A DNA stretch of 64,000 nt from Undibacterium sp. Jales W-56 (GTDB taxonomy: Bacteria; Pseudomonadota; Gammaproteobacteria; Burkholderiales; Burkholderiaceae_D): the NCBI RefSeq assembly GCF_025548535.1, contig NZ_JAJLQW010000003.1:496001-560000 (forward strand). Direction: 5' to 3'. The notes beneath the pieces are model-generated. The model saw only the letters and a program-made list of their open reading frames with translations. It was not told the DNA's origin and made no database searches. Both the position numbers and the translations under genes were made by a program. Shown piece by piece: positions 1 to 64,000 of this stretch; within the stretch, counting starts at the first letter, position 1, and the number at the start of each line of letters is the position of its first letter.

Positions 1-189
1 GTCTATCCGTTGCTATCCATTGCTGTCCATTACTGTCAATGGAGCAGAAGCGTGATGCGCCGGGTATTGGCCTGTCGCGGCGCGTCATTCACCGGTTTTT
101 CGCCGCTTACCGAAGCCAGGCCGGCGTTCGCCGAAATCCGCGAGACATTGGATGACGGAGCGATTATCTTGAGCCTGTCGACGCAATGA
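1..189 (+). other. Window-edge open frame, identity unknown
   Basis: A frame is open from base 1 to a TGA at 187-189 and could be the 3' end of a gene that starts outside the window. The 62 residues are rich in Arg and Ala and match no family I recognise. The first 43 bases are made of 10-bp direct repeats, so the frame may be fortuitous. Confidence 0.15.
4..43. repeat. Imperfect 10-bp tandem repeat, four units
   Basis: Four consecutive decamers read tatccgttgc, tatccattgc, tgtccattac and tgtcaatgga. The first two differ at one base and the others diverge further. The array may continue to the left of the window. Such short iterated motifs can be protein-binding sites, but nothing here identifies a partner. 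Confidence 0.35.
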
Positions 190-285
190 GTGACTCAAAA
201 TTAATGACGGACGTCAGCCCGGTAATCGGCTAAATTCTGCGGACAGTTGCCAACCGCGATCCGCAAATGAATAAAGGAAGGAATC

Positions 286-729
286 ATGATGTGTTCTGAT
301 ATAACGCAAGACAAGCTGCAACAAGCGGTAAGCGACGCCAGAAAAGAGCGGCAACGCGAGTCGGTGCTCTGGGGGATTGTGCTGATCGCGGTCGGCTGCA
401 TATTTCTTTTGGAACAATGGGGCTTTGTCGATTTACGCCCCTACATCGGCGAAAAAATTCGCTGGTGGTATTGCTGGCCTTTGCTCATCGCCCTGATCGG
501 CCTGGTCAAGGCCTTGAGCGCCACCGTCTTTGAGCAAATGATCAAAGGGACGATGCAAGTGATCATCGGTTTGTGGCTGTATGTATGCCTGACCGAATTA
601 TGGGGCTGGACATTCAGAACCAGTTGGCCGGTCATCCTGATCGCTTTTGGTGCCGCCACCTTGATCAGAGGTGCCTATAACCTGACCAGCAAATCGAATA
701 AAAATTCTGACAAGGAGTCTCAATCATGA
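286..729 (+). CDS. LiaF-type transmembrane (DUF5668-like) protein
   Basis: A 147-residue inner-membrane protein with four hydrophobic segments at about residues 28-46, 61-77, 90-107 and 113-130, flanked by polar termini. The Gly/Trp-containing helices resemble the small membrane domain found at the N-terminus of LiaF-like proteins. A strong ribosome binding site (AAGGAAGGA, 274-282) precedes paired ATG codons at 286 and 289. Its stop overlaps the start of the next gene (ATGA), so the two are translationally coupled. With the downstream LiaF-like protein and LytS/LytTR pair it probably takes part in sensing the state of the cell envelope. That role is inferred from context; the fold assignment is from sequence character only. 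Confidence 0.75.
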   Translation: MMCSDITQDKLQQAVSDARKERQRESVLWGIVLIAVGCIFLLEQWGFVDLRPYIGEKIRWWYCWPLLIALIGLVKALSATVFEQMIKGTMQVIIGLWLYVCLTELWGWTFRTSWPVILIAFGAATLIRGAYNLTSKSNKNSDKESQS

Positions 730-1430
730 ATCACTCACATAATCAGCGTCGCGTCCTGTTCGGCGCCATCGTCGTGATCTTCGGGGTACTGGCGCTGGTC
801 GATAATCTGCACTGGTTTAATGCCCGCGACTACCTCCAGTTCTGGCCCATGGTATTCATCGCTTTCGGCGGTTTAAAAATGGCGCAAACCCGCCATGGTT
901 CTGGCTACATCATCGGCGGCGCATTGGTTGCGGCAGGCGTGCTGATGACTTTATCGAACATGGGCATCGTGTATTTCCGCATGCGGGACTGGTGGCCGAT
1001 GTTCATCATCATGGCGGGACTGGCGGTCGTCTTCAAAGGGGTGCGTAGGGAGAAGGAAAATGCCAGCAAGAGCCCCGGTTTGTCCGGCATGAGCGCAATG
1101 GCCGATACCACCATCGATGCAGTGGCCTTCATGAGCGGCAACAACATGAGCGTGGTATCGCAAGATTTTCGCGGCGGCGAAGCGACTGCAGTGATGGGTG
1201 GCATCGAGATCGACTTGCGCCAGGCATCGATACAATCCGAAGCGGTATTGCAGGTGTTTGCGATGTGGGGCGGGATCGTGCTAAAAGTCCCAGCGGATTG
1301 GACCGTGGTCAGCAATGGCATCCCTATCATGGGCGGGATTGACGATAAAACCGTACCGCCGATGGCACCGGTCAAACGCTTGGTGATCGAAGGTTACGTG
1401 ATTATGGGCGGGGTTGAAATCAAGAATTAA
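726..1430 (+). CDS. LiaF-like membrane protein with C-terminal LiaF domain
   Basis: This 234-residue protein has four membrane segments (about 8-28, 36-54, 59-80, 88-106) followed by a soluble region (about 125-234) rich in GG-I and MGG motifs. That region resembles the C-terminal domain of LiaF, which in Firmicutes restrains the LiaS kinase. In proteobacteria such genes often sit beside LytTR-type two-component systems, as here. It overlaps the preceding membrane-protein gene by four bases and is followed after about 110 bp by a LytS-type kinase. I infer a regulator or sensor partner for that kinase; no target can be read from the sequence. Confidence 0.8.
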   Translation: MNHSHNQRRVLFGAIVVIFGVLALVDNLHWFNARDYLQFWPMVFIAFGGLKMAQTRHGSGYIIGGALVAAGVLMTLSNMGIVYFRMRDWWPMFIIMAGLAVVFKGVRREKENASKSPGLSGMSAMADTTIDAVAFMSGNNMSVVSQDFRGGEATAVMGGIEIDLRQASIQSEAVLQVFAMWGGIVLKVPADWTVVSNGIPIMGGIDDKTVPPMAPVKRLVIEGYVIMGGVEIKN

Positions 1431-1461
1431 TTTGGGATGCACACAAAAAATTAGCCGCAGA

Positions 1462-1501
1462 GGCGTAGATAGCGCAAAGGATACATTGTGCTATCTACGC
1501 C
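1462..1501. promoter_or_regulatory. 12-bp perfect inverted repeat between LiaF-like and kinase genes
   Basis: GGCGTAGATAGC (1462-1473) is repeated in inverse at 1490-1501 with a 16-base loop. No T-run follows on the plus strand, so it is not a classical intrinsic terminator. It lies 38 bp before the kinase start and could be an operator, an mRNA processing hairpin or a weak attenuator. Confidence 0.45.
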
Positions 1502-1538
1502 CCGGTGTTGATGACGTAACTCTTAGAGCACTCAAGCG

Positions 1539-2648
1539 ATGAAACCGATGACTTCCAATATGCGTAAGCTGATGTGGTATCTGATGGCATGGCTATTGGC
1601 GGGTGTGGTGATCGCAGCGCTGTTGGTGACGACTGCCGGCACCAGTTGGCAAGCCGGCCTCGGGTTTGCGATACCGGTGAGTTTGATTTACGGCTTTGTG
1701 GCTGCTTCTGCTTACTATGTCTGCCGCTCATTGCCGATGGCGAAGCGGCAGTTTTTTTTGACGCTGGCGATCTTCGGCGGCGCATCCCTGATCTCCGGCC
1801 TGATGTGGCTAGCGCTGTGCTATGCCTGGAATTATCTGGCCTACACCTTACGTCAGCTCATCGGCTTTGGCGCCGTTGGCGGTACGGTAGGCGGTACCAC
1901 GCTGCCGGGTAGTTTGATTGCGATCACGCCACAGATGTCGGTGATGTTGTTTGCTGCCGGCAGCTGTTTATATTTGTTGTCGATATTTGCGCATGATGTG
2001 TTGATCGCGTTTGAGAATGTGCGTCTGGCAGATCGTCGCGCTGCAGAATCGCGGGTCCAGGCCAGAGACGCTGAGTTGCAGGTCTTGCGCACCCAGATCA
2101 ATCCGCATTTTTTATTCAATAGCCTCAATTCCATTAGCGCCTTGACCTCGATCGATCCGGCAGCGGCACGCAGTATGACGCTGGAGCTGGCGCAGTTCTT
2201 TCGCCAGACCCTGGCTTCCTCCGAGAAAGAGCGGATTCCCCTCGCCGAAGAAATACGTTTGTGCGAACATTTTTTAGCCATAGAAAAAATCCGCTTCGGC
2301 CACAAGCTGCAAAGCGATATCCAGATTGCCGATACGGCGCAAACCGCCTTGCTTCCGCCGATGCTATTGCAGCCTTGCATAGAGAACGCGATCAAGCATG
2401 GGATCCGCGATTTGACCGAAGGCGGCACCATCGTGGTACGCGCTCTGAGCAGGGGCGACTGGTTGCATATCACGATACAAAATCCCATCGATCCCGCGCC
2501 CGGCGATACCGTCGGCAATGGGCATGGACTAAAAAACAGCCGCCTGCGTTTACAGTCGATGTACGGCGACAAAGCCCGCATTAGCTGGACCCGCAGCAGC
2601 GACACTTTCCTGGTAGAGATCGCAATACCGCAAGATTCTGCGATCTGA
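1539..2648 (+). CDS. LytS/AlgZ-type sensor histidine kinase
   Basis: This 369-residue membrane histidine kinase has an N-terminal hydrophobic half with several helices up to about residue 165. A short coiled linker leads into the His_kinase domain, where His190 lies in the motif NPHFLFNSLN typical of LytS/AlgZ kinases. The ATPase domain has an N box (CIENAIKHGI) and a G box (GNGHGLKNS). It should autophosphorylate and pass phosphate to the response regulator encoded 14 bp downstream. The first ATG at 1539 is followed by another at 1548; I kept the first. No periplasmic sensor domain is visible, consistent with sensing through membrane helices or through the LiaF-like neighbours. Confidence 0.9.
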   Translation: MKPMTSNMRKLMWYLMAWLLAGVVIAALLVTTAGTSWQAGLGFAIPVSLIYGFVAASAYYVCRSLPMAKRQFFLTLAIFGGASLISGLMWLALCYAWNYLAYTLRQLIGFGAVGGTVGGTTLPGSLIAITPQMSVMLFAAGSCLYLLSIFAHDVLIAFENVRLADRRAAESRVQARDAELQVLRTQINPHFLFNSLNSISALTSIDPAAARSMTLELAQFFRQTLASSEKERIPLAEEIRLCEHFLAIEKIRFGHKLQSDIQIADTAQTALLPPMLLQPCIENAIKHGIRDLTEGGTIVVRALSRGDWLHITIQNPIDPAPGDTVGNGHGLKNSRLRLQSMYGDKARISWTRSSDTFLVEIAIPQDSAI

Positions 2649-2662
2649 TCGAGACAAAAAAT

Positions 2663-3403
2663 ATGCAGCCTATACAAGTAATGATTGTCGATGACGAAGA
2701 GCTGGCGCGCCGCCTTGTGCGCGAGTACCTGGGCACGCACACGGACCTCGTGATTGTTGGCGAGGCGGAGCATGGCCTCGATGCGGTAAAACAGATCAAT
2801 GCGTTGAATCCGGATCTGGTGTTTTTAGATATCCAGATGCCCAAGCTGACAGGACTAGAGGTGCTGGAGCTGACGGGTCGCCGGTCGGGCGTGATTTTCA
2901 CCACGGCCTACGATCAATATGCGTTGAAGGCATTCGATCTGCATGCGATTGATTATTTGCTGAAACCATTTTCGCAAAGCCGCTTTGACGAAGCGCTGGC
3001 ACAGGCGCGCAAGTCGCTCGGCCAGACCGCGACTCCGCAAAGCATCGCGATCCAGCAATTGCTGACGGATACCAGCAAGCAACTGGAGCGCATCTTGATC
3101 CGCGACCGCGGCCAGGTCCATGTGATCCCGGTCGACAAGCTGGATTATGTCGAAGCACAGGACGATTACATCAGCATCGTCAGTGAGGGCAAGTCTTACC
3201 TGAAAACCCAGTCCTTATCCGAACTCGAAGCGCAGCTCGACCCCAAAAAATTCGTGCGCGTGCATCGCTCGTACCTGATCAATATCGAACGCCTACAAAG
3301 CGTAGAACGCTACAGCAAGGACAGCCATGTCGCGCTGATGCGTTCCGGCAAGCAGATTCCGATCAGCCGGACCGGCTATGAGCGGATGAAAGACATCATG
3401 TAA
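2663..3403 (+). CDS. LytTR-family response regulator (AlgR/LytR type)
   Basis: This 246-residue response regulator has a receiver domain over about residues 5-120 with acidic residues at 10-12, phospho-acceptor Asp56 (FLDIQMP) and the conserved Lys of the LLKPF motif. A LytTR DNA-binding domain fills about residues 140-246, including the typical segment ending VRVHRSYLIN. It is the cognate regulator of the kinase just upstream (14-bp gap). LytTR regulators bind pairs of short direct repeats. A likely target is the LiaF-like operon itself, but I did not find a convincing repeat pair. Confidence 0.92.
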   Translation: MQPIQVMIVDDEELARRLVREYLGTHTDLVIVGEAEHGLDAVKQINALNPDLVFLDIQMPKLTGLEVLELTGRRSGVIFTTAYDQYALKAFDLHAIDYLLKPFSQSRFDEALAQARKSLGQTATPQSIAIQQLLTDTSKQLERILIRDRGQVHVIPVDKLDYVEAQDDYISIVSEGKSYLKTQSLSELEAQLDPKKFVRVHRSYLINIERLQSVERYSKDSHVALMRSGKQIPISRTGYERMKDIM

Positions 3404-3712
3404 ACGATGCCGGCAGCTAAAAACCGGCCAGCGACTGTTGCGTAAATCAAACGCCAGTTGCGCATGATCCGCGGTGAGTCGACAAAAAACGCCGGGATGC
3501 CACTGAGCGCGATCTGCTCGCTTTGACCCCGATATGCGGCGAGCGCCTGAGAGCAGGTATTTTTTAAATAGTTCAAAAAGTTTGTTGAAAAACCCGAAAA
3601 AAACCGATTTTTTCGCGACGCCGCCGACTATTCCAAAGCAGTCCCCTGCTTGTCCCGCTTTTTGTCCCGCTTCGGCATGGAAAATCGGGTAAATCATATG
3701 TCAGCAATTGTA

Positions 3713-3741
3713 TTGACTTCATGGTTTGGCGAACTGATACT
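3713..3741 (+). promoter_or_regulatory. Sigma-70-like promoter for the S46 peptidase
   Basis: TTGACT (3713-3718) and GATACT (3736-3741) are separated by exactly 17 bases, about 80 bp before the chosen start of the peptidase gene. The rest of the 415-bp intergenic region (3404-3818) shows a partial duplication of tgtcccgctt and T/A-rich stretches but no coding sequence that I can support. Confidence 0.45.
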
Positions 3742-3818
3742 GCGATGTTATGAATTTGAGACCTTCATTTTCACATCTCCTGTTTAACAATAAATCCCAT
3801 AAAGATTTCGAGACCCCG

Positions 3819-6008
3819 ATGAAAAAATCACTCGTATTAATGACCGCGGTTACTACGCTGACCGCATTAAGCAGCGCCATGAGCGTCGCTTACGCGAACG
3901 AAGGCATGTGGATGCCGCAACAGTTGCCGGCAGTCGCTGCGCAATTGAAAGCCGCCGGCTTGAAGCTTGATCCAAAAACGCTGACGAAATTGACTGAATT
4001 CCCTATGGGCGCAATTGTCAGTCTGGGCGGTTGCTCCGCGTCCTTCGTGTCGGATCAGGGTCTGGTCATCACCAATCATCATTGCGCGTATGGCAGCATT
4101 GCGCATAATTCAACGCCGGAAAAAAATTACCTGGCCAATGGCTTCCTCGCCAAGACGATGGCAGAAGAATTGCCCGCCTCACCAGGCAGCCGTGTGTTTG
4201 TCACCACCGATGTGAATAATGTCAGCGGCCAGATCATCACAGCCGATGTCGCCAAACTGGCAGGCAAAGCGCGCGTCGATGCCATCGAAAAAAATGAAAA
4301 AACGCTGGTCGCCGAATGCGAAAAAGACGCCGGCCACCGCTGTAATGTCTATCCTTACTACGGCGGTCTGGAGTATTACCTGATCAAGCAATTGGAGATC
4401 AAGGACGTGCGCCTGGTACATGCGCCTGCTGAAGGCGTAGGCAAATTTGGCGGCGACACCGATAACTGGATGTGGCCGCGCCACACCGGCGACTACAGCT
4501 TCTTGCGCGCCTATGTCAGCAAGGATGGCAAGTCCGCCGACTTCAGCAAGGACAATGTGCCTTATAAGCCAAAGCATTACCTGCGTCTGGCGAAAGACGG
4601 CGTCAAAGAAGGTGATTTCGTGATGGTGACCGGTTATCCAGGCCGCACCAACCGTCACCGTTTGCCGTCCGAAGTATCAAATACCTTCGACTGGAATTAT
4701 CCGGCGTATGTCAAAGCCGCAGGCGAACAACTTGCGATCATCGAGCGTGAGACCAAAGGCAATGAAGACAAAAAACTCAAGTACGCAGGCATGGTCGCGG
4801 GCGTCAACAACTACTACAAAAACCGTCAAGGCATGCTGGACAGCTATGCCGGCAGCGACTTCCTGGCGCGTAAGCAAAAAGAACACGCTGAGCTGAAATC
4901 CTGGGTGAATGCCGATGCAGGCCGTAAACAGATGTATGCGGCCGACATCGACGCGATCGAAAAACTGATCGCCGAGCGCGATGCAGAAAATCGCCGCGAT
5001 TTCTTGCTGACTTACTCTTCGCCGCGTTTGCTGAATTCAGCGCGTAGCTTGTATCGTCTGGCGAACGAATCGACCAAGCCGGACGCCGAGCGCAAATCCG
5101 GTTACCAGACACGTGACTTGCCGCGCTTTAAAGCCGGCATTGCTGCGGTTGAGCGTAGCTATGACGAAGCCGTCGATAAGGCTCTGGTGCTGAACTTCAT
5201 GACCAAGTATGCGGCGCAGGCAAGTAAAGAACGCAATGCGAATTTCGATGCGGCGATGGGTATCAAGGACGGTATGAAAGAAGCCGATATCAAAGCACTG
5301 CTCGATACGCTGTATGCAGGCAGCAAGCTCGGTAACAAAGAAGAGCGCGCACCCTGGCTGGAACGCAAGCCTGAGGACTTCAAAGCCAGCAACGACAGTT
5401 TCATCAAAGCCGCAGTGGCAATGTATGACGAGAGCCTGAAGCGCGAAGCGCGTGACGAAGAGATGGGCGGTAAAATCCAGCAAGCCTATGCCAACTACAT
5501 GAAAGCAAAAATCGCCTTCATGAATAGTAAAGGCCAGGCGGTATACCCCGATGCGAACAGCACGCTGCGCGTGACTTTCGGCAAAATTGCCGGTCGTCCA
5601 AACGGTGCTGACGGTACCAGCTGGACTGCCTTCACCTCCTTGCATGGCATCGCCAAGAAAGCCACCGGTAGCGGTGAGTTCAATGCACCGCAAAACCAAC
5701 TCGATGCGATCAAAATCAGCAACTTCGGTGCTGACAGCAAGTACTACGATGCCAAGCTGAAATCGGTACCGGTGAATTTCCTGGCGACCTTGGATATCAC
5801 GGGCGGTAATTCAGGTTCTGCAGCATTGAACGCCAAAGGCGAACTGGTGGGGCTGGCATTTGACGGCACGCTCGATTCCATCATCTCCGATTGGGATTTC
5901 AATGATGCAAATACGCGCGACATCCAGGTTGATCTGCGTTACATCTTGTGGGAAATGACGAATGTCGACAAAGCAAACAACTTGCTGAAAGAAATGCATG
6001 TCGAATAA
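3819..6008 (+). CDS. S46 family dipeptidyl peptidase (DPP7/DPP11-like)
   Basis: A secreted serine exopeptidase of 729 residues that removes dipeptides from peptide N-termini. The start at 3819 gives a clean signal peptide (Lys-rich start, hydrophobic core, Ala-Tyr-Ala-Asn near residue 26); an upstream in-frame ATG at 3750 would add an unlikely polar leader. The catalytic triad of the family is visible: His in ITNHHCAYG near residue 87, Asp in the DTDNWMWPRHTGD segment, and Ser in TGGNSGSA near the C-terminus. Length matches the family (about 700-730). It stands alone between its own promoter and a strong terminator. Probable role: periplasmic or secreted peptide scavenging. Confidence 0.93.
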   Translation: MKKSLVLMTAVTTLTALSSAMSVAYANEGMWMPQQLPAVAAQLKAAGLKLDPKTLTKLTEFPMGAIVSLGGCSASFVSDQGLVITNHHCAYGSIAHNSTPEKNYLANGFLAKTMAEELPASPGSRVFVTTDVNNVSGQIITADVAKLAGKARVDAIEKNEKTLVAECEKDAGHRCNVYPYYGGLEYYLIKQLEIKDVRLVHAPAEGVGKFGGDTDNWMWPRHTGDYSFLRAYVSKDGKSADFSKDNVPYKPKHYLRLAKDGVKEGDFVMVTGYPGRTNRHRLPSEVSNTFDWNYPAYVKAAGEQLAIIERETKGNEDKKLKYAGMVAGVNNYYKNRQGMLDSYAGSDFLARKQKEHAELKSWVNADAGRKQMYAADIDAIEKLIAERDAENRRDFLLTYSSPRLLNSARSLYRLANESTKPDAERKSGYQTRDLPRFKAGIAAVERSYDEAVDKALVLNFMTKYAAQASKERNANFDAAMGIKDGMKEADIKALLDTLYAGSKLGNKEERAPWLERKPEDFKASNDSFIKAAVAMYDESLKREARDEEMGGKIQQAYANYMKAKIAFMNSKGQAVYPDANSTLRVTFGKIAGRPNGADGTSWTAFTSLHGIAKKATGSGEFNAPQNQLDAIKISNFGADSKYYDAKLKSVPVNFLATLDITGGNSGSAALNAKGELVGLAFDGTLDSIISDWDFNDANTRDIQVDLRYILWEMTNVDKANNLLKEMHVE

Positions 6009-6025
6009 ACCCGTTTCCTGATGCT

Positions 6026-6056
6026 CAAAAATGGACACCGAGGTGTCCATTTTTGT
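6026..6056 (+). terminator. Intrinsic terminator after the S46 peptidase gene
   Basis: AAAATGGACAC pairs with GTGTCCATTTT around a four-base loop, followed by further T residues, about 20 bp after the stop codon. The A-rich left arm would also allow function on the minus strand. Confidence 0.85.
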
Positions 6057-6361
6057 TTCAGCCTGGTCGAATTCCACCTCCATTCTTATCCTCCTACAAT
6101 CAAATCGGCCTCGAACAGGGATCGCCGTGCCGCTCAGGTACGCCCCGATGCTTGACAACTATGCCGTGCGAGACCAACCGGTAAGTTCGGTCTGCACCAG
6201 GGAGAGTGGTGCGGAAAACACAGTCTTGGCGACCTGCTTCTGACGGGGCGACATGCCATTCTTATGGCTGGATGGATTTTTAAGGATGGATTTTTCTTAA
6301 TAAAACTACAGAGGCAGAGAACTTCTGATCTCGCATCCTTGTGCTTGGGCATCGATATAGT

Positions 6362-6380
6362 TATAATTGGAATCATTCTC
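6362..6380 (+). promoter_or_regulatory. Candidate Fur box upstream of diheme peroxidase locus
   Basis: The 19-mer TATAATTGGAATCATTCTC matches the Fur consensus GATAATGATAATCATTATC at 14 of 19 positions, by my own comparison. It lies 56 bp before the start of the diheme cytochrome gene, in an AT-rich promoter-like stretch. The rest of 6057-6436 holds no gene I can support. If real, the downstream redox genes are induced by iron limitation. Confidence 0.55.
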
Positions 6381-6436
6381 ATTTACATTATCGATTTCGA
6401 GTGTAGCCTTACCGTATCGATCCAACGGAAACAATA

Positions 6437-7723
6437 ATGCAGTTCAATTCCAGCAAGTTTGCGACAGGCCGGCAAGATATTGCACAACAAACGGCGCTCA
6501 GTGCAGTACATCCATCTTCCCATTTTTTCATCAAGACGAGTCTGTTCAGCATCGTGGTCGGCACGGTATTGAGTTTGAGCGCTTGCGGTGGCGGTTCTGC
6601 TGGCAATCCATCTTCGTCTGCACCAGCTGCCGGTGCAGGCATGAGTGCGCCTGCCACTATGGGGGAAAAGATTTTTAAGGACGTCAGCCTGTCGGCATCT
6701 GGCAAACAGTCTTGCGCGACTTGCCATAATCCAGATAACGCCCATGCACAGAGCAATGATCTCAGCGTGCAATTGGGCGGCCCGAATATGGATGTGCCGG
6801 GTTTTCGGGCCGTGCCTTCCTTGCGTTACCTGAACCTGACACCGGCTTTTTCCTTTGGTGCGGATGGTAAGCCAAGCGGTGGTTTTGACCGCGATGGCCG
6901 CGCTGCAAGCTTGTCTGCCCAGGCGGAGCGCCCTTTCCTGGCGCCGCATGAAATGGCCAATGCCAGCAAGGCCGATGTCGTCGCCAAGCTGCAACGTGCC
7001 GCGTACGCTTCCGAATTTAAACAGGCTTTTGGCGCTGGCATTTTCGATAATGCCGACCTGGCGTTTGACCGCATCCAGTTCGCCTTGCAACAGTATCAAA
7101 AGGAAGATGAGGAGTTTCATCCGTATGATTCCAAATACGATCAGTTTCTGGCGGGCCGTGTAAAACTCGACGCTGCCGAGTTGCGCGGATTGGCCTTGTT
7201 CAACAATCCGACCAAGGGCAATTGTGCGGCCTGCCATATCAGCAGCAAAGGGTCGAACGGCGCTTCGCCTTTGTTCACGGATTTTAGTTACGACAATATC
7301 GGTGTGCCGCGCAATTACGCGATTCCGGCCAGCGCCGACGCAAGCTATTTTGACCTCGGCCTGTGCGGACCGGATCGCAGCGACTTAACCGAACGCAGCA
7401 ATCTGTGCGGTGCCTTCAAGGTTCCGACATTACGCAATGTCGCCACCCGCAAGGTATTTTTCCACAACGGCCGTTTTAAAAATTTACGCGATGCGCTCGG
7501 CTTCTATGTGCGTCGCGATACCAATCCGGAAGAATGGTACCCAACGGCAGCCGATGGCAGCGTGTTGAAATTTGACGATTTACCTGCGGCGTATGTCGGC
7601 AATGTGAATATCACCGAAGTTCCTTACAACCGCAAGCGCGGCATGCCTGCCGCACTGACCTCTGCCGAAATCGACGACGTGGTCAAATTCCTCGGCACCT
7701 TGAACGATGGCTACAAACCCTGA
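6437..7723 (+). CDS. Diheme cytochrome c peroxidase-family lipoprotein (MauG/MbnH-like)
   Basis: This 428-residue protein has two c-type heme motifs, CATCH (residues 93-97) and CAACH (263-267), in the arrangement of bacterial diheme peroxidases and MauG/MbnH-like enzymes. Segments such as RDGRAASLSAQAERPF, PHEMAN and FFHNGRF are typical of the family. A hydrophobic stretch ending LSLSAC places a lipobox Cys at residue 50, followed by a Gly/Ser/Ala-rich linker, so it is probably an outer-membrane-anchored periplasmic lipoprotein. The signal begins unusually far from the ATG (about 30 polar residues), and no closer start codon is evident. A Fur-like site lies upstream. The substrate is unknown: it could be H2O2, or a partner protein oxidised via high-valent heme. 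Confidence 0.85.
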   Translation: MQFNSSKFATGRQDIAQQTALSAVHPSSHFFIKTSLFSIVVGTVLSLSACGGGSAGNPSSSAPAAGAGMSAPATMGEKIFKDVSLSASGKQSCATCHNPDNAHAQSNDLSVQLGGPNMDVPGFRAVPSLRYLNLTPAFSFGADGKPSGGFDRDGRAASLSAQAERPFLAPHEMANASKADVVAKLQRAAYASEFKQAFGAGIFDNADLAFDRIQFALQQYQKEDEEFHPYDSKYDQFLAGRVKLDAAELRGLALFNNPTKGNCAACHISSKGSNGASPLFTDFSYDNIGVPRNYAIPASADASYFDLGLCGPDRSDLTERSNLCGAFKVPTLRNVATRKVFFHNGRFKNLRDALGFYVRRDTNPEEWYPTAADGSVLKFDDLPAAYVGNVNITEVPYNRKRGMPAALTSAEIDDVVKFLGTLNDGYKP

Positions 7724-7796
7724 TCAGCATCAGATTACTGCCTATGACCCAGCCGATTTTAAAGAATACCAACATTAATTAAAACGAAAGACCAAG

Positions 7797-9134
7797 ATGA
7801 AAAAGACCCTGTTAGCCCAAGCGCTGTGCATCGCATTTGTCAGCAGTGCGGTTGCGCTGCCTGTACATGCAAGCGAAGCTGAATTATTGCAAAAGATAGA
7901 AAAACTGGCGGCCGAACTCGACGCCATCAAAGCGGAACTGGTCGCTACGCGTAAGCAGGCAGCGATCGTCGAGAAAAAACAGGAGGTGCTGGCAAATACC
8001 GTCAACACCACGGTCGCCAACAATGCAACAACCGTCAGTGCAGGCAATGCCAGCATGGCGTCCGCAGCCAGCAACATGATGCAAAAGACCGTGATCAGCA
8101 GCTACGGAGAAATCAGCTATTCACGTCCGACCAAGGCCACCAACCAGGCGCAGACGGATGTCGGCCGTGCGGTGATCGGCATCACCCATCGCTTCGATGA
8201 AAAAACCAAAATGGTGGCTGAGTTTGAATGGGAGCATGCGATTGCTTCTTCCGGCGACAAGGGCGAGACCGAAGTCGAGCAATTGTATGTCGAGCACGAG
8301 TTGAACAATAACCTGCGCGCCAAGGCAGGTTTGTTCCTGATGCCGGTGGGTTTGCTGAACACCACGCATGAACCGACCGCCTACTACGGTGTACAGCGCA
8401 ATTTTGTCGAGACGGCGATCATTCCGACTACCTGGCGCGAAGTCGGTGCCGGCTTGTCCGGTTCCTATGACAATGGCGTGAGCTGGGATGCAGGCCTGAC
8501 CACCGGTTTTGATCTGAGCAAATGGAGTGCGACCAGCAGCGACGGTAGCGACTCACCTTTACGCAGCATCCATCAGGAAGGCCAGCTCGCCAAGTCGCGT
8601 GACCTGAGTTTGCATGCCGCCCTGAACTGGCGCGGCATCCCGGGTCTGCTGGTGGGCGGTTCGGTCTTCACTGGCAAGGCCGGTCATGGCACGACTAATT
8701 TCGCCGGCAATGATGCGCGTGTCACGTTGTGGGACGTGCATACCCGCTTCACGCCTGGTCGCTGGGATCTATCCGCGCTGTACAGCCGCGGCACCATCAG
8801 CAATACCGAAGCGCTTAACCTGACCTTTGTCGGCCAGCCGACACCGGTACCGTCTTCGTTCTTCGGCTGGTATACCCAGGCCGCCTATCAATTGTGGAAA
8901 TCGAATGACTACAGCCTCACGCCTTTCCTGCGCTACGAGCAATTCAATACAGCAAATAGCTATGCACCGATACCGCAAGGTCTGGGCGTCGCCGCCGCAG
9001 GTACCGAGAAAGTCACGACCCTGGGTACCAGCTTCAAGATCGGTGAAGGCGTAGTATTGAAGGCGGATTACCAGAAATTCAAGCTCGATAACAATCGCGA
9101 CCGCCTGAACCTCGGCGTCGGTTATTCGTTCTGA
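7797..9134 (+). CDS. Outer-membrane porin with N-terminal coiled coil
   Basis: This 445-residue protein has a 25-residue signal peptide (cleavage near HAS). A Leu/Ala-rich coiled-coil segment follows at about residues 26-75 (AELLQKIEKLAAELDAIK and on). The rest alternates polar and aromatic residues like a beta barrel and ends in LNLGVGYSF, the terminal Phe being a BAM recognition signal. Features such as YVEHELNNNLRAKAGLFLMPVG resemble phosphate-selective-porin-like barrels. It follows the diheme peroxidase by 73 bp and precedes the FMN-binding protein by 36 bp. I infer a shared operon, with the barrel admitting a small ligand or iron compound; the ligand is not readable from sequence. Confidence 0.8.
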   Translation: MKKTLLAQALCIAFVSSAVALPVHASEAELLQKIEKLAAELDAIKAELVATRKQAAIVEKKQEVLANTVNTTVANNATTVSAGNASMASAASNMMQKTVISSYGEISYSRPTKATNQAQTDVGRAVIGITHRFDEKTKMVAEFEWEHAIASSGDKGETEVEQLYVEHELNNNLRAKAGLFLMPVGLLNTTHEPTAYYGVQRNFVETAIIPTTWREVGAGLSGSYDNGVSWDAGLTTGFDLSKWSATSSDGSDSPLRSIHQEGQLAKSRDLSLHAALNWRGIPGLLVGGSVFTGKAGHGTTNFAGNDARVTLWDVHTRFTPGRWDLSALYSRGTISNTEALNLTFVGQPTPVPSSFFGWYTQAAYQLWKSNDYSLTPFLRYEQFNTANSYAPIPQGLGVAAAGTEKVTTLGTSFKIGEGVVLKADYQKFKLDNNRDRLNLGVGYSF

Positions 9135-9170
9135 TAAGAAAGCAGGAAGGGGCTAGGATAAAATCACGCT

Positions 9171-9722
9171 ATGAACCAGAACACCTTTGCCCCACTCATC
9201 CTGAGCGCGCTTGCCGGCGTCAGCAGCACGGCATTCGCCACACAATACCTGACAGCCGAGCAGGCGCAACAAACGATCTTCCCCGAAGCGAATAGTTTTA
9301 AGCCGGTCAATCTGCAACTCAGCCTGGAGCAAATGCGCCAGGTCGAGAAGCTATCCGGTTTGCCGGCACGTTCTGTCGCATGGCGGGTGGTCGCTGCGTA
9401 TAAGGACGATAAATTGCTGGGCCATATCGTTTTCGATGAGGTGATCGGCAAGTTTGAGCTGATCTCGTATGCGGTGGGCTTGCACCTTGATGCCAGCATC
9501 CGCCAGGTCGAGATCATGACTTACCGCGAAAGCCATGGCATGGAAATCAAGAACGCCAATTGGCGCAAGCAATTCGTCGGCAAGACCGCTAGCAGCAATC
9601 TTGCCCCGGGCGACGGGATTGCCAATATCAGCGGCGCCACCTTGTCTTGCAGTCACGTCACCGACGGTGTGCGGCGCATCGCAGCGATCGCGCAAGTCGC
9701 CATTCTTCCCGCAAAAAAATGA
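9171..9722 (+). CDS. Exported FMN-binding domain protein
   Basis: A 183-residue exported protein with a signal peptide (about 1-23, ending AFA-T) and an FMN_bind domain. The flavinylation motif SGAT is at residues 154-157 within DGIANISGATLS; in this family the Thr receives covalently attached FMN from ApbE. The ApbE gene overlaps its stop (ATGA at 9719-9722), which strongly supports modification of this protein. It should serve as a one- or two-electron flavin carrier in the periplasm, between the membrane protein encoded downstream and an acceptor such as the diheme cytochrome or a ferric complex. The acceptor is inference. Confidence 0.85.
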   Translation: MNQNTFAPLILSALAGVSSTAFATQYLTAEQAQQTIFPEANSFKPVNLQLSLEQMRQVEKLSGLPARSVAWRVVAAYKDDKLLGHIVFDEVIGKFELISYAVGLHLDASIRQVEIMTYRESHGMEIKNANWRKQFVGKTASSNLAPGDGIANISGATLSCSHVTDGVRRIAAIAQVAILPAKK

Positions 9723-10618
9723 AACGCCGCGCCCAACCCTGGTTGGGGACGCTGGTCGATATCGGCATCGCGGATACTCTGGACGAGATGCGTTTGCAGG
9801 CCGCTTTTGGCGCCGCTTTTCAGCGTATCGCCCTGATCCACCAGTTGATGAGCTTTCATGCGCCGGACAGCGAACTGACACGCATCAATCGCGCAGAGCC
9901 AGGCAGCCTGCTCAGCATCCATCCGCATACCTATACGGTGTTAAGTGCGGCGCAGCGTTTAACGCAGGCCAGCAAAGGCTTGTTTGATATCCGCATCGCC
10001 AGCCGCTTGATGGCATGGGATTTGTTACCGCGCATGGATGAGGCAGCACGGTCGCTGTTGCCTTATCAGCCGCAAGCCGTGGCGTATGAGCTATTGCCAG
10101 ACCACAGGTTGAAAAAATTACGCCAGGATTGGCTGGACCTGGGCGGCGTTGCCAAGGGTTATGCGGTGGATCAGGCCATCGCCGCGCTGCAAGAATGCGG
10201 AATTCGTGACGCCTGCGTCAATGCCGGCGGCGACTTGCGCGTGATCGGTGATCGTCCTGTGGCGATCGGTCTGCGCCATCCTGCTGACCCGACGCGCAGC
10301 GCTCATACCGTGAGTTTGCAGAATGCCGCGATGGCAACTTCGGCGACTTATTTTTCCCAACGCCAGCTAAAGATGCCAACAAGGGAACAAGCGATTGAGT
10401 ACACTGGCGCGCCAGCAAGTATCGCCCGCGACCAGACCGTCAGCGCCTTAGTCCACGGCATCAGCGGTGCCGCCTTAACGGATCTGGGCAGCGTATCGGT
10501 TAGGGCTGCCGAATGCCTTTGGGCTGACGGTCTGACCAAGGTGGTCGCCGCGAGCGGCAATGCGCAGCATCCGTGTTTAGCCGAATTTGCCGCGAATGCT
10601 TTTATAATTGACATTTAA
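9719..10618 (+). CDS. apbE: FAD:protein FMN transferase (ApbE family)
   Basis: This enzyme transfers FMN from FAD to a Thr/Ser of target proteins using Mg2+. It is 299 residues from the ATG at 9719, which overlaps the stop of the FMN-binding protein gene; a longer frame from 9647 would run out of phase through that gene. Typical motifs are DLGGVAKGYAVDQA, NAGGDLRVIG and, near the C-terminus, ALTDLGSVSVRAA. The protein starts with KRRAQPWLGT and lacks an obvious lipoprotein signal, so it may act before or during export. The neighbouring flavoprotein is its evident substrate. Confidence 0.92.
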   Translation: MKRRAQPWLGTLVDIGIADTLDEMRLQAAFGAAFQRIALIHQLMSFHAPDSELTRINRAEPGSLLSIHPHTYTVLSAAQRLTQASKGLFDIRIASRLMAWDLLPRMDEAARSLLPYQPQAVAYELLPDHRLKKLRQDWLDLGGVAKGYAVDQAIAALQECGIRDACVNAGGDLRVIGDRPVAIGLRHPADPTRSAHTVSLQNAAMATSATYFSQRQLKMPTREQAIEYTGAPASIARDQTVSALVHGISGAALTDLGSVSVRAAECLWADGLTKVVAASGNAQHPCLAEFAANAFIIDI

Positions 10619-10650
10619 TTCGTCGCAATTAAATCCGACGATCTTCTTCT

Positions 10651-11136
10651 ATGCGCACCCACAAACACAGCCTGCACCATCCCGCATTGCCAAAAAATCG
10701 CCACCAGTATTTTCGGCTGGAGCGCTGGCATCGCATTGCCCTGTATGTTCTGGGAAGCGTGTTGACGGCTTCGGGCCTGGTCTGGCTGATCGCGCATTTT
10801 CTATTGCAACACCGCAGCGAGTTCGGCGACAGTGTGCATCCGCTTGAGCATCCCGCCATGCAAGTCCATGGTGCGCTCGCCATGCTGAGCTGCTTTGCCA
10901 TCGGTACGCTGTTGCATTTGCATATACGCCGTGCGCACCGGGCGCAGCGCAATCGCTGGAGCGGCTGGAGCATGATCGCCGCACTCGCCTGGCTGACGCT
11001 GAGCGGTTATGCCTTGTACTACCTGGCCAGTGACGAGAACCGGATGATCTGGTCCGTCGCGCACTGGAGTCTTGGCCTGGCGTTGCCGCTATTGCTGATA
11101 TTGCACATCGTGCTGGGCCGCAAATCCTTGGCTTGA
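10651..11136 (+). CDS. Four-helix His-rich membrane protein, possible b-type cytochrome
   Basis: This 161-residue protein has membrane segments at about 29-50, 71-90, 105-125 and 137-155. His73 and His89 bracket the second helix, and His138 and His152 the fourth, with others at 27, 49 and 91. Paired His residues spaced 14-16 apart on two helices are what one expects of bis-His heme ligation, as in cytochrome b561 or ferric-reductase domains, though I cannot assign it to a named family. It follows apbE by 32 bp and closes the redox locus. A quinol- or cytoplasm-facing electron donor to the FMN protein would fit. The heme role is inference. Confidence 0.6.
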   Translation: MRTHKHSLHHPALPKNRHQYFRLERWHRIALYVLGSVLTASGLVWLIAHFLLQHRSEFGDSVHPLEHPAMQVHGALAMLSCFAIGTLLHLHIRRAHRAQRNRWSGWSMIAALAWLTLSGYALYYLASDENRMIWSVAHWSLGLALPLLLILHIVLGRKSLA

Positions 11137-11172
11137 GTTGTAATCAATAGGGATAAAAAGCGACGCGTATTG

Positions 11173-11655
11173 TTACGAAGGCAAGGCATTCAGCCGGCCT
11201 GCTTCGGCCATCTCGCGGATGATGCGGATGGTGTCGATATCCGATTCCTGATACGCCGAACGGCGATATTCGTTATACATCTCGTTTTCCGCATCTTCCG
11301 CCGCACTATGACCGTCGTCGTACACAAAGCGCACAAAAAATGCATCCGGCACGGGTTCTTCTATCGTCATGCGCAATGAGGATTGCGGAATATCTTTTTG
11401 CGCCGCCACATCGTAATGAATTTGTTGAAGGTGTACAAAATTTACCTGATCATTAATCACCAGATCGCCATAACGCAAAGTGCGCGCCATGCTCGCCTCG
11501 GTGCGTTCAGTGATGCTGCATTCATCCAGATAGGGCACGAAGAGTTTCGGCAATTCGGCCCGCATCACCAAGCCGCGCCAGAGTTGCTCGCGCGTGATGA
11601 AGTCATTCAATGGATTGGTCAGGTCGTTGATTTCAATCAAGTGTTCAAATTTCAT
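11173..11655 (-). CDS. SRPBCC-fold protein (DUF1857-like)
   Basis: This 160-residue soluble protein has no signal peptide. The N-terminal strand pattern (KFEHLIEINDLTNP) and the central REQLWRGLVMRAE segment resemble DUF1857/AtaL-like members of the START/Bet v1 superfamily, which form a hydrophobic ligand cavity. The C-terminus (about 105-160) is acidic and helical. It lies convergent to the redox locus and is probably monocistronic. No ligand or reaction can be proposed. Confidence 0.75.
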   Translation of the reverse strand: MKFEHLIEINDLTNPLNDFITREQLWRGLVMRAELPKLFVPYLDECSITERTEASMARTLRYGDLVINDQVNFVHLQQIHYDVAAQKDIPQSSLRMTIEEPVPDAFFVRFVYDDGHSAAEDAENEMYNEYRRSAYQESDIDTIRIIREMAEAGRLNALPS

Positions 11656-11932
11656 ACGTTAATTCCTATCAGATGGCGCTTAGTTTACTCCGCTTCTGAC
11701 GCAATTACCAAGCCGCGGCAGAGAACTTAAAAAACATCGTCTCTGCACGCCAGCATTGATGCGGTTCTCCAGGCCATGGTCTGAAAAGCCCCATGGATAG
11801 TGCGCGCTGGCATCGGTCTTCCCCATTCTTAGCAGAGAACGGCGACAAAAGCGGTTGCCAGACCGATTGCGGCTACAATAGCGCCTGCTGATACTTCTGC
11901 TCCTCCGCTTTTTATCCCCTTACGCTTCAATC

Positions 11933-13963
11933 ATGTCCCACGGTCTGAACCAACCTCAACGCGATGCAGTGAATTACATGGACGGCCCTTGTCTGGTGCT
12001 GGCCGGTGCGGGGTCGGGCAAGACGCGGGTGATTACCCAAAAGATTGCGAATCTGATCGAGAAGCACGGCTACGACGCCAAGCATATCGCTGCGCTGACT
12101 TTTACCAACAAGGCGGCGCTGGAGATGCAGGAGCGGATTGCCAAACTCTTGCAAGAACCTAAAAAAGCCAAGCAGTTGACGGTCTCGACCTTTCATTCGC
12201 TCGGCGTCAAAATCCTGCGCCAGGAAGCGCAGGCGCTAGGCTTGAAGGATCGCTTTTCCATCATGGACAGCGACGATTGTTTTTCGCTGGTGCAGGATCT
12301 GGCGATCACCACCGACAAGCAATTGATACGGCGCATCCAGACCGCCATGTCCTTGTGGAAGAACGGCCTGATCGATCCAGAGACTGCGATCCAGCAAGCC
12401 GGCGATGAAGAAGAGGCGACGGCAGCGCGCATTTATCGCAGCTATGTAGCGACCTTGTCGGCCTATCAGGCGGTCGATTTCGACGACTTGATCCGCTTGC
12501 CGGTCGAACTGTTTCGCAGCAACGAAGCGGTGCGCGACAAGTGGCAGCGCCGTCTGCGCTATTTGCTGGTCGACGAATATCAGGACACCAATACCTGCCA
12601 GTACGAACTGGTGAAGCTGCTGGTCACGGGGATCGGCAAGAAACCGATGTTTACTGCGGTGGGCGACGACGATCAGGCGATCTACGCCTGGCGCGGCGCG
12701 ACCATCGAGAACCTGAAAACCCTCGGCATCGATTTTCCCGATTTAAAGCTGATCAAGCTGGAACAGAATTACCGTTCCAGCACCCGCATCCTGCAGGCCG
12801 CCAATGCGGTGATCGGCAACAACCCCAAGTTGTTTGAAAAATTACTGTGGTCAGAGCATGGACTCGGCGATCCGGTCAAGGTGCTGGGCATGCAGGACGA
12901 TGAGCAAGAGGCCGATCAGGTCGCGATCATGATCTCGGCGCATCGCTTCGAGCGCCGCGCCAAGTGGTCGGATTACGCGATCCTGTATCGCGGCAACCAT
13001 CAGGCCCGGGTGATCGAAAAGGCGCTGCGCAAAGAACGCATCCCTTATACGATTTCCGGCGGCCAGAGTTTTTTCGATAAGGCCGAGATCAAGGACATCA
13101 TTTCGTATCTGCGCCTGATTGCCAATGAAGACGACGACCCGGCGTTCATCCGCGCGATCACCACGCCCAAGCGCGGGGTCGGCCAGGCCACGCTCGAAGT
13201 GCTGGGCGCCTTCGCCGGACAATGGCAGTGTTCCTTGTTTGAAGCGGTGTTCAAAGGCGGCATCGAAGCCAAACTCACCGATCGCCAGCTCACGCCTTTG
13301 CGCGGTTTCTGCAACTTCATCAACCAGGTCGAGGCGCATGCGCACCGCGAAGGTCATGCCAGTTCCCTGCTCGACGATCTGATGAAAGAGATCAATTACG
13401 AAGGTTATCTGTACGACAGTTTCGACGATCGTGCGGCACAGGCCAAATGGCAAAACGTGCTGGACTTTACCAACTGGCTGAAAGAAAAAGGCAGCGGCGG
13501 TAAAGAAGGCACCGACGATCATCGCAGCCTGCTCGATCTGACCCAGATGGTCGCGCTGATGACCATGATGGAGGGCAAGGACGAAGAACCCGATGCGGTC
13601 CGCATGTCGACTTTGCACGCGTCCAAAGGACTGGAATTTCCCCACGTATTTCTGGTCGGGGTGGAAGAGGGCATCCTGCCGCACAAAGGCGATCCCGATG
13701 CCCCGGTCGAGACCATCGCTGCCCGGATTGAGGAAGAGCGCCGCCTGATGTACGTCGGCATCACCCGCGCCCAACGCAGCCTGCACATCACCTGGTGCAA
13801 AAAACGCAAACGCGCCGGCGCACCGGTGCATTGCGATGTCTCGCGCTTTATCAAAGAGATGAAACTCGATGAAGGGACGGCGCTGCCGACCGAAGAAGAA
13901 GCCATCACGCCACAGAATCGACTGGCGAATTTGAAGGCCTTGTTAAGCCGACCTAAAGAATAA
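11933..13963 (+). CDS. rep: ATP-dependent DNA helicase Rep
   Basis: This superfamily 1A 3'-5' DNA helicase of 676 residues assists replication forks through protein barriers. Walker A is GAGSGKT near residue 27. Further motifs are TFTNKAA (Ia), DEYQDTN (II), DDDQAIYAWRGA (III), LEQNYRS (IV), STLHASKGLEFPHVFLVG (V) and EERRLMYVGITRAQ (VI). Length and the N-terminal LNQPQRDAV motif fit Rep rather than UvrD (about 720 or more residues). A small unknown gene follows 14 bp later and may be co-transcribed. Confidence 0.93.
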   Translation: MSHGLNQPQRDAVNYMDGPCLVLAGAGSGKTRVITQKIANLIEKHGYDAKHIAALTFTNKAALEMQERIAKLLQEPKKAKQLTVSTFHSLGVKILRQEAQALGLKDRFSIMDSDDCFSLVQDLAITTDKQLIRRIQTAMSLWKNGLIDPETAIQQAGDEEEATAARIYRSYVATLSAYQAVDFDDLIRLPVELFRSNEAVRDKWQRRLRYLLVDEYQDTNTCQYELVKLLVTGIGKKPMFTAVGDDDQAIYAWRGATIENLKTLGIDFPDLKLIKLEQNYRSSTRILQAANAVIGNNPKLFEKLLWSEHGLGDPVKVLGMQDDEQEADQVAIMISAHRFERRAKWSDYAILYRGNHQARVIEKALRKERIPYTISGGQSFFDKAEIKDIISYLRLIANEDDDPAFIRAITTPKRGVGQATLEVLGAFAGQWQCSLFEAVFKGGIEAKLTDRQLTPLRGFCNFINQVEAHAHREGHASSLLDDLMKEINYEGYLYDSFDDRAAQAKWQNVLDFTNWLKEKGSGGKEGTDDHRSLLDLTQMVALMTMMEGKDEEPDAVRMSTLHASKGLEFPHVFLVGVEEGILPHKGDPDAPVETIAARIEEERRLMYVGITRAQRSLHITWCKKRKRAGAPVHCDVSRFIKEMKLDEGTALPTEEEAITPQNRLANLKALLSRPKE

Positions 13964-13977
13964 TCAAAATAGCTAAA

Positions 13978-14391
13978 ATGACTACCGACTCAATCCCCGA
14001 TTTCCCCGACCATCCCTGGGTTTCGCTGGAAACCCCGCAAGATGTCGAAGGCTGGATGGATTTGCAAAACCGTGAGTTGCAGGAAGCCATCACCAAATTG
14101 CCCGGCAATAGCCAGCAATACGGACAAAGCTTAGGGCAGGGCATCGCATTTCGTCTGGCCTTGGGCGGCGAATTATTTATACATACCAATTCGGATGGCG
14201 AGGTCTTGCTGGATGTGACGCCGGAGGCTGCCTGGGCGATTCCTGTGATCAGCGCGGTGACGCAGGCTGATGTGCCGCGTGGGCAAGTCTGGATCTTGCC
14301 TGCGCATGTCCTGACGCAATTGATTTTGGGTTTGAATAGCCTGATCGCATCGAGTTGGCTGGTGTTGGGACATCGCTTCAGGATGAAGTAG
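13978..14391 (+). CDS. Uncharacterised 137-residue protein following rep
   Basis: I do not recognise this protein. It starts with an acidic, Pro-rich segment (DSIPDFPDHPWVSLETPQD), has a central Gly-rich stretch with GIAFRLALGGELFIHTNSDG, and a hydrophobic C-terminal part (about 95-128: ILPAHVLTQLILGLNSLIAS) that may form one membrane-associated helix. It begins 14 bp after rep on the same strand, without a clear ribosome binding site. Codon use looks like that of its neighbours. Confidence 0.55.
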   Translation: MTTDSIPDFPDHPWVSLETPQDVEGWMDLQNRELQEAITKLPGNSQQYGQSLGQGIAFRLALGGELFIHTNSDGEVLLDVTPEAAWAIPVISAVTQADVPRGQVWILPAHVLTQLILGLNSLIASSWLVLGHRFRMK

Positions 14392-14533
14392 TGATGGTTG
14401 CGTACGGACGGCGCATTGCCGGTCATTTTTGACGTTCTTCGTTGCTCATGGCTCTCCAGAAGCCTCGTTCAGGTCAAAACTACCTCGACCAATGCAGCCG
14501 TCATCATCTTAAATCTTCATGGGAATTCTCGGT

Positions 14534-15766
14534 TTAATTGAGTAAACCATTCCTGTCGATCTTGACGATACGCGAACCGCCGTCGGCGGTCTTGCTGCCG
14601 GCACCGGGATTTTGTTTGACATTGACTTCTGCCACTCCGGTGCCGGTCGCATTGACTTTGGCGCGCTCCACTAACAGTCCGCTGGCATTCAGGTCGCCGC
14701 TGCCGCTGAGCTTGGCGACCAGCAATTGACCTTTGCCTGACAGGTCCAGATTGGCTGTGCCGGTGATCAGCACATCGATTTGCGGGCTTTGGATATCGTT
14801 CGCTTGCATGTCGCCGGAGCCATGCAACTCTATGCTGAGTTTGTCGCGGATCGTGGGGCTGTTGATCACGCCCGTGCCATGTGTTTTAAATTGCGCCTTG
14901 CCTGCTTGCAAGCTCTTGCCATCAAAGTCGCCGGAACCATTGACCTGGACATCGAGTTCGGCGGTCTCGCCGGTCAGGCTCAGGTCGCCGCTGCCGTTCA
15001 TGCGCACGCTGGTGCTGCTGGCTTTCAGGCCGCGTACCTGCATGTCGCCGGAGGCATCGAGTTGTGCGGTCAACTGTCTGATCTCGCCGGCCAGTTTGAC
15101 ATTGCCAGAGCCGCGTATCGTGGTTTTGACTTGCGCTGCTTTGAGTTCTTTGACGCTCAGATCGCCGGAGCCGTTGATATCGCTATCCAGGCTGTCGCTG
15201 ACACTGCCCAGATTCAGATTGCCTGATCCGTTAATCTGGACCGTGGCTTTGGCGGTTTGCCATTGGCTCAGGTCCATGTCGCCGCTGCCATTGACATTGG
15301 TTTGCAGTTCTTTGGTCACGCCATTCGCATGCACATCGCCGGAACCGTTGACCGACAATTCGAGCCGGTCGCCTTTGAACTTATTCAGTTCCAGATCGCC
15401 GGAACCGTTGATATTGATGCGATTGAGCATGCTGGCAGCGACTTTGACCGTGAGCTGGCGCGCATTGAAATTGGTGGAGAGATGGATAATCGTCTTGCTT
15501 TTTGAACGTATATGCAGGGTATTGCCGGTGACCACGGTCTCGACTTCCTTGACCAGTTTTTCATTACCGACCACCTCCAGCGCCGGGCCGCCTTCGCCGG
15601 TCACCACCACGTCGTAGGGACCGGTCATGTCGATTTCAGTAAATTCGGCGACCTCGCGTTTTTCCTGGATCAGCGGACCGAAATTTGCTGTGGCATCGCC
15701 GTCATGGAATTCGACGTTGCAGGCAGCGAGAGCAAGTAACAGAATAAGGCTGCTGTGTTTTAACAT
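14534..15766 (-). CDS. GIN-domain (DUF2807-like) repeat lipoprotein
   Basis: This 410-residue lipoprotein has a type II signal with lipobox LALAAC, Cys at residue 16. The N-terminal part matches head GIN domains (EFTEIDMTGPYDVVVTGE). It is followed by about 14 units of 19-21 residues, each carrying an NGSGD-like turn (variants NGSGN, RGSGN, HGTGV, TGTAN). This pattern predicts a long right-handed beta-helix or beta-solenoid. Family members are usually shorter, so the expansion is notable. The C-terminal 40 residues are basic. Likely location: periplasmic face of the outer or inner membrane. Function is unknown; such domains may act as adhesion or scaffold modules. Confidence 0.85.
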   Translation of the reverse strand: MLKHSSLILLLALAACNVEFHDGDATANFGPLIQEKREVAEFTEIDMTGPYDVVVTGEGGPALEVVGNEKLVKEVETVVTGNTLHIRSKSKTIIHLSTNFNARQLTVKVAASMLNRININGSGDLELNKFKGDRLELSVNGSGDVHANGVTKELQTNVNGSGDMDLSQWQTAKATVQINGSGNLNLGSVSDSLDSDINGSGDLSVKELKAAQVKTTIRGSGNVKLAGEIRQLTAQLDASGDMQVRGLKASSTSVRMNGSGDLSLTGETAELDVQVNGSGDFDGKSLQAGKAQFKTHGTGVINSPTIRDKLSIELHGSGDMQANDIQSPQIDVLITGTANLDLSGKGQLLVAKLSGSGDLNASGLLVERAKVNATGTGVAEVNVKQNPGAGSKTADGGSRIVKIDRNGLLN

Positions 15767-15894
15767 GATTTTCCTTTTTCAAATTCGAATTTGAAGCATG
15801 CCGCCAGCATACGTTAGCATTCTGTCAAATGGAACCCTGATGCGACAGACCGCAAAACGCGGGGACTAAAACGCGGATCATCGCGATATATGGT

Positions 15895-16093
15895 GAGGAC
15901 TTACGCAAAACAGCAAGCTGCTTACTACCGTTCACATTGAACCCGCAAGCCAGGTGCGCCAGTTGGCACGAAATGTCGCTGAAAGCCGCATCCAGCCTGC
16001 GGAGGCGTTTTGATATCCACACCTCATGGAGCCTTTCCTCTTGTTTTTCTCGGTGTCTCGGTGGTGAGAGGTTTTGGTTTTTTGTAAGTCCTG
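15895..16093 (+). mobile_element. MITE-like element, copy A (core inverted)
   Basis: A 199-bp non-coding element. Its left end is AGGACTTACGCAAAA (15896) and its right end GTAAGTCCTG (16084-16093), imperfect inverted repeats of each other. The core 15941-16002 is palindromic at its tips (ACCCGC against GCGG). Compared with the other copies, the outer arms (cacattga on the left, gttttgatat on the right) have the same orientation but the core reads as the reverse complement. It lies between the divergent GIN lipoprotein and mutarotase genes; 15767-15894 holds nothing else I recognise. No transposase is encoded. Confidence 0.75.
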
Positions 16094-16180
16094 GTATGAA
16101 ATTTTTACCGGCTATTGCACAATCCCCTATACTGCTAGACGTTTTTTCGTAAGTTAGTTAACCGAGTCGCGTTGAGTCCG

Positions 16181-16999
16181 ATGAACCCAATAATCTTGCA
16201 AGCCCAGGATGGCGCCCAAGCTGCCATCACCGCGTATGGTGCGCACATCTGTTCCTGGATACCGGCCGGTGGTGACGAGCAGCTGTTCTTCAGCAAGACC
16301 TCGGAGATCCGCGAGGGCGTGGCAATGCGTGGCGGCGTGCCGGTGATCTTTCCGCAATTCGCTGGCCTGGGCGCTTTGCCCAAGCATGGTTTCGCGCGTA
16401 CTGCGATGTGGCGTCTGCTGCGCGCCGGCCAGACCGCCAGCGGTGCAGCACGGGCCGAGTTTGAATTAAACGAGAACATCGCCAGCCTGCAGGTCTGGCC
16501 TTATGTATTCCATGCCGAACTGACGGTGACCGTGGTCGGCTCCAGCCTGGATATTCGCCTGTCGGTACAAAATACCGGAGACACCGGATTGAGTTTTACC
16601 GCAGCACTGCATACGTATTTTGCCGTCGGGCAGATTGCTGATGTGACCGTGCATGGCCTGGCGGGTTTGCCTTATCGCGACTCGGTCAGCGGCGTCAGCG
16701 GCTGCATAGATCATGATCCGATGTTGCGGATTAGCGGTGAAATCGACCGCATCTATGCCAATGCCCCGCGCCTGCTGTTGTGCCAGCCCAGACAAACCAC
16801 CTTGATACAGCAGAGCGGATTTGCCGATGCAGTCGTCTGGAATCCCGGTCCTGAGAAGGCCGCCACGCTGGCCGATCTGGAGCCTGGCGGTTATGAGCGC
16901 ATGCTGTGTATCGAGGCGGCGGCGATTATGCAGCCCGTGGTACTGGCACCCGGCGCATCCTGGTCCGGAAATCAATCGCTGACCGTTAAGCGTACATAA
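16181..16999 (+). CDS. D-hexose-6-phosphate mutarotase (YeaD-like aldose epimerase)
   Basis: This 272-residue cytosolic enzyme belongs to the galactose-mutarotase-like fold and interconverts anomers of phosphorylated hexoses. Typical motifs are GGVPVIFPQFAGLG, KHGFART (His) and ALHTYFAVG, with a conserved late WNPGPEKAA and ERMLCIEAA segment, as in the YeaD group. I prefer the ATG at 16181 over an in-frame TTG at 16172. A MITE-like element ends 88 bp upstream, so its promoter may lie partly inside that element. A terminator follows. Confidence 0.85.
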   Translation: MNPIILQAQDGAQAAITAYGAHICSWIPAGGDEQLFFSKTSEIREGVAMRGGVPVIFPQFAGLGALPKHGFARTAMWRLLRAGQTASGAARAEFELNENIASLQVWPYVFHAELTVTVVGSSLDIRLSVQNTGDTGLSFTAALHTYFAVGQIADVTVHGLAGLPYRDSVSGVSGCIDHDPMLRISGEIDRIYANAPRLLLCQPRQTTLIQQSGFADAVVWNPGPEKAATLADLEPGGYERMLCIEAAAIMQPVVLAPGASWSGNQSLTVKRT

Positions 17000-17030
17000 A
17001 ACGAGCCGCACCGGTGAGGTAATGGCTAAT

Positions 17031-17070
17031 CAAAAAGAGTGTCCCGGTATCGTCTGCGACCCTCTTTTTG
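17031..17070 (+). terminator. Terminator after the mutarotase gene
   Basis: CAAAAAGAG (17031-17039) pairs with CTCTTTTTG (17062-17070), with additional pairing of gtc and gac inside and a run of T at the end. It ends transcription of the mutarotase gene and could work on both strands. Confidence 0.7.
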
Positions 17071-17206
17071 TTTGTATGAAGTTGTTCGTATTGGAAGCCA
17101 CATCTGTTTAAACTGATGTTGATCGACTCGTTGGGCGAAAAATTGACGGCGTAATTTCTCCGTGTCTCGTAAATTTCTTTCTTTGATCGCTTTTAAGCAA
17201 TCCCGT

Positions 17207-17941
17207 TTACTTATACTTATGCTCTATCGCTGCGGCGGTGCCGTCTTTTTCCATTTCACGCAAGATCTGGCTGAAGCGATCGATACGGCTTTGCTCCATG
17301 CCTAGATTGCAGGCAAGGTACAGTTCCGTTTGATGAAATTCAAATAAGGGAACGATTTGTTCTGACAGACCCTGTTGTTTTAAGATCGCGATCCCCAGTA
17401 ATTCACCGGTTGCCCAAAAGTCGAAACGGTTATGCAATAGCTTGCGCGGATTATCGCTATCTTTATTCGCCAGTTCGATTTTAAATCCACGGGCCGCCAG
17501 GAATTCGGCCACCGCATCATTACGATAACCGCCTACAATATAAGGGCGCAATTCTTCCAGCGTTTTGGGTGCTCTCGGATCGTTTGCCCTGGCAAAGATA
17601 AACCAATTATTTTTGACTAAGGGGCCGACCCATTTGAATTTGGCTTCTCTTTCCGGTGTTCTGGTGGTCGAAAAAACACAGGTATTTTCTTCCTTTAGTC
17701 CCATCTGAAACGCGCGCGCCCAGGGATAGCCGGCGATCACATATGTTTCCCCGGCACGGCGCATTAATTCGACGACTTTTTCCGTTGAGATGCCGCTGAT
17801 TACCCCTGTCTTCGGGGCGATCATATTGAAGGGCGGGTAGTCTTCGGTAGTCAGGTTTAAGGTGGGACTGCGCACAGGCTCTGCAGCAAAGCAGATCGAC
17901 GCGACTGACAGCAGGCAGACCAGCGTGAGGTGACGCAACAT
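17207..17941 (-). CDS. Periplasmic substrate-binding protein (SBP_bac_3-like)
   Basis: This 244-residue protein has a signal peptide of about 19 residues (ends CFAAEP) and a mature chain typical of small family-3 solute-binding proteins: TEDYPPFNM near the start, YPWARAFQMGL, and FIFARANDPRAP. No permease or ATPase gene lies beside it, so it is either a stand-alone periplasmic binder or serves a distant transporter. Proteins of this size with the PWARA motif are common in betaproteobacteria and usually lack linked transport genes. The ligand is unknown; polar amino acids are typical of the family. Confidence 0.8.
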   Translation of the reverse strand: MLRHLTLVCLLSVASICFAAEPVRSPTLNLTTEDYPPFNMIAPKTGVISGISTEKVVELMRRAGETYVIAGYPWARAFQMGLKEENTCVFSTTRTPEREAKFKWVGPLVKNNWFIFARANDPRAPKTLEELRPYIVGGYRNDAVAEFLAARGFKIELANKDSDNPRKLLHNRFDFWATGELLGIAILKQQGLSEQIVPLFEFHQTELYLACNLGMEQSRIDRFSQILREMEKDGTAAAIEHKYK

Positions 17942-18026
17942 ACTTGCTCCGGGACGATAGTCGGGAGAGGATGGATAGAAACACTTTAGTCCGCGTATAG
18001 AAAGAACGCAACTCTAAACGCAATTC

Positions 18027-18159
18027 ATGACATCAATGCATCACATTGAAGCCGCAGGCTGGATGCGGTTTCCAGAGACATTTCGTGCTAACAGGCGCAC
18101 CTGGCCTGCGGGTCTCCAAGTTTCGGCGGTGAGAGATTGCGGTTTTTGCGTCAGCCCTG
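18027..18159 (+). mobile_element. MITE-like element, copy B (degenerate, internally deleted)
   Basis: The core 18050-18113 is well conserved and has the same orientation as copies C and D. The right end is TGCGTCAGCCCTG (18147-18159), three mismatches from the consensus TGCGTAAGTCCTG apart from one insertion-like shift. About 50 bp between core and right end are missing, and the left terminal repeat is not recognisable, so the left boundary is approximate. Its right end overlaps the 3' end of the GMC oxidoreductase gene. Confidence 0.65.
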
Positions 18160-19758
18160 TTGAACTTGCTTGCGTAAAAAGTCGGCGGCTTTTTCACCTA
18201 TCATCATGGTCGGGGCATTGGTATTCCCGCCAATCAGCGTCGGCATGATGGACGCATCGACTACGCGCAGGCCCAGCAGTCCATGCACCCGCAATTCGGG
18301 ATCGACCACGGCCATCTCATCTATCCCCATTTTGCAGGTGCCGACCGGATGATAGACGGTGTCGCTATATTGGCGCAACGCGGCGCGGATGTCGTCATCG
18401 GTTTTGACATTGGCGGTCTGATAGTCGCTGCTGCGCATGCTGGCAAGTGCCGGTGCATCCATGAGTTTGCGCGTGAGTTTAAAGCCCTTCAGCAAGGTCT
18501 CGATATCGTCCGGGTGCTCCAGGAAGCGCGGGTTGATCAACGGCGCTGCCAAGGGATCGGCATTGGCAAGAGTCAGTTCCCCTACGCTCTTGGGACGTAA
18601 CAGGCAGACGTGGCATGAATAGCCATGCCCCAGATGCAGTTTGCGCGCATGGTCATCAATCATCGCCATCACAAAATGCAATTGCACATCGGGTGCGGGC
18701 AGGCCGGGATCTGTTTTCAGAAAGCCGCCGCCTTCGGCCGCGTTCGAGGTAATCATGCCGCGCCGTTCATTCTTATAGCGCCAGGCTTGTTTGGCTAGAT
18801 GCGCCGAACCGCCGAGTGAAATGCCGACCAGGTCCGTGCTCTTGGAGCGATACTTAAATACAAAATCAGGATGGTCCTGCAGGTTGCGTCCGACTCCGGG
18901 CAGGTGATGCACCACGGGAATCCCCAGCGCCTGCAAGGCCTGGCCGTCGCCGATACCGGACAACAGCAGGATTTGCGGGGTTTGCAAAGCGCCTGCCGCC
19001 AGCAAAATCTCGCGCCTGGCGCGCAGGCTGCGCTGCTGGCCATGTTGAATAAATTCGACGCCGACGGCACGTTTTCCTTCAAACAGAATACGCGTTACAT
19101 GGCAGCCGGTTTGCACGCTCAGGTTGGGACGTTTACCGATGTGCGGATGCAGATAGCCGCGGGCGGCGCTCCAGCGTTCGCCCTGATGTTGAGTGACCTG
19201 ATAAATCCCGATGCCTTCCTGATCTTCTCCGTTGAAATCGTGATTGATGTTGAAGCCGGCCTGTCTTGCCGCTTCCAGATAGCGTTGTTGAAACGGATTA
19301 TCCGAACGCAGATCGCTGACGTGCAGCGGGCCTGATTGACCGTGCAATGCGCCGCCTAAACTCGCATTGTTTTCGGAACGCTTGAAGTAAGGCAGCACCT
19401 CATCGAACGACCAGCCGGTATTGCCCAGCGATGCCCAGTGATCGTAGTCCCAGCGATGTCCGCGGATATACACCATGGCGTTGATGGCGGACGAGCCGCC
19501 GAGGGCTTTGCCACGTGGTTGATAGCCGCGCCGATGATTCAGGCCGGGCTGAGGGACGGTTTCAAATGCCCAGTTATTCAGTTTGGTCGGCAGCATGGCG
19601 ACTACCGCGAATGGCGTTTTCACGACCCAGCTATCGCCGTCGCCGCCGGCCTCCAGCACCGTGACCGAGGTATCGGGATCTTCCGTGAGTCTGCCCGCGA
19701 CGGCGCAACCGCCCGCGCCCCCACCGACTACGATGTAATCCGCTGTTGCTGTACTCAT
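18151..19758 (-). CDS. GMC-family FAD-dependent oxidoreductase (choline/alcohol dehydrogenase type)
   Basis: This 535-residue flavoenzyme oxidises an alcohol group. The N-terminal dinucleotide fold is VGGGAGGCAVAGRL (about 9-22) with LEAGG after the second strand. The GMC signatures GKALGGSSAINAMVYIRG and GALQTPQILLLSGIG are present, as is the active-site region YHPVGTCKMG with the catalytic His near the C-terminus. AlkJ and BetA homologues have similar length. It is divergent from an AraC regulator about 200 bp away, its likely controller. Its last two codons and the TGA stop lie inside the end of a MITE-like element, so the original C-terminus may have been slightly altered. The substrate is not predictable. 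Confidence 0.9.
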   Translation of the reverse strand: MSTATADYIVVGGGAGGCAVAGRLTEDPDTSVTVLEAGGDGDSWVVKTPFAVVAMLPTKLNNWAFETVPQPGLNHRRGYQPRGKALGGSSAINAMVYIRGHRWDYDHWASLGNTGWSFDEVLPYFKRSENNASLGGALHGQSGPLHVSDLRSDNPFQQRYLEAARQAGFNINHDFNGEDQEGIGIYQVTQHQGERWSAARGYLHPHIGKRPNLSVQTGCHVTRILFEGKRAVGVEFIQHGQQRSLRARREILLAAGALQTPQILLLSGIGDGQALQALGIPVVHHLPGVGRNLQDHPDFVFKYRSKSTDLVGISLGGSAHLAKQAWRYKNERRGMITSNAAEGGGFLKTDPGLPAPDVQLHFVMAMIDDHARKLHLGHGYSCHVCLLRPKSVGELTLANADPLAAPLINPRFLEHPDDIETLLKGFKLTRKLMDAPALASMRSSDYQTANVKTDDDIRAALRQYSDTVYHPVGTCKMGIDEMAVVDPELRVHGLLGLRVVDASIMPTLIGGNTNAPTMMIGEKAADFLRKQVQQG

Positions 19759-19960
19759 ATGGTCTCGTCCTCTGGATCGGTGTCTATAAATTGATGGCGT
19801 CTACGGCGCATTTTTCGGCAATGGGCTTGCTGCATCGCAGTATTGATGATTCAGGCAAACCCGTGTACGTTGCAACTGATCTTAGCCTTTAGCGCTGTTG
19901 GGAGTAAGGACATTTACTGCCAATTTCTACAATATTCATCGATATTCCGGGGGAGACAGT

Positions 19961-20980
19961 TTGTCTTTGCTCACTGCGTCACCGCTGTTGTCCGTGCAGG
20001 ATGCGATTTTCCCCGCGCATCCTTTTGCCGGCCTGTTTGCGATTGGCCGCGAACAACAGTGGCGTTTGCACGACATGTTTCCCGCGTTTTTTGCCGATGG
20101 CGACGGACCGCTGCAAGCCGCTGCCAGAATCAGTTATGTACAGGCACGCGCAGGCTTGTTGCAGGCAAGGCAGCGCGGCGGAGCGGATGTCGCGCTGCTA
20201 TCCGGCAGTCGTAAATCGTTGGCTGATTTAGGCGGGATGAGCGCGGGCATGCTGGCTCAGCCGACTCTGGGACGTGCACTGGCTTTCGGCCTGGAATACC
20301 AATTGATCGCCGGCTCCATGTTGCAACTCAGCCTGGAGACGGATAGCCAGCAAGCGGCTTTGGTATCGCATGCCTTGTTTGAGGATCAGGAATTGCAGGA
20401 TTTTCTGGATGTCGATCACCTGGCGACAGCGCTCAACGCCGCGCGTCAATTGCCTTGTAATGAGCTGCCCATAGCCCGTATCGAATTGCGCGGCAATCTG
20501 CAGGCGAGCCGCTCTATGCTGGAGGATTTTTTCGCCTGCCCGGTAATCCTGGGCGCCGATGCCAGTCGCATGCTGTTTGCGCATTCCCTGCTGGAGATGC
20601 CCTTATCCGGTACCGGCGCCAGTGCGCAGACAGCTCGCGCGGCGTGCGACACGGAATTGGCGGCTATCGGTGTACTGGGCAAGCAAAGCCTGGTGCGCAA
20701 GCTGGTTGCCATGCAGTGTGAATTTTTTAATGTGCAGGATATGGCAGCGGCCCTGGAACTGAGTCCGCGCTCTTTACACCGCCTGTTAGCGCGCGAGGGC
20801 ACTTCGTATCAGCACATTACCGAGAGCGTCAGGATCGAGCGTGCAAAGCGCTTGCTCAGTACCGCGCTGAGTGTCGAGGACATCGCGGAAGAGCTCGGTT
20901 ATTCGGATGCGCGCAGCTTCCGCCGGGCCTTCAAGCGCTGGACTACGCTTACCCCCTCAGAGTTCAGGTTCAGCCGGTAA
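19961..20980 (+). CDS. AraC-family transcriptional regulator
   Basis: The C-terminal AraC helix-turn-helix pair covers about residues 235-339: MAAALELSPRSLHRLLAREG, then SVEDIAEELGYSDARSFRRAF. The N-terminal 190 residues resemble the ligand-binding domain of the group that includes OruR and ArgR-type AraC regulators. I chose a TTG at 19961, preceded by GGGGGAG, giving 339 residues; the frame extends upstream to another TTG at 19898 without a good ribosome site. It is divergent from the GMC oxidoreductase gene and probably activates it in response to a substrate-related ligand. Confidence 0.85.
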   Translation: MSLLTASPLLSVQDAIFPAHPFAGLFAIGREQQWRLHDMFPAFFADGDGPLQAAARISYVQARAGLLQARQRGGADVALLSGSRKSLADLGGMSAGMLAQPTLGRALAFGLEYQLIAGSMLQLSLETDSQQAALVSHALFEDQELQDFLDVDHLATALNAARQLPCNELPIARIELRGNLQASRSMLEDFFACPVILGADASRMLFAHSLLEMPLSGTGASAQTARAACDTELAAIGVLGKQSLVRKLVAMQCEFFNVQDMAAALELSPRSLHRLLAREGTSYQHITESVRIERAKRLLSTALSVEDIAEELGYSDARSFRRAFKRWTTLTPSEFRFSR

Positions 20981-20997
20981 CAATCGGTGGGGCACAA

Positions 20998-21034
20998 AGA
21001 AAAAACCCGACATCTTGCGATGCCGGGTTCTTCC
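20998..21034 (-). terminator. Terminator for the PEP-CTERM gene
   Basis: Read on the minus strand, AACCCGGCATC pairs with GATGTCGGGTT around a GCAA loop and is followed by a T-run (A-run at 20997-21005 on the plus strand). It may also serve the convergent AraC regulator gene. Confidence 0.8.
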
Positions 21035-21057
21035 TGTCGAGAGTAATCCGGTTTTGT

Positions 21058-21843
21058 TTATGCAGCGTTTTTGCGTTTGCGCAACGATGCCAGACCAGCG
21101 ATGCCCAGGCCCAGTAATGCCAGGCTGCCTGGTTCTGGAACTCCAACTGAACCCAGTGGTACTGATGCAAAACGGAATGAACCGCCTGCTACCAAAAACT
21201 CTCCAAAACCGTCGCCCCAGAAATCGAGTGAATTAAACGTGCCGGAGGAGTCAATTGCACCGATGAAGTTGGTGAAGCTGCCATCCAGTGCATAGCCAGG
21301 ATTGTCGTTGGCAGATAAAGCATTTGCCGGCAAGGTTGCAGCGCCGCCGTTAAATGCAATCCACAGACCCGAACCATATAAAGGCACGCCCGGTGTAGGA
21401 CGTGGTCCGCTGCTAGTGCAGCATGTTGCCCAGTCGCCAATTTCGAAACCAAACGCGTTGACGGCGCTGGAGAACGCAAAGTGCAAACCGCTGCTTTGAC
21501 CGGGGATGGCGTCAGTACCATTATTGCTTGGATTAATGTTATACACAGAGCCGCTCAAAGAGTGACTGCCGCTCGTGTAACCACCAGATGCAATGGCTGG
21601 GCTGCCATTAGCACGAGTGACGGTCAATGTTTGCATGACGTTATTGCTGTCCAGATAATTATAAATAGCCGAGCCGTCAACCACTTGCACCACTTGGACT
21701 GTCGAGCCGGTGCCGGTAATTGTATTATCGAAAGTACTGATATTGGGCAGCGCCAAATCATAAACAACAGGCGCTGCATGGGAGGCTACCGGCAGCATCA
21801 CTGCGGCGGCGGCCATGATAGTAATTAATTTTTTGATATTCAT
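21058..21843 (-). CDS. PEP-CTERM sorting-domain protein
   Basis: This 261-residue exported protein has a signal peptide (about 1-23, ending SHA-AP) and a C-terminal PEP-CTERM module: VPEPGSLALLGLG, a hydrophobic helix, then a basic tail (RKRKN). Exosortase recognises this signal in Gram-negative bacteria, usually for surface or exopolysaccharide-associated proteins. The middle is Ser/Gly/Asn-rich and of low complexity, with one Cys pair (ATCCTSSG). The exosortase itself is not in the window. Probable destination: cell surface or biofilm matrix. Confidence 0.9.
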   Translation of the reverse strand: MNIKKLITIMAAAAVMLPVASHAAPVVYDLALPNISTFDNTITGTGSTVQVVQVVDGSAIYNYLDSNNVMQTLTVTRANGSPAIASGGYTSGSHSLSGSVYNINPSNNGTDAIPGQSSGLHFAFSSAVNAFGFEIGDWATCCTSSGPRPTPGVPLYGSGLWIAFNGGAATLPANALSANDNPGYALDGSFTNFIGAIDSSGTFNSLDFWGDGFGEFLVAGGSFRFASVPLGSVGVPEPGSLALLGLGIAGLASLRKRKNAA

Positions 21844-22238
21844 ATTGACACTCCTGGATGTGAATCAATGCACCATTGGCAAAAAAGCTTCGCTGATTTC
21901 GATGTCGTTTTATACAGACAATCATCAACGATGCTTATCATAAGCACATCCCATACCAGAAAATACTTTGTTATTTATCATATACTTATAAAAATATAGA
22001 TAACTTATTGTAAATAGAATCGACAATTGTAAAAAACCTGAAATGACAGGGAGCAAGACATTTTTACGCGGATGTCCCTCATACCGAGAGGACATAGTAA
22101 AAGAAAGAAGCTGAGAGACAAACATCGCCAAGTCCAGCGCCACAGGCTGTTTCCGATCGTTTCCGGCAATCTGCACCCGAGGCCAATGCGGTGTTGGTGC
22201 CGTCGAGGCCGTGGCGTTGGAGAGTACTGTTAAAAAAT
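21844..22238. other. AT-rich intergenic region, no gene seen
   Basis: A 395-bp spacer between two minus-strand genes. The part near 21940-22040 is strongly AT-rich, suitable for the promoter of the PEP-CTERM gene. Open frames in it are short and lack family resemblance or codon bias. Confidence 0.5.
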
Positions 22239-22694
22239 TTAAGGATGCTGGCTAGCTACCTGGCTGAAAAAATCATAAATACCCTGATCGCTCATCTTGC
22301 GCGCATTCGACAATTCACCGGCCTTGGTGGCATACAGCAAGGTGTTGTCCGGCTTCAATACGACGGCGGCCGGAATGCCCTTTTTGATCGGGTTCTCATA
22401 GCGGTTCGCGATACCGAGATTGCGGTCGAATTGGCCGACATCGATTTTGACCACCACGAATTTGCTGGCAATCAGCGCAGCGCTCTGGCCTTTGATCGAT
22501 TTATCGAGTTCCAGGCAATCTTTGCACCAGTTGGCACCGAAGATCACCAGGACTTTTTTGTTGGCAGCCTGTGCTGCTGCCAGCGCTTTATTCAGTTCTG
22601 CCTGGGCATCGGCAGTTTCATCATACGGCTGGGGCGGATTGGCGAGTGCCGCGCTGAAAAAAAGACTGAGGCAAATAGCGATTAATTTTTTCAT
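22239..22694 (-). CDS. Periplasmic thioredoxin-like protein
   Basis: This 151-residue protein has an 18-residue signal peptide and a thioredoxin fold. The redox motif is WCKDC within VIFGANWCKDCLELD, as in DsbD gamma-domain-like and thioredoxin_7 proteins. The cis-Pro segment is GIPAAVVLKPD. It should reduce or isomerise disulfides in the periplasm, or accept electrons from a DsbD-type membrane partner not found here. It stands alone. Confidence 0.87.
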   Translation of the reverse strand: MKKLIAICLSLFFSAALANPPQPYDETADAQAELNKALAAAQAANKKVLVIFGANWCKDCLELDKSIKGQSAALIASKFVVVKIDVGQFDRNLGIANRYENPIKKGIPAAVVLKPDNTLLYATKAGELSNARKMSDQGIYDFFSQVASQHP

Positions 22695-23116
22695 GAAAGT
22701 TCTCTTCGGGTGATTGGCTGGCCGCCCGTCTGATCCGGCAGCCGCATAGGTGGAAAAATATCGGAGCGATGACGTTCTCCGGTTTTTACATGATGACGCA
22801 AATGCACTGATTTGTCATGAGGTGTCGTGACCTGCAGAGCACGCTGTACTCTGGCCTGCTGACTTTCTGACGGGTATCGATTTGAGCAACTGACTATTTC
22901 ATCTTGCTTCGATGCCTTATGTGGTTAACCGCACAGAGCGTGACTGAATTGCGGTTTATAAAGTGACTTATGGTCAAGTATTTTTTTAGCAATAATGGCT
23001 TGAGATAACGCGACCAAGCCGGTCACCTCTATGCTCCGGCAGAACCACTACCTCCTGTGGCATGACACAGCTTAACGATGTACTTGCGCAAGCAAACAAT
23101 TGAATCAGAGGAAATC
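22695..23116. other. Intergenic region, no feature supported
   Basis: A 420-bp divergent spacer between the thioredoxin-like gene and the small plus-strand gene. It presumably holds both promoters. I see no strong hairpin, repeat or coding frame. Confidence 0.4.
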
Positions 23117-23428
23117 ATGGCAAATTTGCTAGAACTTCAAACCAGAGAATTTCAATACGATCCGGATAATTTACTGGATACCTTAATTCATCACTTGCAT
23201 TTCAAGAACGATGCGGCACTATCCAGGGCATTAGAAGTGGCGCCGCCGGTGATCAGCAAAATCCGTCATCGTCGCTTATCGGTTGGCGCCTCGTTGCTGA
23301 TCCGTATGCATGAGATATCGGAATACAGCATCAAAGATTTACGCGCGTTTATGGGCGACCGGCGCACCAAATTCCGTATCAGTCCGCAGCATTTCAAACC
23401 GAAACCGGCAAGTGCGGCACCGCTTTAA
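23117..23428 (+). CDS. Small HTH-like DNA-binding protein, unassigned
   Basis: This 103-residue protein starts at an ATG at 23117 preceded by GAGGAA. The segment DAALSRALEVAPPVISKIRHRRLSVGASLLIRMHE has the spacing of a Cro/XRE-type helix-turn-helix, in which SKIRHRR would be the recognition helix. The C-terminus is basic. I cannot name the family, but similar short proteins occur in Oxalobacteraceae. It ends 46 bp before a LexA box, and there is no evidence of shared regulation. Confidence 0.6.
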   Translation: MANLLELQTREFQYDPDNLLDTLIHHLHFKNDAALSRALEVAPPVISKIRHRRLSVGASLLIRMHEISEYSIKDLRAFMGDRRTKFRISPQHFKPKPASAAPL

Positions 23429-23474
23429 CAGATAGAGGGAAGACGCGAGACCGGATGCCTGGCTTGCGCATTAA

Positions 23475-23490
23475 CTGATTATATATACAG
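23475..23490 (+). promoter_or_regulatory. LexA (SOS) box upstream of dinB
   Basis: CTGATTATATATACAG fits the CTG-N10-CAG SOS operator with an alternating TA interior. It lies 50 bp before the dinB start, the expected place for LexA repression. Confidence 0.88.
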
Positions 23491-23540
23491 TTGATGAGGT
23501 AAAATACGATTTGTCCCGCATCGTTTAGCGTGCCAATACC

Positions 23541-24623
23541 GTGCCTCTTGTTTCCCGAAAAATTATTCACTGCGATTGTGATTGCTTTTACGCAGCCATC
23601 GAGATGCGGGACGATCCGCGTTTGCGCGATAAGCCGCTGGCAGTCGGTGGTCGCGCCGACCAGCGCGGCGTGGTGGCGACCTGCAATTACGAAGCCAGAC
23701 GCTATGGCGTGCGCTCTGCCATGCCGACTTCGCTGGCACTGCGCCGCTGTCCCGATCTGGTCGTGATGCCGCCGACCATGGAAAAATACCGGGTCGCCTC
23801 CAAAGCCATTTTGTCGATTTATCGTGATTACACCGATCTGGTCGAACCTTTGTCGCTCGACGAAGCTTATCTCGATGTCAGCGACTGTCGCCAGCACAAA
23901 GGCAGCGCCACCCTGATCGCGCAAGAGATCCGGGCGCGCATTGCCGCAACGGTCGGCATCACAGCCTCGGCGGGGGTCGCGAATAATAAATTCCTCGCTA
24001 AAGTCGCCAGCGACTGGAACAAGCCCGATGGCTTGTTTGTGATTCTGCCGGAGCAGGTCGAGGATTTCGTCGCCGCCTTGCCGGTGGCGCGCCTGTTCGG
24101 CGTCGGTAAAGTCACGGCGGCCAAATTGCATGCGCTCGGCATCCAGGAGTGCCGCGATTTGCGTGCCTGGTCTTTGCCGGAGTTGATGCAGCAATTCGGC
24201 AAACTCGGCAACAGCCTGTACCTGCTGTGTCGCGGCATAGACCGGCGCGCCGTGGTGGCGCATTCCGAACGTAAATCGATCAGCGTGGAAGAAACCTATG
24301 CGACCGATTTGCCCGATCTGGCGGCATGTATGGCGGAGCTGCCGGCGCTGTACGCAGCGCTGGTGGCCCGGGTGCAGCGGGTCCAGCCGGAAGAGGCAGT
24401 ACAAAAACTCAACATCAAAATTCGCTTCAGCGATTTTCGGCAGACGACGGTCGAATGCCGCAGCGCGCATCTCGATGAGAAGCTATTTTGTCAGCTCATG
24501 GAAACCGGATATTGTCGTCGCAATTTGCCGGTACGTTTGCTCGGTCTGGGAATCGGTTTAGGGACCGTTTCTGCGGATCCCCGCGCTGAGCAGATGTCTT
24601 TATTTGCAACGACCGATTATTGA
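23541..24623 (+). CDS. dinB: DNA polymerase IV (Y-family)
   Basis: This translesion DNA polymerase has 360 residues. The catalytic motifs are HCDCDCFYAAIE (about 10-21) and SLDEAYLD (about 103-110, both acidic residues present). Next come a helix-hairpin-helix region (LFGVGKVTAAKLHALG) and the little-finger domain. The C-terminus carries QMSLF, a beta-clamp binding motif. Translation starts at a GTG at 23541. A LexA box upstream indicates SOS induction. Confidence 0.95.
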   Translation: MPLVSRKIIHCDCDCFYAAIEMRDDPRLRDKPLAVGGRADQRGVVATCNYEARRYGVRSAMPTSLALRRCPDLVVMPPTMEKYRVASKAILSIYRDYTDLVEPLSLDEAYLDVSDCRQHKGSATLIAQEIRARIAATVGITASAGVANNKFLAKVASDWNKPDGLFVILPEQVEDFVAALPVARLFGVGKVTAAKLHALGIQECRDLRAWSLPELMQQFGKLGNSLYLLCRGIDRRAVVAHSERKSISVEETYATDLPDLAACMAELPALYAALVARVQRVQPEEAVQKLNIKIRFSDFRQTTVECRSAHLDEKLFCQLMETGYCRRNLPVRLLGLGIGLGTVSADPRAEQMSLFATTDY

Positions 24624-24757
24624 TACTCCAATCTAGTATATTTTTAATCCGCAAGTAAATAAAGCGGATCAAGCCTGATTTTTATTGGTGTACGGGGGAG
24701 TATCTGTTATGGCCCGATACAGATTAGCCGGTTGTCACGGTTCTACTGTATAGCGGA

Positions 24758-27526
24758 TTACTTAAAATCACCGGCAACTACGGTCAGCATTTTGTCGTAC
24801 CCCAGATACTTATTCAGCACGGCTTTGACGTCGGCATTGGTCAGCGCCATGATTTTTTTCTCCAGCGTGGCGTCGAATTGCATAGTGCGTCCCAGGTACA
24901 GGTTGTATGCCAGTGTCTGCGCCAATCCTGCATCCTGACTGCGATTCAATTGTGCTTGCTGGATCAGGCTCTTTTTACCTTCTGCTAATTCCGCTGTGCT
25001 GAATCCGTCTTTCAGGACACGGGCGATTTCTTCGCGCAAGCCGGTCTCGAGCTTGGCCCGGTTTTGCGGCGCAAAGATGGCACCGACGGCGAAGCTGCCC
25101 GCTTCATCGATAGGCGAGACATCGATGAAGGAACCGCCGCCATAACTGATCCCGTCTTTTTGACGGATGCGCTCGAGGATGCGTGAGTTCGCGCTGCCGC
25201 CGAGCAGATAATTGCCCAAAGTCAGCGCCGCATAATCAGGATGCCGATCGCTGACCGGCAGATTCAGGGTACCGAAGAAAAACGCATTCGCCTTGTCCGG
25301 CGTAATCTGGCTCAGGGCCGCAGGTTGCACTGCGACAAACGGTTTTGTCAGCCGGGTGAATGGTTGCTTTGCTTGCCAGTCGCCGAAATCACGCTGCAAC
25401 TGCGCCTTGATCGCGGTCGCATCGAAGTCGCCGACGATCGCGAGCTGCGCATGGTTTGCGCCATAAAATGCCTGCCAGAAGGCTTTGGCATCGGCCAGTT
25501 TCGCTGCCTTGAGCTGGGCGATTTTTTCTTCGATACTACGGTAATAACGGGCATCCCCGGCAGGCCAGGTATTGGTCGCTTTGCGCGCCATGTCAATCGC
25601 AATCGCCTGCGGATCTTTGCGCGATTCTTCGAGCTGCGCTAACTGTGCCGTGATCAATTGGGTAAATTCCGCTTCGCCAAATGCGGGTTTGCGCAGGGCA
25701 TCGCGCACCAGTTCGAGTGCCCGTGCCAGGTTCTCCCGGGTGGTTTCTAAAGTGATGGTCGCGGCGCTTACCGTGCCGGAAATTTGCAGCTTGGCTTTCA
25801 GCTGGTCGAGTTGCTCGGAGAATTGCCGGTGGCTTAAAGTCTCGGTGCCGCGGCTCAGCATGGCACACGCCAGACTGGCATCATTGGCCTTGCCTTGCAA
25901 GCTGCTTTCATCGCCCAGGTTGATTTCCATATTCAGCACCACGGTATTGCCGCGCGTGGTTTTTGGCAGCAATGCGTACTTCAAGCCGTTGCTCAATGCA
26001 CCGTTCTGGGTGCGTTTGTCGATGTTGTCCGGCGTGCTGACAAAATTCTCTGCCTGTGCCATGGCGACGCCGGGTTTGAAGGTGTTGATCTGCTCCGCCA
26101 ATACGACCTTGGCCGGCGCCGGTGCCCGCACCGCTTGCGCTTCCGGGATGAAGCGGCCGGTGGTGCGGTTGCTGGGCTTGAGCCAGGTCGTGGCAACGCG
26201 CTGCACATCGTCCAGCGTCAGCGCGCGCATGCGGTCGCGGTACAAAAAGAATAGACGCCAGTCGCCATTGCCTATGCTGTCCGACAATGACACGGCGAAT
26301 TTTTCGGGATCGTTGAAGACTTGCGCCAGATTGTTTTCCAGATTCGCTTTGGCACGTTTTAATTCATCCGCCGTCACCGGATCTTGAGCGACGCCTTCTA
26401 TGGTCTCGATCAAAATTTTCTTGGCTTCATCGAGATTTTGTTCGCTGCGTAAATTCGCACCCAGCAGCATGAATCCGGGCTCTTCCAGATTGGCTGCCCA
26501 GGGGAACACTTCCGCGGCTTTTTTGCTCTCCACCAGGGTTTTATACAGACGGCCATTCGGCGAGTCGCCCAGGATCACGGCCAGCGCCTCGGTCGCGGCA
26601 TAATCGGGATGGGCTGCCGGCATGGTGTGATACAAGGCGATCACGGACGGCGATTCGCCGGTCCGGCGCACCACCACGTCGCGTTCGCCGTCTTGCGCCG
26701 GATCCAGCGTGTAGGTCGGCTCGATCACGCGCGTAGGTTTCGGGATTTTGCCAAAATGCTGGCTGATCAATTTGAGGGTAGCCTGATGATCAAATGCGCC
26801 TGCGACGATCAGGACCGCATTGTCCGGCTGATAGTATTTGCGCCAGAAGGCTTGCAAATGCGGGATGCTGACATTCTCGACATCGCTGCGTGCGCCTATC
26901 GTATCTTTACCGTAGTTATGCCATTGATGGGCAGCGGACAGGACTCTTTGCATCAGTACCGAGGTCGGCGAGTTTTCGTTTTTTTCCATCTCATTGCGCA
27001 CCACCGAGAATTCGGTTTTCAGATCAGCACCGGAGATCCGCGAATTCACCATGCGGTCGGCTTCCATCGCAATCGCCCAGGCCAGCGTTTCGGGTTTGGC
27101 GGCAAAAGTTTCGTAATAATTGGTGCGGTCCAGCCAGGTCGTGCCGTTAAAATTCACACCGCGCTGCGCCAGTTCCTCCCACAAGCGCGGATGCGCCTTG
27201 CTGCCCTTGAACATCAGATGCTCCAGCAGATGCGCCATGCCGGTTTCGCCGTAATTCTCATGCCGCGAGCCGACCCGATAAGTGATGTTCACCGTGGTGG
27301 TCGGCTTGCTGGCGTCCGGTACCAGCAATACACGCAGACCGTTAGGCATCAGGTATTCCTTGATACCTTCGACCTCGTGCACCAGGCTCAGACCCGCAGG
27401 CACATTGGCGGACTTGGCAACTGCCGGAGCCGCAGACTCAACGGCCATGACCGCCGGACCGGCACTCATGAATGCCACAGCAATGGAAAAACTCAGGGCG
27501 GATAACTGCAAGCGTGACGGTGTCAT
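24758..27526 (-). CDS. M16 family zinc metallopeptidase (fused tandem type)
   Basis: This 922-residue protease has two M16 halves. The active half carries the inverted zinc motif HLLEHLMFKG (HxxEH) near residue 100 with the downstream Glu in the NEMEKNE region; the C-terminal half (about 480-922) lacks the motif and acts as the partner domain. A signal peptide spans about residues 1-28, so it is likely periplasmic. Family members degrade peptides of many kinds. The gene is monocistronic; a tRNA gene lies upstream on the same strand. Confidence 0.92.
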   Translation of the reverse strand: MTPSRLQLSALSFSIAVAFMSAGPAVMAVESAAPAVAKSANVPAGLSLVHEVEGIKEYLMPNGLRVLLVPDASKPTTTVNITYRVGSRHENYGETGMAHLLEHLMFKGSKAHPRLWEELAQRGVNFNGTTWLDRTNYYETFAAKPETLAWAIAMEADRMVNSRISGADLKTEFSVVRNEMEKNENSPTSVLMQRVLSAAHQWHNYGKDTIGARSDVENVSIPHLQAFWRKYYQPDNAVLIVAGAFDHQATLKLISQHFGKIPKPTRVIEPTYTLDPAQDGERDVVVRRTGESPSVIALYHTMPAAHPDYAATEALAVILGDSPNGRLYKTLVESKKAAEVFPWAANLEEPGFMLLGANLRSEQNLDEAKKILIETIEGVAQDPVTADELKRAKANLENNLAQVFNDPEKFAVSLSDSIGNGDWRLFFLYRDRMRALTLDDVQRVATTWLKPSNRTTGRFIPEAQAVRAPAPAKVVLAEQINTFKPGVAMAQAENFVSTPDNIDKRTQNGALSNGLKYALLPKTTRGNTVVLNMEINLGDESSLQGKANDASLACAMLSRGTETLSHRQFSEQLDQLKAKLQISGTVSAATITLETTRENLARALELVRDALRKPAFGEAEFTQLITAQLAQLEESRKDPQAIAIDMARKATNTWPAGDARYYRSIEEKIAQLKAAKLADAKAFWQAFYGANHAQLAIVGDFDATAIKAQLQRDFGDWQAKQPFTRLTKPFVAVQPAALSQITPDKANAFFFGTLNLPVSDRHPDYAALTLGNYLLGGSANSRILERIRQKDGISYGGGSFIDVSPIDEAGSFAVGAIFAPQNRAKLETGLREEIARVLKDGFSTAELAEGKKSLIQQAQLNRSQDAGLAQTLAYNLYLGRTMQFDATLEKKIMALTNADVKAVLNKYLGYDKMLTVVAGDFK

Positions 27527-27688
27527 ATGATGATCTGGCCTATGTGGACGGTCGGTAAGGAATTAAGCCTAGATATTAGCAGAGAGACAAAAACAATTTG
27601 TTGCGGCGACGCCGATCCAGTGCACAGAACGTGACAGCAGCGGAAGACGGGATAACTTCAGGACGGGGGGACGTGTTGCAGAAAAATT

Positions 27689-27765
27689 TGGTGCGCCAGA
27701 CACGATTCGAACGTGCGACCCCAGCCTTCGGAGGGCTGTACTCTATCCATCTGAGCTACTGGCGC
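27689..27765 (-). tRNA. tRNA-Arg (anticodon CCG)
   Basis: Read on the minus strand, the 77-base sequence folds into a cloverleaf. The acceptor stem is GCGCCAG with CTGGCGC, followed by discriminator A and encoded CCA. The D arm is GCTC/GAGT, and the anticodon stem CAGCC/GGCTG has loop CTCCGAA, giving CCG. The T arm contains TTCGAAT. CCG reads arginine codon CGG. No integrated element is seen at its 3' end. Confidence 0.95.
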
Positions 27766-28028
27766 CATGAATATATGGCGATGTCTGGCAGTGACCGGGA
27801 TAGGGCACCGCAAGCAGGGCTGCATTTTACCTCATAATGATGCCCGGCTTTTCTGCAATTGCATGAAAATTGTCGGGATTTCGACGATTGTCACGGCATT
27901 CTTGTGGTGAAAGCGCGGGTTTTTCATTCCAAACGGCAGCTTTTGCCACTATAATTGCAAGCTTTATCGGCTGACCAGCACTGCTTCAGCCCGCAGCCAG
28001 TTACTATAAATTGCTACACGAGGACTCC

Positions 28029-28586
28029 ATGAGCAACGCACACGATTCACACGACGATCACGATACGCCGATTAAAACGCCGAAACAACTCATCCTTGCG
28101 ATTGCGGCCGGCTTTATCGTACCGATCATTATCATCGTATTGCTGGTGAAATTTGTTTCCAGTGACAGTAAAGTCGGTGCCGGTTCTGATGCATTGACAC
28201 CAGAAGCGATTGCCGCGCGTATCCATCCGGTAGCGGACGACGGCTTTACCTTCAAAGACGCTAGCGGTCCTAAGCAATTGCAATCCGGCGAAGCCGTGTA
28301 CAAAGCGATTTGCGCCGCTTGCCATGATACCGGCGCGGCTGGCGCTCCTAAATTCGGCGATGCGGGTGCCTGGTCGGCACGGATCGCACAAGGTTACGAC
28401 AAAGTGGTTGAGCATGCAATCGGCGGCTTGCGCGCCATGCCAGCTAAAGGCGGCAACCCTGATCTCGACGATATCGAAGTCGCACGTGCGGTAGTGCATA
28501 TGGCCAATGCCGGCGGTGCCAAGTTTAAAGAACCGGAAGTCAAGGCGGCTCCGGCAGCCGCTTCTGCCGAGGCTTCTGCTAAATAA
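28029..28586 (+). CDS. Cytochrome c5-family protein
   Basis: This 185-residue protein has an acidic/His-rich N-terminus, one uncleaved membrane anchor (about 22-45: LILAIAAGFIVPIIIIVLLV) and a periplasmic class I heme domain with CAACHDTG. The axial Met is probably in the GLRAMPAKGG segment. The tail is Ala/Lys/Glu-rich. I chose the ATG at 28029 after an AGGA-type ribosome site rather than the TTG at 28011. Likely an electron carrier to a terminal oxidase or reductase. A terminator follows. Confidence 0.9.
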   Translation: MSNAHDSHDDHDTPIKTPKQLILAIAAGFIVPIIIIVLLVKFVSSDSKVGAGSDALTPEAIAARIHPVADDGFTFKDASGPKQLQSGEAVYKAICAACHDTGAAGAPKFGDAGAWSARIAQGYDKVVEHAIGGLRAMPAKGGNPDLDDIEVARAVVHMANAGGAKFKEPEVKAAPAAASAEASAK

Positions 28587-28610
28587 TTAAAGTACCTTGC
28601 TGAATTGATA

Positions 28611-28640
28611 GAACGCCAGTCGATTTGACTGGCGTTTTTG
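28611..28640 (+). terminator. Terminator after cytochrome c5 gene
   Basis: AACGCCAGTC (28612-28621) pairs with GACTGGCGTT (28627-28636), five-base loop, followed by TTTG and more T. Confidence 0.85.
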
Positions 28641-28724
28641 TTTCCGGGGAGGTTAAGTTAAAATCAAGAAGGTGTTTGCGTCTGAAAATAAATTTGCATA
28701 AGTTCTGAGAAACCGGTTGATACG

Positions 28725-29114
28725 ATGATCCTGAAACGCATACACCACGTCGCCATCATTTGCGCCGATTATCAAAGGTCGAAGTATTTTTATACCGAGA
28801 TTCTTGGCTTGACCGTGCTGGCCGAGCATTACCGGATTGAACGCGATTCTTATAAACTCGATCTGGCCTTGCCGGACGGCGCGCAACTCGAATTGTTTTC
28901 TTTCCCCGAGGCGCCGCCGCGACCGTCATATCCTGAGGCGCAGGGATTACGGCACCTGGCTTTTGAAGTCGATAGCGTGCAGGACTGGAAGGCCAGACTG
29001 GAACATCTCGGGATCGCGGTCGAAGCCATCAGGATCGATGAATATACCCAGCGGCAGTTTGTATTTTTTGCCGACCCCGATGGCTTGCCGCTGGAATTGT
29101 ATGCCTCTGCCTGA
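28725..29114 (+). CDS. VOC-family glyoxalase I-like protein (YaeR/GloA2 type)
   Basis: This 129-residue metal-dependent VOC protein has paired beta-alpha-beta-beta-beta units. Candidate metal ligands are His8 (IHHVAI), a Glu in QLELF, a His in LRHLAFEV and a Glu in LPLELY. Length and motifs such as YYTEILGL-like YFYTEILGLTV are close to E. coli YaeR. It could detoxify methylglyoxal or act on a related alpha-keto substrate. The gene starts with its own ATG and is followed 50 bp later by the antiporter gene. Confidence 0.87.
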   Translation: MILKRIHHVAIICADYQRSKYFYTEILGLTVLAEHYRIERDSYKLDLALPDGAQLELFSFPEAPPRPSYPEAQGLRHLAFEVDSVQDWKARLEHLGIAVEAIRIDEYTQRQFVFFADPDGLPLELYASA

Positions 29115-29166
29115 CTACCCCCCGCCCTGTCAAGCGCTATGCCATGAAATCACTTAAGGATCACGC

Positions 29167-30249
29167 ATGAAAATTCCTCCCAATTTGCCGCTCTGGTCGA
29201 TCGCCACACCGATCGCTGCCTGGTTATTTTTAGCGGGCAGCCTGCTGGATCCTGGCGCATTTTATGCGATCTTTTTAACGCTGGCCTTGCTCGGCGGAGT
29301 GCTGACTGCGGTCTATCATGCCGAGATTGTCGCCCATAGAATCGGCGAACCGTTCGGCACATTATTGCTGGCATTGGCGGTGACCCTGATCGAGGTGGCC
29401 TTGATCGTTTCGCTGATGCTGGCCGGCGGCGAGGTGACGGCGGGTCTGGCGCGCGATACGGTATTCGCCGCGATCATGGTGATATTGAACGGCATTATCG
29501 GCCTGTGCCTGTTAGCGGGAGCCAGTCTGCACAAGGAGCAGAGTTTCGGTTTGCAAGGGGCCAGCACCTCGCTGGCGACGTTGGCGGCGCTGGCTATCCT
29601 GACGCTGGTGTTGCCGAACTTTACATCGACGGTGGTCGGTCCGTATTACAGCGCTAGCCAGTTAGGTTTTATTGCGGTGATTTCGCTGGTCTTGTACGGC
29701 ACGTTTGTGCTGGTGCAAACGGTACGCCACCGCGATTATTTTTTACCGGAAATTGCCGTCAGCGATGAGGATGTTCATGCGCCTTTGCCATCGGACAAGA
29801 TGGCGTGGATGAGCACGGTTCTTTTGTTATTGTGTCTCGGTGCGGTAGTCTTATTGGCAAAGGCGTTGGCGCCTACGCTGGAGCATGCGGTAGCCGTCGC
29901 CGGCGCACCGAAAGCACTGGTCGGTATCATCATCGCCATGGTGGTTTTGCTGCCGGAAGCGGTTGCGGCGTTCCGGGCGGCGCGCGCCAATCGCTTGCAG
30001 ACCAGTATTAACCTGGCGCTGGGTTCCGCCCTGGCCAGTATCGGTTTGACGATACCCGTGGTGGCGGTGATTTCACTGGTGACCGGCTGGTCGCTGTCTC
30101 TCGGGATCGATGCGAAATCGACGGTGCTGTTGTTGTTGTCGCTGATGATTACCACGATTTCACTCGGGACCGGCCGAACGACCATCATGCAGGGTACGAT
30201 CCACCTGGTGATCTTTGCGGTGTATCTGTTCACCACCATCGTGCCCTGA
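29167..30249 (+). CDS. Ca2+(Na+,K+)/H+ antiporter, ChaA type
   Basis: This 360-residue inner-membrane cation/proton exchanger has about 11 hydrophobic helices. The two alpha-repeat motifs of the CaCA superfamily are visible: GTLLLALAVTLIEVALI in the first half and LPEAVAAFRAARANRLQ followed by NLALGSALASIGLTIPVV in the second. The conserved acidic residues (Glu in each) are present. Probable role: export of Ca2+ or Na+/K+ at high pH or salt. Confidence 0.88.
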   Translation: MKIPPNLPLWSIATPIAAWLFLAGSLLDPGAFYAIFLTLALLGGVLTAVYHAEIVAHRIGEPFGTLLLALAVTLIEVALIVSLMLAGGEVTAGLARDTVFAAIMVILNGIIGLCLLAGASLHKEQSFGLQGASTSLATLAALAILTLVLPNFTSTVVGPYYSASQLGFIAVISLVLYGTFVLVQTVRHRDYFLPEIAVSDEDVHAPLPSDKMAWMSTVLLLLCLGAVVLLAKALAPTLEHAVAVAGAPKALVGIIIAMVVLLPEAVAAFRAARANRLQTSINLALGSALASIGLTIPVVAVISLVTGWSLSLGIDAKSTVLLLLSLMITTISLGTGRTTIMQGTIHLVIFAVYLFTTIVP

Positions 30250-30282
30250 GACGGTCAATACGGTCAATCCGAGCCGGCATGA

Positions 30283-31560
30283 TCAAACAATCAGCATCGC
30301 CCGGAAGTCATTCACATTGGTCAGCGTCGGCCCGCTGACGATCAGATCGTCAAGCGCGGCAAAAAAACTGTAGCCGTCATTATTGTCGAGCATGGCCGCA
30401 GGTAGCAAACCCAGGCTGGCTGCGCGCTCCAGCGTATCCGGCGCGCAGATTGCGCCGGCATTGTCTTCCGAACCATCGATGCCATCCGTGTCGCAGGCCA
30501 GCGCATAAATACCTGGATGACCGCCCAGGGTTTTTGCCAGGCTCAGTAAAAATTCGGCATTGCGGCCGCCGCGCCCTTTGCCGCGCACGGTGACCGTCGT
30601 TTCGCCGCCGGATAAGACCACGCAGGGTTTGCTGAAGGGCTGGTTTTTATCGGCAATTTGTTTCGCCAGCGCAGCATGTAGCATGCCGACATCGCGCGCC
30701 TCGCCCTCGATCCCGTCCGACAATATATACGCCTGGATCCCGGCAGCCCGCGCTGCCGATGCCGCCGCATCGAGTGCGTCCTGTGCGGTGGCGATGATGT
30801 GGTGCTGATGTTGTGCGAATAGCGGGTGATCGGGCTTGGGCGTTTCGCCTGCACCGGAGCGCAAATGCTGCTCCACCGCTGCGGGGATAGCGATCGCATA
30901 TTTGTGCAAGATCGCCAGCGCCTGCGCGCAAGTCGTCGCATCCGGCAGGGTCGGGCCACTCGCGATCACACCGGCCTCGTCACCCGGCACATCGGAGATC
31001 AGCAAGGTCACGACTCTGGCGGCGCCGCATGCCAGTGCCAGCTTGCCGCCTTTGATGGCCGACAGATGCTTGCGCACACAATTCATTTCACCGATGCTGG
31101 CACCGCTTTTCAGCAAGGCCTTGTTGATCTGCTGCTTCTGCTCCAGGGTGATCCCTGCGGCGGGCAGAGCCAGCAGGGCGGAGCCGCCGCCCGAGATCAG
31201 GCACAGCACCAGATCGTCTGCCGTCAAGCCCTGGACCAGTTGTAAAATACGCGCCGCCGCCTGCTGGCCTGCGGCGTCCGGGACCGGATGCGCTGCCTCG
31301 ATGACTTCGATCAACTGGCAATCCGCGCCATGTCCATAGCGCGTGACGACCAGGCCCGACAGATGCGATCGCGGGCCTTGCCAATGCTGCTCGACTACCT
31401 GCGCCATGGCGGCAGCGCCTTTGCCGGCGCCGATTACCAGTGTGCGTCCTTTGCTCGGGGCGGCAGGCAAAAAAGCCGGCAGGCATTTTTCTGCACTGAC
31501 GGCATCTACCGCGGTTTTGTACAAAGAACGTAGAAAGGATTCTGGGTCGGGAATGGTCAT
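30283..31560 (-). CDS. Glycerate 2-kinase (GckA/TtuD, MOFRL family)
   Basis: This 425-residue enzyme phosphorylates D-glycerate to 2-phosphoglycerate in the glyoxylate, serine or tartrate routes. The N-terminal DUF4147 region has VIGAGKGAAAMAQ and the phosphate-binding LCLISGGGSALLALP. Next come SDVPGDEAGVIASGPT and the C-terminal MOFRL domain with GRGGRNAEFLLSLA and ACDTDGIDGSEDNAGA. It stands alone, convergent with the antiporter and divergent from a serine hydrolase. No tartronate-semialdehyde reductase is nearby. Confidence 0.9.
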   Translation of the reverse strand: MTIPDPESFLRSLYKTAVDAVSAEKCLPAFLPAAPSKGRTLVIGAGKGAAAMAQVVEQHWQGPRSHLSGLVVTRYGHGADCQLIEVIEAAHPVPDAAGQQAAARILQLVQGLTADDLVLCLISGGGSALLALPAAGITLEQKQQINKALLKSGASIGEMNCVRKHLSAIKGGKLALACGAARVVTLLISDVPGDEAGVIASGPTLPDATTCAQALAILHKYAIAIPAAVEQHLRSGAGETPKPDHPLFAQHQHHIIATAQDALDAAASAARAAGIQAYILSDGIEGEARDVGMLHAALAKQIADKNQPFSKPCVVLSGGETTVTVRGKGRGGRNAEFLLSLAKTLGGHPGIYALACDTDGIDGSEDNAGAICAPDTLERAASLGLLPAAMLDNNDGYSFFAALDDLIVSGPTLTNVNDFRAMLIV

Positions 31561-31627
31561 CGCGGGCTTTGGTCAGGGTAGGATAGCGGGATTAAGAGTG
31601 GACTTAAGAGTGAGATTAAGGCAAAAC

Positions 31628-32818
31628 ATGATAAACCAAACTAAGCATGATTTTAGTACTGTGCACCAGGCGATGCAGCGTTATGTCGATAAAGACATAC
31701 TGGCCGGCGTTTCTACCGCACTATTGGCCGGGCAAGAGCTGGTCGATGTGCACTGCGCAGGATGGGCCGATAAAGAAAACCGGATTGCCCTGCGCGACGA
31801 TCATTTATTCAGGGTATTTTCAAACAGCAAACTGGTGACATCGATAGCGGTACTGCAATTGATGGAAGCGGGAAAACTGCAACTCGACGATGCTATCGAA
31901 CATTACCTGCCGCAATTAGCTCAACGCCAGGTCTTGCGTCCGGGCGCCACCCGGATTGACGATACCGAAGCAGCCAGATCGTCGATCACGATACATCAGC
32001 TGTTAAGCCATACGTCCGGCCTGAGCTATGGCCTGCTCGACCATGGCAGCACGATCTATAAAGCCTATATCGAACGCAAGGTCATGAACGCGATGACACC
32101 GCTGTCTTCGATGATCGATGTGCTGGAAGAATTGCCGCTGACTTTCCATCCCGGTAGCCGTTGGGAATATTCGATTGCCACCGATGTCTTGTCGCGTCTG
32201 GTCGAGGTGGTTAGCGGGATGCGCTTTGATGCCTATCTGCAAGCGCATATCTTCGATCCGCTGGGCATGCAGGATACCGGCTTTGTGGTGCCCGCGGATA
32301 AGCTGGACCGGCTGGCCGCGTATTACGCCGGCAGCGATCCCGGCAACATTTTACAGCGCGGTTTAAAACGTCTCGACAAATCCCCGTATCCCGGTGCCTT
32401 CGTGACGCCTGTGCCGCGTCTGTCGGGTGGCGGCGGGCTGGTCTCCAGCCTGCACGATATGGTCGCCCTGATGCGCAGCTTGCTGAACGGCGGCAAGCGC
32501 GTTTTGCGGGAAGATACGATCGTCCTGATGATGCAGAATCATTTGCCGCAAGGCAGCGGCATCGCTTTTCCCGGCGTCGGCAATGTGCCGGGAAAGGGCT
32601 TCGGCCTTGGCGGTGCAGTGACCCTGGTATCGTCTTCGATAGATCCGGCTGGCTCTGTTGGAGAATTCGAGTGGGGCGGCATCGCGGGCACGCATTGGTG
32701 GATCTCGCCGCGTCATCAGATTGCCGGTTTGCTGATGACGCAGCGCCAGATGAGTTTCTGGCATCCGTTTTCATTCGAGTTCAAACGTCTGGCTTATCAG
32801 GCCTTGGATGCGGGGTGA
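31628..32818 (+). CDS. Serine hydrolase, class C beta-lactamase-related family
   Basis: This 396-residue protein has no signal peptide, so it is probably cytoplasmic. The nucleophile motif is SxxK in FRVFSNSKLVTSI (Ser about 64, Lys about 67). The second element appears as Tyr in SRWEYSIATDV, and a late GTHWW takes the place of the KTG-like motif. Such EstB/LpqH-like enzymes are esterases or amidases rather than antibiotic beta-lactamases. I chose the ATG at 31628; the frame extends upstream through the kinase promoter region but that part looks non-coding. Confidence 0.85.
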   Translation: MINQTKHDFSTVHQAMQRYVDKDILAGVSTALLAGQELVDVHCAGWADKENRIALRDDHLFRVFSNSKLVTSIAVLQLMEAGKLQLDDAIEHYLPQLAQRQVLRPGATRIDDTEAARSSITIHQLLSHTSGLSYGLLDHGSTIYKAYIERKVMNAMTPLSSMIDVLEELPLTFHPGSRWEYSIATDVLSRLVEVVSGMRFDAYLQAHIFDPLGMQDTGFVVPADKLDRLAAYYAGSDPGNILQRGLKRLDKSPYPGAFVTPVPRLSGGGGLVSSLHDMVALMRSLLNGGKRVLREDTIVLMMQNHLPQGSGIAFPGVGNVPGKGFGLGGAVTLVSSSIDPAGSVGEFEWGGIAGTHWWISPRHQIAGLLMTQRQMSFWHPFSFEFKRLAYQALDAG

Positions 32819-32836
32819 ACCGACGGCATGGCAAGT

Positions 32837-33310
32837 TCATTTGATTTTGCCGAGAGCCGCTTGCCATGCGCGGATGTGCCACTGGCAATCAATTCTGCCG
32901 GTGACCTGTCCCGCCTCGTCGATGCCTTCTACCGGTCCATGAAAAACCGCAAACATGACTGCGCCTTCAGGACTGATCGGCCTATGTAGCGCACCGTCTT
33001 TTTCCAGCAAATAATCACCGGCGACAAAGCGACTTGCCGGCTCATCATGGTAATGGAAACCGCCTTCGAGAATATAGCCTTCGACCGCGCCGACATGGCG
33101 GTGCAACGGTGCCAGGCTGTCTTTTTCGACTTTGATCATCAGTGAAAAACGACCGCTCTGCGGGTCGGCGCTGAGTAATTTGAATTGCGCGCCGGGCATC
33201 GCCCAGCGTACCCAGGGCAAGTCGGCACAGTGGGCGGAGAATAAGGTGCTGGCTGGGGCGGAGGTGTTTTGCCCGGAGTGAACGGAGTAAGTTAAGGTAT
33301 TTGTATTCAT
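32837..33310 (-). CDS. Cupin-fold protein (2,4'-dihydroxyacetophenone dioxygenase-like)
   Basis: This 157-residue single-domain cupin has metal-binding residues in PLHRHVGAVEGYILEGG (two His, one Glu) and a later His in KDGALHRPIS. These resemble the ChrR/DAD-type cupins. I used ATG 33310; an upstream ATG at 33325 adds five residues. The stop lies close to that of the convergent serine hydrolase. The reaction is uncertain: it may be a dioxygenase or only a sensor-type cupin. Confidence 0.78.
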   Translation of the reverse strand: MNTNTLTYSVHSGQNTSAPASTLFSAHCADLPWVRWAMPGAQFKLLSADPQSGRFSLMIKVEKDSLAPLHRHVGAVEGYILEGGFHYHDEPASRFVAGDYLLEKDGALHRPISPEGAVMFAVFHGPVEGIDEAGQVTGRIDCQWHIRAWQAALGKIK

Positions 33311-33391
33311 ACAATATTTTCTCATAGACCCTGGATCTTATGCCAAAAAGACCTTGTTACAATTATTTTGGTGCAGCGCACAAAAAAATAC

Positions 33392-33419
33392 TTGACCGTC
33401 AAAAATAAGCGTGTAGAAT
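33392..33419 (+). promoter_or_regulatory. Candidate promoter of the phasin gene
   Basis: TTGACC (33392-33397) and TAGAAT (33414-33419) are 16 bases apart, 90 bp before the phasin start. GGTGCAGCGCAC just upstream and the palindrome GGTGCACC just downstream are GC-rich inverted motifs of the kind PHB regulators bind, but I cannot assign them. Confidence 0.45.
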
Positions 33420-33508
33420 AACAATTGTTGCGGTGCACCATTTGGATAAATGAGATGGAAAGCGCTGTCAAAATCCTCATTTTTTTCATTCCTCTCTAGG
33501 AGAACACC

Positions 33509-34069
33509 ATGTTTACAACACCTGAACAATTTATCGCGGCTACTAAATCCAGCCTGGAAGCACAATTCGCTTCTTTGACCGCATTAAACAAAAAAGCATT
33601 CGAAGGTCTGGAGCAACTCGTTGCTTTGAACGTTAGTGCCGCAAAAGCGAGTATCGAAGAGGGTACTGCCGCTGCCAAGCAACTGGTCAACGCGAAAGAT
33701 CCAAAAGAATTCTTTTCTTTGACCGCAGCGCAAGCCCAACCAAGTGCAGAAAAAGCCTTGGCTTACGGCCGTCACCTGGCATCGATCACATCGGCTACCC
33801 AAGCTGAGTTCACCAAAGCAGTGGAAGCGCACATCGCTGAAACCAACACCAAAGTCGTGGCGTTGATCGATGAAGTGACTAAAAATGCACCAGCCGGTTC
33901 CGAGCAGGCAGTCACCGCATTGAAAGCCGTCGTAGGCAACATCAATGCAGGCTACGAGCAATTGTCAAAAACCAGCAAGCAAGCGGTACAGACTCTGGAA
34001 GACAACCTGGCGAAAGCAACTCAGCAATTTACCCAGGCTGCTGAAAAAACCACTCGCAGCAAGAAGTAA
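33509..34069 (+). CDS. phaP: Phasin family protein
   Basis: This 186-residue, almost wholly helical amphipathic protein begins FTTPEQFIAATKSSLEAQFA, the hallmark of betaproteobacterial phasins. It coats polyhydroxyalkanoate granules and controls their size and number. It is rich in Ala, Lys and Gln and lacks Cys and Trp. A good ribosome site (AGGAGA) precedes the ATG. It has its own promoter and a strong terminator, and lies upstream of an acetyl-CoA acetyltransferase. Confidence 0.92.
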   Translation: MFTTPEQFIAATKSSLEAQFASLTALNKKAFEGLEQLVALNVSAAKASIEEGTAAAKQLVNAKDPKEFFSLTAAQAQPSAEKALAYGRHLASITSATQAEFTKAVEAHIAETNTKVVALIDEVTKNAPAGSEQAVTALKAVVGNINAGYEQLSKTSKQAVQTLEDNLAKATQQFTQAAEKTTRSKK

Positions 34070-34142
34070 TTCGCTGCAGATACTGGATGTCGCGCGCTGA
34101 GTCCATCAGCGCAGCTGTCTAGACATCCTGCATCGTCATCGT

Positions 34143-34182
34143 AAAAAACAGGCCCACGGCAACGTCGGGCCTGTTTTTTTGC
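34143..34182 (+). terminator. Strong terminator after the phasin gene
   Basis: AAAACAGGCCCaCG pairs with CGtCGGGCCTGTTTT-type sequence; the stem CAGGCCC/GGGCCTG is perfect and followed by seven T residues. Confidence 0.9.
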
Positions 34183-34278
34183 CCAAAATTCCGCTGTCAT
34201 GGGCGCTTGACACGCGCTGGTATTAAAATACCGTCACACATCAGGCTCTATACAGAGCATTTCAACTAGGAGAATCAA

Positions 34279-35454
34279 ATGCAAGACGTCGTCATCGTTG
34301 CGGCAGGCCGCACCGCAGTAGGCAAATTTGGTGGTTCACTGGCAAAAATCGCCGCGTCCGATTTGGGCGCGCACGTCATCAAAGGCTTGCTGGCCAGGAC
34401 GGGTTTGAGCGCTGATCTGATTAATGAAGTGATCCTGGGTCAGGTTCTGACCGCAGGCGTAGGACAAAATGCCGCCCGCCAGGCCGTCATCAAAGCCGGT
34501 CTGCCGAACATGGTGCCGGCATTCACGCTCAACAAAGTCTGCGGCAGCGGCCTCAAAGCGACCCATCTGGCGGCACAGTCGATCAAGGTCGGTGACGCCG
34601 ACATCATCATCGCCGGCGGCCAGGAAAACATGAGCGCATCACCGCATGTGCTGAACGGCTCGCGCGACGGTTTCCGCATGGGCGACGCCAAGTTGGTGGA
34701 TACCATGATCGTCGACGGCTTGTGGGATGTATACAATCAATATCACATGGGCATCACGGCAGAGAACGTCGCCAAGAAATATGGCGTCACCCGTGAAGAA
34801 CAAGATCTGTTTGCCGTGGCATCGCAAAATAAAGCCGAAGCCGCGCAAAAGGCCGGCAAGTTTGTCGATGAAATTATTCCGCTGGAAATCGCCGGCAAAA
34901 AAGGCACGACCGTATTCGACAGCGATGAGTTCATCAAGCATGGCACCACACTCGATTCGCTCGCCAGCCTGCGTCCGGCTTTCACTAAAGACGGCACAGT
35001 TACAGCGGGGAATGCCTCCGGCCTGAACGATGGTGCGGCGGCAGTCATCATGATGAGCGCCCGCAAGGCCGAAGAATTAGGTTTGCCGGTATTGGCGCGC
35101 ATCAAGGCGTATTCCTCCGCCGGTGTGGACCCGACCATCATGGGCATGGGCCCGGTGCCTGCGGCGCAACTGTGTTTGCGTAAAGCCGGCTGGAACCATC
35201 AGGACCTCGACTTGATGGAAATCAACGAAGCCTTTGCCGCACAAGCGATCGGTGTGAATAAAGAAATGGGCTGGGACACCGGCAAGATCAACGTGAACGG
35301 CGGCGCGATTGCAATCGGTCATCCTATCGGCGCATCGGGTGCCCGTATTCTGGTCAGCCTGATCCACGAAATGATACGTCGCGATGCCAAAAAAGGTCTG
35401 GCAAGCCTGTGTATCGGCGGCGGCATGGGCGTGGCGCTGGCGATTGAACGTTGA
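34279..35454 (+). CDS. phaA: Acetyl-CoA acetyltransferase (thiolase)
   Basis: This 391-residue thiolase condenses two acetyl-CoA to acetoacetyl-CoA, the first step of PHB synthesis, and can also run in the degradative direction. The nucleophilic Cys is in [10 protein letters not shown] (about residue 90). The catalytic His is in [17 protein letters not shown], and the second Cys in LCIGGGMG near the end. The ribosome site is AGGAGA. The symbol rests on resemblance and on the phasin upstream; phaB and phaC are absent, so atoB would also be possible. Confidence 0.92.
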
Positions 35455-35492
35455 TCTTCGGTGTCGCTTAGTGTCGTTTAGTTTGAATTGAG

Positions 35493-35531
35493 CAAAAAAA
35501 AATCCCCGTTTTTGTGACGGGGATTTTTTTG
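35493..35531. terminator. Bidirectional terminator between thiolase and peptide transporter
   Basis: AAAAAAATCCCCGT and ACGGGGATTTTTTT form a symmetric stem with A and T runs on both sides. It suits both the plus-strand thiolase and the convergent minus-strand transporter. Confidence 0.9.
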
Positions 35532-35549
35532 CTGAAACTGGCGCAATGT

Positions 35550-37076
35550 TTAATGGATGCCGTGCATTTTTTTCTGCATCCACTTATTCAACATCATGAA
35601 TACCAGACCCGCGGTAATCGGGATGATGGTAAAAATCAGGAAGAACGTCGACAAGGAATAGGTTTCAGAGATGTGATCGATGTAGCTACCGGTAAAGCCC
35701 GCGAGTTTGTTGGCAATCGCGGTGTTCACATACCAGACGCCGAACATCAGACCGAGCAAGCGCGGCGGCGCCAGCTTGCTGATGTAGGACAGACCGACCG
35801 GTGAGATGCACAATTCGCCCATGGTATGGAACAGGTAGGCAACAATCAGGAAAACCATGCTGACAGACGCGGTTTTCGCACCCGCCGGGATGCTGGCGGA
35901 GCCGTAAGACAAGGCCGCGAAACCCAGTCCCAGCAAAATCAGGCCGGTACCGAATTTCACCGGGCCGCTAGGACTCCAGTATTTTTCCCAGATCTTGGAA
36001 AACATCGGTGCCAGAATCACGATGAAGAACGAGTTCAGGACGCCGAACCAGGTCGCCGGCACGCTCGATTGATCGAGTGAGAATTCGCGCGACAGCATCC
36101 AGATCACCAGTGACCAGATCAGGCCCATGCAGACCACCAGCAGCATATTCGACATCAGATATTTCTTCGCCGTACCGCCGAACAATTTCACCAGCAACCA
36201 GGACAGGATCATGGTCGGGATAACGGTGATCAGGCTATTGATGATTTTGAAGCTCATGCCGCTGGTGCCGACCAGGGCGCGGTCGGTATAGTCCGCTGCG
36301 AAAATCGTCATGGAACCGCCGGATTGCTCAAACGCAAACCAGAAGAAAATCGTGAAGAAAGAGAACACGCAAATGGCTTTCAGGCGATCCGCAACGATAT
36401 GCGGTTCGGCTTCTTCATGCACGACTTCAACCGTTTTTTGGGATTTGGCTAAGCCGATCTGACCAAAAATACCTTGGGCAAAATAGAATTGCACCGCGCC
36501 CAGCAACATGAAAGCACCGGCCAAGGCAAAGCCGAACGGCCAGGAAATTTTTTCGCCAATGTAGCCGCACAACAAGATGCCGAAGAAAGCACCCGAGTTC
36601 ACGCCCATGTAGAACAGGGTGTAGCCGCCGTCACGACCGCCTTCGTTGTCCTTGGTGTACAGCTGACCGACTATCGCCGAGATATTCGGTTTAAACAATC
36701 CGGTGCCGGCCACCACCAGACCCAGGCCCGTATAAAACATGGCCGGCGTATCGAACAATAAACACGCATGACCGGCCGCGATCACGAAGCCGCCCAACAC
36801 CACGGCCCTGCGGCTACCGAGGATTCTATCGGCAATATAGCCGCCCAGGATCGGGGTCAGATAGACCAGACCGGTATACCAGCCGTATAAAGCCGTGGCA
36901 TCGGCGCGTGTCCAGCCCCAGCCGCCTTTTACCGCTTCCGTGATCAGAAACAATACGAGCAAAGCGCGCATACCGTAATAAGAAAACCGTTCCCACATTT
37001 CTGTGAAAAACAGCACAAACAGACTATCTGGATGCCCCAGGATAGTATGTGCACCTGGCGTTTGAATTTTGTTCAA
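35550..37076 (-). CDS. POT-family di-/tripeptide:H+ symporter
   Basis: This 508-residue inner-membrane transporter of the PTR2/POT branch of the MFS has about 14 hydrophobic segments. The N-terminal ETWERFSYY-like motif is present here as TEMWERFSYYGMRALLVLFL, carrying the conserved ExxER. NSGAFFGILLCGYIGE matches the GxxG region of helix 5. It imports small peptides and pairs functionally with the secreted S46 and S9 peptidases in this window, though they are not linked. Confidence 0.92.
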   Translation of the reverse strand: MNKIQTPGAHTILGHPDSLFVLFFTEMWERFSYYGMRALLVLFLITEAVKGGWGWTRADATALYGWYTGLVYLTPILGGYIADRILGSRRAVVLGGFVIAAGHACLLFDTPAMFYTGLGLVVAGTGLFKPNISAIVGQLYTKDNEGGRDGGYTLFYMGVNSGAFFGILLCGYIGEKISWPFGFALAGAFMLLGAVQFYFAQGIFGQIGLAKSQKTVEVVHEEAEPHIVADRLKAICVFSFFTIFFWFAFEQSGGSMTIFAADYTDRALVGTSGMSFKIINSLITVIPTMILSWLLVKLFGGTAKKYLMSNMLLVVCMGLIWSLVIWMLSREFSLDQSSVPATWFGVLNSFFIVILAPMFSKIWEKYWSPSGPVKFGTGLILLGLGFAALSYGSASIPAGAKTASVSMVFLIVAYLFHTMGELCISPVGLSYISKLAPPRLLGLMFGVWYVNTAIANKLAGFTGSYIDHISETYSLSTFFLIFTIIPITAGLVFMMLNKWMQKKMHGIH

Positions 37077-37386
37077 AGTGCTCTCCGTGATGTATTTTTG
37101 GATAAAAATTGCGTTGTTCGCAAAATTATTTTCAATAAAAGCTGTTAAATGATATGAATTGAGTCAATTCGGCGCGTAGCTTAACATGCCGGTAAAAGCC
37201 GCTGAAACTAGATGTGTTGCGTCGCAACAAATATGGCGAATAAAAGTGGCGAATTGTTGCCAAAATGCAGGTAACGTGGCTCAACCGCCACCAAGGGAAT
37301 AAAGATAAGCATTGCCATTTAATTACTGCTCTGAAATAATCGTCGACTTAACCTCGTTTCACTTTTAACCTGCAAGGCAGCTGCAC
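37077..37386. other. Divergent intergenic region, no gene seen
   Basis: A 310-bp spacer between the divergent transporter and oxygenase-like genes, AT-rich near 37100-37160. It should hold both promoters. No strong hairpin or repeat is visible. Confidence 0.4.
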
Positions 37387-38061
37387 ATGAGTTCTTTGCC
37401 CCCACGCCCCTCCTTACCCTATGTCCAGCTACAAGAGGGGACGGATTACTGGATATTGGACAATGCCCTGACCGATCCCGATGCAGTCAGGGCCCGTATT
37501 CTGGGGCGCACGGACTGGCAACTGGGTTTGCCGTACGCGCAAGAGACCTGGCCGGGAAAACGCGTGCATGAAGCACTGACTCCCGACGAGATCGCACCGC
37601 TGGAAGACTGGGTCAAAGCCGCGATCGGTAAACAGAAGCTGTGGGTTACCACCGCCCCGAACGGCGTCAAGCTCGATCACAATGTCGCCCAGATGGTTGG
37701 CGAGACCGAGAGTGTCGCGCGACCGCATACCGATAGCCGGGTCTTTTGCCGCTATGCCGCGGTCATCTACCTCAACCCCGATGCACCGGCAGATGCCGGC
37801 ACCAGCATTTTCCGGTTGCGCTATCCCGATGGCACGCTGAGCGGCAATCTGTGCCCGGCGCCGCACCGGAATTTAGTCGACGCCCTCAAGCTGCGTTTCC
37901 TGCCGCCGCAAGCCTGGAAAGAGGATTTGCGCGTCAGGAATGTTTACAACCGGTTAATCGTTTACAAAGCCAATCTGGTGCACAGCGCGACCCGCTATTT
38001 TGGTCACGACGAACAAAGCAAACGCTTGACGACGGTATTTTTTTGGATGACCGAAGATTAG
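37387..38061 (+). CDS. 2OG-Fe(II) oxygenase-like protein (DUF6445-like)
   Basis: This 224-residue cytosolic protein has a plausible Fe(II) facial triad: HTD in RPHTDSRVFC (about residue 114) and a distal His in LVHSATRYFG, followed by Arg residues that could bind 2-oxoglutarate. The layout resembles small DUF6445/prolyl-hydroxylase-like proteins. No partner gene is evident. The assignment rests on motifs only and the substrate is unknown. Confidence 0.65.
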   Translation: MSSLPPRPSLPYVQLQEGTDYWILDNALTDPDAVRARILGRTDWQLGLPYAQETWPGKRVHEALTPDEIAPLEDWVKAAIGKQKLWVTTAPNGVKLDHNVAQMVGETESVARPHTDSRVFCRYAAVIYLNPDAPADAGTSIFRLRYPDGTLSGNLCPAPHRNLVDALKLRFLPPQAWKEDLRVRNVYNRLIVYKANLVHSATRYFGHDEQSKRLTTVFFWMTED

Positions 38062-38088
38062 GGTCCGTCAACGAAGCGGATACAAAAT

Positions 38089-38280
38089 TAAGACTTCCGT
38101 GAAAACTAAAACTCTTCGCCACCGAGACATGGAGAAAATCGACAGGACCAGCGCCATGACATGTGGTACGAACCCGCAAGCTGGGCGGGCCTGCTGGCAG
38201 GAAATGTCTCCGAAAGCCGCAGCCAGCCTGCGGGTTCAATGTGAGAATTGATAGACAGTTTCCGTTATGCGTCAGTCTTA
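38089..38280 (-). mobile_element. MITE-like element, copy E (reverse orientation)
   Basis: On the minus strand the element begins TAAGACTGACGCA and ends GGAAGTCTTA, degenerate forms of the CAGGACTTACGCA terminal repeat. Its core (38172-38235) is well conserved, with ACCCGC/GCGGGT tips and the same core-to-arm orientation as copies C and D. It lies between the oxygenase-like and S9 peptidase genes. It has no coding capacity. Confidence 0.7.
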
Positions 38281-38354
38281 TGAATAAATAAACGAGGGTT
38301 TTCTTTGCGTCATTGGCGTTTTTGCGGTGACAAATTTTTTCTTTTCAAGGCATC

Positions 38355-40874
38355 ATGTATCCCACATCCCTCAAAATATTTACACCGTTGTTGACCGGCG
38401 TGAGCCTGGCTTTATCCGCGGTGCTCAGCTTTGCCGAAAGTCCTGCCGTGAATACAAGTTATCAAATCCCCGCCGCCGAATTGCAAGCCGTGGTCGATGC
38501 GCCGCGTGGCCCTATTTTCCAGATCGGCCCGCAACGCAGGCAGGCTTTGCTGGTGAATTTGCCCGGTTTGCCGGCGATTGCCGATGTGGCGCAACCGGAG
38601 TTGAAGCTGGCGGGTTTGCGTATTAATAGCAAATTACGCGCCGCCAGCCGTTTTGAGTTCGGCGACGGCATGTCTTTGCTGGATATCGCGTCGGGCCAGA
38701 TCCGCAAGGTCACCGGCCTGCCCGCCAATCCGCGCATTGCCGACACCGCCTGGTCGGCCGACGAGCGCTGGATTGCCTTTAGCCGCTGGAGCGCTACCGG
38801 TGTTGAACTGTGGTTGCTGGACGTCGAGCAAGCCAGCGCCCGGCGTCTCATCAAGGAGCCTTTGAATGCGGTTGCCGGTACCGGTTTTAACTGGCTGAGC
38901 GGCTTGAGCGACGGTTCTGCAAAGGATGCGCCGAAAAAATTGCTGGTGCGTCTGAAGCCGCTCAGACAGGCTGCGGCACCGGTGACGCCGGCCGCACCGG
39001 CAGGGCCAAACATCCAGCAGAGCCTGGGCGGTAAAGTCACGCAAAACCGGACCTACCCCGACATGCTGAAATCACCGGCCGATGCCGACCTGCTGGACTG
39101 GCAATTGCAAAGCCAGCTGGCAGTCGTGACGACCAGGGGCGAGGTGCAGCGCATAGGCCAGGCCGCGACCCTATTGGCAGCGCAGGCTTCGCCGGACGGC
39201 CAATACATCCTGGCGACGCATTTGCGCCGTCCGTATTCGAACATGTTGCCGATTGCGCGCTTTCCGCAGCTGGTGGAGATGTGGGATATGCAAGGCAAAA
39301 AACTCAAGACCATGACCGAGCGTCCCTTGCGCGATCGCCTGCCGCCGGGCAATGATGCGGTGCAGACCGGACCGCGCAATTACGGCTGGCGCAGCGATCA
39401 GCCGGCGACCTTGTATTGGGTCGAGGCGCAGGACGGCGGCGATCCGAATGTCGACGCCAAAGTACGCGACAGCCTGTTCCAGCAAGCCGCACCGTTCGAT
39501 GCCGCTGCACAAAAATTACAAGACCTGGCAACGCGCTTTGCCGATGTTGAATGGGGGCGCGACGATCTTGCCCTCGTGACCGAATACTGGTGGAAGACCC
39601 GCGAGGTACGCACCTGGCTGATACAGCCGGGGCCGCCAGGACCGTCAGCTAAACCGCCGGTTGCGCCTGAACTTTTGTTCTCGTATAAATCCGAAGATCG
39701 CTATGCCAATCCGGGCAGTCCGTCCAAGCGCATCAATGAATTCGGCCGCGCGGTGCTGCGGACCGCTGCCGACGGCAGCACCTTGTTCCTGACCGGCGAT
39801 GGCGCGAGTGCCGAAGGCGATCGGCCTTTCTTCGATGCTTTCAATACCAGGTCCAGGCAAAGCACGCGTTTGTGGCGCTCGGCTGCGCCGTACTACGAAC
39901 AGGTAGTGGCGCTCTTGGATGACGCCGGCCGGCAAGTCATCACCAGCCGCGAAGCCAGCGATGAACGGCCTAATTTTTACCTGCGCGATCTGAGCGGCCA
40001 GGCCGCGCCGCGTGCCCTGACGCAATTCCCGCACCCGACACCGCAATTCAAGGGCGTCCAAAAACAGCAGATCAATTACCACCGTGCTGACGGTGTCGCG
40101 CTGTCGGCAACCTTATACCTGCCGCCGGATTACGAGCCCAGGCGCGATGGTCCCAGACCGATGCTGATGTGGGCTTATCCTGAAGAATTCAAATCCGCTG
40201 AGGCAGCAGGCCAGGTCAAGGATTCGCCGTACAAATTCAATCGCATCAGTTATTGGGGGCCGCAGGTCATGCTGGCGCGCGGGTATACGGTGCTGGACCA
40301 TCCGGCCATGCCGATCGTCGGCGAGGGCAAACAGGAACCGAACGACAGCTATCTGCCGCAGCTGAAAATGGATGCCGAAGCGGCCGTCGACGAGGTGGTG
40401 CGGCTGGGCGTGGCGGAGCGTAACAGGATCGCAATCGGCGGCCATAGCTATGGCGCATTTATGACCGCGAATCTGCTGGCGCATACACGGCTGTTCCGCG
40501 CCGGGATTGCGCGCTCGGGGGCCTATAACCGCAGCCTGACGCCATTCGGTTTCCAATCCGAGGACCGCAATTTTTGGGAAGCCAAAGACGTGTATCAAGT
40601 CATGGCGCCATTCAATTTTGCGCATCAGATCAAGGATCCGATCTTGTTTATCCACGGCGAACAGGACAATAATCCCGGCACTTTCCCCATCCAGAGCGAG
40701 CGCATGTATCAGGCCTTGCAAGGTTTGGGCGCGGTGGCCAGGCTGGTCATGCTGCCCAATGAGAGCCATGCCTATCGCGCCCGCGAATCGATTTTGCAGA
40801 TGCTGTGGGAGCAGGATCAGTGGCTGGAACAGCATCTGAAAAACCCGGCACCGCAAGCTGAGGGCGCAAAATAG
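38355..40874 (+). CDS. S9 family prolyl-oligopeptidase-like peptidase
   Basis: This 839-residue protein has a signal peptide (about 1-26), a long beta-propeller-like region (about 40-570) and a C-terminal alpha/beta-hydrolase domain. The nucleophile elbow is GGHSYGAF. The catalytic Asp is probably in FIHGEQDNNPG and the His in LPNESHAYR. The propeller is typical of S9 peptidases that admit only short peptides. It is likely periplasmic. Alternative: a glutamyl-type S9 endopeptidase, which shares this architecture. No operon partner; a MITE-like copy ends 74 bp before the start. Confidence 0.9.
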   Translation: MYPTSLKIFTPLLTGVSLALSAVLSFAESPAVNTSYQIPAAELQAVVDAPRGPIFQIGPQRRQALLVNLPGLPAIADVAQPELKLAGLRINSKLRAASRFEFGDGMSLLDIASGQIRKVTGLPANPRIADTAWSADERWIAFSRWSATGVELWLLDVEQASARRLIKEPLNAVAGTGFNWLSGLSDGSAKDAPKKLLVRLKPLRQAAAPVTPAAPAGPNIQQSLGGKVTQNRTYPDMLKSPADADLLDWQLQSQLAVVTTRGEVQRIGQAATLLAAQASPDGQYILATHLRRPYSNMLPIARFPQLVEMWDMQGKKLKTMTERPLRDRLPPGNDAVQTGPRNYGWRSDQPATLYWVEAQDGGDPNVDAKVRDSLFQQAAPFDAAAQKLQDLATRFADVEWGRDDLALVTEYWWKTREVRTWLIQPGPPGPSAKPPVAPELLFSYKSEDRYANPGSPSKRINEFGRAVLRTAADGSTLFLTGDGASAEGDRPFFDAFNTRSRQSTRLWRSAAPYYEQVVALLDDAGRQVITSREASDERPNFYLRDLSGQAAPRALTQFPHPTPQFKGVQKQQINYHRADGVALSATLYLPPDYEPRRDGPRPMLMWAYPEEFKSAEAAGQVKDSPYKFNRISYWGPQVMLARGYTVLDHPAMPIVGEGKQEPNDSYLPQLKMDAEAAVDEVVRLGVAERNRIAIGGHSYGAFMTANLLAHTRLFRAGIARSGAYNRSLTPFGFQSEDRNFWEAKDVYQVMAPFNFAHQIKDPILFIHGEQDNNPGTFPIQSERMYQALQGLGAVARLVMLPNESHAYRARESILQMLWEQDQWLEQHLKNPAPQAEGAK

Positions 40875-41110
40875 ATACGGGATAGATACGGAATAGATAC
40901 GCAAGGCCGGGTTGAGCGCACCAAGCAACGCCGCTGCAAACAGGGAACTAGGGGAGTATCCTGATTTTTCAAGCGTTTCCGCAATATTGATAAGCGAAAC
41001 CGGTATATTATTGCAGATACACTACGCCAGTATGTGGAAAAGCCACGCGCTTGGCACAAGCAGGCGCTTTTCCTTTATGATGTTTCTGACACCACCAACT
41101 TCTATCTGCC

Positions 41111-41542
41111 ATGCTGAAAGCGGTCATACTCGATAACCAAGCCGTTGCGCGTAATCTGCTGAGTTCGGTATTGACCAATGGCGGCCATGAAGTCGTGGGT
41201 GACGGCAATGTCAGTCCGGCTTCGCTGGCGCGCATGGTCAAACTCAGGCCGCAGGTGATTTGCGTGGATATCGGCGAAACCGATCAGGACGGCCTGGGCG
41301 TGCTCGAGACGATCCGCGCAGAAATACCCAAGGCCCTGATCTTCCTGGTGTCCGCAAAAATCGATGCTGAAACGCTGGCAGCGGCCAAGCAGCGCGGCGT
41401 GCAGGGATTCATCGTGAAACCGTTCAATTCGGTGGCGGTGCTGGCCTCGATCCGCAACACCATCATCCGGCTTGCCAGGCAACAAAGCGCCAAGTCTGCC
41501 GAAGGGGTGCTGAACCCGGGCGACAGTCCTGCCGCAGAATAA
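41111..41542 (+). CDS. Single-domain response regulator
   Basis: This 143-residue receiver domain has no output domain. The acidic pocket is weak at the first position (Asp8 followed by Asn9), phospho-acceptor Asp53 is in ICVDIGETDQDG, Ser is in FLVSA and Lys in FIVKPFN. A short low-complexity tail follows. It may relay phosphate or act by protein contact. No kinase lies nearby. Confidence 0.87.
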   Translation: MLKAVILDNQAVARNLLSSVLTNGGHEVVGDGNVSPASLARMVKLRPQVICVDIGETDQDGLGVLETIRAEIPKALIFLVSAKIDAETLAAAKQRGVQGFIVKPFNSVAVLASIRNTIIRLARQQSAKSAEGVLNPGDSPAAE

Positions 41543-41601
41543 ATATCCCCGCGTTCGTCCATGTTTTGCGCAGCGGCATCTTATCGCTGACTTAAAATAA
41601 T

Positions 41602-41803
41602 CAGGACTTACGCAAAATGACAAGCTGCTTACCACAATGTACATTGAACCCGTAGACTGGATGCGGCTTTCAGAGGCATTTCGTGCCAACAGGCGCGCCC
41701 AGCTTGCGGGTTCATTTTTGATATTGGCATTCCTTAGAACCGGTGCCCCTCGCCTTTTCTCTGAGTCTCTGCGGTGAGAGGTTTTGGTTTTTCCGTAAAT
41801 CCC
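41602..41803 (+). mobile_element. MITE-like element, copy C
   Basis: The left end is CAGGACTTACGCAAAA (41602) and the right end CGTAAATCCCA (41793-41803). The core 41648-41711 has ACCCG/CGGGT tips and the common orientation. Outside the ends, ATAAT occurs on both sides (left 41597-41601, right 41804-41808), a possible 5-bp target duplication. It is intergenic, between the receiver and acetyltransferase genes. Confidence 0.78.
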
Positions 41804-41828
41804 AATAATTCAACAGAATCGACTTGAC

Positions 41829-42359
41829 ATGAGCATACTCACCACCCCAAGACTACGGCTGGAACCGATCACGGATACACATTTCGACGGACTGTACGCG
41901 ATGAACAGCGACCCCGAAGTGATGCGCTATATCACCGGCAAGGCAGATACGCGCGATGACACGTTCGCCATGATAGAACGCGTCAAGGCGCGCTGGATAG
42001 AATTCGGATTTTCGTGGTGGAGTTTTTTTGAATCGGAGACCAACCAGATCATCGGTGCCGGCTGCATTCAGCATCTGGGCAGAGATCCGGCCAATCCTCT
42101 GGAAATCGGCTGGCGCCTGCGCCGGGACAAATGGGGCCAGGGTTTTGCCTCGGAGGCGGCGCAGGCAATGGCGGGCTTTGCATTCGATACCCTACAAGGC
42201 GAGCTGCTCTGCGCCGTCTGTCATCAGGACAATCAAGGCTCGGCCCATGTGATGAAGAAGCTGGGCATGCAGTATCGCGGCATCGAGCGCTGGTACGACA
42301 TGGACACTGCGGTGTATGAGATGACGCAGGTCGATTGGCGCGCCCGCTCAACAGCTTGA
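41829..42359 (+). CDS. GNAT acetyltransferase, RimJ/RimL type
   Basis: This 176-residue N-acetyltransferase of the Acetyltransf_3 group starts TTPRLRLEPITDTHFDGLYAM, the usual opening of RimJ/RimL-like enzymes. The acetyl-CoA loop is RRDKWGQGFASEAA, and VCHQDNQGSAHVMKKLGM is the conserved C-terminal segment. The substrate could be a ribosomal protein N-terminus or a small amine. It begins 25 bp after MITE-like copy C and has a terminator behind it. Confidence 0.88.
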   Translation: MSILTTPRLRLEPITDTHFDGLYAMNSDPEVMRYITGKADTRDDTFAMIERVKARWIEFGFSWWSFFESETNQIIGAGCIQHLGRDPANPLEIGWRLRRDKWGQGFASEAAQAMAGFAFDTLQGELLCAVCHQDNQGSAHVMKKLGMQYRGIERWYDMDTAVYEMTQVDWRARSTA

Positions 42360-42413
42360 TGACCTTGCAGTGCTGACGTTGTAAATTTTCGTGTTATAGG
42401 CAGAAGCACAAAT

Positions 42414-42451
42414 AAAAAAATGAAAACGTTTTGCGACGTTTTCATTTTTTT
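42414..42451 (+). terminator. Terminator after the acetyltransferase gene
   Basis: TGAAAACG (42421-42428) pairs with CGTTTTCA (42436-42443), flanked by runs of A and T that extend the stem. The remaining AT-rich stretch to 42686 is the probable promoter region of the OmpA-family gene and holds no frame I can support. Confidence 0.85.
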
Positions 42452-42686
42452 ATTCTAGAACTGATTGTTCTGTTAACTCAAAAGCCGATTTTTTACCGGT
42501 AAATTTTTATCCCTTAAATGGATTTGATTCATTGTAAAATTATAAACTATTGAATTCATTCATTAATATTTTGCTGTTATGCAACAAAATTGAACTGAAG
42601 CTACTTTGATCTTCTTGCCTTGACTTCCAGATTTGTCTAATAAGACAAGCCTTATTACCCATGTTTTTAATTACTAACGCTTATTT

Positions 42687-43742
42687 ATGATTACCTCTAA
42701 AAAATTGCTGTACGGAACGTTCTTTTGTGTTGTGCTGGCACTAAATGCTTGCAAAGCAAAAAATGCTGAAGCACCCGCCAAAGCCAGCATTCCCACCCAG
42801 GACATGGTGGAAAAAAATACCAATTCAACAGTATCCACCGCAGCCAATAATTCTTTTGATCTGCAATCCGTTCCGCGCACGACCGCTGCTTTACCGGCTT
42901 TTCCTTATGTGGATTACCCGGCCAAGCTTGACGAAAGTTATCACCATAACGTTACCGATACGCAATTCGATAAGGCATACATCATTGCGGGGAATGAAAT
43001 GCGTGCGGTTGAAGGCAGGGTTTCTCTCCGCACATTTCCTCACAACACCTTGAACATGTCTGCTTTGGCATCGCAACGCAACTACGAAGACATGATCAAA
43101 TCGATCGGTGGGGTAAAGGTGAACAAATTCCAACCGTCTGACGATGCGTTTGTGAAACAGCAGGGGGGTGATATCGAAGCTGTCTTTAAAAAATTGCGGC
43201 TGGGTTATGCCGGTACCAATTTCCAGGGCGGTGGCGTTACCTCGTATGACGTTTATCTGATACGCACAGATAAAACCAGCATCTGGATTGCCGTTGCGAC
43301 GTTTGACGATGGCATCAACACTAGTCTGCTGGTGATAGAAGAAAAAGCACTGGAGCAAAATGTCGGTCTGATCAAGGCTGATACGATGGCATCTAGCCTG
43401 CAACAGCAAGGCCATATCGCCCTGTATCTGTCATTCGATACGGACAGCGACGTGATCCGCCCAGACAGTGCGCCGGTTGTTGACGAAATCGTGAAATTGC
43501 TACGCGCAGACAGTACATTGAAACTGAAAGTCCAAGGCCACACCGATAACGTGGGCGATGCAGCGCATAACAAGACTTTGTCGCTGGCACGAGCGCAATC
43601 TGTGGTCAAGGCAATCACCGCACAAAAAATAGAAGAATCCCGCCTGACTGCTGCCGGAATGGGAGCAGAGCATCCTTTGACAGATAATTCAACAGAAAAC
43701 GGCCGCGCCAAGAACCGCCGGGTGGAATTGGTCAAATCCTGA
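42687..43742 (+). CDS. OmpA-family lipoprotein
   Basis: This 351-residue lipoprotein has lipobox LALNAC (Cys at about residue 22). The middle region (about 60-225) is unassigned, with FQGGGVTSYDVYLI and WIAVATFDDG. A C-terminal OmpA domain (about 235-351) carries the peptidoglycan-binding HTDNVGDAAHNKTLSLARAQ and the closing NRRVELVKS. It probably tethers outer membrane to peptidoglycan. The central domain resembles that of other OmpA lipoproteins without a named function. Confidence 0.88.
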   Translation: MITSKKLLYGTFFCVVLALNACKAKNAEAPAKASIPTQDMVEKNTNSTVSTAANNSFDLQSVPRTTAALPAFPYVDYPAKLDESYHHNVTDTQFDKAYIIAGNEMRAVEGRVSLRTFPHNTLNMSALASQRNYEDMIKSIGGVKVNKFQPSDDAFVKQQGGDIEAVFKKLRLGYAGTNFQGGGVTSYDVYLIRTDKTSIWIAVATFDDGINTSLLVIEEKALEQNVGLIKADTMASSLQQQGHIALYLSFDTDSDVIRPDSAPVVDEIVKLLRADSTLKLKVQGHTDNVGDAAHNKTLSLARAQSVVKAITAQKIEESRLTAAGMGAEHPLTDNSTENGRAKNRRVELVKS

Positions 43743-43770
43743 TTTGAAATCCCAATGAACTTCGATGATT

Positions 43771-43813
43771 AAAAAATGGCGCTGCCTTTCGATATCGAGA
43801 CAGCGCCATTTTT
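43771..43813 (+). terminator. Terminator after the OmpA-family gene
   Basis: AAAAATGGCGCTG pairs with CAGCGCCATTTTT across a 16-base loop, with A and T runs on either side; bidirectional in principle. Confidence 0.88.
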
Positions 43814-43878
43814 ATTTTGTTTGGCCCTTATTTGATTGATGCAGTTTGACGCAATTTGATCGGCGTCAGACTGCCAGA

Positions 43879-46305
43879 TCAATGCTGTTGCCGTACCGGC
43901 AGCGCGGGCGTGGCGTTACGGTACCACGCTTCAAAATCATGGACCGACAAGGCCGGTGAATACAGATAGCCCTGCAATTCATCGCAGCCCAGGGTTTTCA
44001 GCAAGGCGCGCTGCGCCTCGGTCTCTACCCCTTCTGCAATCACGCCGAGTTTCAGCGCGTGCGCCAGGCTGATGATGGCTGTCACGATCGCCACATCGCT
44101 GTCGTCATCCGGCAGATGCATGACAAACGAACGGTCGATTTTCAGTTTATCGATAGGGAAGCGTTTCAGGTAACTGAGGCTGGAATAGCCCGTGCCGAAA
44201 TCGTCAATCGCTAATTTGACGCCGAGTGCGGCTAGTGATTCGAGTTTCAGCAGCGCTTCATCGACATCGCGGATCAGGATCGATTCGGTCAGTTCCAGTT
44301 CTATGCAATCGGCCGGCAAATCGGCTGCGGCCAGTGCTTTCGCGACGTTTTCCACAAAATCGCTTTGCTGGAATTGCAGCGCCGAGACATTCACGGAGAT
44401 GCGTAATTTCCTATCCAGGTTCCACAAAGCCGCCTGTCTGATGGCGGTGTTCATGACCCAGTTGCCGATCGCGACAATCACGCCGGTTTCTTCCGCGATA
44501 GGAATAAACTGGGCCGGACTGACTTCGCCCAGATCCTTGTCATACCAGCGTATCAAGGCTTCGGCACCGAACACCTCACCGCTATCGATGTTCACCAGCG
44601 GCTGATAATGCAGACGGAAGCCATCATGCTCAAGGGCCTGGCGCATCGCATGATCGAGCTTCATGCGAGACAGCAGGCCGACATTCATCTGGCGTTGATA
44701 AAAACGGAAATCCGAGCGGCCTCTTTCCTTGACGTGGTACATCGCGCTGTCGGCGTTTTTGATCAGGTCGTCCATATTGTTGCCGTCGGCCGGATACAGC
44801 GCGACACCAATGCTGCAACTGACGGAGAAGCTCATGCCGTCGAGCGTGAACGGCGCACTGAGTTCTTCCAACACCCGCCGCGCACAAATTTCAGCGCCGT
44901 TGGCATCTGCCTGATGCAAGAGCAGCACAAATTCATCGCCGCCCAGGCGCGATGCGGTATCGACCTGGCGTATGCATTTTTTCAGCCGTTCGGTCACATC
45001 GACCAGGACCCGGTCGCCGAACGGATGGCCGAGCGAATCATTGATCTGCTTAAAGTGATCGAGATCTAGGAATAACAGCGCGAAGCCGCCGTTGTTGCGG
45101 CTGGCGACCGTGATCGATTGCTTGATCCGTTCCGCCAGCAGCAAGCGATTCGGCAGTCCCGTCAATATGTCGGAGAATGCCAGCTCTTCTATCTTTTGTT
45201 TGGCGGCATGGGTCTCGGTTCTGTCCTTGAAGAAGCCGATGTAATGGATGGTCTTGCCAGCTTCATCCTGGACCCTGACCAGCGAAATCATGCATAGATA
45301 GGCATGGCCATTTTTACGGCGATTCCAGAGTTCGCCTTCCCAAAAGCCTTTGATGTCCAGATTCTCTAGCAGTTGCTGCACCAAGAGCGTATTGCTTTCT
45401 TCAGAAAAAAAATCGCTGGGCGACTTGCCGATCATTTCCTGCTCGGTATAGCTGGTCAGTTTTTCAAAGCTGGGATTGGTGGTGATGATTTTTTGCTCGG
45501 CATCGGTGATGAAGATCGCATCGGTGCTCGATTCAAATACCTTGGCGGCCAGTTGCAGGCGCGCTTCGTCCGCCAGTCGCTGCGTGATGTCGCGATACGA
45601 ATAGACTCGGCCGATGGCACGGCCGCGCGCATATTGCGGCAAGGTCACGCGCTCCAGAATTTTGCCGGAACGCAGCACCAGCACATCGGTGGCTTCCATC
45701 AAAGGCGAACGGTTGATCGCGCCTAGCCGTTCGCTGTAATGACTGGCATCCACCATGCACTTGTCCATCCAGGCATAGATCGCCGGGTCATCTCTTTGGG
45801 TCAGCAATTCGTCCGGCAAGGTCCACAATTTAGCGAACAGATGATTGTAGCTGCGTATGCCGCCTTCCAGGTCCGTGACCAGAATGCCGTCGGCGGTCGA
45901 TTCTAGTGTCGCACGTAATTCAGCGATGAGTTTTTCGAGTTCATTCTCGACATGCCGCTGATTGGTATGGTCGCGGATCGCTACCACATACATCGTGCTA
46001 TCCATGCCGATGCGCACCAGCGTGACGCGTCGTTCAACCTGGATCCGGCTGCCATCGGCGAGTTGCAAGACGGTTTCTGAAAAAATATGATCGGATAAGC
46101 CCGCCGCCGCATCTTCCCAGAAAAACACATCTTCAGGCGCCGCGGCCAGTTCAATCACCGGCTTGCCAATCAGCGCGCCGTTGGGCAGTTGCAGCAACTG
46201 ATGCGCAGAACGGTTCGCCGCGAGCACCATCAGCTGAATCGGATCGACCAGCAATACCGCTTCCAGCATGCCCTCGATCAGTGCCTGCCATTGTGGGGCC
46301 TTCAT
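43879..46305 (-). CDS. PAS-PAS-PAS-GGDEF-EAL signalling protein
   Basis: This 808-residue cytosolic c-di-GMP protein has three PAS-like domains (about 5-115, 130-245, 255-375), a GGDEF domain with intact RLGGDEF near residue 450 and an EAL domain (about 555-800) with GAEALIRW and DDFGTGYSSL. Both catalytic motifs look intact, so it could make and degrade c-di-GMP. The start overlaps the stop of the HD-GYP gene by four bases, so both are made from one transcript, with the HD-GYP gene first. No membrane segment is seen. Confidence 0.93.
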   Translation of the reverse strand: MKAPQWQALIEGMLEAVLLVDPIQLMVLAANRSAHQLLQLPNGALIGKPVIELAAAPEDVFFWEDAAAGLSDHIFSETVLQLADGSRIQVERRVTLVRIGMDSTMYVVAIRDHTNQRHVENELEKLIAELRATLESTADGILVTDLEGGIRSYNHLFAKLWTLPDELLTQRDDPAIYAWMDKCMVDASHYSERLGAINRSPLMEATDVLVLRSGKILERVTLPQYARGRAIGRVYSYRDITQRLADEARLQLAAKVFESSTDAIFITDAEQKIITTNPSFEKLTSYTEQEMIGKSPSDFFSEESNTLLVQQLLENLDIKGFWEGELWNRRKNGHAYLCMISLVRVQDEAGKTIHYIGFFKDRTETHAAKQKIEELAFSDILTGLPNRLLLAERIKQSITVASRNNGGFALLFLDLDHFKQINDSLGHPFGDRVLVDVTERLKKCIRQVDTASRLGGDEFVLLLHQADANGAEICARRVLEELSAPFTLDGMSFSVSCSIGVALYPADGNNMDDLIKNADSAMYHVKERGRSDFRFYQRQMNVGLLSRMKLDHAMRQALEHDGFRLHYQPLVNIDSGEVFGAEALIRWYDKDLGEVSPAQFIPIAEETGVIVAIGNWVMNTAIRQAALWNLDRKLRISVNVSALQFQQSDFVENVAKALAAADLPADCIELELTESILIRDVDEALLKLESLAALGVKLAIDDFGTGYSSLSYLKRFPIDKLKIDRSFVMHLPDDDSDVAIVTAIISLAHALKLGVIAEGVETEAQRALLKTLGCDELQGYLYSPALSVHDFEAWYRNATPALPVRQQH

Positions 46306-47588
46306 GCGGCACCGCCGATGGTCTCAATCTCGCGGCCGCGTTCGAAGAAGTAGCATAAGCGTTTGCGCGGTGACAAATAGTCGTAGGCTGCCTTGGGCAA
46401 TTGCAAGGGTTTCAGGCTGCGGTGGATGCCCAGACTTTGTTCGTGTTCCAGGTTGATGACCAGCGCATCGTCGCGCGGCACCTCGGGATTGTGGATCATG
46501 ACGCGAGGTTTGATCGGGCGGGAAGAATTGACCGACACTACCAGCGCATACCGTTCGTCGGTGAGCTGCACCACCGATCCCGGCGGGTAAATTCCCATCA
46601 TGCGGATAAACGCCGTCATGGTCGGTGCATGGAATTGGGTTTTATAGTGGGTGAACAATTGGGACAAAGCTTCATGTGGTGTGATCGCCAGCGCCGGATT
46701 GCCGGGGTTGCATAAATTATCGTATTGATTGACCAGCGACACAATTCTGGCGAGCGGCGATATTTTGTCCGCGAAGATATGCGTCGGGTAACCGGAACCA
46801 TCGATGTGCTCATGATGTTGCGCGATCAGCAGGGTCGCATTCGGCGACAAACCGAGTTTGCGCGCCAGCGTCACGCCATGCATCACATGACTTTGATACA
46901 GCTGCCGCTCGGCATGCGTGAAATGATCCTCCAGCCAGCGCAAGCGGTCAGGTAATTCCATCTTGCCGATATCGTGCAGTAAAGCCCCGATACCGAGTTC
47001 CAGCATATCGATCTTGCTCAGCTCCATCGCCTTGCCCAGCAGCAGCGAGATGACGGTCACATTGATCGAGTGCAGCGAGGTACGTTCGCCGGCTTTTTCG
47101 GACAGCAGGCGGATCGCCGCCTCGTCTTCGCCCAGCATGTCGGCCAAAAAGCCGCGTATCAAATTCTCGGCTTGCTCGCGCGCGACTTGCGGTTGCGCAT
47201 GCACCATCTCGGTCACATGTTTGAAGGTTTGTGAGGCCTGGCTGAATTGGCGTTCGCAGGCCAGCAAACTGGCTTGCTGGTTCGCCAGCATTTCGCGATG
47301 CTTGCGCGCCTCGACGGTTTTCGGCGATTCGGCCAGGCGTGCCGTTGCAGCGGTCGATGCGCTATCCGGCGCGGCACTGGCTGCTGCGCCGGGATCTGGC
47401 GAGCTTTTGTCCGGCGCATAGCGTATGCGTTCCAGACCCAGAGAATGTATGGTCGCAATCTGATCCTGATTGCGAATTTCAAAGCTGTTTACCGGAAAAG
47501 GATGGTCCATCCAACCCATATCGAGATAAATAAACATCCCTATCCGGAGCTGCGAAATATCGATAAATTGTGTGTAGATGTCAGTCAT
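46302..47588 (-). CDS. HD-GYP c-di-GMP phosphodiesterase with DUF3391
   Basis: This 428-residue protein starts at ATG 47588 (MTDIYTQF); an upstream in-frame ATG at 47633 adds 15 residues. The N-terminal DUF3391-like segment is IDISQLRIGMFIYLDMGW. The HD domain has HDIGKMELP, then HVMHG, then the HHEHIDGSGYP signature of HD-GYP. It should hydrolyse c-di-GMP to pGpG or GMP. Coupled by a four-base overlap to the GGDEF-EAL gene. Confidence 0.92.
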   Translation of the reverse strand: MTDIYTQFIDISQLRIGMFIYLDMGWMDHPFPVNSFEIRNQDQIATIHSLGLERIRYAPDKSSPDPGAAASAAPDSASTAATARLAESPKTVEARKHREMLANQQASLLACERQFSQASQTFKHVTEMVHAQPQVAREQAENLIRGFLADMLGEDEAAIRLLSEKAGERTSLHSINVTVISLLLGKAMELSKIDMLELGIGALLHDIGKMELPDRLRWLEDHFTHAERQLYQSHVMHGVTLARKLGLSPNATLLIAQHHEHIDGSGYPTHIFADKISPLARIVSLVNQYDNLCNPGNPALAITPHEALSQLFTHYKTQFHAPTMTAFIRMMGIYPPGSVVQLTDERYALVVSVNSSRPIKPRVMIHNPEVPRDDALVINLEHEQSLGIHRSLKPLQLPKAAYDYLSPRKRLCYFFERGREIETIGGAA

Positions 47589-47912
47589 GGAGCTCGCCGC
47601 TGAATGCCTTGATTCAAGAGCTGTTTTGGACAAGTTGTACTATTAACACGGCACTTCTGAAAAATCCATCTATTTCAACGTTTCAGTCGGGAAATAATGA
47701 GAAAGCAAACGACGCTGCACCCGAATGCGGTTGGTAGCCCGAATTGAAAAAGTCATTTGAGTTTTTTTTGAAAACGGTCGCCTAATGTTTATGCGAGTTT
47801 TCAGATGATTTTGGCCGGTAAGGCGCGTGGAGATTGCGGGCAGGCTAAGCCATTTAATAATTCAATGCGTATCTGAACGCAGCATCATCGTCTCGCTGCT
47901 GTTGACTTTCGT
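47589..47912. other. Intergenic region, no feature supported
   Basis: A 324-bp spacer that contains the promoter of the c-di-GMP pair. No coding frame or strong hairpin is visible. Confidence 0.4.
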
Positions 47913-48203
47913 TCAGCTGCGCGACTGTGCCAGCCGGTGGGTGAGCACCTGTTCACACAATTTGAACAGCAAATAAAAAACCATCGCCGCCGCTGCACTC
48001 AGACACAACTCGATGAATTGCCGTAATCCGCCGTCGATCAGACCCATCCAGCCATTGCTGACGATATAGTCGGCATTGAGCGTAACGACGCGCGCCAGAT
48101 CCAGCGTCAAAATACCAAACAGTAAAAAGCTGACGGTCATCAGGATGAAGGTGAGCAGCGCGTGGCGACTTAGCCAGAGATAGAGTGTGCTGTGAGTGCT
48201 CAT
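47913..48203 (-). CDS. Small two-helix membrane protein, unknown
   Basis: This 96-residue protein has two hydrophobic helices (about 15-37 and 63-82) separated by a short polar loop (NADYIVSNGWMG) and a basic C-terminus. I do not recognise a family. The start at 48203 is preceded by a purine-rich ATTCC/GGAGATTCC-type stretch on the minus strand. It may be an inner-membrane accessory protein. No linked gene. Confidence 0.6.
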   Translation of the reverse strand: MSTHSTLYLWLSRHALLTFILMTVSFLLFGILTLDLARVVTLNADYIVSNGWMGLIDGGLRQFIELCLSAAAAMVFYLLFKLCEQVLTHRLAQSRS

Positions 48204-48313
48204 GGAATCTCCGATGTTGAGTTTTTTTGTTGCGCTGGGGCGGTTTTATCGGATTGTAGCGCTTTGGGTTGCTGAGGTTAGGGAGAATGTGCGGGCGTTG
48301 TTTGGGATTTCCT

Positions 48314-48337
48314 CCCTCTCCCGCGTGCGGGAGAGGG
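48314..48337. repeat. REP-like perfect hairpin
   Basis: CCCTCTCCCGC (48314-48324) and GCGGGAGAGGG (48327-48337) form an 11-bp perfect stem with a two-base loop. It is followed by gaccgagggtgaggg, a sequence type dispersed in many proteobacterial genomes. Confidence 0.7.
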
Positions 48338-48463
48338 ACCGAGGGTGAGGGCGGTCGATGATCCGAAGTCTAAGGAATATAGCCAGAGCATTGTTTGATC
48401 CCCAGCGCTCTCGCATACCATTTTGATGGTAGGGAAATGAGGACTTATTGAACGCCAGCAATC

Positions 48464-48480
48464 GGTGCGCATGGCGCACC
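48464..48480. repeat. Short palindromic repeat
   Basis: GGTGCGC-ATG-GCGCACC is a perfect 7-bp stem with three-base loop, embedded in an intergenic stretch (48204-48567) that holds only this and the REP-like hairpin. Confidence 0.55.
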
Positions 48481-48567
48481 CTACAAAGCTATGAAATATG
48501 CACGCTACGCTTGTTATTTCATTACCTTACGAAAGTAAAAATGCTCAAGCTGTGCTTGATACGAATG

Positions 48568-49266
48568 CTAATAGGCTCTCTTCCCCAATTGATCCAAAAC
48601 GATATGCTTATCAAAACTGGTTGGGTGCCAAAGGTGTACCTCGCGCTTATTTGGTCGAACAGAGCTAGCAAGAGTCACGTTTACTGCGATTGAGCCAACT
48701 ATATACATCCATTGAGCAGATACGAATTCACCCTTTTGAATGTAAGTCACTTGTGAAATGGCAGCTTGCTTTTTAATATTCTGATTTTTTACGACGAGAA
48801 AAGATAAATAAACATTGGGATGCGCATAATCATTCAAAATGCAATTTGCAAATTCTTGGCTATCTAACGGGATCTCATTCTCAATAATTAGGCATCCAAA
48901 TAGCTTTAGAAAATAGAGATGAACTCCGAGCATTCCTTTACGCAATCCATCGTTAAAAACAGGGCGTAATCTGATTCTTTCGCCAACGTCAATTTTGGGA
49001 CTACGCACTAACAAATAATTGGATAATTTTTCCCAAGCTTTATCATGCTTTTGAGTCCGGGCATTATTGCAACCAGAACACAAGCTTTTCTCAAATTTAA
49101 GCTTCTCGGATTTGATACCCGCAATTCGTTCATGTTTTTCATCATCGATACGACGAAATAAAGGATGACCGTTATCAATCTTACCAAACATAGCTTTTAT
49201 GTTGGATGCTTTGATCATATGTTCGGCGGAATCAGCTAAATCGCCACAAATCCAACAATTCTTCAT
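48568..49266 (-). CDS. HNH-type nuclease-like protein, AT-rich gene
   Basis: This 232-residue protein starts at ATG 49266; an alternative ATG at 49299 lies inside the metH 3' end. Cys4-x2-Cys7 and Cys63-x2-Cys66 form a treble-clef pair; Glu15-His16 (SAEH) and CSGCNNARTQKHD match the layout of HNH endonucleases of the CxxC-EH-CxxCN type. The C-terminal half (about 100-232) is unassigned. Base composition is clearly more AT-rich than both neighbours and codons differ, which suggests acquisition by transfer. It follows metH by 11 bp on the same strand without a clear ribosome site. It could be a defence nuclease or a mobile-element remnant. Confidence 0.7.
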   Translation of the reverse strand: MKNCWICGDLADSAEHMIKASNIKAMFGKIDNGHPLFRRIDDEKHERIAGIKSEKLKFEKSLCSGCNNARTQKHDKAWEKLSNYLLVRSPKIDVGERIRLRPVFNDGLRKGMLGVHLYFLKLFGCLIIENEIPLDSQEFANCILNDYAHPNVYLSFLVVKNQNIKKQAAISQVTYIQKGEFVSAQWMYIVGSIAVNVTLASSVRPNKREVHLWHPTSFDKHIVLDQLGKRAY

Positions 49267-49277
49267 GAATATAGCAA

Positions 49278-52200
49278 TCACAAATTCGGCGCCAACCACC
49301 GCTCAACTTCATCCTTGGCCACCCCACGCCGTGCCGCCATATCCACCACCTGATCATCCGCAATTTTTCCGACGCTAAAATACTTGGACTCAGGATGCGC
49401 GAAGTAGAAACCCGATACTGCCGCGCCCGGTATCATGGCCCATGATTCGGTGATGTACATATCGATTTCTTCGCATTGCATTTGCCGGAACATGTCGGTC
49501 TTGACCGTATGTTCCGGGCAGGCCGGGTAGCCGGGGGCGGGGCGTATGCCTTTGTAGGATTCCTTGATCAATTCTTCGTTGCTGAGCGCTTCATCCGCGG
49601 CATAGCCCCACAGGTCTTTGCGGATGCGTTCGTGCAGGTATTCGGCGAAGGCTTCGGCCAGCCGGTCGGCCAGCGATTTGAGCATGATGCTGCTGTAGTC
49701 GTCGTGCGCATCTTCGAAGCGTTTTTCGTGCTTTTCTATGCCCAGACCGGCGGTCACGGCGAACATGCCGATGTAATCAGCGATGCCGCTGTCTTTCGGC
49801 GCGATGAAGTCGCTCAGGCATTGGTTCGGTCTTTGCACACCGTCGATGACAGGTTTCTCGGTTTGCTGGCGTGTGCCGTAGTAGGTGAAGGCGACTTCGC
49901 TGCGGCTGTCGTCGGTGTAGATCTCGATGTCGTCATGGTTGACGGTATTCGCCGGTAACAGCGAGACCACGCCGTTCGCGGTCAGCCAGCGGCCTTCGAT
50001 GATTTTTTTCAGCATCGCCTGGCCTTCTTCAAATACTTTGCTGGCGGCCTCGCCGACCACTTCATCAGTCAAAATCGCGGGGAAGGGACCGGCCAGATCC
50101 CAGGTCTGGAAGAATGGGCTCCAGTCGATGTAGTGCGCGATGGTTGCCAGGTCGACGTTTTTAAAGACGCGGCGGCCGATGAATTTCGGTTTGACCGGCG
50201 TATTTTTTCCGCTGAAATCGACGCGCATTTTGTTGGCGCGTGCTTGCGCCAGCGTCACCATAGGCACGGCTTTTTTATTCGCATGCTGGGTTCGGATGCG
50301 GTCGTAGTCGGTCGCCAGCTCATCGATATATTGCTCGCGGCTCTCTGGGGTCAGCAGCGATTGCGCGACCGATACCGAGCGCGAGGCGTCGGCGACGTAG
50401 ACCACCGGACCTTCGTAATTCGGCGCAATCTTGACCGCGGTATGGGCGCGGCTGGTGGTCGCGCCGCCGATCAGCAGCGGAATCTTCAGCATGCGGAAAT
50501 GCGGGTCGCGCTGCATTTCTTTGGCGACGTAGGCCATCTCTTCCAGCGACGGTGTGATCAGGCCGGACAGGCCGATGATGTCGGCATTCTCGGCTTTGGC
50601 TTTCGCCAGAATTTCGGAGCAGGGCACCATCACGCCCATGTTGACGACTTCAAAATTATTACATTGCAGGACCACGGTGACGATGTTTTTACCGATGTCG
50701 TGCACGTCGCCTTTGACGGTGGCGATGACGATCTTGCCTTTGGGTTTATTGTCGCCGCTGAGACGTTTTTCTTCTTCGATATACGGTACCAGGTGGGCAA
50801 CGGCCTGCTTCATGACGCGCGCTGATTTGACGACTTGCGGCAAGAACATTTTGCCTTGGCCGAACAGGTCGCCGACGATATTCATGCCGGCCATCAGCGG
50901 ACCTTCGATCACATGGATCGGACGACCGCCGCTGCGCAATACCTGCAGGCGGGCTTCTTCGGTGTCTTCGACGATCCAGTTGGTGATGCCGTGCACCATC
51001 GCATGCGACAGGCGTTTTTCTACCGATTCATTGCGCCATTCCAAAGTCGCTTCTTCGCGCTTGCCACCGGCTTTGAGCGTGGCGGCGAATTCGATCATGC
51101 GCTCGGTGGCGTCTTCTCGGCGGTTCAAGACCACGTCTTCCACGCGTTCGCGCAATTCGGCATCGAGTTCGCTGTACACGCCGACCATGCCGGCGTTGAC
51201 GATACCCATGGTCATGCCGGCCTGGATCGCGTGGTACAGGAAGACGGTGTGAATCGCTTCGCGCGCAGGATCGTTGCCGCGGAAGGAGAAGCTGACGTTC
51301 GATACGCCGCCGCTGATTTTTGCGCCGGGCAGATGTTGATGGATCCAGCGCGTCGCTTCGATGAAATCGACCGCGTAGTTATTGTGTTCTTCGATGCCGG
51401 TGGCGACCGCAAAAATATTCGGGTCGAAGATGATGTCGTAAGGATCGAACGCGCATTCATGCACCAGCAAATTATAGGCGCGCTGGCAGATTTCTATCTT
51501 GCGTTCGTAGGTGTCGGCCTGGCCTTTTTCATCGAAGGCCATGACGATGACCGCAGCGCCGTAACGCTTGCAGAGTTTGGCCTGTTGGATAAACTGTGCT
51601 TCGCCTTCTTTCATCGAAATCGAGTTGACGATGGCTTTGCCTTGCACGCATTTCAAGCCCGCTTCGATCACGCTCCATTTGGAAGAGTCGATCATGATAG
51701 GCACGCGGGCGATATCGGGTTCCGAGGCGATCAGGTTCAGGAAGCGCGTCATCGCGGCCAATGAATCCAGCATCGCTTCATCCATATTGATGTCGATGAC
51801 TTGCGCACCGTTTTCGACTTGCTGACGCGCGACTGCCAGGGCCTCGTCGTATTGCTCGTTCAGGATCAGGCGGGCAAAGGCTTTGGAGCCGGTGACGTTG
51901 GTGCGTTCGCCGACATTCACGAACAAGGAGCTGTCGTCAATCGTGAAAGGCTCCAGGCCGGACAGGCGCATCGCCGGTGCCACTGTCGGCACCACGCGTG
52001 GCGTCTGGGTTTGCAAGATATCGGCAATCGCCTTGATATGCGCCGGCGTGGTGCCGCAGCAGCCGCCGGCGATATTGATGAAGCCGGCCTCGGCAAATTC
52101 CTTGAGCAAGGCCGAGGTATCGGCAGGCAATTCATCGAAGCCGGTGTCGCTCATGGGATTAGGCAAGCCGGCATTCGGATAGATGCAGACGAAGGTATCT

Positions 52201-53027
52201 GCGATCTTCGACAATTCTTCGGCATACGGACGCATCAAGGCGGCACCGAGTGCGCAGTTGAGGCCGACGGTCAGGGGTTTGGCATGACGCACCGAATTCC
52301 AGAAGGCAGGCACGGTCTGGCCGGACAGGATACGACCGGACGCATCGGTGACCGTGCCGGAAATCATGATCGGCAAGCGCGTTCCGGTTGCTTCAAAATA
52401 CTGATCGATCGCGAATAACGCCGCTTTGCAATTGAGCGTGTCGAAAATCGTTTCGACCAGCAGCACATCGGCACCGCCCTCGACCAGGCCACGGGTCTGC
52501 TCATGGTAAGCCGCGACCAGTTGATCGAAAGTGACGTTACGTGCCGCCGGATCGTTGACATCGGGCGAAATCGAGGCGGTCTTCGGTGTCGGTCCCAGTG
52601 CGCCGGCCACATAGCGCGGCTTGGCGGCGGTCGAATATTTATCGCAGGCGGCGCGCGCAATTCTGGCCGAGGCGAGGTTCATCTCATACGCCAGATGCGC
52701 CATGTGGTAATCGTCCTGCGCTACGGTGGTGGCGCCGAAGGTATTGGTTTCGATCAGGTCGGCACCGGCGGCCAGATATTGCTCATGAATCTCTTGAATT
52801 ACCTGCGGCTGCGTCAATGACAGCAATTCGTTATTGCCTTTGACGAACAGTTCGCGCACACCTTCGGGACCGGTAAAATTCTTGAAGCGTTCGCCGCGAT
52901 AATCTTCTTCGCTGAGTTTATAACGCTGGATCATGGTACCCATCGCGCCATCGAGGATCAGGATGCGTTGTTGCAACAGCTCGCGCAGGCGGGTTTCGGT
53001 GGCGGAAACGGCAGGGGTGGTGGTCAT
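49278..53027 (-). CDS. metH: Cobalamin-dependent methionine synthase
   Basis: This 1249-residue enzyme methylates homocysteine to methionine with methyl-tetrahydrofolate and B12. The homocysteine domain (about 1-330) has the Zn-binding Cys in NCALG and GGCCGTTP. The pterin domain (about 345-620) contains [11 protein letters not shown]. The B12 module (about 640-880) has [10 protein letters not shown] with the cobalt-ligand His and SGLITPS. The AdoMet activation domain (about 900-1249) ends with [14 protein letters not shown] chose ATG 53027, 13 codons inside the longest frame. A terminator-like hairpin lies in its leader. Confidence 0.95.
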
Positions 53028-53160
53028 GATGATTACTCGCAAAAACGAAAAACCCGATCGGCTCATGCATGCTGGCGGATCGGGCGACGTCCTTTTAGCA
53101 GCACTTATTACGCGCCCGCAATCTGAATCTCAAATCGGCGCTGTCGAAGCGGGATTATAC
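53028..53160 (-). promoter_or_regulatory. metH leader with terminator-like hairpin
   Basis: On the minus strand a -10-like TATAAT sits at 53153-53158. Further down, CCCGATC (53084-53078) and GATCGGG (53059-53053) form a stem, followed by TTTTTCGTTTTT (53052-53041) and then the metH start 14 bp later. A terminator this close to a start codon is typical of attenuation or a riboswitch expression platform. I looked for the SAH and SAM riboswitch cores and could not match them confidently. Confidence 0.5.
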
Positions 53161-53339
53161 CAGTTTGCCCACCGTTTCTGCCGTGCCGGGCGCGTTACCA
53201 GGAGGTCAAGTTTGCTCTTGATGTTCGCTTGATAAGCTTAATGCATATTTGTTTATACGGATACGTTCAGTGAGTAGTCAAAAAACAATAAAAAAGGGCA
53301 TGCTATCAACCTCGATCACATGCCCAAAAGGGAACTAAA

Positions 53340-53541
53340 TAGGATTTATGCAAAACAGAGAGCCGCTTGCTACCATGTATATTGAACCCGCAGGCTGGCT
53401 GCGGCTTTCAGAGGCATTGTGTGCCAACAGGCGCACCCAGCTTGCGGGTTCGTTTTGATATTCACACGCCATCGAACCCGTTCCTTTTGCGTTTTCTCTG
53501 TGTCTCGTTGGTGAGAGGTGTTAATTTCTGCGTAAGTCCTG
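53340..53541 (+). mobile_element. MITE-like element, copy D
   Basis: The left end is TAGGATTTATGCAAAA (53340) and the right end TGCGTAAGTCCTG (53529-53541). The core 53386-53449 has ACCCGC/GCGGGT tips and the common orientation. CTAAA occurs on both flanks (53335-53339 and 53542-53546), a possible 5-bp target duplication. It ends 17 bp before the terC stop codon, so the terC transcript (minus strand) may read into it. Confidence 0.8.
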
Positions 53542-53558
53542 CTAAAGAAAAACTAAAC

Positions 53559-54512
53559 TTATTTTTTCTGGCGCGTTGCGATCAGACTCGCGATGACAGC
53601 GCTAAGCAGGATGCTGCCGATAACTGCCAGCGATACGGCGGTCGGGATATGCATCCATTCGACGATCAGCATTTTGATGCCGACGAACATCAGCACCAGG
53701 GCCAGGCCGAATTTGAGCAAATGGAAGCGGTTCGCCATATCTGCCAGCAAGAAGTACAGCGCACGCAATCCCATGATGGCGAAGATATTCGAGGTAAACA
53801 CGATGAAGGGATCGGTCGTCACGGCAAAGATTGCCGGAATCGAATCGACCGCAAAAATCACGTCGGATAGTTCGATCAAAATTAATACCAGCAGCAGCGG
53901 TGTATAGATACGCTTGCCGTGCTCCATGACGCTGAATTTTTCGCCATGAAATTCTTTGCTGAACGGCAGCCATTTTTTTGCAAAGCGTAAAACCGGATTA
54001 GCGTCGAGATCTGGTTCTTTCTCGGCTGCGACCAGCATACGAAAACCTGTAATCAACAAGAAGATGCCGAACAGATACAAGACCCAGGCGAATTGCGTTA
54101 CGACCCAGGTACCTGCCAATATCATCGCAATCCGCATGACAATCGCGCCCAGCACGCCGTACAGCAATACTTTACGCTGGTACTGCAAAGGTACCGAGAA
54201 ATGGCCAAAGATCAGTAAAAAGACGAATACATTATCGACAGACAGCGATTTTTCTATCACATAGCCGGCCAGGAATTCCATCGCTTTTGCATCCGCCACC
54301 GTGCGACCTGCGGTGTCGCTCAGATACTTCCACAGACCGAAATCGAACAGCAGGGCAAGGCTGACCCAGGTGCCGGACCAGATGGCGGCTTCTTTGATGC
54401 TGACTTTATGCGAACGTGAACCGCCCAGGGCGAACACATCGAGTGCCAGCATGCCGAGGACAAACGCAATGAAGACCGCCCACATCCAGGGCTGGGCGAT
54501 GCTGTGTAACAT
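53559..54512 (-). CDS. TerC/Alx-family membrane protein
   Basis: This 317-residue integral membrane protein has about 8-9 helices. The TerC core is visible in KSLSVDNVFVFLLIF (conserved Asp-Asn) and ELSDVIFAVDSIPAIFAVT (conserved Asp residues). The family includes Alx of E. coli, linked to Mn2+ homeostasis and pH. A role in Mn2+ or other divalent-metal efflux is likely. MITE-like copy D lies right after its stop. Confidence 0.9.
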   Translation of the reverse strand: MLHSIAQPWMWAVFIAFVLGMLALDVFALGGSRSHKVSIKEAAIWSGTWVSLALLFDFGLWKYLSDTAGRTVADAKAMEFLAGYVIEKSLSVDNVFVFLLIFGHFSVPLQYQRKVLLYGVLGAIVMRIAMILAGTWVVTQFAWVLYLFGIFLLITGFRMLVAAEKEPDLDANPVLRFAKKWLPFSKEFHGEKFSVMEHGKRIYTPLLLVLILIELSDVIFAVDSIPAIFAVTTDPFIVFTSNIFAIMGLRALYFLLADMANRFHLLKFGLALVLMFVGIKMLIVEWMHIPTAVSLAVIGSILLSAVIASLIATRQKK

Positions 54513-54540
54513 ACATAAATCCTATTATTTTTTATGAGAA

Positions 54541-54575
54541 GCCTGTGATTGCGCATTGAATCCTCAATCACAGGC
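54541..54575 (-). terminator. Hairpin between yccA-like and terC genes
   Basis: GCCTGTGATTG (54541-54551) and CAATCACAGGC (54565-54575) form a perfect 11-bp stem with a 13-base loop. No immediate T-run follows on the minus strand, so it may be a weak terminator or an mRNA-stabilising hairpin. Confidence 0.5.
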
Positions 54576-54594
54576 TCTGGTTTGCCAGCCTGAC

Positions 54595-55281
54595 TTATTC
54601 TTCGTTCACAAAACCCAGCAATTGCAACAGGCTCATGAACAAGTTAAAAATGGTGATGTACAAGCTGACTGTGGCCATGATGTAGTTGGTCTCGCCGCCG
54701 CGGATGATGTTGCTGGTTTCGAACAAAATCATGCCGGACATCAGCAGTACCATGACCGCGGAGATGGTTAACGAGAGCGCAGGGATCTGGAAGAAAATCG
54801 CACCCAGGCTCGCCACCAAGGCCACCAGCATACCGACCATCAGGAAACCGCCCATGAAGCTGAAATCCCGTTTGCTGACTAACACGTAAGCCGACAACGC
54901 CAGGAAAATCAGGCCGGTCAGACCCATTGCGCCCATCACGATGGCGCTGCCGCCTGGCATACCCAGATAATGGCTGATCACCGGACCGATGGTCAGGCCC
55001 ATGAAGCCGGTCAGGGCAAACACGAACAACAGGCCGAGTCCGCTGTTGCGGAATTTAGTGGTCAGGAACAGCAAGCCAAAGTAACCGACCAGAGTGATCA
55101 GAATGCCCGGGCCAGGCAAGACGAAGGCGACACTGGCGGCTGCGGTCAGTGCGCTGAATAACAGCGTCATCGCCAGCAACATATAGGTGTTGCGCAACAC
55201 TTTGTTGCCAGCACCGGCGCTGGTATCGATGTAATCGACGGTCTGCGCATTGCGCAAGGCGGAACGATCTAGAATTTTCAT
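54595..55281 (-). CDS. Bax inhibitor-1/YccA family membrane protein
   Basis: This 228-residue protein has seven hydrophobic helices and the BI-1 family character (GPVISHYLG, SLYITIFNLFMSLLQLLG near the end). YccA in E. coli is a modulator of the FtsH protease and protects SecY. A polar N-terminal extension (about 1-25) precedes the first helix. It is divergent from the nhaR-like gene with an AT-rich spacer. Confidence 0.92.
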   Translation of the reverse strand: MKILDRSALRNAQTVDYIDTSAGAGNKVLRNTYMLLAMTLLFSALTAAASVAFVLPGPGILITLVGYFGLLFLTTKFRNSGLGLLFVFALTGFMGLTIGPVISHYLGMPGGSAIVMGAMGLTGLIFLALSAYVLVSKRDFSFMGGFLMVGMLVALVASLGAIFFQIPALSLTISAVMVLLMSGMILFETSNIIRGGETNYIMATVSLYITIFNLFMSLLQLLGFVNEE

Positions 55282-55461
55282 ACTTTTCTCCTGAAATGTT
55301 GATGATCTGAAAGACAGCGATCAAACCTTCACCTTCTCAACAGAAGGTAGCAATAGTGTAGTGTCGATTAATGCACAATAAAAGTCGAATATAATTGATA
55401 AATTAATCGATTTATGCGATGTATTGATCGTTTCTGCTGATGAATAGGCGTTTTCTTCCCG

Positions 55462-56376
55462 ATGAGCAATCTCAATTACAAGCATTTGCACTATTTCTGG
55501 AGCGTCGCCAAGGCCGGCAGCATTGCGCGGGCCAGCGAGCAATTGCATCTGACGCCGCAAACCATCAGCGGCCAGATCAGTTTGTTCGAACAAGTGCAGG
55601 GTGAGCAGCTGTTCAAAAAACATGGCCGCAATCTGGAGCTGACCGAAGCCGGCCGGCTGGTCTTGGGTTATGCCGAAGAAATTTTTTCGCTGGGACAAGA
55701 GCTCGAAGAAGTGCTGCATCACCGGCCGACTGAACGGACGGTGCAATTGCGGGTGGGCGTGTCCGATGCCTTGCCAAAAGCCCTGGCCTATCGCTTGCTG
55801 GAACCGGCTTTAAAGCTGCCGCAGACTTTACGCATCAATTGCCGCGAAGGCAAACTCGACTCCTTGCTGGCAGATCTGGCCATGCACAAGATTGACGTGG
55901 TCATGTCCGACAGTCCTATGCCGCCCACGGTGAATGTGCGCGGCTTCAATCATTTGCTGGGCCAATGCGGTATCAGCTTCTTTGCAACCGCCGCCTTGCA
56001 GCAGCAATATCCGGCGGCTTTTCCGGCCTGCCTGGAAGGCGCGCCTTTGCTCTTGCCCGGTGAAGATGCCGCGTTGCGATCCAAGCTCATGCATTGGCTC
56101 GATGCGCAGCAACTGCATCCACGGATTGCCGGCGAATTTGACGATAGCGCCTTGATGAGTGCATTCGCTCAGGCGGGAGCGGGATTTTTTGCGGCACCAT
56201 CGGCGATCGCCGATATGCTGATGCGCCAGTATGAGCTGGTGCAGGTCGGGCAGACCGATGAGATTCAAGAACAGTTTTACGCGATCTCGGTGCAGAGAAA
56301 ACTCACGCATCCTGCGGTGCTGGCAATCAGCCGCGCGGCACAGCAGGATTTGTTTGGCAGCGCCAGGCTTGGGTGA
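55462..56376 (+). CDS. nhaR: LysR-type regulator NhaR
   Basis: This 304-residue LysR-family activator has its helix-turn-helix over about residues 5-64: LNYKHLHYFWSVAKAGSIARASEQLHLTPQTISGQI, very like NhaR, followed by a long coiled linker. The effector domain (about 92-300) is of NhaR type. NhaR activates nhaA in response to Na+ and also affects osmotic and biofilm genes. No nhaA is in the window. Confidence 0.88.
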   Translation: MSNLNYKHLHYFWSVAKAGSIARASEQLHLTPQTISGQISLFEQVQGEQLFKKHGRNLELTEAGRLVLGYAEEIFSLGQELEEVLHHRPTERTVQLRVGVSDALPKALAYRLLEPALKLPQTLRINCREGKLDSLLADLAMHKIDVVMSDSPMPPTVNVRGFNHLLGQCGISFFATAALQQQYPAAFPACLEGAPLLLPGEDAALRSKLMHWLDAQQLHPRIAGEFDDSALMSAFAQAGAGFFAAPSAIADMLMRQYELVQVGQTDEIQEQFYAISVQRKLTHPAVLAISRAAQQDLFGSARLG

Positions 56377-56541
56377 TGTTTCGAGCGAAAATCATCGCAA
56401 GAAATGCGTCACGATCTCGATTTGCCCAGCAACATTCGGTGCCGAGCCAGCGCTTCTCCATTCCATGACGTGGAGTTCGCGCTTGTAGCAGCTGAGGTAA
56501 CGTGAATTTGGCGTCATGGCTCTATGCAATCAAGCGGAAAT

Positions 56542-57606
56542 TCAGGATTGCCTGAGCTTGCCCACTATCCCCAGCGGCAGGTAATACACCGAGAGCACAA
56601 ACAGCACGCCCAGCCACAGCAGCCAGCGGTCGGGATGGAAAAAATTGGCAATGAACGGCGCGCTTTCCAGGCTGTCGTGCAGCAGCTTCATCCCATCCTG
56701 CAGATAATTTTGCGAGATCACCAGGATCGCCGCGCCCAAGGCAGCACCATACATCGAGCCCATACCGCCGATGACCACCATTAATAAAATATCGATCATG
56801 ATGTCGAAACTCAACGCGGTATCCGGACCGACATAGCGCAGCCAGATCGCATACAAGATGCCGGCACAGCACGCCAGCATCGCCGACAGGCAATTGCCGA
56901 CAGTCCGGTATGTCACCGGATTAAATCCTATCGCAGCAACCCGAAAATCATTTTCGCGCACGGCCTGCAACACACGGCCAAAAGGCGAATTGACAATGCG
57001 CAGGCAAAACAAAAATAGCAGCAACGCGCAAAAATACACCAGGTAATAGCTTAGGGTTTTGCCATTCCAGTCTATGCCGAAAATGGGGTTGTCAAAGAAC
57101 TGGGTAGCGGGCGATAACAGCTCCGGCAACTTAAAATTCAGGCCATCTTCGCCGCCGGTAAAATCCGAAAACTGCGAGGCCAGAATCGCGAAGAAATTTG
57201 CCAGCGCCAGCGACATCATGGCGAAAAATATCGTCCTCACGCGCAGCGATAACATGCCCAGCAGCAGCGCCAATACCAGGGTCAACAATAAGGCGCAGGC
57301 TGCGCCTGCGAATAACGCCAGCCAGCTGACTTCAAAGCGCGACATGGCAATCCCGACACCGTACACGCCGATGCCAAAAAACATCGTATGCGCAAAGGAC
57401 ACGATGCCGGTATAGCCCAGCAATAAATCGTAGCTGCTCGCGAGCACAATAAACACGCAGATTTTGGCGGCCACATTCAGCGCCCTGGTTCCGGAAAAAA
57501 TCGCCGGTGCCAGCAACAGTCCCAGCAACAGCAGGAGCATCAGGATCGCCAGGATGCGGCTTCTCGGGGTATCGCCGGACAGCAGGGAAGCAGTATTCAA
57601 TTTCAT
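56542..57606 (-). CDS. livM: Branched-chain amino-acid-type ABC transporter permease (LivM)
   Basis: This 354-residue inner-membrane permease starts at ATG 57606, which overlaps the livH stop (ATGA). The LivM hallmark GVYGVGIAMSRF and the conserved loop GYTGIVSFAHTMFFGIG are present, with about 10 helices. It pairs with LivH to form the translocation pore. Last gene of the operon. The gene symbol reflects family, not a proven substrate. Confidence 0.9.
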   Translation of the reverse strand: MKLNTASLLSGDTPRSRILAILMLLLLLGLLLAPAIFSGTRALNVAAKICVFIVLASSYDLLLGYTGIVSFAHTMFFGIGVYGVGIAMSRFEVSWLALFAGAACALLLTLVLALLLGMLSLRVRTIFFAMMSLALANFFAILASQFSDFTGGEDGLNFKLPELLSPATQFFDNPIFGIDWNGKTLSYYLVYFCALLLFLFCLRIVNSPFGRVLQAVRENDFRVAAIGFNPVTYRTVGNCLSAMLACCAGILYAIWLRYVGPDTALSFDIMIDILLMVVIGGMGSMYGAALGAAILVISQNYLQDGMKLLHDSLESAPFIANFFHPDRWLLWLGVLFVLSVYYLPLGIVGKLRQS

Positions 57607-58583
57607 CGCGATGCCACCGGAAAAAGACCCTGGGGCCGCCATAACAAGATCAAGACCATCAGCAAAATATTCGCACCCAGCGCAACTTTAGGTGCCAGGA
57701 AGCCGACATAGTTCGCCAGCAAACCGACCAGCAAAGCGCCCGCGAAACAGCCGCCAACCGAGCCCAGGCCGCCGATGATGATCACGATGAAGATCAGCAC
57801 CATCAGTTGCGCGCCCATGGTGGCGGTGACGGTCTCCTGATACAAGCCCCATAACACGCCGCCGATGCCGGCCAAGGCCGAACCGGCGACAAAGACACCG
57901 ACAAACAGGCGGCGGATCTTGTAGCCCAGCGTCTCCACCATGTCGGGATTTTCCACCCCGGCGCGGATTAACAGGCCGAGCTTGGTGCGATTCAGGATCA
58001 GCCACATCGAGATAAAAATCAGCAGGCCGAGCAGCACCGCGATCACGCGGAATTTTTCAATCGCGACATCGCCGAAAATCCATGAGCCGCGCAAACTCGC
58101 CGGACGCGTCAGCGGGATTTGCTCGGGTCCCCAGATCACATGAATCAATTGCTCTGCAATGATCAGGCCGCCCGTCGTGATCAGGATCTGGGTCAGGTGC
58201 ATGCCGTACACCGGACGGATGATGACGCGCTCAAAACCCCAGCCCAGCAAGCCCGCAACGATCGCCGCCGCTGCCATTGCCATGCCGATCGCCAGCAGGT
58301 TCAGCGCGACGTTATCGGCCTGCATCCATCCCGCCAGCGGCAACAGCACGCTGCTAGCGACAAAGGCCCCGATCGCGATGAATACGCCATGCCCGAAGTT
58401 CATCACATCCATCAGGCCGAATACCAGGGTCAGGCCGCTGGCCATGATGAAGATCATCATGCCCATGGCGAGACCCGCAACCGTCAAGGTGATCCAGGTC
58501 GGCAGGCTCGGCAGTAATGCCAGCGAGCCGAGCATGACTGCCGGGATCAGGAGTTTAGGTAAATTCTGATTCATCGAATTCAT
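57603..58583 (-). CDS. livH: Branched-chain amino-acid-type ABC transporter permease (LivH)
   Basis: This 326-residue permease has eight or more helices. I start it at ATG 58583, overlapping the livF stop (ATGA); another ATG at 58574 is possible. A longer open frame to 59144 lies antisense to nothing and out of phase with livF, so it is not part of this protein. LTLVFGLMDVMNFGHGVFIAIGAF and IIIGGLGSVGGCFAGALLVG are conserved LivH segments. Confidence 0.9.
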   Translation of the reverse strand: MNSMNQNLPKLLIPAVMLGSLALLPSLPTWITLTVAGLAMGMMIFIMASGLTLVFGLMDVMNFGHGVFIAIGAFVASSVLLPLAGWMQADNVALNLLAIGMAMAAAAIVAGLLGWGFERVIIRPVYGMHLTQILITTGGLIIAEQLIHVIWGPEQIPLTRPASLRGSWIFGDVAIEKFRVIAVLLGLLIFISMWLILNRTKLGLLIRAGVENPDMVETLGYKIRRLFVGVFVAGSALAGIGGVLWGLYQETVTATMGAQLMVLIFIVIIIGGLGSVGGCFAGALLVGLLANYVGFLAPKVALGANILLMVLILLWRPQGLFPVASR

Positions 58584-59305
58584 GCATGCGCTCCCACATT
58601 CAGGCCCAGCAATTGCTGCTGCAGTGCTGCGTTGCCGCTGAATTCCTGCATGCTGCCCTGATGAATAATCTTGCCGGAATCCATCACGGCGACGCGGTCG
58701 CCGAGCGCTTGCGCTACCGCCAGATTTTGTTCCACCAGCAAAATCGTCGCGCCTTCTTTCTTGAGTTCGCGCAAAGCGCTGATCATGCTGTTGACCATCA
58801 CGGGTGCCAATCCTTTCGATGGTTCGTCGAACATATAGAGCTTGCGCTTCTCGATGATGGCGCGGCTGATGGCGACCATTTGTTTTTGGCCGCCGGAGAG
58901 TTTGCCGGCAGGTTTTTGCCAGAATTGCTGGAGTGCCGGGAACAGGGAAAAGATCCAGTCGAGACGCTGCTGATTGATGGGGCCGGAGCGGGCGGCCAGC
59001 AGCATGTTTTCGCGCACGCTCAGGTCGCTGAAGATGCCCATATTCTCGGGCACATAGGCTATCCCGCGCAGCGCGATGTCGGCGGTAGCAAGTTGCGTGA
59101 GCGCAGTCTGCTCCAGGGTGATGCTGCCGGCGCTGGCACGCCACAAGCCCATGATGGTGCGCAAAGTCGTACTCTTGCCCGCGCCGTTGCGTCCGAGCAG
59201 CATGGTCAGTTGAGCGCGCGGTACCGATAGATCAACCCCTTGCAGAATGTGATACGGGCCGATATGGGTGTGCACGCCGCTCAATTGCAACAGGATATCG
59301 CTCAT
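58580..59305 (-). CDS. livF: ABC transporter ATP-binding protein (LivF)
   Basis: This 241-residue ATPase has Walker A GRNGAGKST, signature LSGGQKQMV, Walker B RKLYMFDEPSKGLAP and the switch His replaced by LVEQNL, as usual for LivF. It energises transport with LivG. Its start overlaps the livG stop by four bases. Confidence 0.93.
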   Translation of the reverse strand: MSDILLQLSGVHTHIGPYHILQGVDLSVPRAQLTMLLGRNGAGKSTTLRTIMGLWRASAGSITLEQTALTQLATADIALRGIAYVPENMGIFSDLSVRENMLLAARSGPINQQRLDWIFSLFPALQQFWQKPAGKLSGGQKQMVAISRAIIEKRKLYMFDEPSKGLAPVMVNSMISALRELKKEGATILLVEQNLAVAQALGDRVAVMDSGKIIHQGSMQEFSGNAALQQQLLGLNVGAHA

Positions 59306-60087
59306 GCTGCGACCTCCGCAGATTCGGCGGCTACCCCGAGATAGGCTTCCTGTACTACTTTCGATTGCATGACCTCGGCAGGTTTGCCGTCAGCGACCAG
59401 TTGTCCCTGGTTCAGCACGATGATGCGATCTGCCAGGCGTTCTACCACGTCCATTTTGTGTTCTACCAGGAGTATGGTTTTATCGCGTTGTTGCTGGATA
59501 GCGGCGATCAGATCGAGGATCACGGGTGCTTCGTCATGGCTCATGCCTGCGGTCGGTTCATCGAACATGAATACGCTGGGTTGCATTGCCAGCAGCAGGC
59601 CGACTTCCAGTTTGCGCTGATCGCCGTGGGGCAATTCGGCGGCACGCATATCGCGTCGTTGAATCAGTGCGATGCGGGTCAGAATCTCGTCGGCTTCCCG
59701 GATCCAGCCGGCGTGCGAGAACCAGGTCGAGAGCAATTGCAGTCCGTATTTTTCTCGGCTTTGCACGCGTGCCTGTATCGCCAGCCGGACATTTTCCATG
59801 ACCGTTAACCGGGGGAATAAATTGGTCAGCTGGAAGGCGCGCCCCAGGCCGCGCTGGGCGCGGCTGGCGGCATTTTGTCTGCTCAGATCCTGACCGTGCA
59901 GCAGCACCTGGCCACCGGTGATCGGCAACTGGCCCGAGATCAGATTGAAATAGGTAGTTTTGCCGGCGCCGTTCGGTCCGACGATGGCTGTCAGGGTGCC
60001 GGGCGAGAAGGCACAGGATACCTGGTTGACCGCGATATGCCCGCCGAAATTGACCGTCAGCGCGCGCGTTTCTAGCGAAATGCTCAT
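59302..60087 (-). CDS. livG: ABC transporter ATP-binding protein (LivG)
   Basis: This 261-residue ATPase has Walker A GPNGAGKTT. LivG-specific extension FQLTNLFPRLTVMENVRLA follows. The signature region is unusual: ELPHGDQRKLEVGL replaces the canonical LSGGQ-like loop (LivG members often have LPYGxQRRLE, so this is family-typical). Walker B is PSVFMFDEPTAGMS. It precedes livF by a four-base overlap, and follows the binding-protein gene by 143 bp. Confidence 0.92.
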   Translation of the reverse strand: MSISLETRALTVNFGGHIAVNQVSCAFSPGTLTAIVGPNGAGKTTYFNLISGQLPITGGQVLLHGQDLSRQNAASRAQRGLGRAFQLTNLFPRLTVMENVRLAIQARVQSREKYGLQLLSTWFSHAGWIREADEILTRIALIQRRDMRAAELPHGDQRKLEVGLLLAMQPSVFMFDEPTAGMSHDEAPVILDLIAAIQQQRDKTILLVEHKMDVVERLADRIIVLNQGQLVADGKPAEVMQSKVVQEAYLGVAAESAEVAA

Positions 60088-60230
60088 GGAGACCTTTTGA
60101 TGGATTCAACATCGGCTCGAATTGACCGTCTTGGCGAAAGCCTGGCTGCTGCAGATGTACCACATGACGCGCTGCCAGATTGCCGTCGGATGGTCTCTGC
60201 GCAGCGCGGTGTGTTCAGCTCGCCGATGGA

Positions 60231-61418
60231 TCAACGCTTGTTCTTGATCGGAACAGCCATCTCTTCTATCTTCAGTTCACGCACCAGTTCCGGCACGCCC
60301 CAGGCAAACGCAGGATCGACTTTGATCTTGAAGTGATACATCGATTGCAGCGCCTGATGATCTTCTTTGCGGAAGATCATTTTGCCTTTCGGCGTCTGGA
60401 ATTCCATGCCTTCCATGGTCTTGATCAGATTCTCGGTGCCGGTGTCTTTGCCCGCTCTGGTCAAGGCTTCCACCGCTGCAATTCCTGCCGTCATGCCGCC
60501 CGCGGTGAAAAAATCAGGCGGTGTTTTGTACTGCTTGTAGTGATTCGCCACCAGCCATTCGTTGACCGGATTTTTCGGAATGCCGAAGTAGTAATACGTC
60601 GCGCCTTCCATGCCGGGGAAGTTTTTATAGGCCGCCATGGCTGGCAGGATATTGCCGCCGGTAGCGATCTCTATGCCGTAACGCTTCAGATCCAGATCGG
60701 CGATTTTGAAAGGATTGCCTGCGCCTGCCCAGAGTACAAAAATGACTTTGCGACCCGGCTGGTCTTTGAGTTTATCGATCAGGCGTTGCGCACCCGCAGT
60801 GAAATCGGTGGTGGTGGTCGGCAGGTATTCTTCATGTACCAGTTTTGCGCCTTTGCCTGACAGCGATTGTTTGAAGGCTTTGACGCCATCGCGGCCAAAC
60901 GCATAATCCTGCGCCAAGGTGGCAATCACCACGCCCGGCTTGTCCAGCGCGACCGCATTCGAAATCGCATCCTGCGATGAATTGCGACCGGTGCGGAAGA
61001 TGTAGCGATTCCACTTGTCGCCGGTGATCGAGTCGGCCACGGCGGGTTCGACGATCAGCAATTTTTTGTACTCTTCGGCGATCGGCAGCATCGCCAGTGC
61101 GACGCCCGATGAGGTGGGGCCGATCGCCAGATCGACCTTGTCATCGCCATAGGCCTGCGCCAGCAACGATTTACCCATGTCGGGTTTGCCCTGGCTGTCT
61201 TTTTCAATCACGACGATCTTATTGCCATTGACCATCATGCTGCCCTTGGTCGCGTAATCCAGGCCCATCATCAAGCCGATCTGGGTTTGTTTGGCATAGG
61301 CTTCGAGCGGACCGGTTTTGTCATACACATGGGCAATCTTGATATCTTTGGCGTGTGCATGGAGGCCGGAGGCGCTCAGGGTGAGCAGGGTGAGCGCGCT
61401 AAGGGCAAAACGTTTCAT
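60231..61418 (-). CDS. ABC transporter substrate-binding protein (Peripla_BP_6/LivK type)
   Basis: This 395-residue periplasmic binding protein starts at ATG 61418 after GGAG. A signal peptide (about 1-21, ending HA-KD) precedes a type I binding fold: KIAHVYDKTGPLEAYAKQ, then LAIGPTSSGVALAM. The family binds branched-chain amino acids but also urea, amides, aromatic acids and other ligands, and the pocket cannot be read here. It is the first gene of the liv operon. Its ribosome site lies in a predicted helix. Confidence 0.92.
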   Translation of the reverse strand: MKRFALSALTLLTLSASGLHAHAKDIKIAHVYDKTGPLEAYAKQTQIGLMMGLDYATKGSMMVNGNKIVVIEKDSQGKPDMGKSLLAQAYGDDKVDLAIGPTSSGVALAMLPIAEEYKKLLIVEPAVADSITGDKWNRYIFRTGRNSSQDAISNAVALDKPGVVIATLAQDYAFGRDGVKAFKQSLSGKGAKLVHEEYLPTTTTDFTAGAQRLIDKLKDQPGRKVIFVLWAGAGNPFKIADLDLKRYGIEIATGGNILPAMAAYKNFPGMEGATYYYFGIPKNPVNEWLVANHYKQYKTPPDFFTAGGMTAGIAAVEALTRAGKDTGTENLIKTMEGMEFQTPKGKMIFRKEDHQALQSMYHFKIKVDPAFAWGVPELVRELKIEEMAVPIKNKR

Positions 61419-61566
61419 GGAGTCTCCTGTTTGGCTAGTAATTTTTGTGGTTATCACCATCGACGGCGACCTGGAGACTCCGCGCTCATGACTGGGTAGC
61501 GGTTGGACGCAGTTCAGTCATGAGCGCGTGTTGCGGGGGATGATGCTTATCCCCGGTCTCCTGTTG
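61419..61566 (-). promoter_or_regulatory. Structured 5' leader of the liv operon, ribosome site pairing
   Basis: Read as mRNA (minus strand). A 6-bp stem ATCCCC/GGGGAT sits at 61554-61536. A perfect 14-bp inverted repeat follows (61528-61515 with 61494-61481, arm CGCGCTCATGACTG). Then GGAGTCTCC (61481-61473) is fully complementary to GGAGACTCC (61427-61419), which contains the ribosome binding site directly before the ATG. AACAGGAGAC occurs both at the ribosome site and at 61565-61555. This looks like a translational cis-regulatory RNA; no known riboswitch class is recognised. Confidence 0.55.
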
Positions 61567-61721
61567 CTCTTATCTGTAAGAAGACTCTGCCAATCACTAA
61601 AGGCGCCGCAGAATTTCCTTAGCTTGTTTTGTAGTTTTCGATACTATATTTGGCAACTGGCAAAAACAATACAGTAGAAATACCTGTATCGCCGGTTTTT
61701 TGCCAATGGGACGAGGGCGCA

Positions 61722-61734
61722 GCGTAAGTCCTGC
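61722..61734 (+). repeat. Orphan MITE-end-like motif
   Basis: GCGTAAGTCCTGC matches the right terminal repeat of the MITE-like family, but no core is found nearby. It may be a remnant or chance. The remainder of 61567-61899 is AT-rich and holds nothing else I can support. Confidence 0.3.
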
Positions 61735-61899
61735 TCGAATGGCCAGGATGCAGCGCTCGATGAATTTTAGGCAGTAAGAGTATCTTGGGGAGTATGCTTA
61801 AAAACCATGCTTTATCCGCAGATTCTATAAGCGGATGATAAATATACTGCCAGGTAGTATATTTTTCATGCAAGTGGATGAATCAAAAAGCAGTTAATG

Positions 61900-62856
61900 T
61901 CAGCTAAAGTTTTGGCCGGCTTCTATCGCAAAGCCTTTGAGGAATTCGGCGACGGCTAAACGCTTGCCGCCTGGCTTTTGCAGTTCCGTCAGGCGCAGGC
62001 TGTGAGTGCCGCAGGCGACGATGATGCCATCCTGCGCATTGGCGCTGAGTACGCTGCCGGGTGCTTTGCCAGAGCTGAGGTCGAGGGCCTGGGCATGCCA
62101 GATTTTGACGGTAGTGCCGCCGACATTCGCATGCGCGCCGGGGAAAGGATTGAAGGCGCGGATTTTTCTGGCGAGCTGTTCGGCGCTTGCATTGAAATCC
62201 AGAGCCGCCTCGTCTTTGCTGATTTTGGCGGCATAGCTAACGCCTTGCTCTGGCTGTACCGTGGCAGGTACCGGACCCTGCTGCATCTGGCGCAAAGTCT
62301 GCACGATCATGGCGCCGCCGAGTTGCGCCAGCTTGTCGTGCAGACTGCCGGTGGTGTCGTCACCGGCAATCGCGATGCTTTGCATCTGCAGCATAGGGCC
62401 GGTGTCCAGACCTTCTTCCATTTGCATGATGGTGATGCCGGTCTGCCGGTCGCCATTTTCGATCGCCCGATGGATAGGCGCAGCGCCACGCCAGCGTGGC
62501 AGCAGAGAGCCGTGAATATTGATGCAGCCGAGTGGCGGAATATCGAGTGCCGAGCGCGGCAAGATCAGTCCGTAAGCCGCGACCACCATCACATCATGCG
62601 GCGTGCTGCGCAGCACCTCATGCGCTTCTTGTGCGATCTCAGGATATTTTCCGTCCAGCTTTAAAGAGACGGGTTGCGCAACCGGAATGCCGTGTTGCAA
62701 GGCGAATTGCTTGACTGCCGAAGCGTGCAATTGCATCCCCCGGCCGGCCGGCCGGTCCGGCTGCGTCAGCACCAGCGGAATCTCGAAACCCGCGGCATGG
62801 ATCGCGTGCAAAGCGACCGCGGCGAATTCAGGGGTGCCGGCGAAGATCACGCGCAT
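61900..62856 (-). CDS. fmt: Methionyl-tRNA formyltransferase
   Basis: This 318-residue enzyme formylates initiator methionyl-tRNA with 10-formyl-THF. The motif [14 protein letters not shown] holds the catalytic Asn/His/Asp region, and [14 protein letters not shown] belongs to the conserved core. The C-terminal OB-like domain contains the FNPFPGAHA segment. Its start overlaps the def stop by one base (TGATG), the standard def-fmt arrangement. Confidence 0.95.
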
Positions 62857-63383
62857 CAGCGCACCTTCATCTTGCTGCGCTGCTCTTCGCGTTCTTCTTT
62901 GAGCATCTTGGTTTTGATGCGGTTGCGCTTCAGGGGCGACAGGTATTCGACGAAGACCTTGCCTTTCAGATGATCCATTTCATGCTGGATACAGACCGCC
63001 AGCAAGCCGTCGGCGTGGAGTTCGAACGGCTGGCCATCGACATCAAAGGCGCGCACTTTGACTTCGGCAGGACGTTCTACTCCGTCGTACACGCCGGGAA
63101 CGGACAGGCAGCCCTCGTCATAGATTTTCTTTTCTTCACTGGCCCAGGTGATTTCCGGGTTGATGAACACGCGTAATTCGGTATTGGTTTCTGAGGTATC
63201 AATGACCACCAGTTGCTCGTGCACATCGACCTGCGAAGCGGCCAGGCCGACGCCGGGCGCGTCGTACATGGTTTCGGCCATATCGGCGGCAAGTTTCTTG
63301 ATGCGTTCATCAAAAGCGGCGACGGGTTTAGCCACTTTATGCAAACGTGGATCGGGGTAACGCAGGATATTTAGTATAGACAT
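62856..63383 (-). CDS. def: Peptide deformylase
   Basis: This 175-residue metallo-enzyme removes the formyl group from nascent proteins. All three motifs are intact: [17 protein letters not shown] (Cys ligand) and HEMDH (two His ligands plus Glu). I chose ATG 63383 ([13 protein letters not shown]). Co-transcribed with fmt and divergent from the LysM gene. Confidence 0.95.
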
Positions 63384-63527
63384 AAGGCTTTTCACAACAA
63401 CGAAAGGGTGTTGCGATGCGGTTTTTCTTGCTAGTTCAATGATTTATGGGCAAAATTTGATTCACTTTGGCAAGTTAGTGCCTGCCCATTCGCTTCATCA
63501 TCCAGCAGCATGCATCGGACAACATTC

Positions 63528-64000
63528 ATGAAAAAGTTTAGCACAATCGCCTTACTTATCGCTGTCGCCTTCCCGGTAGTGGCGAGTTCGCAGGCGTCCG
63601 CGCAAGAAGCAGCTCGTGCAGCCAAGGCCGGCAAATGCACGTTTTTACCGGATGCACCGGATAAGCATGTGGTCGTAAAGGGCGACACTTTATGGGGAAT
63701 TTCCGGGAAATTCCTGAGCAATCCATGGTGCTGGCCTGAAGTGTGGGGCATGAACCGCGATGAAATCCGTAACCCGCACTGGATTTATCCTAATCAGATC
63801 GTTTACTTTGACCGCATCAATGGCCGCTTGCGTTTGGGTAACAATGTGGGGGATGGCTCAATTACCGATTCGGGCCGATTGCAGCCGCAGATTCGTACCG
63901 AAAATACCGGAAGAAACGCGATAACAGCGATACCGTCCAACCTGATTGAGCCGTTTTTATCGCAACCCCTGGTCATAGAAAAAGATACCTTGCTGACTGC
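63528..64000 (+). CDS. LysM-domain protein, 5' part (runs off window)
   Basis: An ATG at 63528 opens a frame to the end of the window, 157 codons so far. A signal peptide (about 1-25, ASA-QE) precedes a LysM repeat (about 47-95) with VVKGDTLWGISGKFL and NPHWIYPNQIVYFD. Proteins of this kind lie next to dprA in Burkholderiales, divergent from def-fmt. It binds peptidoglycan; its C-terminus is outside the window. Confidence 0.85.
   Translation, partial: MKKFSTIALLIAVAFPVVASSQASAQEAARAAKAGKCTFLPDAPDKHVVVKGDTLWGISGKFLSNPWCWPEVWGMNRDEIRNPHWIYPNQIVYFDRINGRLRLGNNVGDGSITDSGRLQPQIRTENTGRNAITAIPSNLIEPFLSQPLVIEKDTLLT

What the first reader, a model, noticed from the sequence alone, without database searches (positions are those of the whole stretch)
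61419..61566. Liv operon leader with helix that hides the ribosome binding site
GGAGTCTCC (61473-61481) is a perfect complement of the GGAGACTCC that forms the ribosome site before the binding-protein ATG, and it directly adjoins a perfect 14-bp inverted repeat. Three stems within 150 bases, one masking the start, is a typical translational switch layout. No known class was recognised.
Basis: partly seen in the sequence, partly recalled or inferred. Interest (0 to 1): 0.7.

Follow-up and report, generated by a model that had tools for sequence, protein, structure and literature searches.

The report
Species-specific leader hiding a ribosome site
A bacterial transporter gene's messenger RNA starts with a very stable fold that can hide its ribosome landing site and has a built-in rival pairing that could free it, but the close relative lacks it, so it may be a newly arisen switch or just an evolutionary accident.

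Summary
On the minus strand of an Undibacterium genome, between fmt and the binding-protein gene of a liv-like ABC operon, the leader holds a perfect 14-bp hairpin directly followed by GGAGUCUCC, a perfect 9-nt complement of the Shine-Dalgarno (SD) segment GGAGACUCC that abuts the ATG. Copy and SD compete; folding predicts SD free early in transcription, then hidden. No shuffle of 3000 reached two of the three features. An operator shared with a PAS-LuxR/CoA-transferase locus places the promoter near 61640-61690, so transcripts should carry all stems.

Conservation fails. The only close orthologue among 43 genus genomes (U. terreum, about 90% protein identity) keeps promoter and leader length but not the anti-SD or long hairpin. 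None of 80 orthologue leaders combines these features; no Rfam family reaches its threshold. Covariation cannot be tested. SD occlusion as such is common.

Best reading: a recent, species-specific SD-sequestering leader, possibly made by template switching, that lowers or times translation. Ligand sensing is unsupported; a non-functional relic is nearly as likely.

The parts
61667..61683 (-). operator-like element GTATTTCTACTGTATTG of the inferred promoter
   Evidence: only exact site in the genome; 1-mismatch sites lie between a PAS-LuxR gene and a CoA-transferase gene and upstream of a second HAAT-like operon; inside the block conserved in U. terreum and found in another genus
61643..61648 (-). 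TATAGT, inferred -10 element; transcription start inferred near 61635
   Evidence: inside the block conserved with U. terreum; -10 and start site are inference
61556..61565 (-). strand A: AACAGGAGAC, exact copy of the SD segment, alternative partner of the anti-SD
   Evidence: 10-nt direct repeat; pairs the anti-SD in folds before the SD is made
61536..61554 (-). hairpin 1, GGGGAU / AUCCCC
   Evidence: folds
61481..61528 (-). hairpin 2, perfect 14-bp inverted repeat, 20-nt loop, no U-tract
   Evidence: arms not a dispersed repeat
61473..61481 (-). strand B: anti-SD GGAGUCUCC
61453..61470 (-). small hairpin inside the loop of the SD helix (contains G-U pairs)
61419..61427 (-). strand C: SD segment GGAGACUCC, directly before the ATG
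60231..61418 (-). periplasmic binding protein (Peripla_BP_6), first gene of the ABC operon
   Evidence: Pfam 2.3e-50

Best explanation
The leader is a lineage-specific, cis-acting translation-control structure. Transcription starts near 61635 at a promoter with the operator of a PAS-LuxR-type regulator. As the RNA is made, hairpins 1 and 2 form and strand A (AACAGGAGAC) pairs with the anti-SD (B), giving a three-way junction that leaves the coming SD free. Once the SD (C) is out, the longer B-C helix is favoured and hides the SD. Fresh mRNA can thus be loaded by ribosomes, and unloaded mRNA closes. The A and B strands probably arose recently from the SD by short-range duplication and template switching. 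Shown: the repeats, their non-random presence, predicted energies, lack of conservation. Inferred: promoter, order of folding, any effect on translation, origin. A ligand is not claimed.
For: Exact repeats and z -5.98. 0 of 3000 shuffles reach two of the three features. Folding of growing transcripts: anti-SD paired to A at 0.83 before the SD is made; 0.46 (A) versus 0.42 (SD) when the SD is just out; 0.99 with the SD after about 40 coding bases. Energies -98.4 (SD hidden) and -92.9 (SD free), direct-path saddle -68.2, so the free form may be long-lived. Promoter block conserved upstream of all stems. Both copied pieces are rare in the genome: AACAGGAGAC 8 sites (reversed control 2), GGAGACTCC 3 sites (reversed control 4), two of each here.
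Against: U. terreum keeps promoter and leader length (210 vs 230 nt from TATAGT to ATG) but its longest SD complement is 5 nt and its longest perfect inverted repeat 7 nt. No orthologue of 80 has GGAGAC-GTCTCC-GGAGAC; but a looser test, any 6-mer of the last 18 bases with a complement and an upstream copy, is met by 5 of 80 with other letters, so a short three-strand relation can come by chance. The fixed pattern occurs in 1 of 43 genus genomes, here, and its reversed control in 2 of 43. SD occlusion is not exceptional: 25 of 165 control genes have an SD at least as paired, 11 of 165 at least as paired upstream; 4 of 80 orthologues fall to 0.15 or less SD unpaired, against 0.17 here. In the -150..+30 fragment the SD is 17-20% unpaired, less tight than in the full leader. 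A hidden SD is odd for a binding protein, usually the most abundant subunit (recalled).
Confidence: 0.43

Rival explanations
1. Mutational relic: template switching and duplication copied SD pieces into a leader under little constraint. The fold lowers translation somewhat or not at all and no switch is selected.
For: Not conserved in the nearest orthologue, and the set of features is in none of 80; A and B are direct and inverted copies of the SD; template switching can make perfect hairpins in one event (PMC8794818, abstract and opening text seen); comparable SD occlusion occurs in many control genes; loose three-strand relations occur in 5 of 80 orthologues.
Against: The SD helix and hairpins 1 and 2 are perfect, with no decay; B sits directly on hairpin 2; the copy A lies where it can compete. 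No ancestral sequence is available to show the event.
Confidence: 0.4
2. Ligand-sensing riboswitch: A-B closure around hairpins 1 and 2 is an aptamer, and ligand binding frees the SD (ON switch).
For: Three-way junction whose closing 3' strand is the anti-SD; the add adenine riboswitch likewise hides its SD without ligand (PMC8342710, passages seen).
Against: No Rfam family reaches its threshold; no conserved core in the relatives compared; the 14-bp perfect helix looks like scaffold.
Confidence: 0.06
3. Leader-peptide control: overlapping 11-codon frames MTELRPTATQS and MSAESPGRRRW (stop/start ATGA) run through hairpin 2 and the anti-SD, and ribosome stalling opens the SD.
For: The second frame covers the anti-SD; its stop codon begins 38 nt before the ATG. 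U. terreum has a different, 29-codon frame whose stop overlaps the ATG.
Against: No SD before either frame here, no run of regulatory codons, short frames are common by chance, and the start and stop come from the palindromic TCATGA in the arms. The U. terreum frame is unrelated in sequence by eye.
Confidence: 0.04
4. RNA thermometer.
For: SD in a helix.
Against: Predicted SD:anti-SD pairing 0.998 at 4 C and still 0.953 at 60 C.
Confidence: 0.02
5. The 14-bp dyad is mainly a protein-binding site or an RNase III / stability element, and the SD match is incidental.
For: Long perfect dyad without U-tract. Sites like the arm at up to 2 mismatches: 50 against 30 for the reversed control in the genome, and 7 against 2.79 expected in the window.
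Against: Besides the two arms only one site with 1 mismatch in the genome; the SD copies are left unexplained.
Confidence: 0.05

Closest known systems
Translational riboswitches of the add (adenine) type
   Same: SD hidden by a cis strand that an upstream junction can take over
   Different: no known aptamer, no conservation, no ligand evidence
SD-sequestering leaders and co-transcriptional kinetic mRNA switches in general (recalled)
   Same: fold order would decide whether ribosomes load
   Different: the three strands here are near-copies of one another; seen in one species so far
GcvB control of amino-acid uptake genes in E. coli (PMC11878033: start of abstract and two passages; livJ/livK as direct targets is recalled)
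   Same: post-transcriptional control of amino-acid uptake genes
   Different: trans-acting small RNA; none was looked for here
Template-switch-made hairpins (PMC8794818)
   Same: perfect reverse-complement copies near their source
   Different: no ancestral state here to prove the event

Membership tests
Translational riboswitch | SD covered by a cis anti-SD | tested here: met
   (in silico)
Translational riboswitch | mutually exclusive alternative pairing that frees the SD | tested here: met
   energies -98.4 and -92.9 (in silico)
Translational riboswitch | aptamer conserved across species with covariation | tested here: not met
   conservation tested and absent; covariation itself could not be counted
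Translational riboswitch | match to a described class | tested here: not met
   Rfam, (best E 5.4, below threshold)
Translational riboswitch | ligand binding | not testable with these tools
   needs in-line probing
RNA thermometer | SD opens in the physiological temperature range | tested here: not met
   (in silico)
Leader-peptide attenuator | leader frame with SD and regulatory codons | tested here: not met
Intrinsic terminator / transcription attenuator | GC hairpin followed by U-tract | tested here: not met
   none of 4 terminator-like sites in 60000-62500 is on the minus strand (loops of 3-8 only); bases after hairpin 2 are not a U-tract
Dispersed repeat or mobile hairpin | further copies in the genome or plasmids | tested here: not met

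The most novel reading that the evidence does not exclude
A three-strand RNA switch born within one species from its own ribosome site: one direct copy (A) and one inverted copy (B) of the SD, made by duplication and template switching, turned a plain leader into a timed, load-or-lock translation switch while the promoter stayed conserved. It would be a riboregulator caught near its origin.
Probability: 0.15. Interest if true: 0.75.

Novelty: new member of a known kind. Interest (0 to 1): 0.35.

Why it matters
If functional, it is a clear, easily tested example of a cis-acting switch that exists in one species while its nearest relative with the gene, having the same promoter and gene order, lacks it. 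That would let the origin of a riboregulator be studied directly. If not functional, it is a warning that striking leader folds can be mutational by-products.

Tried and rejected
Rejected: terminator; dispersed repeat; Rfam families; thermometer; leader peptide. A 34/40 match of 61522-61561 in another Undibacterium genome lies inside an rpoN-like coding frame (identified by eye); I take it as chance. A weak gapped similarity of strand A plus hairpin 1 to U. terreum (score 14 vs 10.5 +/- 1.8, 27 of 500 shuffles as good) is too weak to claim homology; with stricter scoring the best local match lay elsewhere (14 of 500 shuffles as good). A DNA search of 392 family genomes (drawn from a larger group, mostly 2 candidates scored per genome) matched 7: own, U. 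terreum (promoter block only), the rpoN match, the operator region in three genomes of another genus, and one short match not studied. Covariation could not be tested for lack of homologous leaders, so no covariance model was built; no protein structure prediction was run. Papers: searches gave listings; passages seen; abstract and opening text; one search found none. One paper in the library holds both 'Undibacterium' and 'riboswitch' (listing only; its title is on biofilms and c-di-GMP).

Limits: start codons were chosen by a simple rule and a few may be wrong (for instance L055, L102), and that output was cut in the middle. The leader counts use 80 orthologues above 70% identity, one with only 50 leader bases (L082); the 20 genus homologues at 59-62% identity were left out, and loci stored in reverse were skipped (U. 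terreum enters through L034). The control gene set (166 genes, 165 without this one) comes from 400 kb of one contig plus the window, with simple gene calling. Genome-wide operator counts at up to 2 mismatches (9) hardly exceed the reversed control (7); only the positions of the three best sites carry weight.

Full report
Setting. The window lies in a genome of 4,185,614 bases (G000). On the minus strand the order is def (by eye), fmt, a 481-base gap (61419-61899), then a periplasmic binding protein (Peripla_BP_6), two ABC ATPases and permeases (one permease was scanned). The proteins are of the branched-chain/urea (HAAT) type, but none of the four scanned reaches the cut-off of a Liv or urea NCBIfam model shown, so 'liv' is only a type label.

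Observation. The 9-nt SD complement and the 14-bp hairpin are exact and at the stated places. The fold of 61401-61580 is -63.8 kcal/mol, z -5.98. The same stems appear in a longer fold, z -4.78. A further exact repeat, AACAGGAGAC at 61556-61565 and 61422-61431, gives the anti-SD a second partner. That 10-mer has 8 sites in the genome, two of them here. GGAGACTCC has 3, two of them here. In 3000 shuffles none reached two of the three features. The pattern GGAGAC-N60..90-GTCTCC-N30..60-GGAGAC occurs in 1 of 43 genus genomes, here; the reversed control pattern in 2 of 43, so the short cores alone prove nothing and the weight lies on the full-length repeats.

Transcription. A block at 61635-61683 is conserved in U. 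terreum (blastn 92% over 49 bases, E 5e-13; alignment). Its core GTATTTCTACTGTATTG is the only exact site of the operator pattern in the genome. The two sites with one mismatch lie between a PAS-GerE (LuxR-type) regulator gene and a CoA-transferase gene, and upstream of a second operon that by eye encodes HAAT-type ATPases. In three genomes of another genus of the family the element sits between a regulator 71% identical to the one here and CoA-transferase genes recognised by eye. I infer a regulon, a -10 at 61643-61648 and a start near 61635, hence a leader of about 217 nt with all stems. The start has not been mapped.

Mechanism. Folding of growing transcripts gives an early form in which strand A pairs the anti-SD around hairpins 1 and 2, and a late form in which the SD pairs the anti-SD. 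The late form is 5.5 kcal/mol more stable; the direct path between them passes -68.2, an upper bound of about 25 kcal/mol on the barrier from the early form. Temperature from 4 to 60 C hardly matters. This fits a load-early, lock-late leader. It is thermodynamic prediction, not measurement.

Evidence against a conserved switch. Within the genus 2 of 43 genomes have this gene at 90% identity or more, own genome included. U. terreum has the same upstream neighbours and a similar leader length, but its leader aligns no better than chance over its whole length (global score -6.0; 91 of 300 shuffles as good), its longest SD complement is 5 nt and its longest perfect inverted repeat 7 nt. Among 80 orthologues one has a 9-nt SD complement (L066), but in the fold its SD is hardly bound upstream (0.02); one has a perfect inverted repeat of 14 or more (L072, 15 nt); none has both. 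With any 6-mer allowed, 5 of 80 show a copy-complement-SD relation with other letters. Among 165 other genes of this genome, 25 have an SD at least as paired. So the full set of features is exceptional but hidden SDs are not.

Verdict. A real, non-random, so far species-specific leader structure. Function in translation is plausible (0.43), a relic nearly as likely (0.40), a ligand riboswitch unlikely (0.06). It is filed as a new member of a known kind, SD-sequestering leaders, and not as a riboswitch, because conservation and class match were tested and not met.

Noticed in passing
window 61667-61683; L144 and L145 near 1501-1517; L116-L118 near 1500-1550: Shared operator GTANTTCTACNGTATTG links a PAS-LuxR regulator, a CoA-transferase locus and two HAAT-type ABC operons: an apparent small regulon, with the regulator/CoA-transferase site also present in another genus of the family.
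   Followed up: partly
upstream of the start in many Acidovorax, Curvibacter and Hydrogenophaga loci (for example L080, L092, L100, L041, L072): By eye, orthologues there show TGGCAC..TGCA sigma-54-like promoter sequences (motif recalled) and TGTCTGAAATTCAGACA-type dyads, so the same transporter seems to be under quite different transcription control.
   Followed up: no
L035, L040, L046, L053, L060, 111-167 bases before the start: Four Noviherbaspirillum loci and one MAG carry GTAGTTTTACTAC-like palindromes that resemble the operator (the pattern also hit U. terreum and the distant homologue L030).
   Followed up: partly
L003 about 1501-1541: 34 of 40 bases of the leader (61522-61561) match inside an rpoN-like coding frame of another Undibacterium; probably chance.
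   Followed up: partly
window 61454-61521, minus strand: Two overlapping 11-codon frames (ATGA stop/start) run through hairpin 2 and the anti-SD, without an SD.
   Followed up: partly
L034, 89 bases before the start: In U. terreum a 29-codon frame ends with a stop that overlaps the ATG of the binding-protein gene; possible translational coupling or chance.
   Followed up: no
whole genus: The operon's close orthologue is patchy: 2 of 43 Undibacterium genomes, with 20 others carrying a 59-62% homologue.
   Followed up: no
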